Origin: Mobilicoccus massiliensis
GTDB taxonomy: Bacteria; Actinomycetota; Actinomycetes; Actinomycetales; Dermatophilaceae
Direction: 5' to 3'
DNA length: 64,000 nucleotides
Assembly (NCBI RefSeq): GCF_000826525.2
Contig: NZ_LN651331.1
Coordinates: 682,026-746,025, forward strand
Shown here: positions 1 through 64,000 of the stretch, piece by piece
Layout of the letters: each line of letters opens with the position of its first letter
Numbering within the stretch: the stretch's first letter is position 1
The notes under the pieces: generated by a model
Told to the model about the DNA's origin: nothing
Seen by the model: the letters and a program-made list of their open reading frames with translations, nothing else
The model's database searches: none
Translations under genes and position numbers: made by a program

Positions 1-180
1 GCCCAGGTGCAGCGGCGGCAGCGGGAACGCGAGCAGCAGCACGACCGCGAGGACGAGGCCGCCCACGAGGGAGATCAGCGAGTACGAACCCCACAGGACC
101 ACCCACACGAGGGCGAGGGTGACGATCGGAACGACCTGCACGCGTTCGCGCATCGGTCGTTCGGTGGACGAGTCGGTCAC
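1..180 (-). CDS. mnhE: Na+/H+ antiporter subunit MnhE (MrpE), 5' part only
   Basis: Sixty codons of a gene that runs off the left edge of the window. Translation from a GTG at 180 gives a short charged N-terminus (about 12 residues) and then two closely spaced hydrophobic segments (around TLALVWVVLWGS and VGGLVLAVVLLLAF) ending in PLPPLHL, which is the beginning expected for MrpE. The GTG overlaps the TGA of mnhD in a GTGA junction (177-180), so it is the next gene of the same operon. MrpE is a small membrane subunit of the Mrp cation/proton antiporter complex. The identity rests on operon position as much as on the visible residues; mnhF and mnhG would be expected further left. Confidence 0.8.
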   Translation of the reverse strand, partial: MTDSSTERPMRERVQVVPIVTLALVWVVLWGSYSLISLVGGLVLAVVLLLAFPLPPLHLG

Positions 181-1889
181 GGCACACCCCCGGGAAAGAC
201 GGCCTGGATGTACGTCGACCGCCCGAGGAGGTCGCCCGCGGCTCGATCGGTGATCCCGAACAGTGGGCCCGCGACGAACGTCAGCGCCACTCCGACGGCG
301 ACGAGGGATGCCGTCGGCAGCAGCATCCCGCGGGGCACCGGCCGGTCCGCCATGCGCTTCAGGGCCGCCACCCGGCGGGGGTCGAGCGCGATGGGCCCGG
401 TGGCGGCATCGGCGTGGTGGGCAGGGGACTGCGGCCCGCGCACGGGGCCGTCGGGGTCGCCGGCGCGCACCAGGGAGGTCCCCGGCGCGGCGTCGGCGCC
501 GGCGCCGCGATCGTCGGTGTTCGGGCGGGTCGGCGCGGCACCCTCCAGCTCGGTCACCGGCCGTTGCCAGAAGGCGCGCGACCAGACCCGGGCGACGGCG
601 TACAGGGTGAGCAGGCTCGTGAGTGCCGTACCCGCGACCAGCACGTAGTCGATCCAGCGGCCGTGCTGCACGGCCCCCTCGAAGATCCCCACCTTGCCGA
701 GGAAGCCCGAGAACGGCGGGATACCCGCGAGGTTGATCGCCGGCACGAAGAAGAGGACGGCGACGACGGGCGCGGTGCGGGCGAGACCGCCGAGCTCCTC
801 CAGCGAGGTCGTGCCACTGCGCCACTGGACGAGGCCGACGACGAGGAAGAGCGTCGTCTGCACGACGATGTGGTGGACGACGTAGAAGATCGCCCCCGAC
901 AGCGCGGCCTGGTTGCCGACCGCGACGCCGAAGATCAGGTAACCGATGTGGCTGACGAGGGTGAACGACAACAGTCGTTTGATGTCGTCCTGAGCGATCG
1001 CACCGAGGATGCCGACGAGCATCGTCAACAGCGCCGCCCACATCAACATGCCGTCGAGACGGCCGTCGGGGAACAACAGGGTCTGCATGCGGATGATCGC
1101 GTAGACCCCGACCTTGGTGAGCAGGCCCGCGAACACGGCGGTGACCGAGGCGGGCGCCGTCGGATAGGAGTCGGGCAACCACCCCGAGAGCGGGAACACG
1201 GCCGCCTTGACGGCGAAGCCGATGAGCAACAGCACCTGCAGGGTGAGCTGCACCCCAGTGGGCAGGTCGCCCAGTCGCCCCGCGAGTTGCGCGAGAGTCA
1301 CCGTTCCCGTCGCCGCGTAGATCAGCGCGATCGCCGTAAGGAAGAACAGGGAGGACAACAGGTTGACGAACACGTAGTTGACACCGGCCGCGACGCGTTC
1401 GGTCGAGCCGCCGAGCGTGAGCAGCACGAAGCTCGCGATGAGGAGCATCTCGAAACCGACGTAGATGTGGAACAGGTCGCCGCTGACGAAGGTCGTCGCG
1501 ACGCCCGCGACGAGCACCATGAGGGTCGGGTGGAAGATCGGCAGCGGGGAGGCCCCGTCGGTCTCGTCGTCGCCGCTACGGCCCTGGCCGATGGAGAAGA
1601 GCAACACGCCACCGGTGACGACGATCGAAGTGAGCAGCATGACGGCCGACAGCCGGTCGACGACGAGCGCGATGCCGTGCGGGGCCGCCCAGCCGCCGGT
1701 GTGCACGACCTGCGGGCCCTGGGTGTCGGCGAGGTAGAGCAGCGCGAACGCGGCCACGAGCATCGTGGTGAGCGCCGTGACACTGATCGAACGCTGCCAA
1801 CCGCTGCTGCGGCTCGTGACGAGCGTGAGACCGGCCGCGACCAGTGGCAGCACGACGGGGAGCGGCACGAGGATCGAGGCCCAGTTCAC
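177..1889 (-). CDS. mnhD: Na+/H+ antiporter subunit MnhD (MrpD), complex I NuoN/M-like
   Basis: A 570-residue polytopic membrane protein of the proton-antiporter family shared with complex I NuoL/M/N. The core membrane domain lies at about residues 120-430 and contains the conserved VKAAVFPLSGWLPDSYPTAP loop and a GAIAQDDIKRLLSFTLVSHI segment with the family lysine. Within the plasma-membrane Mrp complex it forms one of the two ion-translocating channels. The start is a GTG at 1889 overlapping the mnhC stop (GTGA), and its own stop overlaps mnhE in the same way. Unusually, about 70 low-complexity residues rich in Ala, Pro, Gly and Asp are inserted near residues 445-515, between late transmembrane segments, presumably as a cytosolic loop. 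Family assignment is secure; the cation specificity cannot be read from sequence. Confidence 0.93.
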   Translation of the reverse strand: MNWASILVPLPVVLPLVAAGLTLVTSRSSGWQRSISVTALTTMLVAAFALLYLADTQGPQVVHTGGWAAPHGIALVVDRLSAVMLLTSIVVTGGVLLFSIGQGRSGDDETDGASPLPIFHPTLMVLVAGVATTFVSGDLFHIYVGFEMLLIASFVLLTLGGSTERVAAGVNYVFVNLLSSLFFLTAIALIYAATGTVTLAQLAGRLGDLPTGVQLTLQVLLLIGFAVKAAVFPLSGWLPDSYPTAPASVTAVFAGLLTKVGVYAIIRMQTLLFPDGRLDGMLMWAALLTMLVGILGAIAQDDIKRLLSFTLVSHIGYLIFGVAVGNQAALSGAIFYVVHHIVVQTTLFLVVGLVQWRSGTTSLEELGGLARTAPVVAVLFFVPAINLAGIPPFSGFLGKVGIFEGAVQHGRWIDYVLVAGTALTSLLTLYAVARVWSRAFWQRPVTELEGAAPTRPNTDDRGAGADAAPGTSLVRAGDPDGPVRGPQSPAHHADAATGPIALDPRRVAALKRMADRPVPRGMLLPTASLVAVGVALTFVAGPLFGITDRAAGDLLGRSTYIQAVFPGGVP

Positions 1890-2356
1890 GAGCGTGCCTC
1901 CTCGTCACCGCGCGTCGGGGCGGGATGGCGACCGCCCGGGTCGTCCTCGAGATCCTCCGCGGGCTCGTCGCCGGTGAACTCGCTGAACGAGATGTCGTCT
2001 GCCGCGGCGCGGGCCTGGATACGCGCGTCCTCGGGGTCGTCGGCGATGAAGTCGGACTGGCGCACCTGCCACGCGCGATGGGCGAGCGCGAGCACGAACC
2101 CGGTGAGCGCGAGTGTGATGACGATCGCCGTGAGCGTCATCGCCTGGGGCAGGGGATCACTCATCTGCGACTCCGGCGCCGCGCCGAAGATCGGGGCGAC
2201 TCCGGAGGAGCCCGCCACGAGGAACAGCAGGTTGATGCCGTTGCTCACGAGCATGACGCCGAGGAACGCGCGGACGATGCCTCGGGCCATGATGAGGTTG
2301 ATGCCGCAGCCGAAGAGCACGCCGATGAGCAGGCTGAGCGTGATGTTGGCGGTCAT
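1886..2356 (-). CDS. mnhC: Na+/H+ antiporter subunit MnhC (MrpC), NuoK-like
   Basis: A 156-residue homologue of complex I subunit NuoK with three hydrophobic segments: about residues 5-22 (ITLSLLIGVLFGCGINLIM), 28-50 (FLGVMLVSNGINLLFLVAG) and 70-92. These are followed by an acidic cytosolic tail of about 50 residues that is longer than in many MrpC proteins. The ATG at 2356 overlaps the stop of the upstream mnhA (ATGA) and the stop overlaps mnhD (GTGA), so all three are probably translationally coupled. The longer open frame extending upstream to 3646 is only the out-of-frame shadow of mnhA. In the Mrp complex the C subunit packs between the A and D modules. Confidence 0.93.
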   Translation of the reverse strand: MTANITLSLLIGVLFGCGINLIMARGIVRAFLGVMLVSNGINLLFLVAGSSGVAPIFGAAPESQMSDPLPQAMTLTAIVITLALTGFVLALAHRAWQVRQSDFIADDPEDARIQARAAADDISFSEFTGDEPAEDLEDDPGGRHPAPTRGDEEARS

Positions 2357-5300
2357 CTCTCCTCCTCGGGAACATCGGGGGTTCGGGGCTGCCGGGCCGC
2401 GGCCAGGCGTCGTTCGCTGAACGAGGGCAGGTGTTCGCTGGGAGCGTCCGGGATGCAGTCGCTCGTCCTGCGATCTCCGCTCGGCCGTTCGGCGAACGCG
2501 AGGTCGGAGTCGTCGTCTGCCGACTCGCTGTCCTCCCGCGTCGACGTGCTCTCGATCTGGGCGTCGATCGCTCCGCCGAGGCTCTGGAGGATGTCGACCA
2601 CCAGCCCGATGACGACGAGGTAGACGCCGGCGTCGAAGACCAGCGAGCTCACGAGGTGCAGGTCGCCGACCACCGGGATGTGCAGGTAGGTGTGCCACGT
2701 CTGCAGGGCGTCGCCACCGGCGAGGATCGAGACCAGCGCGTTGCCGGCGGAGAGGAACAGACCGACCCCGAGCAGCACCGCCGGCATGATCGGGATCGTC
2801 GCCCGCAGCTCGTCGCGCCCGCCGGCGAGATACCGCAGGCTGATCGCGAGGCCGGCGACGAGGCCGGCCGCGAACCCGCCGCCGGGGCGGTTGTGCCCGG
2901 CCAGCAACAGGTACACCGACCACACCATGATGACGTGGAACATGAGCCGGGTGACGACCTCGAGGATGACCGAGCGGCGCTCCGGGCGGGCGGTGAAGCC
3001 CTCGGCCAGCCAGCGCCCACCGACGGTGGCGACGGTGACGAGAGCTCGTCGGGCCAGGATCTCGCTGAGCTTGCGACGGGCGCCCTCGACGTTGGTCTCG
3101 TGGAGGAACACGAGGCTCGCGATGCCGGTGGCGGCGGCGAGCACGACCGACAACTCGCCCATCGTGTCCCACGCTCGGATGTCGACGAGGATGACGTTGA
3201 CGATGTTCTCCCCGTACCCGAAGTCGTAGGCGGCGTGGGCCATGCCGTCGGAGGCCGGCCGCGCCGTGCGCACCGTGGGGATGATGAACGCGAGAGCGGC
3301 GGTGACGAGCCCGACCCCGACGCCGAGCGCGGCCCGCAGGCGGCGGGTCCGAGCCGCCGGCGCGTCGTCGAAGCGGCCCGGTAGGCGGCGCAGCACGAGG
3401 ACGAAGACGATGATCGAGAGCGTCTCGACGAGCACCTGCGTGAGCGCGAGGTCGGGTGCCCCGTGCAGCAGGAAGAGCAACCCGCAGCCGTAACCGGTGA
3501 TCCCCACGAGAAACACCGCGCGTAGACGACGACGCGAGCGGACCGCCGCGAGGGCCGCGACCGCGATCGCCAGGGCCGTCATCGCCTGGCCCGAGCTCTC
3601 GGCCCATACGAGCGGAACGCCGGCCCAGTCGAGCCCGGCCAGCCACAGTGACCCGCCGCCGAGGACGAGATACACGAGCAGGATGAGGGCGGTCGAAAGC
3701 GGTAGCGAACCCCGGTGCATGGCGCCGGTGACCTCGAGCGACATCCGGTCCAGCGAGCGCATGACGGCTCGGTAGGCGCGCTGGCCGAGGCCGGTGCGCC
3801 GGGCCGGGGCGCGCACCTCACGGCGAGCGAGCACCGCGTCGAGCCCGAATCCCGCGGCCCACGTGAGCACGGTGAGGCCGAGGGCGAGCGTGAATCCGTG
3901 CCAGAGGCCGAGGTGCAGGCCCCCACCCGCTACCGCGTTCGTACCCACCGTCTCGGCGTACGCGGCCAATGTCGGGTCGAGGACGCCCGAGAACAGCCCG
4001 CCGAGCAGGCTGCCGGCGGCGAGAACGGCGGGAACCCAGACGACCGTGCCCGGCAGCGGGTGCAGATCGAGGGGCGGCACGTCGCGCTTGGTCGAGAACG
4101 CCCCGCGAACGAACCTCAGGCTGTACGTGAGGGTGAGGATGGATCCGAGCACGAGAACGACGAGAACCGCGAGGTCACGGGCGTTGCCCGGTCCTTCCGA
4201 GAACGCGGTGTAGGCCGCCTCCTTGCCGACGAATCCGAGCATCGGGGGCAGGCCCGCCATCGAGCCTGCCGAGACGAGCGCGGTGACGAAGAGCACCGGC
4301 ATCCGCCGGCGCAGGCCCGTGAGCCGGCGCAGGTCGCGGGTCCCCGTCGCATGGTCGATGGCGCCGACCACGAGGAACAACGACGACTTGAACAAGGCGT
4401 GCGCCAGCAGGACGGCGAGGCCGGCGAGCGCCGCCGCCTGGGTGCCACCACCGGTGAGGACGACGAGGAAGCCGAGCTGGCTCACGGTGCCGTAGGCGAG
4501 CAGGAGCTTGATGTCGGTCTGCTTCAGCGCCGCGAACGCGCCGACGAGCATCGTCAGGCCACCGAGCCCGAGGACGACCCACTGCCAGGCGACGAGGTGG
4601 GCGTAGGCGGGCGCGAGGCGGGCGACGAGGTAGACACCGGCCTTGACCATGGCCGCGGCGTGGAGGTAGGCGCTCACCGGCGTGGGCGCGGCCATGGCTC
4701 CCGGGAGCCAGAACTGGAACGGGACGAGCGCCGACTTGCTCACCGCGCCGGTGAGCAGCAGCATGACGGCCGCGATCGTCGCCGGGCCGCTGCTGCCGGT
4801 CTCGAGGATCTGCGACAGCCGATAGGTGCCGGCCTGCTCGCCGAGCATGACGAGCCCGATGAGCATGGCCAGGCCGCCGAAGGTCGTGACGATGAGGGCC
4901 TCCATCGCGGCCGAGCGGCCGGCTCTGCTCTCGGGACGGTGCCCGATGAGCAGGTAGGACAGAATCGTCGTGAGTTCCCAGAAGACGTACAGCACGAGAA
5001 CGTCGTCGCTGGTCACGAGGCCGAGCATGGCTCCGGCGAACGCGAGGAGGCAGGCGGCGAACCGGCCGAGGCCGGGCTCGTCCGCATCGAAGTACCCCAC
5101 GCAGTAGACGAGTACGAGCACGCCGACGACCGAGACGACGAGCGTCATGATCCACGACAGCACGTCCATGCGGAAGGCGAGTTCGAGGTGCAGTGACGGC
5201 ACCCAGGGCAGCACCTCGACGGGGATCGTCCCGGAGGCCACTGCCGGATAGCTCGCTGCCGCCCAGACTGCGGTGACGGCGGGCGGGACGGCCAGCGCCC

Positions 5301-5382
5301 AGAACGCCCTCGTTCCGAGACGTCCGACGAGGAGCGGCGCGAGCAGCGCCACCGCCAGATGGACTGCGATGAGGGCGATCAT
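2353..5382 (-). CDS. mnhA: Na+/H+ antiporter large subunit MnhA with fused MnhB domain
   Basis: A 1009-residue membrane protein and first gene of the antiporter operon. The N-terminal ~500 residues are a NuoL-like antiporter module (LYVFWELTTILSYLLIG; SKSALVPFQFWLPGAMAAPT; LKQTDIKLLLAYGTVSQLG). Residues ~600-700 hold the MbhD-like segment (GCGLLFLLHGAPDLALTQV), followed by an MbhE-like piece. About 790-930 correspond to MrpB (FHVIMVWSVYLLLAGHNRPG; the GGGFAAGLVAG motif). The A-B fusion is common in high-GC Gram-positives. The C-terminal ~75 residues are a charged, low-complexity tail. The start is the ATG at 5382, and the short intergenic space above it must hold the operon promoter. The complex exchanges Na+ (or K+) for protons and supports pH and salt homeostasis. 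Confidence 0.93.
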   Translation of the reverse strand: MIALIAVHLAVALLAPLLVGRLGTRAFWALAVPPAVTAVWAAASYPAVASGTIPVEVLPWVPSLHLELAFRMDVLSWIMTLVVSVVGVLVLVYCVGYFDADEPGLGRFAACLLAFAGAMLGLVTSDDVLVLYVFWELTTILSYLLIGHRPESRAGRSAAMEALIVTTFGGLAMLIGLVMLGEQAGTYRLSQILETGSSGPATIAAVMLLLTGAVSKSALVPFQFWLPGAMAAPTPVSAYLHAAAMVKAGVYLVARLAPAYAHLVAWQWVVLGLGGLTMLVGAFAALKQTDIKLLLAYGTVSQLGFLVVLTGGGTQAAALAGLAVLLAHALFKSSLFLVVGAIDHATGTRDLRRLTGLRRRMPVLFVTALVSAGSMAGLPPMLGFVGKEAAYTAFSEGPGNARDLAVLVVLVLGSILTLTYSLRFVRGAFSTKRDVPPLDLHPLPGTVVWVPAVLAAGSLLGGLFSGVLDPTLAAYAETVGTNAVAGGGLHLGLWHGFTLALGLTVLTWAAGFGLDAVLARREVRAPARRTGLGQRAYRAVMRSLDRMSLEVTGAMHRGSLPLSTALILLVYLVLGGGSLWLAGLDWAGVPLVWAESSGQAMTALAIAVAALAAVRSRRRLRAVFLVGITGYGCGLLFLLHGAPDLALTQVLVETLSIIVFVLVLRRLPGRFDDAPAARTRRLRAALGVGVGLVTAALAFIIPTVRTARPASDGMAHAAYDFGYGENIVNVILVDIRAWDTMGELSVVLAAATGIASLVFLHETNVEGARRKLSEILARRALVTVATVGGRWLAEGFTARPERRSVILEVVTRLMFHVIMVWSVYLLLAGHNRPGGGFAAGLVAGLAISLRYLAGGRDELRATIPIMPAVLLGVGLFLSAGNALVSILAGGDALQTWHTYLHIPVVGDLHLVSSLVFDAGVYLVVIGLVVDILQSLGGAIDAQIESTSTREDSESADDDSDLAFAERPSGDRRTSDCIPDAPSEHLPSFSERRLAAARQPRTPDVPEEER

Positions 5383-5470
5383 GTGCGGGGGCTTCTCCGG
5401 ACCGTCGGGGAGCCGTCAGTCTAAAGGACGCGTCACGCATGCGCACACGCGCGGAGGCCCGGTTCGTCGG

Positions 5471-6595
5471 TCAGCGTGCGGCGGCGAAGACGCTCGGGAA
5501 CGCCTCGCGATAGGCCCGCCAGGTCCCCGCCGAGGTCGTCGTCGTGGTCGCGGCGAGGATGGCCCGGACGATGGCGCGTGCCGTGACCAGTGAGGCCTGC
5601 GTGAGGATCTCGTGAAAGCCGACCATGTCCGGAGCCGGGCGCTGCGCGGTCGAGAGCCCGAAGAGCGTGTCGCCGTCGAGCATCGTGTGGGCCGGGCGCA
5701 CGGCGATCGCGATGCCGTCGTGGCCCACGCCCGCGAGCTTGGCGCACTGCGCCTTGGAGAGCGCGGCATCGGTGGCGACGACCCCGATCGTCGTCGCGAG
5801 TCCCGGCATCCCGAGCGGCTGCGGAGGCACGTGTGCGGCAGCGCTCCGGGCGGCGTCGAGCTCGTGCGCACTCGGCGCCCCCAGTCCGCCGGGCACCGCC
5901 ACATCCTCGGGCATGAGCGCTGAGGCGGCGTGGAACGTGCCGTCGGGCGCGACGACCTCGCCGAGGCTGTTGCAGACGATGAGTGCCGCGACCGTGCTGC
6001 CGTCGGCGCACACGGCGCTCGCCGTGCCGATCCCGCCCTTGAACCCGCCGGCCTTCGCGCCGCGGCCCGCGCCGACGCACCCTTGTTCGAGCGGCACCTG
6101 TTCCCCCGACAGAGCCGCCCGGCAGGCCGCGGCTCCGGTGTGCGCCGTCGGGTGTGCCCCGAACGTCCCACCGCGTCCGAGGTCGAAGATCACCGCCGCG
6201 GGCACGAGCGGCACGACGTCGCCCGGGCGGCCCATGGGCAGGCCGATGCCGCGAGCGAAGAGTTCGGCCATCACCCCGTCGGCGGCGCCGAGGCCGAAGG
6301 CGCTCCCCCCGGTGAGACAGACCGCGTGCACGCGCTCGACGACGTTGCGCGGGTCGAGCAGATCGGTCTCGCGGGTGCCGGGACCACCACCACGGACGTC
6401 GACGCCCGCCACCATGCCCTCGGGGCACACGTCGCCGCCGGCGAGGACGACGGTGGTGCCCGAGAGCGCGCCGGGTGCCTCGGCGGACGCCTGCCCGACG
6501 CGCAGACCGGCCACGTCGAGCACGGAGTTGGTCGGCCCGGGCGTCGACGTGGTCGAGGTGGTCGAGGTGGTCGTCTTGTTCGTCATGGGCGTCAC
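5471..6595 (-). CDS. P1 family (DmpA/NylC-type) N-terminal nucleophile peptidase
   Basis: A 374-residue member of the S58/P1 family (DmpA aminopeptidase, beta-peptidyl aminopeptidase, NylC amidase). These proteins are made as one chain and cut themselves into two subunits. The likely cleavage and nucleophile site is Asn209-Ser210 in VCNSLGEVV. Other family landmarks are the LTGGSAFGLGAADGV glycine-rich stretch and GAGRGAKAGGFKGGIGTAS. The N-terminus begins with a Thr/Ser-rich run and has no signal peptide, so the enzyme should be cytoplasmic. A GTG start at 6595 overlaps the stop of the upstream ABC ATPase (GTGA); an in-frame ATG at 6586 is the alternative. Being last in a peptide-importer operon, it probably hydrolyses what the importer brings in. 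The substrate (D-amino-acid, beta-peptide or amide) cannot be predicted. Confidence 0.88.
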   Translation of the reverse strand: MTPMTNKTTTSTTSTTSTPGPTNSVLDVAGLRVGQASAEAPGALSGTTVVLAGGDVCPEGMVAGVDVRGGGPGTRETDLLDPRNVVERVHAVCLTGGSAFGLGAADGVMAELFARGIGLPMGRPGDVVPLVPAAVIFDLGRGGTFGAHPTAHTGAAACRAALSGEQVPLEQGCVGAGRGAKAGGFKGGIGTASAVCADGSTVAALIVCNSLGEVVAPDGTFHAASALMPEDVAVPGGLGAPSAHELDAARSAAAHVPPQPLGMPGLATTIGVVATDAALSKAQCAKLAGVGHDGIAIAVRPAHTMLDGDTLFGLSTAQRPAPDMVGFHEILTQASLVTARAIVRAILAATTTTTSAGTWRAYREAFPSVFAAAR

Positions 6596-8439
6596 GCGGA
6601 GTCCTCCTGGGTGCGGGTGGCGGTCTCGGCGGCGGGCACGCTGCGGCTGGCCTCCCGGTCCTCCGGACGGCGGGCGAGCATGGTGGCGTCGACGCCGCTC
6701 AACGCCCGCTCCAGCGTGGGGATGGCGCCGACGAGGCGCTGCGTGTAGGGGTGCCGGGGGTGTTCGTAGACCTCGGTCGCGCTGCCGGCTTCGACGACCT
6801 CGCCGTCGCGCATGACGAGTACCCGATCGCAGATGTGGCGGATCACCGACAGGTCGTGGCTGACGAGCACCAGCGTGAGGCCGAGGTCGTCGACGAGCCC
6901 GGAGAGCAGCGAGAGCACCTGCGCCCGAACGGAGACGTCGAGCGCGCTCACGGGCTCGTCGGCGAGCAGGATGGCCGGCGAGGGCGCCAGGGCCCGAGCG
7001 ATCGAGATGCGCTGTCGCTCACCGCCACTGAACTGGTGCGGGTAGCGCTCCCCCATGTCGGGGGTGAGACCGACGGCGGTGAGCACCTCGTCGACCCGTT
7101 CGCGTCCGCCGGGCCGCCTGAGCCCGACGAGGGGCTCGGCGACGATGTCGGCGACCTTCATGCGCGGGTCGAGACTGCCCATCGGGTCCTGGAACACGAG
7201 TTGCAGCCGGTCGCGGATGCGACGGGCGTCGGCCTTGGTCCGCAAGCGTCGGCCGTCGATGGTCACCGAACCGGAGGTCGGCGCGTCGAGCCCGGCGATG
7301 ATCCGCAGCAGGGTCGACTTGCCCGAACCGGACTCTCCGACGATCCCGACACGCTCGCCCTGACGCACGGTGAGGTCGACGCCGCGCAAGGCCTCGATTC
7401 GGCGGCCGCCCCGCAGGAAGGTGCCGCGTCGGTAGGTGCGGGCGACCCCGGTCACCTCGACGACCGGAGTCTCGACCGGCTCCGGCACCGGCGGCACGTG
7501 GGACGCGCGTCGGGCCCGCCGGGTCTCGTCGACCGTCGTCGCGGGTGACAGGGGTCGCGGTGGCAGCGCCGACGCGTCGAGCAGGCGGCGGGTGTAGGGA
7601 TGGGTCGGGCGCGTGAACACGGTGTCGACCGGGCCGGACTCGACGATCCGCCCCCTGTTCATCACGTACACCCGGCTGCACACCGACGCGACGACGGGCA
7701 GGTCGTGACTGATGAACAGCAGGGCCGCCCCGCGCTCGGTCGTCGAGGCGACGATGCGATCGAGCACGTAGGCCTGCACGGTGACGTCGAGCGCCGTGGT
7801 CGGCTCGTCGCAGATGAGCAGCCTCGGGTCGTTGGCGAGCGCGATGGCGAGCACGACCCGCTGACGCTGGCCCCCCGAGAGCTGGTGCGGGTAGGCCCGG
7901 TAGGAGCCCGCGGGGTCGGGGATGCCGAGCTCGGTCATGAGCGTGATCGCCGCCTCGCGCGCCGACTGCTTCGAATGCCGCACTCCCCCCGGGGTGCCGT
8001 CGGTCCGGCGGATGAGCATCGTCTCGGCGATCTGCTCGCCCACGCGCATGGTCGGATTGAGTGCCGACATCGGCTCCTGGAACACCATCGACACATCGCG
8101 CCCGCGCATCGCCGAGAGGCGCCGCTCGGAGGCGCCGACGACGTCGTGCCCGACCCCGGCGATCCGCACCGAACCGCGTGGGGTGAGGGTGTCGGAGAGC
8201 AGGCCCATGATGCTCAGTGCCGTGAGCGACTTGCCCGAGCCGGACTCGCCGATGAGCCCGACCCGCTCCCCCGGTGCGATGCGCAGGTCGACGTCGGCGA
8301 CGAGTTCGCGACCGCGGGCCGTGACCCCGAGATCCTGGACGCGCAGCGCGTAGCCGCCCTCCGTCCCGGAGGCCCCCGCTCCACTCGCCGACTCCTGCTC
8401 GGACGCCCCCGGACCGAGGGGTCCGTTCGTGGCGTTCAC
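6592..8439 (-). CDS. Oligopeptide ABC transporter, fused double ATP-binding protein (DppD-DppF type)
   Basis: A 615-residue protein with two complete ABC ATPase domains. The first has Walker A GESGSGKS at about 64-71, signature LSGGQRQR and Walker B LLICDEPT. The second has Walker A GESGSGKS near 385, signature FSGGERQR and Walker B ILLADEP. Each is followed by the oligopeptide-type C-terminal extension (HPYTRRLL, HPYTQRLV). Separate DppD and DppF genes are the usual state; the fusion is frequent in actinobacteria. It energises peptide import at the inner face of the membrane together with the two permeases upstream. The GTG start at 8439 overlaps the permease stop (GTGA). The N-terminal ~28 residues are a Gly/Ala/Ser-rich extension. 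Confidence 0.95.
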   Translation of the reverse strand: MNATNGPLGPGASEQESASGAGASGTEGGYALRVQDLGVTARGRELVADVDLRIAPGERVGLIGESGSGKSLTALSIMGLLSDTLTPRGSVRIAGVGHDVVGASERRLSAMRGRDVSMVFQEPMSALNPTMRVGEQIAETMLIRRTDGTPGGVRHSKQSAREAAITLMTELGIPDPAGSYRAYPHQLSGGQRQRVVLAIALANDPRLLICDEPTTALDVTVQAYVLDRIVASTTERGAALLFISHDLPVVASVCSRVYVMNRGRIVESGPVDTVFTRPTHPYTRRLLDASALPPRPLSPATTVDETRRARRASHVPPVPEPVETPVVEVTGVARTYRRGTFLRGGRRIEALRGVDLTVRQGERVGIVGESGSGKSTLLRIIAGLDAPTSGSVTIDGRRLRTKADARRIRDRLQLVFQDPMGSLDPRMKVADIVAEPLVGLRRPGGRERVDEVLTAVGLTPDMGERYPHQFSGGERQRISIARALAPSPAILLADEPVSALDVSVRAQVLSLLSGLVDDLGLTLVLVSHDLSVIRHICDRVLVMRDGEVVEAGSATEVYEHPRHPYTQRLVGAIPTLERALSGVDATMLARRPEDREASRSVPAAETATRTQEDSA

Positions 8440-9293
8440 GATCGCTCCTCCAGCCGGGGATCGAGCAGGTCACGCAGACCATCGCCGAGAAGGTTGAAAC
8501 CGAGCACGGCGAGCGCGATCGCGACGCCGGGGATGACGGCGAGGCGCGGCGCCGACCAGAGCATCTCCTGGCTCTCCTGGAGCATGCGACCCCACGACGG
8601 GGTCGGGGGCGGGGTGCCCAGGCCCAGGAAGGACAGCGCCGCCTCGGCGAGGATCGCCATGGCGAACGCGACGGAGGCCTGGACGATGACGAGGCCGACG
8701 ACGTTGGGCAGGACGTGCCGCACGGCGATGGCCGGGCCCCGCCGACCGGCCGCCCGGGCGGCGAGCACGAACTCCGAACGCAGCACCGACAGGGTGCCCG
8801 AGCGCGTGACCCGCGCGAACGTCGGGATGGTGGCGATGCCGATCGCGATCATCGCCACGGTGGTGCTCGCCCCGTAGACGGCGCTGAACATGATCGCGAG
8901 CAGCAGCGCCGGGAACGCGAGCAGGATGTCGGTGCCCCGCATGAGCAGCAGCCCGAGCGGGCGGGGACCCATCGCCGCGAGGATGCCGAGCGGTACCCCG
9001 ACGAGAGTCGCGACCCCGACCGAGACGAGCCCGACGAACAGGGTGGTGCGCGCGCCCACCATGATCTGGCTGGCGACATCACGCCCGAACTTGTCGGTGC
9101 CCAGCCAGTGCTGCGCGCCCGGACGCTGCAGGCGCGCACCGGCGTCCATCGCCACGGGGTCGTAGGGGGTCCAGACGAACGAGACGAGCGCGAGGAGGAC
9201 GAGCGTGACCACGATCGCGGCGCCGACGACGAGGGCCGGGTCGAGCGTTCGACGGGCCCGGGGCACGAGCCGCACGACGTTCGGCGTGCTCAT
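8436..9293 (-). CDS. Oligopeptide ABC transporter permease (DppC type)
   Basis: A 285-residue inner-membrane permease. It has an N-terminal transmembrane segment (ALVVGAAIVVTLVLLALVSF), then the DppC-typical HWLGTDKFGRDVASQIM stretch, and the BPD_transp_1 domain with five further membrane segments. The ATPase-coupling loop is visible as EFVLAARAAGRRGPAIAVRH. The C-terminus carries the characteristic NLLGDGLRDLLDPRLEE ending. The ATG at 9293 overlaps the upstream permease stop (ATGA), which fixes the start; the open frame that extends to 10037 is a shadow of dppB. It pairs with the DppB-type subunit to form the import channel. Confidence 0.95.
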   Translation of the reverse strand: MSTPNVVRLVPRARRTLDPALVVGAAIVVTLVLLALVSFVWTPYDPVAMDAGARLQRPGAQHWLGTDKFGRDVASQIMVGARTTLFVGLVSVGVATLVGVPLGILAAMGPRPLGLLLMRGTDILLAFPALLLAIMFSAVYGASTTVAMIAIGIATIPTFARVTRSGTLSVLRSEFVLAARAAGRRGPAIAVRHVLPNVVGLVIVQASVAFAMAILAEAALSFLGLGTPPPTPSWGRMLQESQEMLWSAPRLAVIPGVAIALAVLGFNLLGDGLRDLLDPRLEERS

Positions 9294-10231
9294 CGGCGCA
9301 CCGTCAGCCGGGGGTCGAGCAGGAGGTAGGCCACCTCGACGAGCAGGTTGACCGCGATGACCGCCACGACGAGCACCATGACGACGTCCTGGACGACTAG
9401 CAGGTCGCGGGCGAAGACCGCGTCGAGCAGCAGGCTGCCGAGTCCGGGCACGACGAAGACCCGCTCGACGACGACCGCGCCGATGAGCATCGTCGTGAGC
9501 TGCAGCGCGAGCACGGTGACGACGGGGATCGCGGCGTTGCGCAGTCCGTGTCGGACGAGCGCCTGCAGCGGCCGCAGCCCCTTGGCCCGCGCCGTGCGCA
9601 GGTAGTCCTCGCGCAACACGTCGAGCACGGCCGAGCGGACGTACCGGGTGAGCACGGCGGCCTGGACCAGGCCCAGCGCCAGGGCCGGCAGTACGAGCCC
9701 GCGCAGGAACGCCTCCGGATCGTAGGCGGGCGGGGTCCACCCACCCGCCGGCAGCCAGCCGAGACGCACGGCGAACAGGGCGATGAGCAGGATGCCCGCG
9801 AGGAACGACGGGATGGCCATCCCGATCTGGGACAGGGCCGAGATGAGCGCCCCGCTCACGTGCCGGTGACGCCACGCCGCGATGGTGCCCAGCGGAACGG
9901 CGAGGGCCACCGCGACCAGCATCGCGGCCCCGACGAGCCACGTCGTCACCCCGAAGCGGTCGACGATCTGGGGGCCGACCGGGATGCGCGAGAGATAGCT
10001 CGTGCCGAAGTCGCCGACGAGCAGGCCCCCGACCCACGTGAGATACCGCTCGGGCAGGGGTCGGTCGAGCCCGAACTCGACGCGCAAGCGGGCCACGGCC
10101 TCCTCGCTCGCGTTGAGGCCGAGTGCCACGCGGGCCGGGTCTCCGGGCAGGATCTGCATGAACGCGAAGACGAGCAGCGAGCTCACGAAGACCGCGAGCG
10201 CGAGTCCCAGAAGGCGGCGAAGGATCACCAT
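9290..10231 (-). CDS. Oligopeptide ABC transporter permease (DppB type)
   Basis: A 313-residue inner-membrane permease with the DppB layout: a first membrane helix (LGLALAVFVSSLLVFAFMQI), the LPGDPARVALG motif, a periplasmic domain of about 65 residues, then the BPD_transp_1 region with the EAA-type loop LREDYLRTARAKGLRPLQAL that docks the ATPase. The ATG at 10231 lies 22 nt after the stop of the upstream solute-binding lipoprotein, consistent with one operon. The stop overlaps the DppC start. Confidence 0.95.
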   Translation of the reverse strand: MVILRRLLGLALAVFVSSLLVFAFMQILPGDPARVALGLNASEEAVARLRVEFGLDRPLPERYLTWVGGLLVGDFGTSYLSRIPVGPQIVDRFGVTTWLVGAAMLVAVALAVPLGTIAAWRHRHVSGALISALSQIGMAIPSFLAGILLIALFAVRLGWLPAGGWTPPAYDPEAFLRGLVLPALALGLVQAAVLTRYVRSAVLDVLREDYLRTARAKGLRPLQALVRHGLRNAAIPVVTVLALQLTTMLIGAVVVERVFVVPGLGSLLLDAVFARDLLVVQDVVMVLVVAVIAVNLLVEVAYLLLDPRLTVRR

Positions 10232-10253
10232 CGTCGATCAGGGGTCGGGTGGG

Positions 10254-11759
10254 TCAGCCGCGGGAGAGGCCCGTGACGTCGAAGGACTCGCCGACCGCGT
10301 TCTGGGGCAGGCCGGCGATGTCCTTCTTCGCGACCATGAGGTTGGGCAGCAGGAACAGCCAGTCCGAGGCCGCGTCCTGCGAGATGAGCCGCGCCGCCTT
10401 CTTCATCTCGGCCACCTGGGTGGCCTCGTCGCCGGCGTCGGCCGCCGCGATCGCCTTGGTGACCTCCGGGTTGTCGTAGTGCAGGTAGTAGTCGGGGTTG
10501 CTGTAGAGGGCCGGCAGGTCGCGCGGCTCGACGTGCGCGACGATCGAGGCGTCGTAGTCGCCGTTCTTCATCACCTGCGTGACCCACGCGGCGGGGAACT
10601 CGAGTTGGTCGAGTTGCACGGTGAATCCGGCTTTCTCGAGGTCGCTCTTGACGACCTGGCCGCACGAGGTGGCGTACGGGAGGGTGGGCAGTCGCAGCCG
10701 CACGGTGGGCGTGGGGTGCGTGCTCTGGGCGAGCAGCTTCTTGGCCGCCTCGACGTCGGGCGGGTGGATGGAGGTGAGGTCCTCGTACCAGGGGTCGGTG
10801 GGCGGGACCATGCTGCCGATGAGCGTTCCACGCCCGGCCCAGCAGCTCTGCATGAGCGACTTCTTGTCGATCGCCTGTCGCGCGGCCTGACGCACCGCAC
10901 GGTCGTCGAACGGCGCCTTGGCGTGGTTGAACGAGAGGACGACCTCGCCGTTGGTCGTGCCCTCGATCACCTGGAAGCGCTGATCGCCGGTGAACTGGCC
11001 GAGCGCCTCGGGGGCCTGCACCGTGGAGACGATGTCGATGGCGTCGGTGAGCACCGCGTTGTTCAAGGCCGTCGGGTCCTTGAAGTACTTGAGCGTCACA
11101 CCGGAGAAGAACGGCTGCTCGCCCCAGTAGTCGTCGCGGCGTCGCAGGTGCAGGGAGTCTCCCCGGTTCCACCGGTCGACGACGTAGGGGCCGGTGCCCA
11201 CGGTCGTCGTCGCGAGATCGGCCACCCCCGTGCGTGAGAACATCGCGCCGATACGCGTGGTCATGCGGTAGAGCCAGTCGCTGCTCGGGCGGCTCAGGGT
11301 GACGACGAGGGTCTGCGGATCCTTCGCCTCGGCCCTGGCGACGACCGACATGGCCTTGGCGAGCGAGGTCGTCCAGTCCTTCTTCACCCGCTCGATGGAG
11401 AACACCGCGTCGTCGGCGGTGAACGGCGAGCCGTTGGAGAACGTCGCCCCCTCGACGAGGTGGAACGTGTAGGTCTTGCGATCGGGCGAGACCTCCCAGC
11501 TCTTCGCGAGGCCGGGCACGATCTTGCCCGCGTCGTCGACGGCGACGAGGCCTTCGTAGACGTTGTCGAGCAGCGCCTGCGGGATGGCCGCGCCGTCGGT
11601 GGTCGTGAAGTCGAGGTTGGCGGGCTCGGCGACCATGCCGACGGCGAGGTCGGTGGACGCGCCCGACCCGCCCGTGCCACCGGGGGCGGGTGAGGTGCCC
11701 GAGCCGGCGGAACACGCCGTGAGCACGAGCGTGGCGGCGAGGGCGAGCAGTCGACGCAT
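10254..11759 (-). CDS. Oligopeptide ABC transporter solute-binding lipoprotein (SBP family 5)
   Basis: A 501-residue extracellular binding lipoprotein. Its signal peptide MRRLLALAATLVLTAC ends in the lipobox LTAC, so Cys16 would be lipidated after cleavage, followed by a Gly/Ser/Pro-rich spacer to about residue 37. The SBP_bac_5 domain follows, with typical segments such as GLAKSWEVSPDRKTYTFHL, TADDAVFSIERV and VGTGPYVVDRW. An open frame continues upstream to 12272, but the lipoprotein signal and the divergent gene make the ATG at 11759 the start. It captures peptides for the permease-ATPase genes downstream; ligand preference is not predictable. The 216-bp divergent gap to the acyl-CoA ligase should hold both promoters. 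Confidence 0.93.
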   Translation of the reverse strand: MRRLLALAATLVLTACSAGSGTSPAPGGTGGSGASTDLAVGMVAEPANLDFTTTDGAAIPQALLDNVYEGLVAVDDAGKIVPGLAKSWEVSPDRKTYTFHLVEGATFSNGSPFTADDAVFSIERVKKDWTTSLAKAMSVVARAEAKDPQTLVVTLSRPSSDWLYRMTTRIGAMFSRTGVADLATTTVGTGPYVVDRWNRGDSLHLRRRDDYWGEQPFFSGVTLKYFKDPTALNNAVLTDAIDIVSTVQAPEALGQFTGDQRFQVIEGTTNGEVVLSFNHAKAPFDDRAVRQAARQAIDKKSLMQSCWAGRGTLIGSMVPPTDPWYEDLTSIHPPDVEAAKKLLAQSTHPTPTVRLRLPTLPYATSCGQVVKSDLEKAGFTVQLDQLEFPAAWVTQVMKNGDYDASIVAHVEPRDLPALYSNPDYYLHYDNPEVTKAIAAADAGDEATQVAEMKKAARLISQDAASDWLFLLPNLMVAKKDIAGLPQNAVGESFDVTGLSRG

Positions 11760-11975
11760 GAGGACTCCTGGAGGACGATCGGTGGCGGTGCCGGTGCGTC
11801 TCCTCGACGACGGAACCGACCACGACGGTAGCGGACGGGACAGAGAAAGCCGGCGAAACCGGGGCGTCGGACGGCGAGGGGCGCGGTATCCCACCGGTGC
11901 GGGTGCCCGGTGCGCGCGAGTCCTGCCCTCCCTTACGGTGAGGCAGTCCGCATCGCCGCACCTCGAGGAGACGCC

Positions 11976-13778
11976 ATGTCCCACCGCACCCTGCTGTCGT
12001 GGCTCTCCGCGAGCATGCGTGAGAACTCCGGCCTCGTCGCGCTGCGGGTGCGACGCGAGGGCCGCTGGCACACGTGGAGCTACCGGGAGCTCGACGAGCT
12101 CTCCTCCCGGCTCGCGGTCGCGTTCCTCGACCTCGGCCTGTCGCAGGGTGACCGTGTCGCGATCCACGCCGGCAACAGCCCGGAGTGGACCGTCGTCGAC
12201 ATCGCCTGCCTCAAGGCGGGCCTGGTCAGCGTTCCGGTGTACACGACCAACACCCCCTATCAGGTGGCGCACGTGCTGCGCGACAGCGGAGCCCGGGCCG
12301 TCGTCTGCGGCACGGCCGGTCTGCTCGAGGTCGCGAGCGAGGCGATCGCGGTGCTCGACGAGGAGGCCAGGCAGGAAGGTGACGACGGTGCGAGGGTGCA
12401 GCGCCTGATCATGCGGGGTCCGGTTGCCGGGGTGCCGGCGATCACCGACCTCATCGCCGCCGCACCTCCCCTGGCCGAGATCGCCGACGACCTCGCGGAG
12501 CGCGCGGCCCGGCTGTCACCGGATGACATGGTGACGATCATCTACACCTCCGGAACGACCGGCGATCCCAAGGGTGTCGTCATCACCCACCGCATGCTGT
12601 GCCACCAGCTCGCCGCCATCGCCACCCGCTTCGAGATGCCCCGGGGCGAGCGCAACATGTCGTTCCTGCCGCTCAGCCACGCCTACGAGCGGGCGTGGAC
12701 GTACGTCGTGCTCGCCGCCGGCATGGAGAGCTGTTCGGTGACCGACCCGAAGGCCGTCGCCGCGGCGATGATCGACATCCAGCCGTCGACGTTCGTCTCG
12801 GTCCCGCGCCTCTACGAGAAGGTCTACGCCGGCGCGCACGCCAAGGCGGGACACGGGCTCAAGCGGGGGATCTTCGACTGGGCCGTGCGCGTCGGCGGCA
12901 TCGTCGAACTGCGCCGGGCCGCGGGACGTTCGATCTCTCCCCTCCTCGCTGCCCAGCTCGCGATCGCCGACCGGCTCGTCCTGCGCAACGTGCGGGCGGC
13001 CGTGGGCGGGCACAAGTACGTCATGGCTGCGGGCGGGGCGCCTTTGCGACGCGAGGTCGAGGAGTTCTTCCTCGCCGCCGGATTACCCGTCTACCAGGGG
13101 TACGGTCTCACCGAGACCGCGCCCATGGTCTCGTGCAACGCGCCCGGGATGACGCGGTTCGGCACGGTCGGCAGGCCGGTGCCCGGCACCCTGGTCCGCA
13201 TCGCGGCCGAGACCGGCGAGGTGCTCGTGCGCGGCGACAACGTCACCCCGGGCTATTACGAGCGGCCGGAGGAGACCGCTGTCGCGATCGACGACGACGG
13301 CTGGTTCCACACCGGCGACGTCGGCTACCTCGACCGCGACGGCTATCTCGTCATCACCGACCGCATCAAGGACCTCATCGTCACCACCCAGGGCAAGAAC
13401 GTCGCCCCCGGCCCGATCGAATCGGCCCTGGCGGCCGATCCCCTCGTCGAGGCGGCACTCGTCGTCGGTGACGGCCGCCCCTACCTCACCGCCCTCGTCC
13501 AGCCCTCGTTCGACGACCTCGAGGCCCACGCCCACGCGCAGGGGTGGCGGTTCGAGACCCACGAGGAACTCCTCGCCCTCGGCGAGGTCGAGGCCTACTA
13601 CGACGACCTCGTGGGCCGCATCGGCCGCAACAGCGCCAAGTACGAACGCATCCAGAAGTTCCGTCTGCTCGCCGATCCGCTGACGATGGACGCCGGTGAG
13701 CTCACCCCCACGCTCAAGGTGCGCCGCCGCCCCGTCGAGCAGCGTTACGCCGCGCTCATCCGCGAGATGTACGCCTGA
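11976..13778 (+). CDS. AMP-dependent long-chain fatty-acid-CoA ligase (FadD15-like)
   Basis: A 600-residue ANL-superfamily adenylate-forming enzyme. The AMP/phosphate loop is YTSGTTGDPKGVVITH (about residues 189-204). The adenine motif is GYGLTETAPMVSCN, the hinge region reads YLVITDRIKDLIVTTQGKNV, and the C-terminal catalytic lysine region is ELTPTLKVRRR. The GKNVAPGPIE version of the hinge and the length fit the bacterial long-chain acyl-CoA synthetase group rather than short-chain or aryl ligases. It activates fatty acids to acyl-CoA with ATP, probably at the cytoplasmic membrane face. The ATG at 11976 is preceded by a GAGGAG ribosome-binding site 5 nt upstream; longer frames starting near 11910 lack one. 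It is convergent with the DUF445 gene, 13 bp away. Confidence 0.93.
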   Translation: MSHRTLLSWLSASMRENSGLVALRVRREGRWHTWSYRELDELSSRLAVAFLDLGLSQGDRVAIHAGNSPEWTVVDIACLKAGLVSVPVYTTNTPYQVAHVLRDSGARAVVCGTAGLLEVASEAIAVLDEEARQEGDDGARVQRLIMRGPVAGVPAITDLIAAAPPLAEIADDLAERAARLSPDDMVTIIYTSGTTGDPKGVVITHRMLCHQLAAIATRFEMPRGERNMSFLPLSHAYERAWTYVVLAAGMESCSVTDPKAVAAAMIDIQPSTFVSVPRLYEKVYAGAHAKAGHGLKRGIFDWAVRVGGIVELRRAAGRSISPLLAAQLAIADRLVLRNVRAAVGGHKYVMAAGGAPLRREVEEFFLAAGLPVYQGYGLTETAPMVSCNAPGMTRFGTVGRPVPGTLVRIAAETGEVLVRGDNVTPGYYERPEETAVAIDDDGWFHTGDVGYLDRDGYLVITDRIKDLIVTTQGKNVAPGPIESALAADPLVEAALVVGDGRPYLTALVQPSFDDLEAHAHAQGWRFETHEELLALGEVEAYYDDLVGRIGRNSAKYERIQKFRLLADPLTMDAGELTPTLKVRRRPVEQRYAALIREMYA

Positions 13779-13794
13779 GCCGGTCGACGGCTCA
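13776..13794. terminator. Small hairpin spanning two convergent stop codons
   Basis: A 7-bp perfect inverted repeat (TGAGCCG / CGGCTCA, loop GTCGA) fills the gap between the acyl-CoA ligase and the DUF445 gene. The left arm begins with the TGA stop of the ligase and the right arm ends with the TCA that is the TGA stop of the opposite gene. It may act as a minimal bidirectional terminator, but no T-tract follows on either strand. Confidence 0.4.
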
Positions 13795-15042
13795 GAGGGC
13801 GAGCTGACTGACCGTGTGGATGAGCAGACCCGCGAGGCCGCCGACGACCGTGCCGTTGATGCGGATGAACTGCAGGTCGCGGCCGACGTGCAACTCGATG
13901 CGGTCGGCGGCCTCCTTGCCGTCCCACCGTTCGATGACCTGCGAGATGACCGGCACGAGTTCGGCTCCGTAGGTGTCGACGAGGCCGGCCAGCACGTCCC
14001 CCGCCCGCCGGTCGACACGCGCGCGCAACTCGGCGTCGTGCTGCAGCCGCTCCCCCAGCGACACGAGCTCGGTCTGGATCCGCGTGCGCAGACGACCCTC
14101 GGGATCGTCGAGCGACTCGACGAGGGTGCGACGCAGGATGCCCCACAGGCTCATCGCGGTGTCCATCGTCTGCGGGTGGAGCAGGAAGGTCTCCTTGAGC
14201 TCCTCGGCGCGCCCCATGGTGGAGGGGTCCTCCTGGAGGTTGCGGGCGAGGTCGCGCAACAGGTCGTCGACGGCGAGCCGCATGCGGTGCCGCGTGTCGT
14301 CGCGCACGTCGCGCACCCATTTCAGGGCCTCGGTGTGCAGCCGGTCGACGACGATCGAGTTCACCCACAGCGGCGTCCACGTCGGTGCTCGTTCCCCGAC
14401 CACCGAGGCGAACTTCTCCGGGTTGTCGAGCAACCAGTCGTGGGCCTCGACGACGACGAGGTCGACGAGGCTGCGATGGACGTCGTCGTCGACGACCTGC
14501 TCGAGCAGGGTCCCGGCCAGGGGCGCGATCGGTTCGCGGACGAGCCGCGGCAGCACGGAGTGTTCGACGAGTTCGCGCACCTCGCCGTCGGAGACGTGGT
14601 CGAGGGCACGGGTGGTGAGCCGGGCCCCGTGGACCACCACCCGCTCGCTGTTCGCCGGTACCGCGAGCCATCGCCCGAACCGGACCGTCGCACCGGAGCC
14701 GAGGAAGCGCTCACGTGCCGCCTCGCCCGTGAGGAAGTGGCCCGCGACGAAGTCCTCGAGCGACCTCGCGAACACGTCCTTCTTGCGCGGGACGAGCGCG
14801 GTGTGCGGGATCGGCAGCCCCAACGGATGCCGGAACAGTGCGGTGACGGCGAACCAGTCGGCCAGGGCGCCGACCATCGCGGCCTCGGCCGTCGCGTTGA
14901 CGTACCCGAGTGCGCCGTCGCGATGCAGAGTGAGCGCGAACACGACGATCGCGAACACGAACAGGGAGGTCGCGACGGTCCGCATCCGGACCAGTCCTCG
15001 TCGGCGTTGCTCGTCGGCCTCGGTGAGCGCGATGGTCGTCAT
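13792..15042 (-). CDS. DUF445 family membrane protein
   Basis: A 416-residue member of the DUF445 family (YjiN-like), of unknown biochemical function. A first membrane segment lies at about residues 22-40 (TVATSLFVFAIVVFALTLH). It is followed by the conserved EAAMVGALADWFAVTALFRHPLGLPIPHTA motif, here at about 53-82, which is the family hallmark. A long, mostly helical region of ~280 residues follows, and a C-terminal membrane segment (ING then VVGGLAGLLIHTVSQ) closes the protein. It stands alone between convergent and tandem neighbours, so context gives no functional hint. Confidence 0.9.
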   Translation of the reverse strand: MTTIALTEADEQRRRGLVRMRTVATSLFVFAIVVFALTLHRDGALGYVNATAEAAMVGALADWFAVTALFRHPLGLPIPHTALVPRKKDVFARSLEDFVAGHFLTGEAARERFLGSGATVRFGRWLAVPANSERVVVHGARLTTRALDHVSDGEVRELVEHSVLPRLVREPIAPLAGTLLEQVVDDDVHRSLVDLVVVEAHDWLLDNPEKFASVVGERAPTWTPLWVNSIVVDRLHTEALKWVRDVRDDTRHRMRLAVDDLLRDLARNLQEDPSTMGRAEELKETFLLHPQTMDTAMSLWGILRRTLVESLDDPEGRLRTRIQTELVSLGERLQHDAELRARVDRRAGDVLAGLVDTYGAELVPVISQVIERWDGKEAADRIELHVGRDLQFIRINGTVVGGLAGLLIHTVSQLAL

Positions 15043-15075
15043 GCGCCGATTCTGCCCTTCCCGGGTTCGGCCGCC

Positions 15076-15786
15076 TCAGTGACCGTGCGGCGCGTGCATC
15101 CAGATGCACACGTCGAGATGGCGCAGCAGGTGGCACGGGTCGCCCACGTCCACGGCCTCCGACTCCGACACGCGGTCGATGAGCCGCTGCAGCCGCTCGC
15201 GGACCTCCTCGTCGCCGATGATCCGCGCGAAGACCTGCCAGTCGATCTGGTAACGCGACGGCCACGTGCCGAGGTACCGGCAGACGACCTCGTCGCGCAC
15301 GGGGAACAGGTCGGGGCGCTTGCGTGCGCACAGTTTGGCCGCGGTGACCCAGTTGACCGCGTAGCGGTCGCGCGCCGGGGGCACGAGCGAGCGCAGGGTG
15401 ACGTAGAGCTCGTCCATCGCGGCGAGCAGTTCGGGGGTGACGTTCTCCAGCCGCGCGTCGAGCGGCAGCCGGTCCTCCGAGAGCAGGCTCTCGACCCGCT
15501 CCATCATCTCGCCGTCGTCGAGCAGCGCTCGCACCGTGGCCGGTGGAACCGTGACGTCGAGCAGGCTCACCGCGAGCAGATCGCGGTCGGTGACCCGCGT
15601 CGGCGCGTCGTCGGCGAGCTGGGTGAACGTGGCGCCGGCGTAGTTGCTGCGCCGGTCGTAGTAGCGCGCGAGGCGTTCGGGGGTCCGGGGATCACGCAGC
15701 ACGGTGAGCGCCCGGTCCAGGGCTCCCGCGTAGAACGGTTCGGCGCGTCGCCAGTCCGACGGGACGGGCAGCGTGAACTCCGGCAT
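15076..15786 (-). CDS. Uncharacterised actinobacterial protein (DUF6308-like)
   Basis: A 236-residue soluble protein with no signal peptide or membrane segment. The N-terminal half contains YYDRRSNYAGATFTQL and LLAVSLLDVTVPP, and the C-terminal half contains VNWVTAAKLCARKRPDLFPVRD followed by VCRYLG. This pattern resembles the actinobacterial family I know as DUF6308; the family number is from memory and should be checked. The RPDLFPVRD piece recalls helix-hairpin-helix-linked proteins but no catalytic motif is evident. The protein ends in HAPHGH after a Cys/His-containing segment. It lies 33 bp upstream of the DUF445 gene in the same direction, so co-transcription is possible. Confidence 0.6.
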   Translation of the reverse strand: MPEFTLPVPSDWRRAEPFYAGALDRALTVLRDPRTPERLARYYDRRSNYAGATFTQLADDAPTRVTDRDLLAVSLLDVTVPPATVRALLDDGEMMERVESLLSEDRLPLDARLENVTPELLAAMDELYVTLRSLVPPARDRYAVNWVTAAKLCARKRPDLFPVRDEVVCRYLGTWPSRYQIDWQVFARIIGDEEVRERLQRLIDRVSESEAVDVGDPCHLLRHLDVCIWMHAPHGH

Positions 15787-15925
15787 GGTGTGTTCCCCTC
15801 ATCGACATCTCGGCCGTCCCAGCGTAGAGGCGCGGGTGCGACGCCGACGAGGTGAATCCGAACGCGTGTGGGGAACGCCTCAGCGGCGGCCCGCCGGGCC
15901 GCCGCCGAGTACGTTCACCTGCGGG

Positions 15926-18019
15926 TCAGGAACGGCCCGTGAGAGACATCCAGCGCTTGTACTCGCTCGAGGCCTTCGGGTTGTACCCGGTGAACAGGTC
16001 CGAGCGGATGTAGCCGTCGGTCTCGTCGAAGTAGCTCTCGTAGGCGATCCAGTCGCGGTTCTTCATCATCCAGTCGTAGACGAAGTTGATGTACTTGGGG
16101 TTGTCGCCGCCGCTCGCGGGGTTCGCGCGGGCGATGCCCCACTCGGGCAGGACGAACTTCTTGCCGTGCTGCTTGGCGAAGTCGAGCCAGAAGTTCCAGC
16201 CGTAGGCGCCATCGCGGTGCTTGGCGATGTTGGCGTCGGTCGTGTAGCCGGGCCACCAGTCGTAGGCGTCCATGCCGATGTAGTCGACGTAGGCGTCACC
16301 GGGGTAGAACACTCGCGCGTCCGGCGTGCCGGTCTGACCGGCGCCCTCGTTGACGACCCACGCGATGCGCAGGTTCGGGCCGCCCTTGCGGATGGCGCCG
16401 ACGGCCTGACGGTAGGCGGCCTTCCAGTCCTCGGCGGTGTTCGCCCAGGCGGCGGCCTTCCAGCCGGGGAGGTTCATCTCCCAGCCCAGGCGGATGTAGG
16501 CGTCGGGGTACTCCGCGGCGATGTTGCGGGCGAGCCGTTCCCACTGGGCGTTGTAGCCGCCGGCCTTGGCCGTGGCGAGGTTGCCGTCGTTGGGCCACAG
16601 CGGCACACCCACGTCGAGGGTGCCCCGGTAACCGGCCGGGATGCGCTCGTTGTCCATGAACCACGTGCTCTGCATGGAGTTCCAGGACTCACGGCTGGGG
16701 AACACGGTGATGACATCGACCTTGCGACCGCGGTTCTGCTCCCACTTCGTCACCTCACCGGCCCGGTTCATCGGGTACATGCCCGAGTCCCAGTACATGC
16801 CCGAGAGGGCGCCCGCACGGCCCTTGGGCTGTCTCTTATACCAATCTGACGCTGCCGACGAATAGAGAGGCGTCGTGGGAGCCGGGTTGGTCGGAGCCGG
16901 GTTGGTCGGAGCCGGCGTCGAGGCGTTGCCGATGCGGGTCACCACGAGCGAGGAGAGCAGGCCCGAGTCCACCTTGCCGATCCACTTGAGGTCGAGACGT
17001 CCGTCGGAGACCTTCGTGCGGAACGTGCGGTCGTAGGCGGTGTCCTTGCCCGCGGCCTTGAAGATGTCGACGTCGGCGAGCACCTTGTCGCCCTCGGCGT
17101 ACACGTCGAAGACGCGCTGCCCGGCCTTGGTCCACCAGCCCTCGCGCATCTTGAGCGTCACCTCGTACGTTCCGTTGGCCACGGGGCGCGTGAGGGTGTT
17201 CATGCGCACCATCTCGGGACGGTACAGCTCGGCGTCCTTCGTGTTCTTGATGGTGGCACCGTCCCAGTAGGACAGCGAGTAGTCGCCGCGGTCGAACCCG
17301 GAGGCCGCCTCGTAGGTGTTGCCCGCGCTGTCCTTGACTGCGTGGGGGTTGACGCTCATCCGGCCGACGACGGTCCGCGTCTCAGGCGTCGTGGGCGCGG
17401 GGGTCGGGCTCGTCGTCGGAGCCGGCGTCGTCGGCGTGGGTGCCGGGGTCGTCGGCGCGTCGGCGATACGGGTGACCTCGAGGGCCGAGAGCAGCGCCGA
17501 GTCCTTCTTGGCCGGGAAGGCGAGGTCGAGTCGGCCGTCCTTGACCGTGACGTCGAAGCTGCGGTCGTAGGCGGCGTTCTTGCCCACGGCCTTGACGATG
17601 TCGATGTCGCTGAGCTTGGTGGCCCCCTCGGCGGTGACGCCGAACACGCGGGCGCCGGCCGATCCCCACCACATCTCGCGCATCTTCAGCGTGACGCGGT
17701 AGGTGCCGTTGTCGACGCGGCGCGACCACGTGTCGAAGCGGACGAGCTCGGGGTAGTAGAGGCGGGAGTCGGCGGCACCCTTGATCGTGCCGGAGGTGAA
17801 GGACTGCGAGAAGTCGCCCTTGGCGAAGCCGCTGCGGCCCTCCCACTTCTTGCCGTCGGAGGTGGTCAGGGCGTCGGGGGCGACGGTCATGCGGAAGGTG
17901 TCACCGACGGCGGCCTGTGCCGCGTTCGTCGTGAGCACCGCCGAGGTGGCGGTCGCCGAGAGGGCGAGCGCGACGACGGTCAGCACGGAGGCAGGGCGAA
18001 ATGGCGCGAATGTACTCAT
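15926..18019 (-). CDS. Secreted malectin-GH26 glycoside hydrolase (chimeric in this assembly)
   Basis: A 697-residue predicted exoenzyme. A Sec signal peptide covers about residues 1-35 (hydrophobic core VLTVVALALSATATSA, then AAQA). Two tandem beta-rich modules follow at ~38-185 and ~215-370. They share the patterns LYYPELVRF / LYRPEMVRM and GTYRVTLKMREMWW / GTYEVTLKMREGWW and resemble malectin-type carbohydrate-binding domains. Pro-Thr linkers separate the modules. The C-terminal ~300 residues are GH26-like, with Glu514 in RLGWEMN as likely acid/base and Glu626 in LPEWGI as likely nucleophile. Residues ~384-397 (the stretch SSAASDWYKRQ and its flank) are translated Nextera adapter, not real protein, so linker length and contiguity are unreliable. 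The ATG at 18019 is chosen because the signal peptide starts there; the frame is open to 18082. The likely role is hydrolysis of a mannan-like or endogenous exopolysaccharide, given its neighbours. Confidence 0.8.
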   Translation of the reverse strand: MSTFAPFRPASVLTVVALALSATATSAVLTTNAAQAAVGDTFRMTVAPDALTTSDGKKWEGRSGFAKGDFSQSFTSGTIKGAADSRLYYPELVRFDTWSRRVDNGTYRVTLKMREMWWGSAGARVFGVTAEGATKLSDIDIVKAVGKNAAYDRSFDVTVKDGRLDLAFPAKKDSALLSALEVTRIADAPTTPAPTPTTPAPTTSPTPAPTTPETRTVVGRMSVNPHAVKDSAGNTYEAASGFDRGDYSLSYWDGATIKNTKDAELYRPEMVRMNTLTRPVANGTYEVTLKMREGWWTKAGQRVFDVYAEGDKVLADVDIFKAAGKDTAYDRTFRTKVSDGRLDLKWIGKVDSGLLSSLVVTRIGNASTPAPTNPAPTNPAPTTPLYSSAASDWYKRQPKGRAGALSGMYWDSGMYPMNRAGEVTKWEQNRGRKVDVITVFPSRESWNSMQSTWFMDNERIPAGYRGTLDVGVPLWPNDGNLATAKAGGYNAQWERLARNIAAEYPDAYIRLGWEMNLPGWKAAAWANTAEDWKAAYRQAVGAIRKGGPNLRIAWVVNEGAGQTGTPDARVFYPGDAYVDYIGMDAYDWWPGYTTDANIAKHRDGAYGWNFWLDFAKQHGKKFVLPEWGIARANPASGGDNPKYINFVYDWMMKNRDWIAYESYFDETDGYIRSDLFTGYNPKASSEYKRWMSLTGRS
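16829..16870 (-). other. Embedded Illumina Nextera i5 adapter with index (assembly artefact)
   Basis: Positions 16829-16861 read as the reverse complement of the Nextera read-1 transposase adapter. Thirty-one of 33 bases match; the only difference is CA instead of AC at 16842-16843 or so. The next eight bases (16862-16869, ATAGAGAG) are the reverse complement of the standard i5 index S502 (CTCTCTAT), and 16870 is the G expected next. On the minus strand the order is index, adapter, mosaic end, then genomic CCCAAGGGCC, which is exactly the order at the start of a sequencing insert. The sequence keeps the GH26 frame open, so it passes unnoticed in translation. It joins directly to a Pro-Thr repeat linker where misassembly is easy. 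Confidence 0.95.
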
Positions 18020-18301
18020 GTGGCGGGTTCTTTCGGCAGGGTGGTTCGAGACGCCTGCCCATCGGCCCCGCGCCGAGCGCACCTGAGTGCGTTACCTCGA
18101 ACTCGTCACGATCGGGTCAAGAGCCGGTGACGACCCGTGCCCCGGCTGTTCGTCAATACCGCGCCGACACAACCGATCCGGTGCCGACGGCCTGCTGGCC
18201 ACGCATCCGCCGCACCTCGAAGATTTCGTGCGTCCGGCGTCGACCCGCTCCGAGATGACCACCACCCGAGACGCGAGCCGTCCGAATCCGGACGTCCGCC
18301 C
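18020..18301. other. Intergenic region between GH26 gene and glycosyltransferase
   Basis: About 280 bp upstream of the GH26 start and downstream of the glycosyltransferase stop, both on the minus strand. A purine-rich GAAAGAAC stretch just before the GH26 ATG could serve as a weak ribosome-binding site. No gene, convincing hairpin or repeat is seen; it presumably contains the GH26 promoter. Confidence 0.5.
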
Positions 18302-20482
18302 TCACCCGGGGAGGACCTCGGCGACCGGCGCGAGCGCGGTGCCCCAGCCGTACACGGCGAGCATGGCGTCGACCCGGTCCGGCGCCAGGGTCTCGGGGCC
18401 GGTGCGCAGTTCCTCGTCGATGGCCGCGCAGAACGCCGCGCGGTCCTCCGGCGTCTGCACCATCACGCCGTCCGGCAGACCGTCCAGACCGGACGCCCCG
18501 ACGACGGTCGACACCGACGGCAGGCCGTGGGCGACGTATTCCAGCAGCTTGATGCGAGAGCCGCCGCCCTCGAGCAGCGGTGCGACACCGAGGCGTGCGC
18601 GTTCGAGCAGCGGGGTCATGCTCGGCACGTCGGCCTCGACACGAACCCCGGGCGCGGCCTCGAGGCGGGCACGGAACGACTCCGAGGGGTTGCGACCGGC
18701 CACCGTGAGCACGACGCCGGGGTGTGCCTGCGCGAACGCGGCCCACTCCTCGCTCTCGACGAGCCAGAGGATGCCGTTGACGTTGGGGCGCCAGTCGAGC
18801 GCGCCGGTGAAGAGCAGTTCGGTGCCGTGCGGGTTCTCGGCCAGGGCCTGCTCGCGCCGCGACACCGCAGGCGGCGTGACTCCGTTGCGGGCGACCGCGA
18901 CCTGCGGGGCGCCGTCCTCCAGCGCCACCCGGCCGTCGTGCTCGGTGCACACGACGGTGGGATGCGCGGCACCGACCGTCTGCTCGAGCCGGCGCAGGAG
19001 ACGGGTCTCGATCTGCGCTGCGACCTTCATCGGGCCGGACTCGGCCTCCGCGCGCTGGCGCATGAGGTCGGACTCGACGTTGTGCGTGCTGAGCACGACC
19101 GGCAGATCGGCGGGAAGCAGGCTCGTCACACCGAACAGGCACGTGTGGTCGACGACGGCCGCACGGAACGGGCCGAGCGTCGCCAGGGTGTCGGTGACCC
19201 CGTCGACGAGCGCCGCACCGCACGTGCGGGGGGCGCCGATCGAGCGGTAGCGAGTCAGCGTGAGGGCATCGGCGAGCCGCGAGCGGGCGGGGGCCGCACG
19301 CAACGGTTCGAGGACGACCTCACCGTCGTCGAGCAGGCGCACTCCGGTGACCCCCGTGGGCGCGACGACGACGACGTTGGCGCGGCCCGCGAGCCACTTC
19401 GCGAGCGCCAGGGTGCGCAGCATGCCGCCGGAGGTGGCGGGCTCGCCGAACTCCTTGGTGACGAGAAGAATCGGTCCACGCGCGTCGTGACCGGCGTGGC
19501 GGCCGGGCGTCTCGGCGACGGCGGTCTCGGTCATCCGGCGATGGGCGACCTCGTCACCGCCCACGAACGCCCGCCCCGTGAGCAGACCGGTGGCCTGAGC
19601 GCGAAAGAGCGGCGCCATCTCGCCGTCACGGAGGCGCTCGCGCGCCGAGCGGGCGAGGTAACCGGCCGCGAGGGTCCCCGACATCACGGCCGCGGGGACG
19701 CCCGGGTGGTAGCGGCGTACGTAGTTGGTGAACGAGGCCCCCTTGAGCCGCATCATCTCGGCGGACGGAGCCCCGGAACCACCCGCACCGTGCGGGACGA
19801 CGACGTCCGCGCGCAGGATCTGCCGCAGCCCGGCGCTGCGCGCGCGCCGCCCGAACGACATGTCCTCGGAGTACACGAAGAACGACTCGTCGAACCCGCC
19901 GAGGCGACGGAACTGGGCCGTACGCACGGCCATGCAGGCGCCGGTGGTCCAGTCGACCGACAGGCGCTCCCCGCGGGCGGGTTTGCCGTACACCCCGACG
20001 CGGGGCCACCGCTTGTGCAGGCCGGCGGCGTAGGCGGCGGTGCGCCACACGTCCGGCTCCCACCCGGCCACGCCGATCTCGGGCTCCCCGTCGACACCGG
20101 TGACCGTCGCGGCGTGCGAGGCGGAGACGGGGTCGGCGTCGAGTCCTTCGACGAGAGCCCGCAGGTCGGCGACCTGTGGGCGGGAGTCGGGGTTGACGAA
20201 GACGACGTACTCGGCCTGCGAGGAGAACGCGCCGAGGTTCGCCGCCCGCGCGAACCCCACTCCCCCGCCGTCGCGGTAGCGCACCTGCGGCCTGTCGGCG
20301 GCCCACTGCTCGAGTCCGTCGACGCCGCGTCCGTTGTCGACGATCGCGACGGGCACCTCCGGCCCCCACATGTCGACGAGCGTCTCCACGTGTGGACGGC
20401 TGCGGTAGGTGACGAGGACGACCTCGTACGTGGGCGGGGTCGTGCGTCCCCGGACGTGCCGGGTGGCGTCGAAAGCGGTCAT
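18302..20482 (-). CDS. Two-domain glycosyltransferase (GT2 fused to GT4)
   Basis: A 726-residue cytoplasmic protein made of two glycosyltransferases. Residues ~18-285 are a GT2/GT-A domain of the rhamnosyltransferase (WcaA/WbbL-like) type: VVLVTYRSRPHVETL at the N-terminus, FVNPDSRP as the metal-binding region, and GACMAVRTAQF downstream. Residues ~300-720 are a GT-B domain of family GT4: LLVTKEFGEPATSGG with the acceptor loop, LLFTGALDWRPNVNGILWLV, and the donor-site stretch LGVAPLLEGGGSRIKLLEY with the family glutamate. The ATG at 20482 follows a GGGGAAGGG ribosome-binding site; the frame is open to 20590 without one. It is divergent from the polyprenyl-phosphate sugar transferase, and both probably act in building a surface polysaccharide on a lipid carrier. 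Confidence 0.88.
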   Translation of the reverse strand: MTAFDATRHVRGRTTPPTYEVVLVTYRSRPHVETLVDMWGPEVPVAIVDNGRGVDGLEQWAADRPQVRYRDGGGVGFARAANLGAFSSQAEYVVFVNPDSRPQVADLRALVEGLDADPVSASHAATVTGVDGEPEIGVAGWEPDVWRTAAYAAGLHKRWPRVGVYGKPARGERLSVDWTTGACMAVRTAQFRRLGGFDESFFVYSEDMSFGRRARSAGLRQILRADVVVPHGAGGSGAPSAEMMRLKGASFTNYVRRYHPGVPAAVMSGTLAAGYLARSARERLRDGEMAPLFRAQATGLLTGRAFVGGDEVAHRRMTETAVAETPGRHAGHDARGPILLVTKEFGEPATSGGMLRTLALAKWLAGRANVVVVAPTGVTGVRLLDDGEVVLEPLRAAPARSRLADALTLTRYRSIGAPRTCGAALVDGVTDTLATLGPFRAAVVDHTCLFGVTSLLPADLPVVLSTHNVESDLMRQRAEAESGPMKVAAQIETRLLRRLEQTVGAAHPTVVCTEHDGRVALEDGAPQVAVARNGVTPPAVSRREQALAENPHGTELLFTGALDWRPNVNGILWLVESEEWAAFAQAHPGVVLTVAGRNPSESFRARLEAAPGVRVEADVPSMTPLLERARLGVAPLLEGGGSRIKLLEYVAHGLPSVSTVVGASGLDGLPDGVMVQTPEDRAAFCAAIDEELRTGPETLAPDRVDAMLAVYGWGTALAPVAEVLPG

Positions 20483-20870
20483 GGCCCTTCCCCCAAGGTC
20501 CTCGAATGCTGCTGCCGGAGCGCTCAACCCTAGCCCCACCAGGACGCCCCGCGGCAACCGCGTTGGGATGCACACGAATCGCGAGATCACCGGGGCAGCG
20601 TGAACATCGTTGCTGCAGTAATGTGTCCATCAGGTCCAACGACCAGGTCGGACGTTCGGTCGCTCTTGGTGGCACGTCATGGGTGGCTGCGATCCCGCTC
20701 GGTCGCTACAGTAGGACCGCCGTCCAAGTCGGTCGTCCGTTCTTCCGGGTCGCAAGCCCGGCGCGCAGGACGTCGTCCGAGTCGGGCGTGAAGGGGAATC
20801 CAAGGGGAAACCGGGGGCTGAGGCAAACCGCACCGCGCCTCAGGCTGTGTCTGAAATTGGGAGGGTCGTC
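20483..20870. promoter_or_regulatory. 388-bp divergent promoter region and long leader of the sugar transferase
   Basis: Non-coding region between the divergent glycosyltransferase and sugar transferase genes. A weak -10-like TACAGT occurs at 20707-20712 on the plus strand; if used, the leader would be about 160 nt. That leader contains several potential hairpins: GGACG/CGTCC near 20767-20780, and CTGAGGC/GCCTCAG near 20818-20843. It also has a run of three related GGNAANCC elements (GGAATCC, GGAAACC, GGCAAACC) at about 20793-20830. I could not match it to a known riboswitch class. Confidence 0.35.
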
Positions 20871-22424
20871 TTGTCCATTCACGAACGCGAAGCCGCCACG
20901 CGCCCGGCGCACCGTCGTGCGCGACGCCCGCGTGTCGCGGTCGAGCGTGTGCAGGTGCCCGGGGGAAGCACCGCACACGGGCCGTCGATCGACGGCGACA
21001 TCTTCTCGGTCGCCTCGCGCGCCGGGTCGTGGTCGCAGAAGTACCTGCACCGGCTGGTCGCCTTCGACCTGCTGACCGCCTTCGTCACCGTCGGCCTGGC
21101 CCTCGTCTTCGGTCCGGGCCGCGCCGACATCAACTCCACGTACATCGTCGCGAGCCTCGTGATGCCGCTGCTGTGGATCGTCGCGCTGGGTCTCTCCCGC
21201 GCGTACGAGCGCCGTTACCTGGGCGTCTCCGAGGAGGAGTACCGCGCGGTCGGCCGCGCGGTCGTCGGCCTGCTCTCACTCCTCGCCATCGGCGGCCTGT
21301 TCGTCAAGGCGCAGTGGAGCCGGCTGTACGTCATCACCCTCGTCGTCGGCCTGTTCGCGCTCGGCCTGCTCGTGCGCCGGGCGATGCGGCACTGGCTGCA
21401 CCGCAACCGTCGCGAGGGCAAGCTCATGCAGCGCACGGTCGTCGTCGGCCGCGCCGATGCGGCCGCCGAGCTCATCCGTAACATCAAGAACTCGCCCGAC
21501 CAGGGCCTCGACGTCGTCGCGGTCTGCACCTCGGGCCTCGACACCGACTGGAACACCACCTCGGCCATCGAGGGCGTGCCGGTCATGGGCACCTCGGTCG
21601 ACGCCGTCTCCGCGGTCGACCTGTGTGACGCCGAGGTCGTCGCGGTCACGAGCCACCCCGAGCTCGCGGGCAAGGGCCTGCGACGCCTCGCGTGGGCGCT
21701 CGAGGAGCGCGATGTCGAGCTCGTCGTCTCCACCGGCCTGCTCGACGTCGCCGGTCCGCGCCTGTCGCTGCGGCAGTCGGCCGACATGTCGCTGCTGCAC
21801 ATCGAGCGTCCGGCGGCCACCCGCCGTTCGGTCATCCTCAAGAGCCTCATGGACCGCACGCTGGCCGCCATGCTCGTCATCGCGCTCTCGCCGGTGTTCA
21901 TCGCGATCGCGCTGGCGATCAAGTTCACCTCCCCCGGCCCGGTGTTGTTCCGTCAGAAGCGCGTCGGGGTGGGCGGCGAGTTCTTCACCATCTACAAGTT
22001 CCGCACGATGGTCGTCGACGCCGAGAAGCAGCTCACGTCGCTGCTCGCCCACAACGAGGGCAACGCGGTGCAGTTCAAGATGAAGAAGGACCCGCGTATC
22101 ACGCCGATCGGCACGTTCCTGCGCCGCTTCTCCCTCGACGAGCTGCCCCAGCTGTTCAACGTGCTCATCGGCAACATGTCGCTCGTCGGCCCGCGCCCGC
22201 AGAGCCAGGCCGAGGTCGAGCAGTACGAGCCCGATGCCATGCGTCGTCTGCACGTCCGTCCCGGCATGACCGGCCTGTGGCAGATCAGCGGCCGCAGCGA
22301 TCTCGACTGGGAGCAGTCCATCCGGCTCGACCTGCGGTACGTCGACAACTGGTCGCCCATCGTCGACCTGCAGATCCTCTTCCGCACGTTCAAGGCGGTC
22401 GTCACGAGCAACGGCGCCTACTGA
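20871..22424 (+). CDS. Polyprenyl-phosphate sugar-1-phosphate transferase (exopolysaccharide initiation)
   Basis: About 517 residues, of the WcaJ/CpsE-type bacterial sugar transferase family. Four N-terminal membrane helices (~45-165) are followed by a CoA-binding-like nucleotide domain (QRTVVVGRADAAAELIRNI). A further membrane segment (MLVIALSPVFIAIALAIKF) comes next, then the catalytic domain: SPGPVLFRQKRVGVGG, FTIYKFRTM, RRFSLDELPQLFNVL, GNMSLVGPRPQ and RPGMTGLWQISGRS. It transfers a sugar phosphate from a nucleotide sugar to undecaprenyl phosphate, the first step of exopolysaccharide assembly. The TTG at 20871 is preferred because GGGAGGG lies 6-12 nt upstream; a GTG at 20847 would add eight residues but has no visible ribosome-binding site. 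No polymerase, flippase or further transferase lies in the window. Confidence 0.9.
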   Translation: MSIHEREAATRPAHRRARRPRVAVERVQVPGGSTAHGPSIDGDIFSVASRAGSWSQKYLHRLVAFDLLTAFVTVGLALVFGPGRADINSTYIVASLVMPLLWIVALGLSRAYERRYLGVSEEEYRAVGRAVVGLLSLLAIGGLFVKAQWSRLYVITLVVGLFALGLLVRRAMRHWLHRNRREGKLMQRTVVVGRADAAAELIRNIKNSPDQGLDVVAVCTSGLDTDWNTTSAIEGVPVMGTSVDAVSAVDLCDAEVVAVTSHPELAGKGLRRLAWALEERDVELVVSTGLLDVAGPRLSLRQSADMSLLHIERPAATRRSVILKSLMDRTLAAMLVIALSPVFIAIALAIKFTSPGPVLFRQKRVGVGGEFFTIYKFRTMVVDAEKQLTSLLAHNEGNAVQFKMKKDPRITPIGTFLRRFSLDELPQLFNVLIGNMSLVGPRPQSQAEVEQYEPDAMRRLHVRPGMTGLWQISGRSDLDWEQSIRLDLRYVDNWSPIVDLQILFRTFKAVVTSNGAY

Positions 22425-22446
22425 GGCGCTCACCGCTCACTCGCGA

Positions 22447-22481
22447 GGGGCGGGACCACCGAAGTCCGGTGGTCCCGCCCC
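22447..22481. terminator. Bidirectional hairpin terminator between sugar transferase and octopine-type dehydrogenase
   Basis: Perfect 15-bp stem (left arm 22447-22461, right arm 22467-22481) around a 5-base loop, GC-rich, located 22 bp after the sugar transferase stop and 41 bp before the stop of the convergent gene. No T-tract follows, as is usual in very high-GC actinobacteria. Confidence 0.75.
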
Positions 22482-22522
22482 GCGTGTTCTGTGCGGTGGG
22501 ATTCACGTGTGGAAAGGCCGAC

Positions 22523-23596
22523 TCAGAGGGCCCGAACCTCCTCGGGCGTGAGGTGACCCAGGCCGAGATCGGCCGGCAGGCGTCGGCCCTGGGCACGAAA
22601 ATCGGTGTCGAGGACGATCGAGGCCATGGAGATGATCGTGTCGATGGCCGGGGTGGGCACGCCCACCTGGCGCGCGAGCTCGGAGGCGAAGACGAGGCCG
22701 TAGGGCACGTCCTCGGTGAGATAGCGGAACTCGAGCGTCGTCGGCGCCCGGGAGCCCCTGAACCCGATGCCGTGGTTGTAGCCGTAGAGGTAGTCGGGCC
22801 GAGACATGTAGCCCTGCCGGAATCCGATCTCGGGGTCGGGGAGGACGTCGACGCCGAGAGCGCGGCCCAGCGCGATGCGTTCGCCGTCCACGGCCTCGAT
22901 GAGGCGGGAGGAGGCCGGCGTCACGCCGTCGGTGTAGAAGAGGAAGCCGCCGCCGTTCTCGATGCGGCAGGCGTTGAGCAGCATGATCGCCGGGTGCAGC
23001 ACGGGGTTGCCGTTCTGCAGAGTGGTCTGCAGGACGTTGCCCGCCGCCTCCATGTACGGCCACACCCGCTGGAGGCGCTCGAGGATCTCCGATGTTCGGC
23101 TGCTGGGCAGCGCGGCGACGTACACCCCGTCCTCGACCTTGGTGGTCACCCGGACGACACCGGGCTCGACGAGCCGGCAGCCGTAGGGCAGGGTGCTCGT
23201 CTCGCCGATGAGGTGGCTCTCGTCACGCAGATCGACACCGAGGGCCTGCTTGAGGACGATGGCGCCACAGCACGCCGCGGGCAGCGCGACGAGGGCCGCG
23301 TCGGGGGTGAGCCTCCCCCGTAGCTCCTCCCCCATCGCCTCGTGGGCGTAGGCCGGCCCGACGACGAGCACGAGTTCGGCGCCCTTGACGGCCTCGTCGA
23401 GATCATGGCCTGCGTACCGGATCGGCGCCGTGCCCTCGAACTTCACGAGGCCCCGGATGTGCCCCGTCTCGGCGATGGCCGCGATGTTGTCGGTGAAGCG
23501 GGGAAAGTCCCACATCGCCACGTCGTGGCCCTGCTGGGCACAGTCGAACGCCGCGGCGGTCGCCCCGTTGCCGGATCCCATGATCGTCACGCGCAT
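22523..23596 (-). CDS. NAD/NADP-dependent octopine/nopaline dehydrogenase family protein
   Basis: A 357-residue oxidoreductase. It has an N-terminal Rossmann fold (MRVTIMGSGNGATAAAFD, GxGxxG at residues 7-12) and a C-terminal all-helical octopine-dehydrogenase domain recognised by NGNPVLHPAIMLLNACRIE and GYNHGIGFRGS. Family members reductively couple amino acids with keto acids (opines and metallophore opines) or oxidise related N-substituted amino acids. The substrate here is unknown, since no nicotianamine-synthase-like or transporter gene is adjacent. ATG at 23596. It is oriented the same way as hppD, whose terminator hairpin lies between them, so it is probably a separate unit. Confidence 0.85.
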   Translation of the reverse strand: MRVTIMGSGNGATAAAFDCAQQGHDVAMWDFPRFTDNIAAIAETGHIRGLVKFEGTAPIRYAGHDLDEAVKGAELVLVVGPAYAHEAMGEELRGRLTPDAALVALPAACCGAIVLKQALGVDLRDESHLIGETSTLPYGCRLVEPGVVRVTTKVEDGVYVAALPSSRTSEILERLQRVWPYMEAAGNVLQTTLQNGNPVLHPAIMLLNACRIENGGGFLFYTDGVTPASSRLIEAVDGERIALGRALGVDVLPDPEIGFRQGYMSRPDYLYGYNHGIGFRGSRAPTTLEFRYLTEDVPYGLVFASELARQVGVPTPAIDTIISMASIVLDTDFRAQGRRLPADLGLGHLTPEEVRAL

Positions 23597-23687
23597 GCGT
23601 CACACCCCTTCTGGTCGATCGTCCTGATATCGACCGAGCCTAGGCGTCGCAGCCGGTCCGCGGACCTCCCCGCGGTGCCGGACGTGC

Positions 23688-23723
23688 CTCGGCGCCGGTC
23701 ACCTGTGGGTGGTCGGCGCCGAG
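23688..23723 (-). terminator. Hairpin terminator downstream of hppD
   Basis: Nine-base arms CTCGGCGCC (23688-23696) and GGCGCCGAG (23715-23723), with an additional inner CACC/GGTG pairing (23700-23703 with 23708-23711). It starts 17 bp after the hppD stop on the minus strand, before the next gene's promoter space. Confidence 0.65.
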
Positions 23724-23740
23724 ATCGGGCGGATGTCTGC

Positions 23741-27986
<4,246 letters not shown>

Positions 27987-28084
27987 GTCTGCTTCCTCCG
28001 ACGACGAGTTGAGGGGTGGGAATGCGATAGGTCTACTGCGGTCGGCGTGGGACGCCGACCCTGGAACGGTGGTCTCGTGGGGGC

Positions 28085-28585
28085 CTAGGTGCGGGCACGG
28101 ACGGGATCGGACTCGGGAGCGGCAGGCCGCGGCCCCGCATCGCGATCGAGCCGGAGGAGGGCGATCGCCGCCTCGAAGTCCTCCAGCGTCTCGAAGTTCT
28201 GGTACACGCTCGCGAAGCGTAGATAGGCGACCTCGTCGAGCTGGCGAAGTGGTCCGAGCACCGCGAGACCCACCTCGTGGGCATCGATCTCGGCCTGTCC
28301 CGTGCTGCGCACCGTCTCCTCGACCTGCTGAGCGAGATAGGCGAGCGCGTCCTCGTCGACCGGGCGGCCCTGGCAGGCCTTACGCACGCCCACGACGACC
28401 TTGGTGCGGCTGAACGGCTCGGTGACCCCCGAGCGCTTGATGACGGTGAGGCCCGCCGACTCCGTGGTGGTGAATCGGCGACCGCAGGCGCCGCACTGAC
28501 GCCGACGGCGGATGACGACACCCTCGTCGGCGAGTCGGCTGTCGACGACACGACTGTCGGTGTGACGGCAGAACGGACAGTGCAC
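28085..28585 (-). CDS. nrdR: Transcriptional repressor NrdR
   Basis: A 166-residue regulator of ribonucleotide reductase genes. It has an N-terminal zinc ribbon with paired cysteines ([16 protein letters not shown] and [11 protein letters not shown]), followed by an ATP-cone domain beginning at about residue 46 ([20 protein letters not shown]) that senses ATP/dATP. The GTG at 28585 is chosen because family members begin VHCPFC or MHCPFC, and an AGAGGAG ribosome-binding site lies 6 nt upstream; the frame runs on to 28702 but that extension is not family-like. It is first in the operon with nrdJ, with NrdR-box-like sites upstream, so autoregulation is expected. Confidence 0.95.
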
Positions 28586-29080
28586 GGCGACTCCTCTCCA
28601 CACGATCGATGCCCCTCCCCGACGACGCCCGCCGACACGTGGTGCGGTCGTCGGAGATGCGGGACCCAGGAGGCGATCGGGATCCTGCCGGACCCGCCGC
28701 ACCTTACCTCAGACCCCTACATGTGGGAGAAGCACACTGCTGTAACTACTACATGTGGGATCGTAGGGCCCGAGAGCCTTCGAGACAAGCTCCGGCGCGT
28801 CGCGCCCGCCGGCCCGTGCGTCGAGGCTCGGAATGCCTCCGTGGCGGCCAACGGCTCGGTACCTCAACGCAATTCGACGCGCTCGCACGGCGGCCCGAAC
28901 GAACTTCCCCGACACGAGGAACCCCCGACTCCCGGACCGCCCGAGCAGCCTCGGGACACGCCTCCGGCAGCCTACGCGGCACCTGGAGGCACCGGCCCGC
29001 GATCCCCGGCATGCCGGGCGTTCCCTGACCAAGACTTGACCTTGCGCGCCGTGCCCGGCGCCCGAGCCGCATGACCGCGG
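28586..29080. other. 495-bp intergenic region upstream of nrdR
   Basis: No credible gene. The half nearer nrdR carries the two NrdR-box-like sequences (see separate entry) and a possible minus-strand -10 element TAAGGT at about 28703-28708. The half nearer the LysM gene has a 14-bp perfect palindrome (29005-29018, CCCGGCATGCCGGG) and a short GCGCCG/CGGCGC hairpin (29046-29061), either of which could terminate the LysM transcript. No cobalamin-riboswitch core was found. Confidence 0.5.
28714..28761 (-). promoter_or_regulatory. Pair of NrdR-box-like operators upstream of nrdR-nrdJ
   Basis: The 12-mer CTACATGTGGGA occurs twice, at 28717-28728 and 28749-28760, exactly 32 bp apart, i.e. about three helical turns. 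Each sits in a 16-bp window (28714-28729 and 28746-28761) that matches most of the conserved core of the published NrdR box, acaCwAtATaTwGtgt. Paired boxes at whole-turn spacing are the usual NrdR arrangement. A possible -10 (TAAGGT on the minus strand) just downstream would put the proximal box over the -35 region. Confidence 0.75.
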
Positions 29081-29503
29081 TCAGTCACGACCCGGGATGA
29101 TCAGCGCCTGACCGGCCATGACCGAGCGGCTGCTGAGCCCGTTGGCGAGGGTGATTCGCAGCACTGCGGCCTCGAGCGGCACCATCGGCAACTCGTCGGC
29201 CGCGATCTGGCTGAGTGTCTGCCCCTGCTCCACCGTGACGGCGTGCGTGGGCGGCAACACCGGAGCGGTGACCCGCGACCAGGCGAGCAGAGCGAAGAGA
29301 CTCACCACTCCGAACACGGCCAGCGTGCGCACCAGCCTGCCCCGGCGGGTGAGTCGCAGCCGACCCGGCGCGGATGCGCGCTGGACGCCTTCGCCCTCAC
29401 GCACGACGCGAAGATGACGCGGCCGCGACGGCGAGATGTCACCGTCGTGCGGACGCCCCCGAAGCGGCCACGCCACCGGGATCTGCGCTGCCTCGATCGT
29501 CAT
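29081..29503 (-). CDS. LysM-domain membrane protein, ChiZ/YneA/DivS-like SOS division inhibitor candidate
   Basis: A 140-residue protein. It has about 55 cytosolic residues, one membrane segment (LVRTLAVFGVVSLFALLAW) and a C-terminal LysM-type domain that begins AVTVEQGQTLSQIAADELP and ends GQALIIPGRD. The ATG at 29503 is preceded by AAGGAGAGG; the frame extends to 29596 but without a better site. Position and architecture (single membrane span plus LysM, divergent from lexA and followed by nrdR) match M. tuberculosis Rv2719c (ChiZ) and, more distantly, B. subtilis YneA, which are SOS-induced and restrain cell division. That role is inferred from synteny, and a LexA-box match lies in the shared promoter region. 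Confidence 0.8.
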   Translation of the reverse strand: MTIEAAQIPVAWPLRGRPHDGDISPSRPRHLRVVREGEGVQRASAPGRLRLTRRGRLVRTLAVFGVVSLFALLAWSRVTAPVLPPTHAVTVEQGQTLSQIAADELPMVPLEAAVLRITLANGLSSRSVMAGQALIIPGRD

Positions 29504-29836
29504 CGGCCTCTCCTTCTGTCGGTCGCCTGCGAGGGCGTTCATCTGCGTTCGAACATTCACCGCGGTCACGGCACACCACCTCGAGTGGCGACCCAACGAC
29601 GTCGCAGACGGATTCCGAGCACATGTTCTTCGAACTCACTTACGAGTATCACCGACGTGCGACACGCTGTCCACACCTGTCGCACATGTGTTTGAAACAT
29701 CTGTGCGATGAACCGTAGGATGCCCATACAGGTAGTGGAACAGCCACCACCGACAACCCTTCGCCCCCGACGAATGTGCAGGTCAGCCGGCATTCCCGGC
29801 GCTGTCGGAGTTTCGCAGCAGAGAGAGGACGCCCCC
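29504..29836. promoter_or_regulatory. Divergent lexA / LysM-gene control region with LexA boxes
   Basis: 333 bp between divergent genes. TCGCACATGTGTTTGA at 29680-29695 matches the actinobacterial SOS box TCGAAC-N4-GTTCGA at 10 of 12 positions and is the best operator candidate. A second, weaker candidate (8 of 12) lies at 29615-29630 (core GAGC-ACAT-GTTC). Both are placed to control lexA and the LysM gene together. Confidence 0.75.
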
Positions 29837-30538
29837 GTGGAGAAGGTCCGCACGATCCGCCACCGCGACACCCCCGGGCTCACCCCGCGCCAGCGCAAGG
29901 TCCTCGACTTCATCCGTGTGTCGGTGGACTCACGCGGCTACCCCCCGAGCCTGCGCGAGATCGGCGAGGCGGTCGGCCTCACCAGCCCGAGCAGCGTGGC
30001 CCACCAGCTCTCCGCGCTCGAACGCAAGGGCTACCTGCGCAAGGACCCCAACCGGCCGCGCGCCCTCGAGATCGTCGCTCCCCCGCCGGGTGCCGACGCC
30101 GCGGCGATCGCGCAGGCCATCGTCAACGGTCACGACGAGACCGGTGTACGCGACGCCCGGCCCGAGCCCGCCTACGTGCCCATGCTCGGGCGCATCGCGG
30201 CCGGGGTGCCGATCATGGCCGAGGAGATGGTGGAGGACATCTTCCCGCTCCCCCGAGAACTCGTCGGTGACGGGCGGCTGTTCCTGCTCAAGGTCGCGGG
30301 CGACTCGATGGTCGACGCGGCGATCTGTGACGGCGACTGGGTCGTCGTGCGCTCTCAGCCCACGGCCGAGAACGGTGACATCGTGGCCGCCATGATCGAC
30401 GGCGAGGCCACGGTCAAGACCTTCAAGCGTCGCGACGGCCACGTGTGGCTCCTGCCGCACAACCCCAGCTACGACCCCATCGACGGTGACGAGGCCACCG
30501 TGCTCGGCAAGGTCACGGCAGTCATGCGCAGCGTGTGA
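29837..30538 (+). CDS. lexA: SOS repressor LexA
   Basis: A 233-residue LexA. The winged helix-turn-helix covers residues ~12-75 ([27 protein letters not shown]). The self-cleavage site is Ala122-Gly123 in [10 protein letters not shown]. The catalytic dyad is Ser157 (VAGDSMVDA) and Lys194 (ATVKTFK). A linker of about 35 residues is typical for actinobacteria. The GTG at 29837 follows AGAGAGGAC and gives the family N-terminus; the frame is open to 29708 but that stretch contains the promoter region. It represses the SOS regulon until activated RecA triggers cleavage. It is divergent from the LysM gene. Confidence 0.97.
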
Positions 30539-30593
30539 CGCCTCTGCTCACGGGGTCCGTGGCACGTGGCCCACGCCACCGTAGGCTGGGGTC

Positions 30594-31526
30594 ATGATCG
30601 ACGCTGCGGGCCTGCGGGTGATGAAGGCAATCGCCGACGAGGGCAGTTTCACCGGTGCGGCGATCGCGTTGGGGTACTCGCAGCCGGCGATCTCGCAGAT
30701 GGTCCGCCGCCTCGAGCAGCGGCTGGGCACCGTGCTCGTCGAGCGGGTGGGCCGCTCGATCCGGCTCACCGAGGCGGGTCAGGTCCTCGCCAGGCACGCC
30801 GGCCCGGTGCTCACGGCGCTCGACCAGGCGGAGGACGAGGTCGCCGCCATCGCCGGTCTTCGGGCCGGGCGCGTGCGGCTCATGGCCTTCCCCTCCTCCT
30901 CGAGCACACTGTTGCCCAGTGCGCTCGTGCAGATGCGAGCCCGGCATCCCGACATCGCGGTGACGTTCACCGAGGCCGAACCGCCCGAATCGCTCGCGGC
31001 CCTGCGCAACGGGGACTGCGACCTCGCGGTCGCGTTCGCCTACGACGGCGCCGACGTCGCCCGGGGTGAGGATCTCGAGGGGCTCGTCACGCACCCGTTG
31101 CTCGACGACCCGGTGCACCTCGCGCTACCCCTCGACCACCCGCTGGCGAGCTCTGAGGTCGTGCGGTTGGCCGATCTCGCGGGCGACACGTGGATCGCCG
31201 GGTGCCCTCGGTGTCGCGGCCACCTGCTCGCCCTGTGCGACGCGGCGGGGTTCCGGCCCACCGTGGGCTACGAGACCGAGGACTACGTGGCCGTGCAGGG
31301 GTTCGTCGCCGCCGGTCTCGGCGTGGCCCTCATCCCCGACCTCATCCTCGCGGCCACGACCAACCCCGGCGTGGCCATCCGGCCGCTCGACCCGCCGTCG
31401 CACCGCACGGTGCACGTCGTCACCACCCCTGATCTCGAACGCGTCCCTGCGGTGGCCGCGACCCTCGAGGCACTCTGCGAGAGCGCGGCCCGCCTCAGGG
31501 AGCGCGCCGAACCCGCCGCGCACTGA
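30594..31526 (+). CDS. LysR family transcriptional regulator
   Basis: A 310-residue LysR-type regulator. The N-terminal helix-turn-helix (~5-62) reads LRVMKAIADEGSFTGAAIAL then GYSQPAISQMVRRLEQRLG. The substrate-binding PBP2 domain (~90-295) contains AFPSSSSTLLPSALVQM and FVAAGLGVALIPDL. LysR proteins usually control a divergent neighbour, but here the upstream gene is lexA in the same orientation and the downstream gene comEC is convergent, so the target and inducer are unknown. The ATG at 30594 lies 55 bp after the lexA stop. Confidence 0.92.
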   Translation: MIDAAGLRVMKAIADEGSFTGAAIALGYSQPAISQMVRRLEQRLGTVLVERVGRSIRLTEAGQVLARHAGPVLTALDQAEDEVAAIAGLRAGRVRLMAFPSSSSTLLPSALVQMRARHPDIAVTFTEAEPPESLAALRNGDCDLAVAFAYDGADVARGEDLEGLVTHPLLDDPVHLALPLDHPLASSEVVRLADLAGDTWIAGCPRCRGHLLALCDAAGFRPTVGYETEDYVAVQGFVAAGLGVALIPDLILAATTNPGVAIRPLDPPSHRTVHVVTTPDLERVPAVAATLEALCESAARLRERAEPAAH

Positions 31527-31539
31527 GAAGTGCCTGCAC

Positions 31540-34053
31540 TCACCGGCGCTGCCGGACGACGAGCAAGCGGCCCTGCTCCTTGCGGACCGCCACTGCTCCG
31601 TCCCGATCGGTGCGGTAGATCAGCGATCCGGCCGCCTGCGCGCGCGAGAGCAGAGTCGGGGCCGGGTGCCCGTATCGGTTGTCCACGCCGACGCTGACGA
31701 GGGCCACCGGAGCGCGGACGAGGTCGAGCAGGCGCGCGTCGTGATCGGCCGAGCCGTGGTGAGCGACCTTGACGACGTCGAACGCCTGGTCCTCACCGAA
31801 TCCGTCGCGCGCACTGTCCGCGTCTCTCCCGGCGTGGTCGTCCGTCGGGGCCTCGGGGTGGGTGCGCAGGTCGGACCGCACGGTCGCGCCCGCCTCGGCG
31901 TCGGCGTCGGCGAGGAACAACGCCCGGATCCCGTCCTGGGGCGAGGCGCCCGTGACGACGACGTCGAGCACGAGGGAGCCCGCATTCGGCGAGGCCGCCG
32001 AGCCCGTCCCCCGGCGGGGGCCGCGAACGACCGCGCTCACCTCGCCCCACGTGAGCCGGTCCCCTTGACCGACAACGTGAACCGGGCGCTCCTTCTCACG
32101 CCACCAGCGTTCGACGGCCGGTTTGACGTCGGTCATCGACGCAGCAGAGACGACGATGTCCCCCACCGGCCGTCCTCGATCGAGCCCGGAGAGCCCGCCG
32201 ACGTGGTCGGCATCGAAATGGGTGAGGACGACGGCGTCGATGACCTCGACCTGCAGCGTGTCGAGGCACCGGTCGAGCAGGTCGGGGTCCGGACCGGCGT
32301 CGATGACGACGGCCCGCCCCGGTGAGCCCGAGACGACGAATGCGTCCCCCTGGCCGACGTCGCACATGACGATCGCGGCCGGGGGCCCGGGAAACCCCGT
32401 CCGCGTGCGCACGACGAGGGCGGGAACGACGATGAGGCACAGCGCGACGGCGGCGAGGACGAGGATCCGCCGGTGGCGCCTGGCTCCACGCCAGGCCGCG
32501 GCGCCCGCACAGACGGTGACGAGCAGGACGAGGCCGAGGGACAGTGCGCCCCCGAGGCCACCGGGCCAGGGAATCGCCCGCAGTGGCGCGCGCTCGCCCG
32601 CACGCGCGACGACAGCGATGCCCGAGGCGGGCAGCGAGGCAACCCAGGCCAACCCGGTCGCACCCACCGGCCACAGCAGCCCAAGCAACGCCGTCACGGC
32701 GCCGAGCACCGTCACCGGTGCCACGAGGGGTGCGGCGAGGGCGTTGGTGAGCACACCGACGACGCTGATCTCCTCCTGGAGAACGACGACGATCGGTGCG
32801 CACGCCACTTGAGCGGCCAGCGGAATGGCCAGCGCCTGCGCGAGTGCGCGGGGCAGCCGGGCTCGCCGGTGCACGGCATCGGCCCAGGGCCGCGCGAAGA
32901 CGAGAAGTCCCAGCGTCGCGAGCGCCGACAACGCGAACCCGAACGATCGCGCCAGCCACGGATCGATCGCGAGCAGCACGAGGATCGCTCCGGCGAGCGC
33001 GGGCATCCCGAGGGGTTTGCGCGATCGCAGCAGACCCAGCAGGCCGATGCCGCCCATGACCGCGGCCCGGATGACACTCGGATCGGGGCGTGCGAGCACG
33101 ACGAAGGCCGCGAGGACGAGCACGCCGAGCACCGGCCGGAGCCTCCGCCGAACGCCCACCAGACCGCGTACCCACACCGCGGCTCCGACGACGAGCGAGC
33201 AGTTCGTCCCGGAGACCGCGGTGAGGTGGGACATGCCGGTGGCGGTCATCGCGTCGGCGAGGTCCTCGGGCACCGCATCGCGATCGCCGATGATCATCGC
33301 CGGGACGAGTCCGCGCGCATCCGGAGGCAGGGGGTCGACGACCTCGCGCAACCGGTTCCTCACATGGTCGGCGGCAGCGACGACGAGCCCGGGCCCGGCG
33401 CGCACCGTCGGCCGGCCGCGGGCTGCGAGCACGGCCCGCACCTGTTCGCCCGGTTCGGCGGGCGCGAGACGTCCCGAGACCTCGACGACGTCACGCCAGC
33501 CGATGTCCAGCCACTCCTGGCCCCCGAGGAGCAGGACGGGGGTCGCCACCTCGCTCGTCACCCCACGGGCGACCACCCGCTCGACGTGTAGCACGACGAC
33601 CGTCCTCGGTGGCCCGGCCTCCGCCTGCGGCAGCCGCCGCGGTTCGGCCATCACGCGGCCGGTGATCCGCACCATGGCCCGGTCGGCCGCCAGCTCGGCC
33701 ACCGGTCCGGCGTCGGCGGCCGCCTCGACCGCGGCGACCCGCAGGAACAGCGCCGCGCTCAGCAGCAGCCCCAGCGCCGTCACCGCCCGCCGGATCTCTG
33801 CCGGCTCCCACTCCTGCCGATCCGGATGACGGCGTCCCAGCCGATCGACGCGTGCTCGGGGCACGCGGTCGCGGGCGAGGCGTTGGTGGTGCCAGACGAT
33901 GCCCGCAGCGCCGGCGGTCGACAGCCCCGCTGCGCACAGCGCCGGCCACGGCCCGCGACCGAGGGCCACCGCGACGAGCGCCCACGTCGCCAGCGCGGGC
34001 ACCAGGAGCCTGACGTCGGGCGCCGGGGTGCCGGCCTCGTCAGACGCGGACAC
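31540..34053 (-). CDS. comEC: ComEC/Rec2 family DNA-uptake channel
   Basis: An 837-residue polytopic membrane protein. An N-terminal DUF4131/OB-like region (~95-220) is followed by the Competence domain (~255-520), with DARGLVPAMIIGDRDAVP, THLT-type MSHLTAVSGTNCSLVVG and IRAAVMGGIGLLGLLR. The C-terminal metallo-beta-lactamase-like domain (~580-835) carries VMCDVGQGDAFVV, the VVLTHFDADHVGG metal-binding motif and VVKVAHHGSADHD. It is the channel for single-stranded DNA in transformation. The GTG at 34053 overlaps the comEA stop by 14 nt; the longer frame to 34827 is a shadow of comEA. Pilus and ATPase partners are not in this window, so competence itself is not proven. Confidence 0.93.
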   Translation of the reverse strand: MSASDEAGTPAPDVRLLVPALATWALVAVALGRGPWPALCAAGLSTAGAAGIVWHHQRLARDRVPRARVDRLGRRHPDRQEWEPAEIRRAVTALGLLLSAALFLRVAAVEAAADAGPVAELAADRAMVRITGRVMAEPRRLPQAEAGPPRTVVVLHVERVVARGVTSEVATPVLLLGGQEWLDIGWRDVVEVSGRLAPAEPGEQVRAVLAARGRPTVRAGPGLVVAAADHVRNRLREVVDPLPPDARGLVPAMIIGDRDAVPEDLADAMTATGMSHLTAVSGTNCSLVVGAAVWVRGLVGVRRRLRPVLGVLVLAAFVVLARPDPSVIRAAVMGGIGLLGLLRSRKPLGMPALAGAILVLLAIDPWLARSFGFALSALATLGLLVFARPWADAVHRRARLPRALAQALAIPLAAQVACAPIVVVLQEEISVVGVLTNALAAPLVAPVTVLGAVTALLGLLWPVGATGLAWVASLPASGIAVVARAGERAPLRAIPWPGGLGGALSLGLVLLVTVCAGAAAWRGARRHRRILVLAAVALCLIVVPALVVRTRTGFPGPPAAIVMCDVGQGDAFVVSGSPGRAVVIDAGPDPDLLDRCLDTLQVEVIDAVVLTHFDADHVGGLSGLDRGRPVGDIVVSAASMTDVKPAVERWWREKERPVHVVGQGDRLTWGEVSAVVRGPRRGTGSAASPNAGSLVLDVVVTGASPQDGIRALFLADADAEAGATVRSDLRTHPEAPTDDHAGRDADSARDGFGEDQAFDVVKVAHHGSADHDARLLDLVRAPVALVSVGVDNRYGHPAPTLLSRAQAAGSLIYRTDRDGAVAVRKEQGRLLVVRQRR

Positions 34054-35110
34054 GGGCGCGCAGGGATTCGAGCTTCTTCTCACCCACCCCCTCGACCTCC
34101 CCGAGTTCGTCCACCGTGCTGAACCGGCCGTGGGCGGTACGCCACTCGAGGATCCGCCCGGCGAGGACCGGCCCCACGCCAGGGAGCGAATCCAGCGCGG
34201 CCTCGTCGGCGGTGTTGAGGTCGACGAGCCCCGCAGGCCCGGCTGCCTGACCGGGCGAGGCTGCCGGCCCGGCGCCCGAGGAAGAAGCCGGCGGAGGCAT
34301 CGTGTTGATGGGGACCGGGCCGCCCTTGGCGTCGGGCACGACGACCTGCTCACCGTCGACGAGGGGACGGGCGAGGTTGAGTCCCGTGAGCACGGCCGCC
34401 CTCGTGGGGCCACCGGCCTTGGCGATGGCGTCGGTGACTCGTGCGCCCGCCGGCACCGTGACGACCCCCGCCCGTCGCACCTCGCCGATGACGTGCACCA
34501 TGAGCTCGGCCGAGGAGCCGGCTGCCCCGCCCGTCGTCGGCGCCATCGGTGCCGTCGGGGAAGCTCCGGGCAGCGCGGCCACGGCAGGTGGGGCCCCGCT
34601 GACAGCGTCGGCCCGCGGTGCCCCGGCCGTCGGGGAGTTCGACGGTGACGCGCTGCGCACGCTCGTCGCCACGGGCTCGGAGCTCGGCCCTCCCCGCATG
34701 AACGAGAACGCCACCGCGGCCACCGCGAGGACGACCACGATGGCGGCACCCGCGACGGCGAGCCACGGCGGCGCCATCCGGGCTCCCCGCAGACCGCTGG
34801 GCAGCTCGAACACCCCGTCGCGCGCACGGATCAGCCCGGCGGAGGGCAGGTCGGCCTGCCGTGTCTCCCCCGGTCTGCGCGCTCGCGTCTCACCGAGTGC
34901 CTCCTCGCGCGTTTCCCGACGTGCCGCGCTGCGTGTCTGCCCGGGTGACTCGCGTCGTGCCCGACGCGTGGGCGGGGCCGGGACCATGGGCACGGGCTCG
35001 GTGTCCGGATCCTCCGCCGGGTGAAGGCGCCTCGGACGAGGTGGGGCCGCCGGTGCGCGGCCGGATCGAGCCGCCGTGAGCAGGGCCGTGGCGCGGTCGG
35101 TCGTGGGCAT
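34040..35110 (-). CDS. comEA: ComEA family DNA-binding protein
   Basis: A 356-residue membrane-anchored DNA receptor. An unusually long Arg/Pro/Thr-rich cytosolic N-terminus (~115 residues) precedes one membrane span (PWLAVAGAAIVVVLAVAAVA). A Pro/Ala/Ser linker, an SLBB domain (~205-260, VHVIGEVRRAGVVTVPAGAR) and a C-terminal helix-hairpin-helix pair (~295-356, DLNTADEAALDSLPGVGPVL and VDELGEVEGVGEKKLESL) follow. It binds double-stranded DNA outside the membrane and passes it to ComEC, whose gene overlaps its 3' end. ATG at 35110. Confidence 0.93.
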   Translation of the reverse strand: MPTTDRATALLTAARSGRAPAAPPRPRRLHPAEDPDTEPVPMVPAPPTRRARRESPGQTRSAARRETREEALGETRARRPGETRQADLPSAGLIRARDGVFELPSGLRGARMAPPWLAVAGAAIVVVLAVAAVAFSFMRGGPSSEPVATSVRSASPSNSPTAGAPRADAVSGAPPAVAALPGASPTAPMAPTTGGAAGSSAELMVHVIGEVRRAGVVTVPAGARVTDAIAKAGGPTRAAVLTGLNLARPLVDGEQVVVPDAKGGPVPINTMPPPASSSGAGPAASPGQAAGPAGLVDLNTADEAALDSLPGVGPVLAGRILEWRTAHGRFSTVDELGEVEGVGEKKLESLRARVRV

Positions 35111-35193
35111 GGCCTCACGCTAAGAGCGTGCGGTGCGCCCTCGACGCGCCCGCTTCCGGCCTGGGGACAACCGCGCCCGCTTCGTGCCGCTGT

Positions 35194-35215
35194 GGACGAC
35201 GGGGGTGCGTCGTCC
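35194..35215 (-). terminator. Short hairpin downstream of degV-like gene
   Basis: Seven-base arms GGACGAC/GTCGTCC around an 8-base G-rich loop, 6 bp after the stop of the DegV-family gene on the minus strand and about 85 bp before comEA. Possible weak terminator or attenuator; no T-tract. Confidence 0.35.
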
Positions 35216-35220
35216 GGGGC

Positions 35221-36090
35221 TCAGGCGGCCGGATGCGGTTCCGGGCTCACCGAGACGGCCATCGCACCTGGCCCCAGATGCACGGCGGCCACGGCACCCA
35301 TCGGACGCACCCACACGTCGTCCTCGGCGAGTCGGTCACCCACCCGGTCGACGAGGTCACCGGCGAGTCGTTGGGCACGTTCCTCGTCTCCGAGATGGTG
35401 CACCGTCACCGCCACCCGGGCGTTCGCTTCGTCGGCAGCCCTTCCCGCGAGCCCCACGAGGCGCCCGAGCGCCCGCCCGGTCGTGCGCACCTTCTCCAGC
35501 GGCTCGATGCGGCCGTCGCTGAGGCGCAGCAACGGCCGCACTGCGAGCGCCGACCCGAGAAAGGCCGCGGCGTTGCCGATGCGCCCGCCGCGGCGGAGGA
35601 ACTCCAGGGTGTGGACGTAGAAGAACATGTCGCCCGCACGGGCTCGCTCTCGCACGGCCGCGGCGACGGTCTGCCCGTCGGCTCCGGCGCGGGCGAGCCG
35701 GGCCCCGGTGAGCACCGCGTGACCGAGGGTCATCCCCATCGACTGCGAGTCGACGACGTGCACCGGCACGTCCGCGCCGCGAGCCGCGAGCGAGGCCGCG
35801 TCGCACGTGCCGGAGAGCCCGGCCGACAGGTGTACCGACACGATCTCGCTCGCGCCCTGGCCGATGAGTCGCTCGTACGCGTCGAGGAGTGCCCTCGGCG
35901 ACGGCCGTGACGTCGTGAGCTCACGCGCGTGCTTGAGAAGTCGCACGAGCTCGGCGTCGGTGAGATCGACGCCCTCGGTGTACTCCACCCCGTCCGCGAT
36001 CACGTGCAGCGGCACGATCGAGATGCCGAGTTCGGTGATCAGGTCCTCCGGCAGGTAGGCGGTGGAGTCCGTGACGAGCGCGACGGACAC
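35221..36090 (-). CDS. DegV family fatty-acid-binding protein
   Basis: A 289-residue cytoplasmic protein of the DegV/FakB type. It shows the N-terminal VTDSTAYLPEDLI motif, the TSRPSP segment that contributes to the lipid head-group site, and IVSVHLSAGLSGTCDAA. In Firmicutes such proteins present fatty acids to a FakA kinase. No FakA-like (DAK) gene is in this window, so the partner and physiological role are open. It lies 6 bp downstream of leuS and upstream of comEA, a common actinobacterial order. ATG at 36090. Confidence 0.92.
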   Translation of the reverse strand: MSVALVTDSTAYLPEDLITELGISIVPLHVIADGVEYTEGVDLTDAELVRLLKHARELTTSRPSPRALLDAYERLIGQGASEIVSVHLSAGLSGTCDAASLAARGADVPVHVVDSQSMGMTLGHAVLTGARLARAGADGQTVAAAVRERARAGDMFFYVHTLEFLRRGGRIGNAAAFLGSALAVRPLLRLSDGRIEPLEKVRTTGRALGRLVGLAGRAADEANARVAVTVHHLGDEERAQRLAGDLVDRVGDRLAEDDVWVRPMGAVAAVHLGPGAMAVSVSPEPHPAA

Positions 36091-36096
36091 CGCGCC

Positions 36097-39009
36097 TCAG
36101 CCCGCGACGATGTTGACGAGACCCGGCGCGCGCACGATGACCTTGCGCACGGTCTGCCCTTCGAGCAGCTCGGCGATGCGGGGCTCGGCGAGCGCGGCTG
36201 CCTCGAGGTCGGCCTCGCCGATGTCGGCGGGCACCTCGATGCGAGCCCGGACCTTGCCCTTGATCTGCACGACGCACGTCACCGTGTCCTCCACGAGCAT
36301 CGCCGGATCGGCCTCGGGGAACGACTCGTACGTGAGCGAGCTCGCGTGCCCGAGCCGGTTCCACAGTTCCTCGGCGATGTGCGGCGCCACGGGCGCGATC
36401 ATGAGCACGAGCGGCTCGATGGCCGCCCGCGGCGGCGCGTCGAGCTTGGTGAGGTGGTTGTTGAGCTCGATGAGCTTGGCGATGGCCGTGTTGAACCGCA
36501 GGCCCTCGTAGTCGGCGCGAACACCGGCGATGGTGCGGGCGAGCAGCCGCTGCGTCGCGTCGTCCAGCGGGGTGTCGGTGACGCGCAGGCCACCGGTGGT
36601 CTCGTCGATCGTGTTGCGCCACAGCCGCTGCAGGAAGCGCTGAGAACCGACGACCGCGCGGGTCTCCCACGGCTTCGACAGTTCCAACGGACCCATGCTC
36701 ATCTCGTACACGCGGAAGGTGTCGGCGCCGTACTGCTCGTACATCTCGTCGGGGCTGACGACGTTCTTGAGCGACTTGCCGATCTTGCCGAACTCGCGCG
36801 TGACGTGTTGTCCCTGCCAACTGAACTCGCCGTCGGGCCCCTCGACGACCTCGGCGGCCGGCACGGGCTGACCACGGTCGTCGCGGTAGGCCGGTGCCTG
36901 GATGTAGCCCTGGCTGAAGTAACGACGGAACGGCTCGTCGGCGCTGACGTGGCCGAGGTCGTGCAGGACCTTCTGCCAGAACCGCGCGTAGAGCAGGTGC
37001 AGCACCGCGTGCTCGACGCCGCCGACGTAGAGGTCGACGCCCCCGGGATCACGGCTGCCGGCAGGTGCGCCCGCGACCGGTTCAGGGCGCGGCCCCATCC
37101 AGTACTCCTCGACCTGCGGGTCGACGATCGCCTGGTCGTTGGCCGGGTCGAGGTAGCGCATGTAGTACCAGCACGACCCGGCCCAGTTGGGCATCGTGTT
37201 GGTCTCGCGGTGATAGGTCTTGGGCCCGTCGCCGAGGTCGAGGGTGACCTCGACCCACTCCGGCACCCGCGACAGCGGAGGCTCGGGCGCGGACGTCACG
37301 TCGTCGGGCTCGAAGGTCTTGGGGCTGTAGTCGGGCACCTCGGGCAACTCGACCGGCAGCTGATCCTCGGGCACCGCATGGGCGACGCCCTGGTCGTCGA
37401 AGACGATGGGGAACGGCTCACCCCAGTACCGCTGGCGCGAGAAGAGCCAGTCCCGCAACCGGTAGTTGACCGTGCCCTCGCCCGCGCCCTTGCCGACGAG
37501 CCACTCGACGATCCGCGCCTTGGCGTCGGCGACGGGGAGCCCGTCGAGACTCACCTCGTCGTTGGCCGAGTTGACGGCGACCCCGTCACCGACGAACGCC
37601 TGCCCGGCCGCGGCGGAGGCGCCGGGGTCGAGTTCGGTCGTGCCGGCGGGGGCGACGACGTCGATGATCGGCAGCCCGAACTGGGTGGCGAAGGCGTAGT
37701 CGCGCTCGTCGTGGGCGGGCACGGCCATGATCGCGCCCGTGCCGTAACCCATGAGCACGTAGTCGGCGATGAACACCGGCAGCCGGCGACCGTCGACCGG
37801 GTTGATCGCGTAACCACCGGTGAACACACCGGTCTTCGTCTTCTCGTCGACCTGGCGCTCGACATCGGATTTACGCGACGCCGCGAGCCGATAGGCACGC
37901 ACGGCCTCGGCGGGCGTCGCGGCGCCGCCGGTCCACGCCTCGCCGGTGCCCTCGGGCCACGCGTCGGCGACGAGGGAGTCGACGAGCGGATGCTCCGGAG
38001 CGAGGACCATGAACGAGGCACCGAACAGCGTGTCGGGCCGCGTCGTGAAGACCTCGATGCCGGCGCCGGGGACGTTCTCGGCCGCGAACCGAACGCGGGC
38101 GCCCTGGCTGCGGCCGATCCAGTTGCGCTGCATGAGCTTGACCTTCTCGGGCCATTCGACCCGGTCGAGGTCGTCGGCCAGCCGGTCGGCGTACGCCGTG
38201 ATCCGCATCATCCATTGCCGCAGGGAGCGCCGGAAGACGGGGTAGTTGCCTCGTTCGGAGCGGCCTTCGCTCGTGACCTCCTCATTGGAGAGCACGGTGC
38301 CAAGGCCGGGACACCAGTTGACCGGGGCCTCGGAGGTGTAGGCGAGGCGGAAGCCGTCGAGGTAGGTCGCGCGTTCGGTCGCGTTCAGCTCCCCCCAGGC
38401 ACGACCGGCGAACTCACCGACCAGGGCGCGCTCCCCCGACTCGAGCTGAGCGACGAGTTCGGAGATCGGCCGCGCCCGCCCGCGTCCGCCGTCGGGGCGC
38501 TCGGCGTCCTCGTCGTACCAGGACTCGAAGATCTGCAGGAAGATCCACTGCGTCCACCGGTAGTACGCGGGGTCGATGGTCGAGATCGAACGACGGTCGT
38601 CGTGCCCCAGACCGAGACGGCGCAGCTGACGCCGCATCACCGCCATGTTCTCCTCGGTGGTGGCGCGCGGGTGCCGACCGGTCTGCACCGCGTACTGCTC
38701 GGCGGGCAGGCCGAAGGCGTCGTAGCCGAGGCAGTGCAGGACGTTCTTGCCGGTCATGCGGTGGTAGCGCGCGAAGACGTCGGTCGCGATGTACCCCAGG
38801 GGGTGTCCGACGTGCAGTCCCGCACCCGAGGGGTAGGGGAACATGTCGAGGACGAGCAAGCGATCGCGCCCCGCAACCCCCTCCGGGTCGGCCCACGGTC
38901 CGGCCGGGTTGGGCGCGTGGAACGTCCCTTCGGCCTCCCACCGGTCCTGCCAGGAGAGCTCGACCTGCTCGGCCAGAGCAGCGTCGTACCGGTACGGGGT
39001 GTCGTTCAT
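36097..39009 (-). CDS. leuS: Leucyl-tRNA synthetase
   Basis: A 970-residue class I aminoacyl-tRNA synthetase that charges tRNA-Leu. The HIGH motif reads GLHVGH within [17 protein letters not shown] (~58-75). The tRNA-recognition and active-site region has [16 protein letters not shown]. The CP1 editing domain (~300-480) carries the [17 protein letters not shown] threonine-rich-to-acid editing signature. The KMSKS-like loop is [22 protein letters not shown]-terminal anticodon-binding and zinc-poor tail ends [13 protein letters not shown]. The ATG at 39009 is the natural start. A very long antisense open frame over this gene is a GC-driven shadow. Confidence 0.97.
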
Positions 39010-39177
39010 CGCGTCCTTCGATTCTCACGGGTGCACTCACGTGGCGGGCCCGAGGCATCGACGACGTCACTGCCGGCCCGGGGAATTCACCCTAGCGCAG
39101 CAGGTGGAGGCGGCATCGCACCCTTTCACGAGGCGGTCCCACAGCGCGCGGACGGTGCGATGGACGCCACGACACAC

Positions 39178-39218
39178 GACGGCGGGCCGCCCTCCCCGAA
39201 GGAGAACGGCCCGCCGTC
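39178..39218 (-). terminator. Hairpin terminator after rpsT
   Basis: Eleven-base perfect arms (39178-39188 GACGGCGGGCC with 39208-39218 GGCCCGCCGTC) and an inner CTCC/GGAG pairing. It lies 12 bp downstream of the rpsT stop on the minus strand and ahead of leuS. Confidence 0.75.
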
Positions 39219-39229
39219 GGTGCGATGCC

Positions 39230-39490
39230 TCAGAGCGCGTTGTACGCCTTGGCCATCGCGGACTTCTTGTTCGCAGCCTGGTTCTTGTGGATGACGCCCT
39301 TGCTCACGGCCTTGTCGAGCTTCTTGCTCGCCAGGGCGAGAGCAGCCTGCGCCTCGTCCTTGTTCCCCGCAGCCGCGGTCTCGCGGAACTTGCGGATCCA
39401 GGTGCGGAGTTCGGCCTTGTACGCCTTGTTGCGCTCGGTGCGCTTGGCGTTGGTCTGGATCCGCTTGATCTGCGACTTGATGTTCGCCAT
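39230..39490 (-). CDS. rpsT: 30S ribosomal protein S20
   Basis: An 86-residue basic protein. It begins [20 protein letters not shown], has the S20 three-helix pattern, and ends [11 protein letters not shown]. It binds 16S rRNA early in 30S assembly. The ATG at 39490 follows AGAAGAGAG and gives exactly the family start; the longer frame to 39616 is not credible. It is a monocistronic unit with its own terminator. Confidence 0.97.
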
Positions 39491-39675
39491 GGTGACTCTC
39501 TTCTCCGGTCGTTGGGCTGTCAGGAACGACAGGCCCGTCCTCCACCTCCGGAGCGGGTCGGGCCCCGGCCAAGGACGGACTGCGTGGATGCGTGTCGGCG
39601 CACGACCTGGGCGCACACGCGAGGATCAACTCTACCAGCCCTTTCGGGCGGCCGAATCCGCGACGAGACGCCTCG

Positions 39676-40674
39676 TCACCGGCGGCCGTGCCCACGCCGT
39701 TCGTCACAGATCGTCAGAACGGCACGTTCGACGGCGTAGACCGGGTCGCGGCCGCCGCCCTTGACTGCCTCGTCGGCGGCGGCGACGGCTTGGATCGAAC
39801 GACCGAGGGCCTCGACGTCCCACCCGTTGAGCGCGCGTCGAGCGCGGTCGATCTGCCACGGCGCCATGCCGAGCGCCTTGGCCAACGACCCCGAGCTCGC
39901 GCGGCCGGCACCGGCGACCTTGACGAGCTGGCGCAACTGCACGGCCAGGACCGCGACGATGGGCACCGGGTCCACGCCACTCGCGAGGGCGTGCCGCAGC
40001 AGGCGCAGCGCCTCGGGTGCGTTGCCCGCCACGGCGGCGTCGGCGACGCGAAAGCCCGTGGCCTCGACCTTGCCGCCGTGGTAGGTCGCAACGGTCTCCT
40101 CGTCGACGACCCCGGTGGTGTCGTCGATGAGCTGCTTGCAGGCGGAGGCGAGTTCACGCACGTCCTTGCCCACGGCCTCGACGAGAGCGCGGATCGCCTC
40201 GGGCGTGGCCTTGCGACGGTTGCGGCGGAACTCGTTGGTGGCGAACTCGGACTTCTCCCGGTCGGACTTGATGGCCGGTGCCTCCAGCACCCGTGCCTTG
40301 CTCTTCTTCATCGCGTCGACGACCTTCTTGCCCCGGTTGCCACCCGCGTGTGCGACGACGAGGGTCACCCCCGGTTCGGGCCGAGCGATCTGGTCGAGAA
40401 GGTCGGCCTGTGCGTCGTCGCCGGCCTGGTCGGCGCCCCGGACGACGACGCACTTGTCGCCGCCGAACAGTGACGGGGCGCACTGCATGCCGATCTGCCC
40501 CGGCTCGTAGGTCTCCATGTCGACCCGGATGTACTCCAGGTCGGGCGTGATCGAGCGCAGCGCCTCCAGCGTCGAGGCGATGGCTCGCTCGGCGAGGATC
40601 TGCTCGGGGCCGCTGACGAGCACGAGCGGTGGGACGCCACCGCCGGGGGCGAACGGGGCTTCTCGATCGGTCAC
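39676..40674 (-). CDS. holA: DNA polymerase III subunit delta
   Basis: A 332-residue clamp-loader delta subunit. The N-terminal domain opens PLVLVSGPEQILAERAIAS, lacking a functional P-loop as expected for delta. The central region has PSLFGGDKCVVVRGADQ, and the collar domain includes VPIVAVLAVQLRQLVKVAG and GMAPWQIDRARRAL. It opens the beta clamp for loading onto DNA. In many actinobacteria holA follows comEC directly; here it precedes rpsT and leuS. Start codon at 40674 follows a short gap from the TDT transporter gene. Confidence 0.93.
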   Translation of the reverse strand: MTDREAPFAPGGGVPPLVLVSGPEQILAERAIASTLEALRSITPDLEYIRVDMETYEPGQIGMQCAPSLFGGDKCVVVRGADQAGDDAQADLLDQIARPEPGVTLVVAHAGGNRGKKVVDAMKKSKARVLEAPAIKSDREKSEFATNEFRRNRRKATPEAIRALVEAVGKDVRELASACKQLIDDTTGVVDEETVATYHGGKVEATGFRVADAAVAGNAPEALRLLRHALASGVDPVPIVAVLAVQLRQLVKVAGAGRASSGSLAKALGMAPWQIDRARRALNGWDVEALGRSIQAVAAADEAVKGGGRDPVYAVERAVLTICDERRGHGRR

Positions 40675-40771
40675 GCGGTCAGCATGGCAGAGCCCACCGA
40701 CAACGCCCCGGGACGGGCACCCGGACCGCGCCGGAGCTGCCTGAGGCCCCGATGAAGGCCGGGATCGCGCC

Positions 40772-41818
40772 TCACGGCCGGGAGATCGAGACCGCCCGAC
40801 CTCGCACCATGGAGGTCACCATCGCCACGAACACGATCGACCACACGGCCAGCGCCACCCAGAACCAGCTCCGCCCGACGAACGAGGTGAGAGGCAGGCC
40901 GTCGGCCTGACCGAGGTACATCCCCGCCACGGCATACATGCCGAAGGGGAAGACGATGCTCCACAGGCCGGCCTCGTACGTCAGCGGAATCCGGTGCACC
41001 CAGTGACGCCAGATCCCGACCGCGACGAGCACCGGCACCAGCCAGGTCGCGAACGACCACAGCACCACGGCCATCCCGGCGATGAGTTCGCGTGTGGCGT
41101 CCACGATGGGCGCACTGTGCATCTCGACGATCCGTGCTCCCGCGACGACCGTGATGGCGATCGCCCCCATCGACACCCAGTAGGGCGGGTTGAGCTCGTT
41201 CGGCTCGAGTGGGTAGAGCAGCAGCCGCAACGAGACGAACACGGCGCACGCCGCGTAGAGCACGAGACCCACCGACCACGCCAGCACCGCGACGATCGCG
41301 AGGCCGTGGGTGTACTGCGGCATGTGGGGCTCGACCGAGGCCGCGCACACGGCCACCGACTCGCTCGCGACGACCCAGATGAACCAGGTGCCGTTCGCGG
41401 TCGCCAGCACCGGGCGTTCCTGGCGGCCGAGCACCGCGGACCACGGCACGACGTAGCCGAGGACGAGCCACCCGAGGGTCGCGACGATGAGCAGGACCAG
41501 GGCCGGCACCGGGCGGCCCAGCGCGGCGATCGAGGATCCGACGACGTTCGTACCGGCGACGAACGTGAAGAACCCGAACGCGCGGGTCGGATCCCGCAGG
41601 TCCTGGAGCACGCGATCGCGGTGACGAAGGATCCGCCAGACCGTCATCGCGGCGAGGACGACCCATGTCAGAGCGGCGATGACGAGCAGCACTCCCGCCT
41701 GCGTCTCGAGTCCGCTCTGATAGGCGCCGACGGCAACGATGCCGGTCGCCATGACGAACGCGAAACACCCTGGCGGGAGCTCCCTCGGCGTGAGTTCACG
41801 CAGAACCACCGGGCGCAT
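40772..41818 (-). CDS. TDT family transporter (TehA / C4-dicarboxylate / SLAC1 type)
   Basis: A 348-residue membrane protein with ten predicted hydrophobic segments. The family-typical N-terminus PPGCFAFVMATGIVAVGAYQ is present, and the middle contains TFVAGTNVVGSSIAALG and FIWVVASESVAVCAAS. Members export tellurite, C4-dicarboxylates, sulfite or anions. No neighbouring gene suggests which applies here, so substrate is left open. The start codon at 41818 is near the convergent-free 30-bp gap from the dinG stop, and both genes are read leftward. Confidence 0.85.
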   Translation of the reverse strand: MRPVVLRELTPRELPPGCFAFVMATGIVAVGAYQSGLETQAGVLLVIAALTWVVLAAMTVWRILRHRDRVLQDLRDPTRAFGFFTFVAGTNVVGSSIAALGRPVPALVLLIVATLGWLVLGYVVPWSAVLGRQERPVLATANGTWFIWVVASESVAVCAASVEPHMPQYTHGLAIVAVLAWSVGLVLYAACAVFVSLRLLLYPLEPNELNPPYWVSMGAIAITVVAGARIVEMHSAPIVDATRELIAGMAVVLWSFATWLVPVLVAVGIWRHWVHRIPLTYEAGLWSIVFPFGMYAVAGMYLGQADGLPLTSFVGRSWFWVALAVWSIVFVAMVTSMVRGRAVSISRP

Positions 41819-41848
41819 CCTCCCTTCTCGGCATCGGCCGCTCGTCTG

Positions 41849-44236
41849 TCAGAGTCGAAGGAGCTTGAGCCGTGACTCGACGGCCTCGATCGGGATGTCG
41901 AGGTGCTCGGCGAGCTCGCCGGCGTCGAGGCCGAGGTCGCGGCCGTCCTTGAGCTCCTCGTCGTCGGCGCGGGTCCAGGAGTGCCCGCCGGTGACGGCCG
42001 TGCGGGAGTCGGGCGCCGTCGGGGCGTCGGTGGTGACCGCCTCGCTCGCCTTCTCGGTGGTGGCGGTCGCGCCGGTGACGGCCGTGCGGGAGTCGGGCGC
42101 CGTCGGGGCGTCGGTGGTGACCGCCTCGCTCGCCTTCTCGGTGGTGGCGGTCGCATCGCCGGCGTCGGTGGCGTCGTCCTGGGCGCCGGGGGCGGGCGGG
42201 TGCTCGGTCTCCCCCGCGACGACCCCCCGCATCGGCGGCGCCGCGATCGGCACGATCGGTTCGGCCGACTCGTCGAGCCGCCGCAGCGCCTGGAGCACCG
42301 TGGCCTTGTCGGTCGTCGGCCAGAACGGCGGGATCGACTTCTGCAGGAACCCGGCGTAGCGGGCCGTGATCATGCGCGAGTCGAGGAACGCCACCACCCC
42401 ACGGTCGGAGGATCGACGCACGAGCCGGCCCGCTCCCTGCGCGAGGCGTAGCGCGGCGTGCGTGGCCGAGACGGCGATGAACCCGTTGCCGCCCATGCGC
42501 CCGATGGCCTGGGTGCGCGCCGAGGCGAGCGGATCGTCGGGGCGTGGGAACGGAATGCGGTCGATGACGACGAGCTGGCACGCCGGACCCGGCACGTCGA
42601 CGCCCTGCCAGAGGGTGAGGGTGCCGAACAGACACGTCGTCGCGTCGGAGGCGAACTCACGCACGAGGGTCGTGATCTGGTCCTCGCCCTGGCACAGGAT
42701 GGTCAACTCGTCGCCGAACCGTTCCCGCATCTCCTCGGTGGCCGCCTGAGCCGCCCGCATGGAACTGAACAGCCCGAGGGTGCGGCCGCCGGCGGCTCGG
42801 ATGAGTTCTTCGAGCTCGTCGAACATCTGCGGGCTCGGGCCGTCGCGCCCCGGCGCGGGCAGCCCGGTCGCCACGTAGGCGATGCCCTGGCGGCCGTAGT
42901 CGAACGGGCTGCCCACGTCGAGCCCCTGCCAGTCGGGGGCGCCTTCCCCCCTGAGGCCGAGGGTGCCGGCGACCGCGTCGAACGTGCCGCCGAGCTCGAT
43001 CGTCGCCGAGGTGAGGACGACGGTGCGCTCGGTGAACAACTTGTCGCGCAACTCCATCGCGACGCTCATCGGCGCGACTCGCAGCACCGGACCGCGCTGA
43101 GGGTGCTGGTTCACCCAGACGACGTCGAGCTCGCGCTCCTCGAGGATGCGGTCGACGACGTCGACCAGCTCGTCGACGGCGGCCCTGGCCACGGCCCGCG
43201 CTCCGTCCTCGTCCTTGCCCTTGGCGTCGGACTTCATGCCGCTCTGCACGTTGCGCGCGTCGGTGCGCAGCATCGCGAGGGCGGCTCCGAGAGAGTCGGG
43301 CAGCGTGAGCAAGCGCCCTTCGGGCAGCGGCGCGAGGGCCTTGGCGAACACCTCGCCGGCGCCGACGAGGTCGTCGGTGCCGGTGTACGTGCCGGCCTTG
43401 CGGGCTGCCGTCGTCACGGTGCCGGGCGAGAGCTCGTCGGTGACCGTCGCGGTCACCCGGTCGACGAGCTCGTGCGCCTCGTCGATGACGAGCAGGTGGT
43501 GCTCGGGCAGCATCGAACGGTTCTCGAACGCGTCGATGGCCATGAAGCTGTGGTTGGTGACGACGACGTCGGCGTCCTTGGCCGCCTCGCGCGAGCGCTC
43601 GACGAAACACTCCTGACGCATCGGACACTTGCTGCCGAGGCACTCGCGGGCCGAGACGGAGACCTGCCGCCAGGCGCGTTCGGAGACGCCCGGTACGAGC
43701 TCGTCGCGGTCTCCGGACTCGGTCGTCTCGGCCCAGGCCCGCAGGAGCACGACCTCGGCCCCCAGCCGCGACGCCGGGCCCGTGTCGACGGCGTCGCCAC
43801 TCCCCTCGGCCGCCGATCCCGTGAGTCCGGCCGAGGAGAACAGTGCGCCCTCGTCGTCGTGGAACCCGCCCGCCAATTTGTGTTGGCACAAGTAGTTGCG
43901 GCGCCCTTTGACGAGGACGTACGTCGGGCGTCGCCCGAGCAGAGGCGCGAGTGCATCGGCGACGCGCGGCATGTCGCGGTCGACGATCTGCGCCTGCAAC
44001 GCGAGGGTGGCGGTCGCGACGATCGCCGGAGTGCCGGTGTTGATCGCATCCGCGACGGCCGGGACGAGGTAGGCCAGCGATTTGCCGGTACCCGTACCCG
44101 CCTGGACGAGCAGATGCTCCTCGGCTGCGACCGCGTCCTCCACGGCGAGCGCCATGCGCTTCTGACCGGCACGTTCGGTGCCGCCGACCGCTTCGACGGC
44201 GGCGGCGAGCAGTTCATCGACCCGGGCTCCACGCAC
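41849..44236 (-). CDS. dinG: ATP-dependent DNA helicase DinG-like (XPD family)
   Basis: A 795-residue superfamily 2 helicase. Walker A is QAGTGTGKSLAYLVPA (~40-55). The Fe-S cysteines of the XPD group are visible at NYLCQHK and CLGSKCPMRQECF. The DEAH box is VIDEAHELVD. The helicase C half contains TSATIELGGTF, LFGTLTLWQGVDVPG, and the arginine-finger motif LRLAQGAGRLVRRSSDRG. It unwinds DNA or R-loops during repair; in E. coli the gene is SOS-induced. The C-terminal ~120 residues are unusual: an Ala/Thr/Glu-rich linker containing a duplicated 28-residue unit, then a short TRADDEELKDGRDLGLDA helical module. The ATG at 44236 has an alternative a few codons in. Confidence 0.93.
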   Translation of the reverse strand: MRGARVDELLAAAVEAVGGTERAGQKRMALAVEDAVAAEEHLLVQAGTGTGKSLAYLVPAVADAINTGTPAIVATATLALQAQIVDRDMPRVADALAPLLGRRPTYVLVKGRRNYLCQHKLAGGFHDDEGALFSSAGLTGSAAEGSGDAVDTGPASRLGAEVVLLRAWAETTESGDRDELVPGVSERAWRQVSVSARECLGSKCPMRQECFVERSREAAKDADVVVTNHSFMAIDAFENRSMLPEHHLLVIDEAHELVDRVTATVTDELSPGTVTTAARKAGTYTGTDDLVGAGEVFAKALAPLPEGRLLTLPDSLGAALAMLRTDARNVQSGMKSDAKGKDEDGARAVARAAVDELVDVVDRILEERELDVVWVNQHPQRGPVLRVAPMSVAMELRDKLFTERTVVLTSATIELGGTFDAVAGTLGLRGEGAPDWQGLDVGSPFDYGRQGIAYVATGLPAPGRDGPSPQMFDELEELIRAAGGRTLGLFSSMRAAQAATEEMRERFGDELTILCQGEDQITTLVREFASDATTCLFGTLTLWQGVDVPGPACQLVVIDRIPFPRPDDPLASARTQAIGRMGGNGFIAVSATHAALRLAQGAGRLVRRSSDRGVVAFLDSRMITARYAGFLQKSIPPFWPTTDKATVLQALRRLDESAEPIVPIAAPPMRGVVAGETEHPPAPGAQDDATDAGDATATTEKASEAVTTDAPTAPDSRTAVTGATATTEKASEAVTTDAPTAPDSRTAVTGGHSWTRADDEELKDGRDLGLDAGELAEHLDIPIEAVESRLKLLRL
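41987..42154 (-). repeat. 84-bp tandem duplication inside dinG
   Basis: Two consecutive 84-bp copies (41987-42070 and 42071-42154) appear identical over their length. They encode two copies of a 28-residue unit that includes TTEKASEAVTTDAPTAPDS. The period is a multiple of three, so the frame is kept. Such perfect identity implies recent duplication or an assembly effect. Confidence 0.92.
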
Positions 44237-44304
44237 CCGCCCAGGCTAGTGCCTCCCGGCGATCTCCTCGGCCGGTCGTCAACAGGCCCGGGCGGGGATC
44301 GAAC

Positions 44305-45003
44305 TCAGCGCAGCGCCTTGAGGACGGCCTTGGCGACGCCCTTCGCGCTCGTCGGGTTCTGCCCGGTGATGAGGCGCCCGTCGACGACGACGTGCTTGCC
44401 CATGGGGCGCAGCGCCTTGGAGTACTTCGCGCCCTTGTTCTTCAGGGCCCGGCCGAGGTCGAACGGCACCCCGTCGGCACGACCGGCGAGCTTCTCCTCC
44501 GGCCACGAGAACCCGGTGACCTTGCGGCCCTTGACGAGCGCGCGACCGTCGGCGGTCGCCTCGAGGAGCCCGACCGGGCCGTGGCAGACGGCGGAGACGA
44601 CCTTGTCCTGCCGCCAGAACTCGCTGACCAGGCGCGCGAGTTCCGGGCGCTGGAAGTCGAACATCGTGCCGTGGCCGCCGGTGAGGTAGATCGCGTCGAA
44701 GTCGTCGGCGCTGACATCCGAGACCGACAAAGTGGCGTCGAGCAGGTCCATGAACGCGCGATCGGCATAGCGCTTCTTCGTGCCACCCATCGCGAGCACG
44801 ATGCTCGTGAGGCTCTCCGGATCGAGCGGCACCACCCCGCCGTCGACGCTCGCGATCACGACCTCGTGGCCCGCTTCGGTGGCCACGTCGTAGAAGTGCG
44901 TGAGCTCCCCGAGCCACAGCCCGGTGCGGTATCCCACCGAGCGGTACTCCCCCGCGCTCGTCGTCACGGCCAGGATGCGCTTGCTGCTCTTCTTCTTCGC
45001 CAT
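44305..45003 (-). CDS. DJ-1/PfpI family protein, Hsp31/glyoxalase III-like
   Basis: A 232-residue type-1 glutamine-amidotransferase-fold protein. The nucleophile elbow is SAVCHGPVGLL with Cys140-His141. The YLTGGHGTMFDF segment near residue 107 is the Hsp31/HchA-type version of the family, suggesting a chaperone/deglycase or glutathione-independent glyoxalase (methylglyoxal to lactate) activity rather than the PfpI protease. The ATG at 45003 is preferred because AGGGAA lies 9 nt upstream; an in-frame ATG at 45012 is too close to it. It sits between dinG and hflX in the same direction. Confidence 0.85.
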   Translation of the reverse strand: MAKKKSSKRILAVTTSAGEYRSVGYRTGLWLGELTHFYDVATEAGHEVVIASVDGGVVPLDPESLTSIVLAMGGTKKRYADRAFMDLLDATLSVSDVSADDFDAIYLTGGHGTMFDFQRPELARLVSEFWRQDKVVSAVCHGPVGLLEATADGRALVKGRKVTGFSWPEEKLAGRADGVPFDLGRALKNKGAKYSKALRPMGKHVVVDGRLITGQNPTSAKGVAKAVLKALR

Positions 45004-45077
45004 GACCACCATTTCCCTGGCTCAGTGCGCAGCAAACGCCGCCCGTCTCGTTCTCCGCGTGGCAGCCTCGCCGTGCG

Positions 45078-46544
45078 TCAGGCCGCGACGAACTCGCGGA
45101 ACTGCTCGGCCTGGTGGGCGAAGACGCGCACGTCGAGGCGCGTGCCCTCGGGCAGGTGCTCCTCGCGCAGCACTTCGGCGTCGTTGTGGAGGGTGTTGAC
45201 CACGTCGCCGCGGTCGTAGGGCACGAGGAGGGCCATCGCGACGTCCTGCTTGGGAAGCTCCTCGGCGATGAGTCGCTGCAGGTCGTCGATGCCGGCGCCG
45301 CTGCGGGCGGAGACGGCGATCGAGTGCTTCTCGTGGCGCAGGATGCGGCCGACCACCTCGGGATCGGCGACGTCGCACTTGTTGACGACGACGATCTCCT
45401 TGGGGTGCTCGTTCGGGTCGTCCCAGACGTCGGCGAACACCGCCCGCACGGCCGTGATCTGGCCTTCGGGGTCGGGGTGGGAGCCGTCGACGACGTGCAG
45501 GAGCAGGTCGGCGTCGGCGACCTCCTCCAGCGTCGAGCGGAAGGCCTCGACGAGTTCGTGCGGCAGGGACCGCACGAATCCGACGGTGTCGGCGATCGTG
45601 AACTCCCGACCGTCGGGGGTCTCGGCGCGACGGATCGTCGGGTCGAGGGTGGCGAACAGGGCGTTCTCGACGAGCGCCCCGGCGCCGGTGATGCGGTTGA
45701 GCAGGGAGGACTTGCCGGCGTTCGTGTAGCCGGCGATGGCGACGGCCGGCACGTGCCCGGCCCGGCGGGCACCGCGCTTGGTGTCGCGGACCGTCTTCAT
45801 CTCACGGATCTCACGCTTGAGCTTGGCGATGCGCGAGTTGATGCGGCGCCGGTCGAGCTCGATCTTGGTCTCACCGGGGCCACGCGAGCCCATGCCCGCA
45901 CCGCCGGAGACCTGACCACCGGCCTGCCGGGACATCGACTCACCCCAACCACGCAGACGCGGCAGCAGGTACTGCAGCTGCGCGAGCTCGACCTGCGCCT
46001 TGCCCTCCTTGGACTTCGCGTGCTGGGCGAAGATGTCGAGGATCAGCGCCGTGCGGTCGATGACCTTGACCTTGACGACGTCCTCGAGCGCGCGTCGCTG
46101 GCTGGGGGCGAGTTCGGAGTCGGCGACGACCGTGTCGGCGCCCTCGGCCGCGACGATGTCGCGCAGTTCCTCCGCCTTGCCGGAGCCGACGTAGGTCGCA
46201 GGGTCGGGGCGGTGGCGGCGCTGGACGACGCCTGCGAGGACGAGCGACCCGGCCGTCTCGGCGAGTGCTGCGAGCTCACGCAGGGAGTTCTCGGCCTCCT
46301 CGAGCGTGCCCTCGGACCAGACGCTCACGAGGACGACGCGCTCCAGACGGAGCTGCCGGTACTCGACCTCGGTGACGTCCTCGATCTCGGTCGAGAGGCC
46401 GGCGACGCGGCGCATGGCCGCGCGCTCCTCGCGCTCGAACTGGTCTCCGTCGTAGGAGAGGAAGTCGGGGTCGGAGGCATGCCAGTCGTCAGTGTCGGCG
46501 AGGGCCGACGCCTTGGCGCCGACGATGTCTGAAGTGTTCGTCAT
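45078..46544 (-). CDS. hflX: GTPase HflX
   Basis: A 488-residue ribosome-associated GTPase that rescues or splits stalled 70S ribosomes under stress. The N-terminal HflX domain (~70-230) has TAGSLVLAGVVQRR and PATYVGSGKAEEL, with the linker MGSRGPGETKIELDRR. The G domain (~270-440) carries G1 GYTNAGKSSLLNRITGA, G3 DTVGFVRSLPHELVEAFRST and G4 NKCD. The ATG at 46544 gives an N-terminal extension of about 60 charged residues before the conserved part, which is common in actinobacteria. Confidence 0.95.
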   Translation of the reverse strand: MTNTSDIVGAKASALADTDDWHASDPDFLSYDGDQFEREERAAMRRVAGLSTEIEDVTEVEYRQLRLERVVLVSVWSEGTLEEAENSLRELAALAETAGSLVLAGVVQRRHRPDPATYVGSGKAEELRDIVAAEGADTVVADSELAPSQRRALEDVVKVKVIDRTALILDIFAQHAKSKEGKAQVELAQLQYLLPRLRGWGESMSRQAGGQVSGGAGMGSRGPGETKIELDRRRINSRIAKLKREIREMKTVRDTKRGARRAGHVPAVAIAGYTNAGKSSLLNRITGAGALVENALFATLDPTIRRAETPDGREFTIADTVGFVRSLPHELVEAFRSTLEEVADADLLLHVVDGSHPDPEGQITAVRAVFADVWDDPNEHPKEIVVVNKCDVADPEVVGRILRHEKHSIAVSARSGAGIDDLQRLIAEELPKQDVAMALLVPYDRGDVVNTLHNDAEVLREEHLPEGTRLDVRVFAHQAEQFREFVAA

Positions 46545-46630
46545 ATCGCTCTCAGGGTCGCAGACCCGCGCACGACGCGCGAGGCATTATCACTTCAACA
46601 CCCCCGCGCACCTGCAGATTCCCCACCGGG

Positions 46631-47857
46631 TCAGTCTGCCGCCCCCGGGTCGGCCTCCTCGGGCACTGCGCCGATCGCCTCGTGAAAGGCCAGGTAGAGG
46701 TTGGCCAATGTGGCAGGCGACTGGAGGGAAGCCCCGATGAGTTCCTCGACGCGCCGCAGCCGGTAGCGCACCGAGTTCGGGTGAAGGAAGAGCCGCTGCG
46801 CTGTCGCGGCGATGTCGAGCCCGAGGGCGAGGTGAACGACGAGCGTGTCTCTCAGTTCGTCCCGCTGCAGCAGCTCACCGAACTGCCGTGTGACCCGAAC
46901 GTTCACGTCATCGACGGGACGCGAGGAGAGCAGCCAGGTCGCGAGGTCCACGTCCTCGAACCAGACGACGGGCCCGTCGGCGTCATCCTGGCGCCGGGAC
47001 GTCGCGCCGACACGGACTGCCATCCGGGCGTCGCGGAACGCCGCCGGCGCGTGAAGCAGATCGGTGAAGGGCTCGCTGACCCCGACGACGTGCTGCGTCG
47101 CGACGCGGGCGCACCACCGTGCGAGCGCCATCTCCTCGTCGGGGGCCAGGGCGACGAGCAGGGGCTCGTCGCGCGGCGAGTCCGTCGGCTCGTCGGCGAG
47201 GACGAGCGGCAGGCCCGTGAGGTGAGCGCTCTCGTGCAGCGCCTCGAGGCGGTCGGCCCGGGCACGCGGTGAGTCCCGGCCGATCCCGGTACGGGCCGCG
47301 ACGACAGCTCGCATGGGTTGGTTCGGCGAGAACCGTAGCCCGCGCAGACGCCGCCACAACGCGGGCACCCGGTCGCTTGTCACCTCCAGGGCCAGAAGAG
47401 TGAGCAGGTGGCGGGCGCGGGTCTGTTCCTGGGTCCGGCTCAAGGATCGTGCGCCCCGCATGGCCGAGAGCATCCGTTGCGTGCTCTCGAGTAGGGGCTC
47501 GCCGATCTCGTCGATCGTCGACGGATACCGCGAGGCGAGCGCGACCCAGTAGCCCGACCCGCGCATGACGACGGGCCCCGCCAGCACGTGGTACCGCCCG
47601 ACACCGAAACGGTGAACGTCCCGATCCCGGTGCACGAGCTCGTGCGCGATGAGGCGGATCGGCCCCTCTCCCACGGAAGCCGCCACGTGGCCGGCTTCGT
47701 CGTAGAGCGCCGCGGTGCCCCGCACGAACTGCCCCAGCCGAACCATGAGCGCCTGGACGGGCTGGTCGTCCGCCAGCGCTGCGAGCAGTTCGCTCTGGAA
47801 CCAGAGTTGGCGGCGCAACCGGTACATCTCGGAGTCGGAGGATGTGACCTGGCCCAT
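46631..47857 (-). CDS. PucR family transcriptional regulator
   Basis: A 408-residue regulator. The central region is a GGDEF-like/CdaR-type sensory fold without catalytic residues, and the C-terminal PucR helix-turn-helix reads LGLDIAATAQRLFLHPNSVR then YRLRRVEELIG (~350-390). PucR/CdaR proteins regulate purine, glycolate and other catabolic genes. This gene is divergent from hyuA with a 123-bp shared promoter region, which makes hyuAB its probable target. The inducer is unknown. ATG at 47857. Confidence 0.88.
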   Translation of the reverse strand: MGQVTSSDSEMYRLRRQLWFQSELLAALADDQPVQALMVRLGQFVRGTAALYDEAGHVAASVGEGPIRLIAHELVHRDRDVHRFGVGRYHVLAGPVVMRGSGYWVALASRYPSTIDEIGEPLLESTQRMLSAMRGARSLSRTQEQTRARHLLTLLALEVTSDRVPALWRRLRGLRFSPNQPMRAVVAARTGIGRDSPRARADRLEALHESAHLTGLPLVLADEPTDSPRDEPLLVALAPDEEMALARWCARVATQHVVGVSEPFTDLLHAPAAFRDARMAVRVGATSRRQDDADGPVVWFEDVDLATWLLSSRPVDDVNVRVTRQFGELLQRDELRDTLVVHLALGLDIAATAQRLFLHPNSVRYRLRRVEELIGASLQSPATLANLYLAFHEAIGAVPEEADPGAAD

Positions 47858-47980
47858 TCACACCCCTTTGTTCACGCCGACAACGAAACACAACCTTCTT
47901 TGAACATCCGACAGTGACTCATGAGGCGGGGGTCCGGCAAGGTCTGCGCCACCCAGCTCCCCGACCCGAAGGTGGACCCC

Positions 47981-50023
47981 ATGAGCACACTGCGCGTCGC
48001 CGTCGACGTGGGCGGCACGTTCACCGACGTCTTCGTCGTCGACGAGGACACCCAGCGATCCCACGTGAGGAAAGTGCCCTCGACACCTGACGATCCCATG
48101 CGGGCCGTCGTGGCCGGCGTCGAGCAGGCGAACGTCGATCTGAGCGATGTCTCCCTCTTCTCCCACGGCACGACCGTGGCGACCAACGCCCTCATCACCC
48201 GCAGATTCCCTGCGGCGGCGATGGTGACGACCCGCGGCTTCCGCGACGTCCTCGAGATCAGGGACGGGACGAAGAACGACCTCTGGGACGCCTACCAGGA
48301 CGTCACTCCCCCGTACATCCGCCGACGCGATCGGTTCGAGGTCACCGAACGCATCGACTTCGCCGGCAATGTCGTCACTCCGCTTGATGAGGACGAGGCC
48401 CGGCAGGTGGCCCGACTCCTGCGCAAGCGCGGCGTGACGACGGTGGCCGTCTGCTTCATCAACTCGTTCGAGAACCCCGCGCACGAGGACCGCATGCGAG
48501 CGATCCTCGCCGAAGAGCTGCCCGACGCGACCATCTCCGGCTCGGCGGCGATCCTGCCCGAGATCTTCGAGTACGAACGCTTCAACACGACCGTGGCCAA
48601 CGCCGTGCTCGCCCCGCTCGTCAGCGGATACGTCGATCGCCTCGCGGATCGTCTCCGCGAGGGCGGGTACGAGGGCGACCTGCTGCTACTGCACTCGGGT
48701 GGCGGCTCGATGACCCCGCGACTCGTGTCGCAGTACCCGGTGCGGCTCGCCGCGTCCGGCATCGCGGCGGGGGCGATCGCGTGCCGGCACATCGCCGACC
48801 AGTGCGGTTACGAGAACGCGATCGGCCTCGACATGGGCGGGACGAGCACCGACATCTGTGTCGTCCACGGTGGTGAGCTGCGCGTGACCAAGGAGTGGGA
48901 GGTCGAGTACGGCCACCCGATCATGTTCCCGAGTATCGAGGTCCTCACGATCGGTGCCGGTGGCGGCTCCCTTGCGTGGATCGACGAGGCCGGTTCCCTG
49001 CGCAACGGGCCGCAGTCGGCGGGCGCCGATCCGGGCCCCGCCTGTTACGACACCGGCGGCACGCAGGCGACGAACACCGACGCGAACATCGCCCTCGGCC
49101 GTCTTGGCACGAGCCTCGCCGGCGGCGCCAAGACGCTGCGACCCGAGCTCGCTACGGAGGCATTGACCCGCGAGGTCGCGCGACCGCTCGGGATGAGCCT
49201 CGAGGAATCCGCGGGGGCGGTGCTCAAGGTGGCGAACGCGAACATGTCCGACGCGGTGCGCCTCGTCTCCATCCGCCGCGGACTCGACCCCCGAGACTTC
49301 GCGCTCGTCGCGTTCGGCGGGGCCGGCGCCCTCCACGGCGCCGAGGTCGCGAAGGAGTTGTCGATCCCCACTGTCGTCGTGCCACCGAGCCCCGGTGTCA
49401 CCTCCGCACTCGGATGCCTGCTCGTCGACATCCGCCACGATCTGTCGACGATGTTCTCCCACCGCTCGGACGACGTCGACCACGACGAGCTCGACGAGGC
49501 ATTCACCGCCCTCGAGGCCGAGGCGAGCGAACGGCTCCGCCACGAGGGGATCGCCCCGGATCAGGCCGTGCTACAGCGCAGCATCAATATGCGGTACGCC
49601 GGTCAATGGCGCTCGCTCTCGGTCGACGTCGGCTCTGGAACGGGCGCCTTGGAAGAGGCTGTGTCCCGGTTCCACGAGCAGCACGAGCGCGAGTTCGCGT
49701 TCCGTCGTGACGACGCTCCCGTCGAGCTCTACCAGCTCGGCCTGCGTGCCATAGGCACGACACCCAAGCCCGCTTTCCCCGCTCACGAGCGGACCGGCAC
49801 GGCCGACCCCGAACCGACCTCACGCCGCCAGGTGTGGTTCGAGGAGACCGGCTGGGTCGACACCCCGATCCACGACCGCGAGGCACTGCTCGCGGGCACG
49901 ACCTTCGAAGGCCCCGCCGTCATCGAACAGCTCGACTCGACCATCGTCGTCCCTCCGGGTACCCGCGCCGAGGTCGACGAATGGCTCAACGTGCGCATCC
50001 ACCTCACCGACCAGGAGGCCTGA
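47981..50023 (+). CDS. Hydantoinase/oxoprolinase subunit A (HyuA family)
   Basis: A 680-residue ATP-dependent amidohydrolase subunit. The N-terminal Hydant_A_N domain begins VAVDVGGTFTDVFVVD and holds the phosphate-binding loop FSHGTTVATNALI. The central Hydantoinase_A domain (~200-490) has NAIGLDMGGTSTDICVVHGG, the second ASKHA-type phosphate motif. The C-terminal ~150 residues match the 5-oxoprolinase-like tail. With HyuB it may open hydantoins, 5-oxoproline, N-methylhydantoin, or carboxylate a ketone (acetone/acetophenone carboxylase homologues are in the same family); sequence alone does not decide. The ATG at 47981 is preceded by GAAGGTGG. The downstream gene starts 1 nt after its stop. 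Confidence 0.9.
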   Translation: MSTLRVAVDVGGTFTDVFVVDEDTQRSHVRKVPSTPDDPMRAVVAGVEQANVDLSDVSLFSHGTTVATNALITRRFPAAAMVTTRGFRDVLEIRDGTKNDLWDAYQDVTPPYIRRRDRFEVTERIDFAGNVVTPLDEDEARQVARLLRKRGVTTVAVCFINSFENPAHEDRMRAILAEELPDATISGSAAILPEIFEYERFNTTVANAVLAPLVSGYVDRLADRLREGGYEGDLLLLHSGGGSMTPRLVSQYPVRLAASGIAAGAIACRHIADQCGYENAIGLDMGGTSTDICVVHGGELRVTKEWEVEYGHPIMFPSIEVLTIGAGGGSLAWIDEAGSLRNGPQSAGADPGPACYDTGGTQATNTDANIALGRLGTSLAGGAKTLRPELATEALTREVARPLGMSLEESAGAVLKVANANMSDAVRLVSIRRGLDPRDFALVAFGGAGALHGAEVAKELSIPTVVVPPSPGVTSALGCLLVDIRHDLSTMFSHRSDDVDHDELDEAFTALEAEASERLRHEGIAPDQAVLQRSINMRYAGQWRSLSVDVGSGTGALEEAVSRFHEQHEREFAFRRDDAPVELYQLGLRAIGTTPKPAFPAHERTGTADPEPTSRRQVWFEETGWVDTPIHDREALLAGTTFEGPAVIEQLDSTIVVPPGTRAEVDEWLNVRIHLTDQEA

Positions 50024-50024
50024 C

Positions 50025-51980
50025 ATGACCGCTCGCAAGCTCGACCCGGTGACCTTCGAGGTCCTGAAGAACGCCTTCACGACGTCGGTGGACCTGATGA
50101 GCGAACAGATCCTGCGGACCTGCTACAGCTTTGTCATCTACAGCCGCGACTTCTCCTCGGCCCTGTGCGACGCGCGCGGCAACACGGTGATGCAAGGCAG
50201 TCAGGACATCGCCGTGCACGTCGGCACCCTGCACTTCCAGTGTCAGGCGGTGCTGGAGCAGTTCGGCGACGACATCCACCCCGGCGACGTGTTCGCCATC
50301 AACGACCCCTACCGGGGTGGGACGCACTTCAACGACGTGAGCTTCATCCGCCCGATCTTCGTCGAGGACGAGATCATCGCCTTCGCGCAGAACAAGGGCC
50401 ACTGGGCCGACATCGGTGGCAACGTGCCTGGCAGCTTCGACGTCAACGCGACGGAGCACTTCGGGGAAGGCCTGCGGATCCCCGCGGTACGGGTCTTCGA
50501 CCGCGGCACCTTCCGCTACGACGTCGCCGCCCTGCTGGTGGAGAACACGCGCTCGCCCGGGGTGAGCCTCGGCGACCTTCACGCCCAGTCGGAGGCGACC
50601 GCCGTGTGTGAGCGCGACATCCTCCGCCTCGTCGACCGGTACGGCAAGCAGACCATCGTCGATGCGATGGAGGAGGTGCAGGACTACGTCGAGCGTCTCG
50701 TGCGCACGCGGGTCGCCGAACTCCCGGACGGCACGTGGAGCACGGTGGACCACATCGACGGTGACCCCGGTCGCGGCGAGGGCCTCGTGCCCATCCAGGT
50801 CAACCTGCGGATCGAGGGCGACCAGATCCACTATGACCTGGAAGGGTCGGCGCCGGCCGTCGCCTCGTTCCTCAACAGCGGGTACGGCACGACGCACTCG
50901 GCGCTCTATGCGGGCACGAAGACCTTCTTCCCCGACGTCCCGCTCAACTCGGGTTTCTACCGAGCCGTCGCGGTGGACATCGGCCCGGAGGGCACCGTCG
51001 TCAACGCCGGATGGCCCTACGCCGTCACTGGGTTCTGCTCGGGGCCCTACGAGAAGATCATGAACGCGATCTTCGAGATCTGGTCGGGTGTCATGCCGCA
51101 GAAGGCACTCGCCTGCTGCTTCAACCTCGAATATCTCCTCGTCGGCGGCCGTGACGGGCGCACCGCGGAGAAGCCGTACTTCATGTGGTACGACTGGATG
51201 GCCGGCGGCTGGGGAGGGCGCGCATCGAAGGACGGATCCGGCGCCACCGCACCGGTGTTCGGCGTCGGTCTCGCCGTGCAGCCGCTCGAAGGCCAGGAAC
51301 GACTCTCCCCCGTGATCACCACGACCCACGCCATCGCGGTCGACTCCGGCGGACCGGGGCAGTACCGCGGCGGCTGTGGCATCGAGAAGGGCGGCACGCT
51401 CACCGACGCGGAGAAGACCGTGATGTCGTACTGCTGTGACCGTGCACGGTCGATCACGTGGGGCATCGAGGGTGGCCTGCCGTCGAACCCGCACGGCGTC
51501 TGGCTCAACAAGGGCACCGACGACGAGCGGTTCCTCGGCAGCGTGTTCTCGTCGGTGCCGGTCGGTCCGGGCGACACGTTTACCCGCCCGTCCGCGGGTG
51601 GCGGCGGCTTCGGGGACCCACTCGATCGCGACGAGAACGCCGTTCTCGAGGACGTCATCGACGGCTACGTCTCGGTGGAGCGTGCCGAGAAGGACTACGG
51701 CGTGGTCGTCGAGGTGATCGACCCCGAGCTCGACGACTACCGAATCGACGCCGCAGCCACGTCGACGGCCCGAGCGCGGATCCGGGCCGAACGCGCGGGA
51801 TGGTTGCAGGCCGACCCCGAGGAGATCGCGCAGCGGTACCGGTCCGGCGAGCTCGATGTGCTCGATCTCGTGCGCCAGTACGGCGTCATCGTCGACTGGG
51901 GCACCGGGCAGCTGTTGCCGACGACGACGCAGCAGTACCGAGAGGCGCTCGCCTCCCGCACCGTCTCCGGTTGGAGCTGA
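50025..51980 (+). CDS. Hydantoinase/oxoprolinase subunit B (HyuB family)
   Basis: A 651-residue partner of HyuA. It opens DPVTFEVLKNAFTTSVDLMS, contains VGTLHFQCQAVLEQFGDDIH, the AINDPYRGGTHFNDVSFIRP metal-site region, and SGGPGQYRGGCGIEKGG near residue 440, all characteristic of Hydantoinase_B. The length is somewhat above the ~580 typical of the family because of a C-terminal extension of ~80 residues. The ATG at 50025 follows AGGAGG placed inside the end of hyuA and is 1 nt after its stop, so the two are coupled. Confidence 0.92.
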   Translation: MTARKLDPVTFEVLKNAFTTSVDLMSEQILRTCYSFVIYSRDFSSALCDARGNTVMQGSQDIAVHVGTLHFQCQAVLEQFGDDIHPGDVFAINDPYRGGTHFNDVSFIRPIFVEDEIIAFAQNKGHWADIGGNVPGSFDVNATEHFGEGLRIPAVRVFDRGTFRYDVAALLVENTRSPGVSLGDLHAQSEATAVCERDILRLVDRYGKQTIVDAMEEVQDYVERLVRTRVAELPDGTWSTVDHIDGDPGRGEGLVPIQVNLRIEGDQIHYDLEGSAPAVASFLNSGYGTTHSALYAGTKTFFPDVPLNSGFYRAVAVDIGPEGTVVNAGWPYAVTGFCSGPYEKIMNAIFEIWSGVMPQKALACCFNLEYLLVGGRDGRTAEKPYFMWYDWMAGGWGGRASKDGSGATAPVFGVGLAVQPLEGQERLSPVITTTHAIAVDSGGPGQYRGGCGIEKGGTLTDAEKTVMSYCCDRARSITWGIEGGLPSNPHGVWLNKGTDDERFLGSVFSSVPVGPGDTFTRPSAGGGGFGDPLDRDENAVLEDVIDGYVSVERAEKDYGVVVEVIDPELDDYRIDAAATSTARARIRAERAGWLQADPEEIAQRYRSGELDVLDLVRQYGVIVDWGTGQLLPTTTQQYREALASRTVSGWS

Positions 51981-51986
51981 TGTCCT

Positions 51987-52025
51987 CGCAGGTGCGCGGG
52001 TGAGCTCTTCACCCGCGCACCTGCG
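51987..52025. terminator. Bidirectional terminator between hyuB and hppA
   Basis: A perfect 17-bp inverted repeat (51987-52003 with 52009-52025) around the 5-base loop GCTCT, placed 6 bp after the hyuB stop and 47 bp before the stop of the convergent pyrophosphatase gene. Confidence 0.85.
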
Positions 52026-52072
52026 GGGATGGGCCCGGGAGGTTGCGCCCGCCGCACTGGGCGCCGCGGTGG

Positions 52073-54511
52073 TCAGCCTTCGTCGTCGCGCCGTGCAGGA
52101 CCGGTGCCTCGCCGCGGCTCCGAGGTCTGACGCGTCCGCTCGGGCAGCTTGGGGATGCGCGGCTGGAGGATCGGGTAGTCCGGAGGCACGTGGACGGACT
52201 CGACGGCCGCGCCGCCCTCGTCGACGGCGGCCTCGACCTCGGGCAGGCCCTTGGTCGCGCGGTAGCGGGTGCGGTCGACGGCGAGGACGATGAGGAACGC
52301 CGCCACGGCCGCGATGCCGAGGCGGGCCCACAGCGCCCAGCCGGTGCCGGTGAAGAGCACGACGACCGCGGGGGCGATGAGCACCGCGACGAGGTTCATC
52401 ACCTTGATGAGCGGGTTGATCGCCGGTCCTGCGGTGTCCTTGAAGGGGTCGCCGACGGTGTCGCCGATGACCGTCGCGGCGTGCGACTCCGAGCCCTTGC
52501 CGCCGTGTGCGCCGTCCTCGACGATCTTCTTGGCGTTGTCCCACGCGCCACCGGAGTTCGCGAGGAAGACCGCCATGAGGACACCGGCCGCGATCGCGCC
52601 GGTGAGGAACCCGGCGAGCGCGCCGAACCCGAGCGCGAATCCGATGGCGACCGGAGAGAGCACGGCGAGCAGGCCGGGGGTCGAGAGCTCGCGCAGCGAA
52701 TCCCGGGTGCAGATGTCGACGACCCGGCCGTACTCCGGCTTCTCGGTGCCCGCCATGATGCCGGGACGCTCGCGGAACTGACGCCGCACCTCGAGCACGA
52801 TGGCCCCCGCCGCCCGGGTCACCGCGTCGATGGCCAGGCCGGAGAAGAGGAACACCACGGACGCACCGGCGATGACGCCGACGAGCGTCGCGGGATGGAC
52901 GATCTCGTAGGCGAGCAGCGCCGCCTGCAGATCCTGGCCTCGGGCGGCCAGGGTCTCGGTCACCGCGTCGTTGTACGAGCCGAACAGCGCGGTGGCGGCG
53001 AGGACCGCGGTCGCGATCGCGATGCCCTTGGTGATGGCCTTGGTCGTGTTGCCGACCGCGTCGAGATCGGTGAGCACCTGGGCTCCGTCGCCGGTGACAT
53101 CACCGGACATCTCCGCGATGCCCTGGGCGTTGTCGCTGACCGGGCCGAACGTGTCCATCGCGACGATGACCCCGACCGTCGTCAGCAGACCGCAGCCGGC
53201 GAGCGCGACGAAGAACAGCGAGACGACGATCGAGCCCGCGCCGAGCAGGTAGGCGCCGTACACGGCCGCGCCGATGACGGCGGCCGTGTAGACGGCCGAC
53301 TCGAGTCCGACACCGATGCCGGCGAGGACGACGGTGGCCGCGCCGGTGACCGAGGTGCGGGCGACGTTGCGGGTCGGCTCGTTCTCGGTACCGGTGAAGT
53401 GGGCGGTGAGCGCGAGGATGACCGCGGCGAGGACGATGCCGAGCGTCACCGCGGCCCAGGCGCGCAGGCGGGGATCACCTGCGAGCGCGGAGACCGTGGG
53501 GTCGACCCCGGCCAGTCCGCCGAACGTGCCCGGCAGGTAGGCGTAGGCCGCGATGCCGCACCCGATCACCGAGACGCCGGCCGCGATCGCGAACCCGCGT
53601 GTGATGGCGCGCAATCCGTTCTCACCGGGCTTGACCCGGGTGAGGTAGATGCCGATGACCGCCGTGAGCACCCCGACGGCGGGCACGATCAGCGGGAACA
53701 CCAACCCGTGAGCGCCGAACGCGGCCTTGCCGAGGATGAGGGCAGCGACGAGCGTCACCGCGTAGGACTCGAAGAGGTCGGCGGCCATCCCGGCGCAGTC
53801 GCCGACGTTGTCGCCCACGTTGTCGGCGATCGTCGCGGCGTTGCGGGGATCGTCCTCGGGGATGCCCTGCTCGACCTTGCCCACGAGGTCGGCGCCGACG
53901 TCGGCGGCCTTGGTGAAGATGCCTCCACCGACGCGCATGAACATGGCGAGCAGCGCGGCACCGAAGCCGAAGCCCTCGAGCACCGTCGGGGCACGGTCGC
54001 GGAAGGCGACGACGACGATCGCGGCCCCGAGCAGCCCGAGGCCGACGGTGACCATGCCGACCGCGCCGCCGGTGCGCACGGCGAGCCGGAATCCGGGCGT
54101 GCGATCGCCCTTGCGTGAGGCGGCGGCGACGCGCACGTTGGCCTTGACCGCCAGGGTCATGCCGAGGTAGCCGATGGCAGCCGAGAACCCCGCGCCCACG
54201 ACGAACGCGACGCTGCGCCCCAACCGACTGGCGAGATCGGGCGCGGGCAGGATGAGCAGGACGAGCACCGCGGCGACGACGAACCAGACGAGCGTGCGCA
54301 TCTGCCGGTTGAGATAGGCCGAGGCACCCTCCTGCACCGCGTGGGCGATCTCCTGCATCTTCGGGGTGCCGGCGTCGGCGCGCAGCACCTCGGCCCGGAA
54401 CATCACCCCGAAGACGAGCGCGATCACCGCCACGACTCCGATACCCAGCACGAGGGCGACGTCTCCCCCGCCCAGATCGAGCCGACCCGCCGCTGCCTGC
54501 ATCGAACCCAT
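52073..54511 (-). CDS. hppA: Membrane-bound proton-pumping pyrophosphatase, K+-insensitive type
   Basis: An 812-residue H+-translocating pyrophosphatase with about 16 membrane helices. It couples PPi hydrolysis to proton export. Substrate motifs are DVGADLVGKVEQGIPEDDPR, NAATIADNVGDNVGDCAG and the C-terminal GDTVGDPFKDTAGPAINPLI. The diagnostic position in GNTTKAITKG is Lys (K+-dependent enzymes have Ala), so it should be K+-independent. A C-terminal cytosolic extension of ~70 residues follows the last helix. The ATG at 54511 has no strong ribosome-binding site in view, and the second Met (MQAAAG) is three codons in. Confidence 0.95.
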   Translation of the reverse strand: MGSMQAAAGRLDLGGGDVALVLGIGVVAVIALVFGVMFRAEVLRADAGTPKMQEIAHAVQEGASAYLNRQMRTLVWFVVAAVLVLLILPAPDLASRLGRSVAFVVGAGFSAAIGYLGMTLAVKANVRVAAASRKGDRTPGFRLAVRTGGAVGMVTVGLGLLGAAIVVVAFRDRAPTVLEGFGFGAALLAMFMRVGGGIFTKAADVGADLVGKVEQGIPEDDPRNAATIADNVGDNVGDCAGMAADLFESYAVTLVAALILGKAAFGAHGLVFPLIVPAVGVLTAVIGIYLTRVKPGENGLRAITRGFAIAAGVSVIGCGIAAYAYLPGTFGGLAGVDPTVSALAGDPRLRAWAAVTLGIVLAAVILALTAHFTGTENEPTRNVARTSVTGAATVVLAGIGVGLESAVYTAAVIGAAVYGAYLLGAGSIVVSLFFVALAGCGLLTTVGVIVAMDTFGPVSDNAQGIAEMSGDVTGDGAQVLTDLDAVGNTTKAITKGIAIATAVLAATALFGSYNDAVTETLAARGQDLQAALLAYEIVHPATLVGVIAGASVVFLFSGLAIDAVTRAAGAIVLEVRRQFRERPGIMAGTEKPEYGRVVDICTRDSLRELSTPGLLAVLSPVAIGFALGFGALAGFLTGAIAAGVLMAVFLANSGGAWDNAKKIVEDGAHGGKGSESHAATVIGDTVGDPFKDTAGPAINPLIKVMNLVAVLIAPAVVVLFTGTGWALWARLGIAAVAAFLIVLAVDRTRYRATKGLPEVEAAVDEGGAAVESVHVPPDYPILQPRIPKLPERTRQTSEPRRGTGPARRDDEG

Positions 54512-54542
54512 CGGATGCCTCCCGCCTTTGGGAACCGAGGCA

Positions 54543-54592
54543 GGGATCGGTCGGACCCGCCTGCCCGTATGCAGGCCAGTCTGACCGATCCC
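54543..54592 (-). terminator. Hairpin terminator downstream of phoD
   Basis: Ten-base perfect arms (54543-54552 GGGATCGGTC with 54583-54592 GACCGATCCC) extended inward by GAC/GTC and a nested CCTGC/GCAGG hairpin. It lies between the phoD stop and the hppA start on the minus strand. Confidence 0.75.
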
Positions 54593-54635
54593 CGGCCTGC
54601 GGGGCGGGATTTCGAGAGAGCGGATCCGGGCGGGC

Positions 54636-56264
54636 TCAGCGCTCGTGCGGTTCGAGCGTCTTGCGGTAGAGCGTCTCGCCCGTGGCGTCGCGCAGGCTCA
54701 CGTGGAAGAGGCCGTCACCGGAGATGGTCACGTGCCCGAAGAACTGGTTCTTGCCCGTCCTCGGCGACTGGCCCGGGTAGTCCCCCGACTTCGTGAACAG
54801 TGCCTTGGGACCGAAGGTGGCGTCGAACTCGTTGGGGCCGAAGGATCCGGCGTGGATCGCACCGGCGACGAACTCGTAGAACGGGTCGAAGTCGGTGAAG
54901 ACCGCGCGTGCCGGGTCGTAGTGGTGGGCGGCGGTGTAGTGCACGTCGGCGGTGAGCCACACGACGTTGCGGATCCGGCGCTTCTTGATGCCCGAGAGGA
55001 CGCGGCCGAGTTCGTGTTCACGCCCGCCCACGCCGGTCTGCCGCCCGTCGGAGACCGCCTCGGCGCCGGTGCCGTCGGGCACGATCAGGCCGAGCGGCAT
55101 GTCGGCGGCGATGACCTTCCACGTCGCCGTCGAGGTCTCCAGTTCGCGCAGCAACCAGCGCACCTGCTCCTCGCCGAGGATCGCGACGGGGTTGGTCGTG
55201 GCCGCAGTCGGGTTGTCGCCACGGTGGGTGCGCATGTCGAGGCAGAAGACGTCGAGGTGGCGGCCGCGGGAGATCTTGCGGTAGATGCGGCTCGGCTCCG
55301 GCACCTCACCCTTGCGGCGGGGCCGGACGCGGTCGCGTCGATCGGTCCACGTGTACCAGCCGCTGCGGTGCCGCAGGTACCCGTCGGCGATCGGCATGTT
55401 CTCGCCGAAGGCACGGCGAGCGCGGGCCGCGAGCACGTCGACCCGGCGCTCCTGCGTGTACGCCGGCAGATCGAGCACCTCACCGGGGTACCAGTTGTTC
55501 GTCGTCTCGTGGTCGTCCCACTGCGCGATGACCGGCACGTGCGCGTACATCTCCCGCACGTTGCGATCGGACTGGTTGTAGCGGTAGCGGCCCCGGAACT
55601 CGGTGAGGGTCTCGGCGACCTTGGCGACCTCCTCGGTGACGACGTTGCGCCACACCTGCCCGTCCTTCTCGGTGACCTGCGCGGAGATCGGCCCGTCGGC
55701 GTAGATGTTGTCGCCGGAGTGGATGAGGAAGTCGGGGCGCGTCTCGGCCATCGCCGCGTACCCGGGCATGCCGCCGATGTCGGGGTTGATGCCCCAGCCC
55801 TGACCGGCGGTGTCACCGGTCCACACGAACGTCGTCTCGCCGCGGTGGCGCGCCGTGGAGAAGCTGCCCTTGACCATCTGGCTGCGAGCGCCGTCGGCGT
55901 CCTCGAAGCCGATGCTCACCGTGTACTCACGGCCCGGCGCGAGGCGCTCGAGCCCGATCTTGGCCGTGTGGTCGGTCGTCGCCGTGGCCCACGGCCCGAC
56001 GATCTCGCGGGCACCGTGGCGGGTGCCGTCGGAGACCCGGGCGATCATCCGGCCCGTGCGGTCGCTGCGCGCCCACAGCACCGCGCGATCGGTCGTCACG
56101 TCACCGATCTGGATGCCGCTGGGCAGCGTGCCCCGCGACCGGACGAGCGCGGCCGCCCGGGGCGACGCGTGCGTGATACCGCCAGCGAGAGCGAGGCCGG
56201 CGGCACCGCCGGCGAGGACGGCGCGACGCGAGATGTCGCGACGGACAGGGGATTCGGAGGTCAT
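54636..56264 (-). CDS. phoD: Secreted alkaline phosphatase/phosphodiesterase, PhoD family
   Basis: A 542-residue exoenzyme with a Tat-type signal: RRDISRRAVLAGGAAGLALAGG followed by an Ala-rich cleavage region (~residue 40). The N-terminal PhoD_N beta domain (SGIQIGDVTTDRAVLWARSD) leads into the metallophosphatase core, with VWTGDTAGQGWG, FLIHSGDNIYADGPI, VIAQWDDHETTNNWYPGE and VVWLTADVHYTAAHHY. The latter two are the Asp/His metal-site motifs of PhoD, which uses Ca2+ and Fe3+. It releases phosphate from phosphomonoesters and diesters outside the cell. ATG at 56264 chosen so that the twin arginines sit 9-15 residues in; starts at 56279 or 56282 are possible. No PHO box was recognised. Confidence 0.92.
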   Translation of the reverse strand: MTSESPVRRDISRRAVLAGGAAGLALAGGITHASPRAAALVRSRGTLPSGIQIGDVTTDRAVLWARSDRTGRMIARVSDGTRHGAREIVGPWATATTDHTAKIGLERLAPGREYTVSIGFEDADGARSQMVKGSFSTARHRGETTFVWTGDTAGQGWGINPDIGGMPGYAAMAETRPDFLIHSGDNIYADGPISAQVTEKDGQVWRNVVTEEVAKVAETLTEFRGRYRYNQSDRNVREMYAHVPVIAQWDDHETTNNWYPGEVLDLPAYTQERRVDVLAARARRAFGENMPIADGYLRHRSGWYTWTDRRDRVRPRRKGEVPEPSRIYRKISRGRHLDVFCLDMRTHRGDNPTAATTNPVAILGEEQVRWLLRELETSTATWKVIAADMPLGLIVPDGTGAEAVSDGRQTGVGGREHELGRVLSGIKKRRIRNVVWLTADVHYTAAHHYDPARAVFTDFDPFYEFVAGAIHAGSFGPNEFDATFGPKALFTKSGDYPGQSPRTGKNQFFGHVTISGDGLFHVSLRDATGETLYRKTLEPHER

Positions 56265-56392
56265 GAGCGGAAGGCTCATCACCGCGGGTGACGACCGGGT
56301 GACACCCCCGGGGCCGGGAGGTGACCGTTGCCCGACCGTCCCACTCCGCGCGGTGACCGGCGCGGCAGTGCGGTCGCCGTTAGGCTCACCTG

Positions 56393-57028
56393 GTGAACGA
56401 GCAGGAGCACTACTTCACCGCCGATCCGGCCAGTGCGCAGCAGCGTCGCGAGCTGGCGGTAGACCTCGTCGGGCGCCGCGTCACCGTCGAGACCGCGCCG
56501 GGAGTCTTCTGCCCCGACCGCCTCGACCTCGGCACGTCGGTGCTCCTGCGCGAGGTCCCCGACCCGCCCGAGCACGGTGACCTGCTCGACCTCGGGTGCG
56601 GCTGGGGTCCGGTGACCCTCACCCTCGCGACGCTCTCGCCCGAGGCGACCGTGTGGGGCGTCGACGTCAACCGGCGCGCACTCGACCTCACCGCACGCAA
56701 CGCGGCCCGTCTCGCGCTGGAGAACGTCCGCACCTCCGAGCCCGACGATGTTCCCGGTGACCTGCGCTTCGGCACGATCTGGTCGAACCCGCCCATCCGC
56801 GTGGGCAAGGCCGTTCTCCACGACATGCTGCTGCAGTGGCTCCCACGCCTGCTGCCCGGTGGCACCGCCTACCTCGTCGTCCAGAAGAACCTCGGGGCCG
56901 ACTCCCTGCACGCCTGGCTCGGAGGCACGCTCGGCTCCCGGTTCGCCACGAGCAGGCTCGCCTCGGCCAAGGGGTTCCGCGTGCTCGCCGTGCACCACCA
57001 CCTGGCGCCGGACGAGGAACCCGCCTGA
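56393..57028 (+). CDS. Class I SAM-dependent methyltransferase, RsmC-like
   Basis: A 211-residue methyltransferase. Motif I is LLDLGCGWGPVTLTLA (~64-79), motif II VWGVDVNRRALDL, and the catalytic SNPPIRVGK corresponds to the NPPF-type motif of N-methyltransferases acting on bases (RsmC/RlmG family). The N-terminus EHYFTADPASAQQRREL is the one typical of the actinobacterial proteins annotated as 16S rRNA m2G methyltransferase. Only the C-terminal catalytic domain of E. coli RsmC (which is ~340 residues) is present. The GTG at 56393 is the start. It is convergent with dapF. Confidence 0.88.
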   Translation: MNEQEHYFTADPASAQQRRELAVDLVGRRVTVETAPGVFCPDRLDLGTSVLLREVPDPPEHGDLLDLGCGWGPVTLTLATLSPEATVWGVDVNRRALDLTARNAARLALENVRTSEPDDVPGDLRFGTIWSNPPIRVGKAVLHDMLLQWLPRLLPGGTAYLVVQKNLGADSLHAWLGGTLGSRFATSRLASAKGFRVLAVHHHLAPDEEPA

Positions 57029-57057
57029 GCTCTGGAGCATCGTCAGGAGCGCGGGAC

Positions 57058-57957
57058 TCAGGAACGCGGGACGATGACCGTGCCGTCGGCGACGAGCGTG
57101 GCCGGGCCGGCGAGCTCGACGCGCTGACCGGGCAGAGCGCGCACGTGCAGCGTGCCTCCGGGCACGTCGACACGCCAGCTCTCGTTCTCCTGTGGCTGAC
57201 CGCTCCACGTCATCAGCGCGAGGGCCGCGGCCGCGGCGCCGGTGCCGCACGAGCGGGTCTCCCCCACGCCGCGTTCGTGAACGCGCATCTGCAGGTGTCC
57301 CGGGCCGAGGGGCTGGACGAGTTCGACGTTCGCGCCGCCTGCCGGCGCGGGGTTGAGCACGGGCGCGTCGGAGAGGTCGATCCCCATGAGGTCGACGGTC
57401 TCGGGCAGCGGCACGACAACGTGCGGGTTGCCGAGGTCGAGGCTCAACCCGGGGAGTGGATCGAGCCCGGGAAGGGCGACGAGGGTGTCGTAACCGGGCC
57501 CTGCCGGAGCGTCGGGATGCGTGAGCCGCCAAGGGCCGAGGTCGACCGCGTACGAGGTCTCACCGCCCTCCTGCGTGGAGACGTCAGCGACCTTGACACC
57601 CGCGCGGGTCGCGATCGGCACCCGATCCCCGGTGGCCAGCCCCTCGCGCAGGAGGTAGGCGGCGAAGACGCGGGTTCCGTTGCCGCACATCTCGGCCCGG
57701 CTGCCGTCGGCGTTGCGGTAGTCCATGAACCACTCGGCCTCGGCGGCGAGTGCCCGCACGTCGGGCTCCTCGGCGAGGCGAGTCGGTACGACTCGGATGA
57801 CTCCGTCGCCACCGAGTCCGCCGCGGCGGTCGGCGAGGAGGCGCACCTGGGCGTCGTCGAGCGGGTGGAGACCCTCGGGATCGGGGACGAGCACGAAGTC
57901 GTTCTCGGTGCCGTGTCCCTTGGTGAAGGGCAGGATCTCTCGGGTCGCGTCGCTCAC
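57058..57957 (-). CDS. dapF: Diaminopimelate epimerase
   Basis: A 299-residue two-domain PLP-independent epimerase converting LL- to meso-diaminopimelate for lysine and peptidoglycan. The catalytic pair is Cys91 in EMCGNGTRVFA and Cys237 in RSCGTGAAAA. The N-terminus has FTKGHGTENDFVLV. The protein is one exon of the miaA-dapF pair: its start at 57957 lies 12 bp downstream of the miaA stop. Confidence 0.96.
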   Translation of the reverse strand: MSDATREILPFTKGHGTENDFVLVPDPEGLHPLDDAQVRLLADRRGGLGGDGVIRVVPTRLAEEPDVRALAAEAEWFMDYRNADGSRAEMCGNGTRVFAAYLLREGLATGDRVPIATRAGVKVADVSTQEGGETSYAVDLGPWRLTHPDAPAGPGYDTLVALPGLDPLPGLSLDLGNPHVVVPLPETVDLMGIDLSDAPVLNPAPAGGANVELVQPLGPGHLQMRVHERGVGETRSCGTGAAAAALALMTWSGQPQENESWRVDVPGGTLHVRALPGQRVELAGPATLVADGTVIVPRS

Positions 57958-57969
57958 TCCCGCAGTGTC

Positions 57970-58884
57970 TCAGGTGTGGATCGACGACAGCGCGCGGTCG
58001 AGCAGGTCGGGGGCCGTGCCGTCGAGCCACGCGATGCGCGGGTCGGCGCGAAACCAGCTCTCCTGCCGGCGCACGAGCCGCCGGGTCGCCGTCGTCGTCG
58101 CCTCGATCGCCTCCTGCTCGCGCATGCGGCCCGCGAGCTGGGCGAGGGCCTCCCGGTACCCAACGGCCCGGGAGGCGGTGCGCGTGCGGGAGAGGCCGCG
58201 TTCCTCGAGCTGCTCGACCTCGTCGAGGAGGCCGTCGGTCCACATCCGGGCGGTGCGACGCGCGATCCGCTCGTCGAGCACGGCGCGCTCGACACCGAGG
58301 CCGAGCATCACGGTCGGTCGGAGGTACTCGCGTCGCGGCATGGTCGCGGAGAACGGTCTGCCGGTGAGCTCGACGACCTCGAGAGCGCGGACGATGCGAC
58401 GGACGTTGTTCGGCTCGATGGCAAGAGCAGCCTCGGGATCGACCTCGCGGAGGCGGGCGAGCATCGCCGGGGTGCCCGAGGTGGCGGCCTCAGCTTCGAG
58501 GCGGGCGCGCACGGTCGCGTCGGTGGGCGGGATCTCGAGGTGGTCGACCGCGGCGCGCACGTAGAGCCCGGAGCCGCCGACGAGCAGCGGTACCCGGCCG
58601 CGGGCGTAGATCGCATCGATGTCGGCGCGGCAGTCGCGTTGGTAGGCGGCGACGCTCGCGTCCTGGTCGATGTCGAGGACGTCGATCTGGTGATGGGGAA
58701 TCCCGCGCCGCTCGCCCACCGGCACCTTGGCGGTGCCGATGTCCATGCCGCGGTAGAGCTGAGACGCGTCGGCCCCGACGATCTCCCCGCTGAGTCGTTC
58801 GGCCAGGTCGAGCGCGAGCGCCGATTTGCCCGTCGCCGTGGCCCCCACCACCGCCACGAGCGGAGGCGTGGGCGAGGAGGTCAT
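57970..58884 (-). CDS. miaA: tRNA dimethylallyltransferase
   Basis: A 304-residue enzyme that adds the dimethylallyl group to A37 of tRNAs reading UNN codons. The P-loop is VGATATGKSALALDLAERL (~12-30), followed by IVGADASQLYRGMDIGTAKV and the DxxxxR-type QIDVLDIDQDASVAAYQRD. Conserved GYREALAQLAG and RRLVRRQESWFRADPRIAWL lie near the C-terminus. Same direction as dapF and 12 bp upstream of it. MiaB, which modifies the product further, is encoded 570 bp upstream. ATG at 58884. Confidence 0.96.
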   Translation of the reverse strand: MTSSPTPPLVAVVGATATGKSALALDLAERLSGEIVGADASQLYRGMDIGTAKVPVGERRGIPHHQIDVLDIDQDASVAAYQRDCRADIDAIYARGRVPLLVGGSGLYVRAAVDHLEIPPTDATVRARLEAEAATSGTPAMLARLREVDPEAALAIEPNNVRRIVRALEVVELTGRPFSATMPRREYLRPTVMLGLGVERAVLDERIARRTARMWTDGLLDEVEQLEERGLSRTRTASRAVGYREALAQLAGRMREQEAIEATTTATRRLVRRQESWFRADPRIAWLDGTAPDLLDRALSSIHT

Positions 58885-59027
58885 GCCCGCAGTCTGCCAT
58901 CGCGTGCCGTGGGCGAGGTCTCACCATCCGAGCGGCGGTGTTTTCTCTTGGGCGTGCAGTGGGCAAGGGTGGGACTGTCGTCGTCCGCCGGCGGCGTGAA
59001 CGATCTCGTCGACTCGAGGAGAACAGC

Positions 59028-59240
59028 ATGAGCCAGTTCGACAACCTTGCCGACCAGGCCAAGAACGCTGCGAGCCAGCACCCCGACCAGGTGAACCAGG
59101 GCATCGACCAGGCCGGTCAGATGGCGAACGAGAAGACCGGTGGTCAGCACGGCGACCACATCGACCAGGGCGCCGACCAGGTCAAGCAGCACCTCGGCAC
59201 CAACCAGGACGACCAGCAGCAGGGTCAGCAGCAGCAGTGA
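59028..59240 (+). CDS. Small antitoxin-like protein, MT0933 (Rv0909) family
   Basis: A 70-residue, very hydrophilic, Gln/Asp-rich protein. It reads MSQFDNLADQAKNAASQHPD with the family signature EKTGGQHGDHIDQGADQVK, matching the actinobacterial MT0933_antitox family (Rv0909 type). The C-terminus ends in a run of glutamines. GAGGAG lies 6 nt before the ATG at 59028; a frame open to 58938 is not supported. No toxin-like gene is adjacent: it is flanked by miaA and miaB, both on the other strand, and followed by its own strong terminator. It may therefore be a stand-alone stress or DNA-associated small protein rather than half of a toxin-antitoxin pair. Confidence 0.8.
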   Translation: MSQFDNLADQAKNAASQHPDQVNQGIDQAGQMANEKTGGQHGDHIDQGADQVKQHLGTNQDDQQQGQQQQ

Positions 59241-59255
59241 GCTGACACGCGCCGT

Positions 59256-59292
59256 CGAAGGGGCCCGGACGAGGATCGTCCGGGCCCCTTCG
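59256..59292 (+). terminator. Strong terminator after the antitoxin-like gene
   Basis: A perfect 16-bp stem (59256-59271 with 59277-59292) around the 5-base loop AGGAT, 15 bp downstream of the stop. It also lies on the side facing the end of miaB, which is convergent, so it could serve both strands. Confidence 0.85.
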
Positions 59293-59454
59293 TCGTGTCG
59301 CGACGCGTGCGCTGCTCCCCAGATGCACGTCTGGCGCCTCGGATCCGAGGGGTTCTGCGCGGATATCGGGGGGCCGGGCGCGCAGATGAAGCGTCGACTG
59401 CGCGGATCAGGAGTCGGTGGGGCAGATGAGGTTCTCGCTGAGTTCCAGTCTCGT

Positions 59455-60987
59455 TCAACGACAGACCGGGGCCGACATCGGCGCGGCAGCCGGCCGACCG
59501 ATCGACGGCATCCCGAGGGAGACGGCCGGGCGCCCGGGCACGGGGTTGTCCTGGCTCGCGGCCCACGCATCACCGCCGGCGGTGCGACGGACGGCGAACG
59601 TACCCCCGCGAAGCGCCGAGTCCGCGACAAGGTGGTGGGGGGCGCCGTAGGTGACGCCGACGGTGACCGCGTCACCGGGACGCGGACGCATCGACTCCGA
59701 CAGTCCGTCGGGGAGGGCGAAGTGCACGAGCCGGTTGTCCTGCGCCCGGCCGGACATGCGCGCCGTCTCGGCGTCCTTGCGACCCTCGAACGGAGCGACG
59801 AGCACCTCGACGTCGCGGCCCTCGATCTTGCGGTTCTCCGACCACGAGATGTCGTCCTGGAGCGCGACCAGCCGCTCGAAACGCTCCTGCACGACGGCCT
59901 TGGGGACCTGGTTCTCCATCGTCGCCGCGGGCGTGCCCGGCCGGATCGAGTACTGGAACGTGAACGCGCTGCTGAAGCGTGAGGCACGGACGACGTCGAG
60001 CGTCGCCTCGAAGTCCTCGTCGGTCTCGCCGGGGAACCCGACGATGATGTCGGTCGTGATGGCCGCGTGGGGGATGCGCTCGCGCACCGCCTCGAGAATG
60101 CGCAGGAACTTCGTGCTGCGATAGCTGCGTCGCATGTCCTTCAGCACCCGGTCCGAGCCGGACTGCAGCGGCATGTGCAGGCTGGGCATGACGTTGGGCG
60201 TCTCGGCCATCGCGTCGATGACGTCGTCGGTGAACGCGGCCGGGTGGGGGCTGGTGAACCGGACGCGCTCGAGGCCGTCGATGTCGCCGCAGGCGCGCAG
60301 GAGCTTGGAGAACGCCTGCCGGTCGCCGAACTCGACGCCGTAGCTGTTGACGTTCTGCCCGAGAAGGGTGACCTCGACGACGCCCTGGGCGACCAGCGCC
60401 TCGACCTCCGCGAGGATGTCGCCGGGGCGGCGGTCCTGCTCCTTCCCGCGCAGGCTGGGAACGATGCAGAACGTGCACGTGTTGTTGCACCCCACCGAGA
60501 TCGACACCCAGCCCGAGTACGCCGAGTCACGACGCGTGGGCAGAGTCGAGGGGAACGTCTCGAGCGCCTCGAGGATCTCGACCTCGGCGCGCTTGTTGTG
60601 GCGGGCCCGGTCGAGCAGGGCGGGCAGGCTGCCGATGTTGTGGGTTCCGAAGACGACGTCGACCCAGGGTGCGCGGCGCACGATCGTGTCGCGGTCCTTC
60701 TGCGCCATGCATCCACCGACGGCGATCTGCATGTCGGGGTTGCGCGTCTTGGCCGGCCGCAGCTGGCCGAGGTTGCCGTAGAGCTTGTTGTCGGCGTTCT
60801 CGCGCACCGCGCACGTGTTGAACACGACGACGTCGGCCACATCGGGCCGCTCCCCTTCGGGCACGCTGAGCAGGTCGACGTACCCCGCCGTCTCGAGGAG
60901 CCCGGCGAGGCGTTCGGAGTCGTGCACGTTCATCTGGCACCCGTGGGTGCGCACGTCATACGTCTTGGAGGAGGTCTGTGTCGTCAT
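59455..60987 (-). CDS. miaB: tRNA-2-methylthio-N6-dimethylallyladenosine synthase
   Basis: A 510-residue radical-SAM methylthiotransferase that adds the 2-methylthio group to i6A37 made by MiaA. The N-terminal UPF0004 domain carries cysteines in [15 protein letters not shown] and GGCMAQ for one [4Fe-4S] cluster. The radical SAM motif is CNNTCTFC. The TRAM domain is at ~390-460, followed by an Ala/Pro-rich C-terminal tail of ~50 residues. The ATG at 60987 follows GGAGGGC; an upstream in-frame extension to 61416 is not family-like. It ends about 160 bp beyond the small antitoxin-like gene. Confidence 0.96.
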
Positions 60988-61177
60988 CGCGCCCTCCAGG
61001 GTACGGCGCGACGCGGATTCCGCCGAGTCGCGTGGCGAGGGCGCACCGCCGCCCCTCGCCACGCGACCCACGGTAGGTCTTCGGTACCGAACGGGATGAG
61101 CTTCGCAACGCGTCTCCGCCCCGACGACCGGCCCACCAAGTGACCAGCACGAATGCCCCAGGGGTGACGTACCGGCG
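60988..61177. other. Intergenic region upstream of miaB
   Basis: About 190 bp between miaB and the end of the broken HNH gene, presumably holding the miaB promoter. No strong hairpin or recognisable operator was seen. Confidence 0.4.
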
Positions 61178-62259
61178 TCAGAACGGCGGCGGTCCTGCCT
61201 CGCGCTGCGCCCACGGCGTCTCGGACGACGGTGTGGCGCGCCTCCGCCGTCGCCGGATGCGGATCGGTGTCGGCGGATCGTCATCGGGTTCGATGCCCGT
61301 CGCGCCGCTCCCTGCTGCCGATCTCGCCGTCGCCCGTGAGGTCGGTACGGCCTGCGTGACGGTTGGGGTGACGACCGCAGCTGAGGAGAACGGCACCGCA
61401 CTCCCCTCATCCCCATCCCCCGCCGGCGTCGTGATGAGGGCGCCGGTCGTGTCGTACATATCGAGCGCCTCGCGGTTCTCGATCATCGCCACGAGGTCGG
61501 CGAGCACGTCCTGCGGGCTGAGCCCCGTCGCGGCAGCCACCCGCCGGATGCTCCGGCCACACACTCGCGTCGCACCCAACTCCACCACCGAACTGCGCGC
61601 GGCGCCGGCCTTCACGTCGACACTCGCACCGGGCGTCACACCCGGCGACGAATCCCGGTCGGCCTCGAACCCCGCCGCCGCACCGGCAGGCATGCCGCGG
61701 TGGACCGCGCCGACACCGATATCCACGCGACCGCTCCCGACCTCGTGCATCGACAGGCCACTACGAGACGCCTGACGCTCCTGCGCCGCGGCGTGTTCAC
61801 GCACGAGCCGGTCGTGGTTGGCTCTCATCGCCTCCGGTGATGTCGGCTCGCTGTCGCGGTAGTCCCACGGCGTGGTCGCATACGTGCGCCCCGCCGGAGT
61901 CGTCCACACGATCTCACCGTTGACCCCCGCCTCCCGCCGACTACGCCACGTCCCCCGCGTCTTGTGATTGTGACCCCGCCGATCCTTGGCCGACACGTTC
62001 GACTCCGAACTCGCCCCGCCCGCAGCCCAATCCACCTCATGATGGCCAACCGATCCCACGCCGCCTCCACCCGCGAGGCAAGCAACCGCTGCGTCAACGA
62101 CAAACCCCGCGCCGCCAACCACGCCGAGAACCGCTCCACCTTCTCCAACTCCACCAACACCGCCTCATCCGACAACCCCTCGAACAACGCAGCATCCACC
62201 GGCTCACCCACACCCCACTCCGGAGGCGCTTCCAGCACCGCACACGACACCACACACAC
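61178..62259 (-). pseudogene. DUF222 / HNH endonuclease gene with internal deletion and frame change (13E12-like)
   Basis: Two frames join into one degraded gene. From an ATG-like start at 62259, one frame encodes ~71 residues typical of the DUF222 N-terminus (LFEGLSDEAVLVELEKVERF and RLLASRVEAAWDRL). At about 62045-62050 the homologous reading moves to another frame, which starts GHHEVDWAAGG and continues through SAKDRRGHNHKTRGTW and GEIVWTTPAGRTYATTPWDY. These are the end of the HNH domain and the tail seen in these proteins. The roughly 250-300 residues of DUF222 core and the front half of the HNH site that should lie between are absent. The second frame then runs on for ~210 residues of low-similarity sequence to 61178. 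Intact members are usually 400-550 residues; this copy should be inactive. Confidence 0.75.
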
Positions 62260-62440
62260 CTCCGAACATCCGTCTCGGTAGCTGACCCCAGATTATCTGA
62301 TGCGGTCGCCTTACGTGCTGGTTTTGAGGTTTGTATACAGATGTGTGTTCGATCCCTTCGGCGAAGCTCGCGACAGTCGATCCAGCCCCAGACACCCGCC
62401 GGAACGCCATGCAGGCAGATCCCTCCGTTACGGTTCGAAA
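62260..62440. other. Intergenic region between HNH pseudogene and VOC gene
   Basis: About 180 bp with locally lower GC (for example around 62290-62345). CAGATGTGTGTTCGA at 62338-62352 contains a perfect LexA half-site (minus strand TCGAAC) but only 2 of 6 matches in the other half. Mycobacterial 13E12-type genes are known to carry LexA sites, so this may be a decayed one. Confidence 0.35.
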
Positions 62441-62839
62441 ATGGCCAACGTGGTTCACCACATCGAGCTATGGACCCGCGATCTCGGCGCGACGGGCGCC
62501 GCGTTCCACTGGCTCTTCACCGAACTCGGGTGGCGCGAGGACACCGCGGGCGGCTGGTCGAACGGCAGGATCTGGCAGCATCCGAGCGGCGTCTACGTCG
62601 TGCTCGAGGCGTCCGCCGCGATCACCGGACCTCAGAACCGTCACCACGCTGGCCTGAACCACCTCGCGTTGCGCGTCGGATCCCGTGCGGACCTCGATCA
62701 TCTGCGTCAGCTCTGCGGTGACCGCGGCTGGGCCGAGCTCTTCCCCGAGCGGTACCCCCACGCCGGCGGACCGACGCACACGGCCCTGTTCATCGAGAAC
62801 GCCGAGGGTTTCGAGATCGAACTCGTCGCCGACGAGTAG
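62441..62839 (+). CDS. VOC (glyoxalase/bleomycin-resistance) family protein
   Basis: A 132-residue single vicinal-oxygen-chelate fold protein. The metal-ligand positions are visible: His in VVHHIELWTRDL near the start, His in HHAGLNHLALRV at the start of the second beta-alpha unit, and Glu in GFEIELVADE at the end. Family members are dioxygenases, glyoxalases or resistance proteins; no specific activity can be assigned. The ATG at 62441 is where the family fold begins, although no good ribosome-binding site precedes it; a longer frame is open from 62300. Neighbours give no functional context. Confidence 0.82.
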   Translation: MANVVHHIELWTRDLGATGAAFHWLFTELGWREDTAGGWSNGRIWQHPSGVYVVLEASAAITGPQNRHHAGLNHLALRVGSRADLDHLRQLCGDRGWAELFPERYPHAGGPTHTALFIENAEGFEIELVADE

Positions 62840-62931
62840 TCGAGGCGGCACGGGCCGTCGACACCGATGACGCCGTCGACGCGGGTGAGTCGCTCAGCTC
62901 CGTCGCGCGTCGGGCGAGACGTGAGCGGGGC

Positions 62932-63993
62932 TCAGTCGCGGGTGTGCTCCTGCGCGTTGTGAACCGCGTCTCGGATCACCGCGTACGACAGGTCACCCGG
63001 GTAGCCCTTGCGGGCGAGGAACCCGGCGAGACGACGCATCTGGACCTCCTTCGGCAGGCCGTGAAGACGACGCATACGCGAGGCGACCAGCTCTTCGGCG
63101 CGCGCTCGTTCGCTCTCGCCGTCGATCGCCGACAACGCGTTCTCGGCGATGTCGGGATCGACGCCCTTCTTGCGCAACTCGTGACGGAGTCCGCGCTTGG
63201 ACAGCCCGCGGGACTCCTGCTGTGAACGGACGAGCACCTCGGCGTACGCCTCGTCGTCGACGAGCCCGACCTCTTCGAAGCGATCGAGGACGGCCGCCGC
63301 GACCTCGGGCTCGACGTCCTTCGCGGCGAGCTTGTCTTCCAGCTGTGCCCGGCTGCGAGGAGCCATCGCGAGCTGACGCAGCACGACCTGGCGGGCCTGG
63401 GCCTCGGCCTCCCGCTCGTCCGGCTCGGCGCCGGCGCACGCACCACGGGACCGCCGCGACGCGGCATCGGCGGCCGGTCGCGCCGCCGCGCCGTCGCCGA
63501 CGCCCCACGCCGAATCGCCCGCGTCCGCCGTACCGTCGCCGGTCGCTGCACTCTCCGAACCGGCGCCCACACCCTGCCGGGCTCCGACCCACTCCGGCGG
63601 CGGGCCGGAGGCGCCCGGCCACGAAGAAAGATCGACGTGCGGCCCCTGCGTCTCACGGCGGACCGCGCGCTTGCGGCCACGACGACCGCCCCGGCCGTCC
63701 CGCGTGGACGACGTGGGCGGGCGACGCGCCGCCGCCTGATGCTCCTGCCTGGCCGAGGCGGAGGCCGTCGCCTCCGCCTCGGCCAGGGCAGCACGAGCCC
63801 GAGCGAGTCGTTCCTCCACGGACTCGCCGTCCGACGATTCGTCACCGACGCGGGACCCGCCGACGGTCGGCACGGCATCGACGCGTGATCCCGCGCCGGC
63901 GTCGTGCCGAACGGCCGCCTCCGATGATTCGGCGTCCGGTCGTGATTCGGCATCCGGTCGTGATTGGGCGCCCTGTCGCCCGAACCCGGTCAC
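62932..63993 (-). CDS. recX: RecA regulator RecX with long N-terminal extension
   Basis: The C-terminal ~160 residues are a RecX helical domain: QLAMAPRSRAQLEDKLAAK, VGLVDDEAYAEVLVRSQQ, RGLSKRGLRHELRKKGVDPD and MRRLAGFLARKGYPGDLSY. The N-terminal ~190 residues are a charged, low-complexity extension with repeats (SRPDAESRPDAES) and two Arg/Gly-rich patches (GRGGRRGRKRAVRRE). The ORF begins at a GTG 7 bp from the window end and no in-frame stop lies above it, so the true start could be outside. RecX modulates RecA filaments; recA would be expected immediately beyond the right edge. Confidence 0.88.
   Translation of the reverse strand: MTGFGRQGAQSRPDAESRPDAESSEAAVRHDAGAGSRVDAVPTVGGSRVGDESSDGESVEERLARARAALAEAEATASASARQEHQAAARRPPTSSTRDGRGGRRGRKRAVRRETQGPHVDLSSWPGASGPPPEWVGARQGVGAGSESAATGDGTADAGDSAWGVGDGAAARPAADAASRRSRGACAGAEPDEREAEAQARQVVLRQLAMAPRSRAQLEDKLAAKDVEPEVAAAVLDRFEEVGLVDDEAYAEVLVRSQQESRGLSKRGLRHELRKKGVDPDIAENALSAIDGESERARAEELVASRMRRLHGLPKEVQMRRLAGFLARKGYPGDLSYAVIRDAVHNAQEHTRD
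63926..63961 (-). repeat. 18-bp tandem repeat at the 5' end of recX
   Basis: Two near-identical 18-bp units (63926-63943 and 63944-63961, one mismatch) followed by a diverged third. They encode the repeated SRPDAE segment of the RecX extension. The period preserves the frame. Confidence 0.75.
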
Positions 63994-64000
63994 GACGCGT

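Follow-up and report, generated by a model that had tools for sequence, protein, structure and literature searches.

The gene and its linker

The window, that is, the whole 64,000-nucleotide stretch of Mobilicoccus massiliensis DNA that we analysed (site G000:C5:682026-746025, within a 928,804-base contig of the 21-contig assembly of this 3.84 Mb genome), carries on its minus strand a gene at 15926-18019, the start of which resembles, by eye, a putative signal peptide. Its predicted product comprises two malectin domains, Pro/Thr linkers and a GH26-like catalytic domain, and inside one linker lies a short stretch of sequencing-library adapter. That this stretch sits at a Pro-Thr linker had been recognized from the letters alone, and we place it between the malectin part and the catalytic domain. 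The features along the gene are, in window coordinates:

15926-16828, minus strand: GH26-like catalytic domain, C-terminal (89% identity to G002 across 293 residues and to G001 across 299)
16829-16847, minus strand: Tn5 mosaic end, 19 bases, adjoining the insert of the library molecule; 16842-16843 swapped relative to the standard sequence, which is printed in PMC11921620 and PMC10528933
16848-16861, minus strand: Nextera read-1 (S5) tail, 14 bases, exact (PMC11921620)
16862-16869, minus strand: i5 index S502, exact (PMC11921620 and PMC10528933)
16870, no strand assigned: ambiguous base, either the last P5 base or genomic linker; by-eye comparison with the nearest relative favours genomic
16871-16928, minus strand: Pro/Thr linker, malectin side; borders drawn by eye, true length uncertain
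16929-18019, minus strand: N-terminal part with two malectin domains and the first linker (two stretches matching PF11721)

The N-terminal part was tested as 16871-18019 and as 16917-18019. A perfect 15-base tandem repeat occupies 16878-16915, adjoining the adapter stretch. For the catalytic domain, the best solved relative is endoglucanase H (2bv9, 7e-8), of which we take the matched chain to be the GH26 domain. The label GH26, given to the gene by the sequence-only reading, is acceptable, although its Pfam support is weak (20.2 bits for Glyco_hydro_26 at a cut-off of 20.2 bits, against 29.8 bits for PF00150). PF02156 was not reported at E 0.001 with the whole protein as query, and a plasmid search with the gene as query returned no match.

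Sequence, order and orientation of the adapter stretch

On the plus strand, the Nextera read-1 adapter (the mosaic end plus its 14-base tail) appears as its reverse complement at 16829-16861, with two mismatches, and the i5 index S502 follows at 16862-16869, likewise reverse-complemented and exact (8 of 8 bases). Both mismatches form one adjacent pair, 16842-16843, in which AC is read as CA; the mosaic end thus carries 17 of its 19 standard bases, and the S5 tail that immediately follows it carries 14 of 14. In an ungapped alignment with the full S502 oligo, as printed in PMC11921620 and PMC10528933, the 41 bases from 16829 agree apart from this swap, and the order along the minus strand is index, S5 tail, mosaic end and then insert. 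The sequence-only reading had described a 33-base Nextera read-1 match interrupted by two swapped bases, in the order and orientation of a library molecule on the minus strand, and both descriptions hold. It had also proposed that S502 was followed by the next adapter base: the index is exact, whereas position 16870 could be either adapter or genome.

Beyond the index, three of the first four bases agree with P5 (a match, a mismatch and two matches) and later agreement is scattered, so that contiguous agreement with the P5 expected of an S502 adapter remnant stops after the single ambiguous base at 16870. In practice a missing P5 is not defining for such a remnant, because other adapter copies commonly end soon after the index.

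No further match to the 33-base adapter with up to three mismatches was found in the 64 kb window beyond 16829-16861, and none of 100 shuffled controls contained one. The number of 33-mers expected by chance with up to two mismatches is 8e-13 (64 kb, both strands, base composition of the window) and, with the index attached, approximately 5e-17 if the number of standard i5 indices is assumed to be 17. These estimates refute a native linker that happens to resemble the adapter, a reading to which the variable length and sequence of the linker among relatives lends something but which we consider vanishingly improbable; the stretch is, moreover, AT-richer and badly adapted in its codons inside a Pro/Thr linker, and ranks third lowest in codon adaptation among the 683 13-codon windows of the gene (windows overlapping the stretch counted). 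Its GC content alone is not decisive; among the 63,960 41-mers of the window, 181 do not exceed it in GC, a count that takes in its own neighbourhood.

Across the whole genome, the mosaic end (up to three mismatches) matched once, at the adapter site in this gene, and P5, the i7-side adapter and the TruSeq adapter, each searched with up to three mismatches, had no match in the 3.84 Mb. The site lies well inside its contig, whose nearer end is approximately 230 kb away, and is not flanked by an N gap. The engineered Tn5 transposase recognizes the mosaic end, a fact that, with the preserved reading frame, speaks for a real chromosomal insertion in the strain, for example of a Tn5-based construct. 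However, the S5 tail and i5 index are parts of sequencing libraries (as given in PMC11921620 and PMC10528933), a single mosaic end leaves no transposon body between two ends, and five of the five relatives aligned are without the stretch. On the last two counts we reject a natural or engineered Tn5 insertion, and we regard any real insertion as extremely improbable.

Orthologues and the predicted protein

The protein was searched in 58 genomes, its own included, of which 13 matched, and the five best orthologue loci outside its own genome (L003-L007) were aligned. The inserted peptide, or anything similar, was found in none of these five, and an adapter match in none of the three congeners (G001-G003); comparison with orthologous genes, proposed beforehand as a check, thus upholds an artefact. 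In three genomes (G002, G001 and G016) both halves of the gene lie in a single open frame with matching neighbours on either side: the order of two upstream neighbours is the same in each genome; on the downstream side, all three share the gene at 13792-15042, G002 and G001 alone share the gene at 11910-13778, and G002 alone has the one at 15076-15786. On this arrangement the flanks belong together and the two halves are collinear, with only the join in the linker being wrong; the earlier caution that the halves might not be contiguous is therefore not supported. A wrong join of unrelated loci was considered separately and is ruled out by the collinear orthologues.

The linker itself is hard to assemble, as the assembly of the congener G003 breaks there, with contig C121 ending just past the second malectin domain and C164 beginning within the linker. 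By eye, and from the nearest relative (L003) only, five bases would lie between the flank ends, or, the linker being repetitive, five plus a multiple of three, and this number would account for the frame surviving an insert of 41 bases. None of the other relatives shows a clear register with the linker at this point, and in the four orthologues measured the linker runs from 19 to 51 residues, with its sequence also varying among relatives, so that its true length in this gene is uncertain. The suspicion that sequence is missing between the flanks is accordingly reasonable for the linker, on the L003 comparison, and does not extend to the halves, which are collinear.

Besides 13 whole codons (LYSSAASDWYKRQ), the adapter supplies two bases of the Pro codon before them. 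The gene stays open across the stretch, as the sequence-only reading had stated, yet the added residues number 13 rather than the 11 that it gave. The predicted protein thus contains 13 spurious residues and a linker of unreliable length, and models, alignments or synthetic genes built from it would inherit the error. The significance of the finding is limited to data hygiene, with no biology left to explain.

Adapter copies elsewhere and the origin of the stretch

Searches of other assemblies listed at least 120 adapter loci in genome contigs and at least 120 in viral contigs. Among the matches listed, 120 of the 126 in genome contigs have 40 or fewer bases to the contig end, and for 115 of the 120 in viral contigs the fetched stretch, not in every case the whole contig, ends at most 40 bases further on. 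The index ATAGAGAG accompanies 8 of the 126 and 4 of the 120, respectively, again among the matches listed. In G523, of the same family, there were 71 adapter matches, and the 21 listed are all exact; six loci in this genome (L284, L286 and L288-L291) all carry the index ATAGAGAG and lie close to a contig end.

Internal copies were also recovered. On the 2.42 Mb scaffold C1 of G499 (same family), all three copies (L283, L285 and L287) are internal, carry the index ATAGAGAG, as does the present stretch, and sit 43, 99 and 151 bases ahead of an 11-N gap; at L164, the adapter, its index and three bases are followed by NN and then other sequence; and a 204 kb contig of G236 contains, internally, an exact adapter followed by its index and five P5 bases, the surrounding 1.5 kb being free of N. 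Three altered Nextera copies each were observed in G196:C1 and G416:C1 (contigs of 3.4 and 3.9 Mb; L146, L147, L151 and L153-L155), well away from the ends of these contigs; the fetched stretches contain no N.

The swapped pair was seen nowhere else: it was carried by none of the 126 genome-contig matches listed in a scan with a pattern that allowed it (all were standard), by none of the other 14 adapter places in 396 phylum genomes and by none of the matches listed in 186 family genomes; the exact swapped 33-mer was not found in viral contigs, nor the swapped mosaic end, on either strand, in the literature searched. Within what was searched, then, the swap is not a recurrent adapter variant, and it probably arose as an error private to a single read or oligo. 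With VecScreen-like scoring, comparison with the index-free adapter gives the stretch a score of 21 (33 for an exact copy), and comparison with the full S502 oligo gives 30. Such screening reports internal matches from approximately 23 and treats them as strong from 30. The swap may be one reason why trimming and screening missed the stretch, and we suggest that adapter screens should tolerate small changes and include indices.

Internal copies might more generally be the altered ones. In the searches with up to three mismatches, 8 of the 10 internal copies in G499, G236, G196 and G416 carry one to three mismatches (9 of 11 with the present copy), against 3 of the 7 terminal copies in the search of 396 phylum genomes; the internal tally comes from five genomes, a small sample, with the 71 matches of G523 left out. 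It is possible, although we would put the chances slightly below even, that altered copies are over-represented among the adapters surviving inside long public contigs, exact ones being removed by trimming and by screening at submission. If so, a screening blind spot would leave invented peptides in the linker regions of annotated proteins.

Together, these results indicate that the stretch is almost certainly a remnant of a Nextera library adapter left in the assembly, as the sequence-only reading had concluded in describing an adapter and i5 index assembled into the gene. The adapter and its index, their order and orientation, their uniqueness in the genome, their lack in relatives and the collinearity of the flanks support this directly; against it stand the inexactness of the copy, its internal position, the lack of an N gap and a P5 of at most one contiguous base. 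Contig-end adapter tails can become internal once contigs are joined, as G499, L164 and G236 suggest by direct parallel, and the present case is best read, by analogy with them, as a join of that kind in which the gap has been closed. Short-insert Nextera fragments from 16828 (minus strand) would have been read through into the mosaic end, tail and index, and we infer that trimming missed one or more of these read ends. An adapter tail would then have formed the end of the contig at the GC-rich, repetitive and presumably poorly covered linker, and an assembler, scaffolder or gap closer (the exact step being, like the low coverage, our inference) would have fused this tail, with no Ns between, to the far side of the linker, so that 41 adapter bases took the place of a few native ones.

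The junction could instead have been made at the bench, if an adapter-tagged strand was fused through its index end to a second fragment from this linker during tagmentation or PCR. Such a chimeric library molecule would be an adapter remnant all the same, and falls within the near-certainty expressed above, but real reads would hold the whole junction. The linker is repetitive, agreement with P5 ends near the index, and the agreement of genome and P5 at three of four bases there could allow a template switch. Nevertheless, a three-of-four match is weak, adapters beside scaffold gaps were seen directly in G499 and L164, and contig-end adapters are far commoner among the matches listed, so we consider a chimera unlikely and the joined contig-end tail the better account.

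In the titles and abstract openings of the papers listed, Nextera remnants inside prokaryote genes were not found as a subject; PacBio adapters are discussed as a possible cause of misassembly in PMC4134206. Compared with the Nextera (XT) S502 read-1 adapter, the stretch shares 41 bases that are arranged and oriented alike (index, S5 tail, mosaic end, insert), and differs in one adjacent-base swap within the mosaic end and in a P5 of at most one contiguous base. The tails seen where contigs of public assemblies end present the same adapter pointing outward, usually followed by an i5 index, but are exact (by the pattern searched) and mostly terminal, whereas the present copy is altered and internal. 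Although the G499 copies stand beside N gaps and several of the copies are followed by degraded P5, neither of which holds here, the internal copies of G499, G236, G196 and G416 lie, like the present one, within long contigs.
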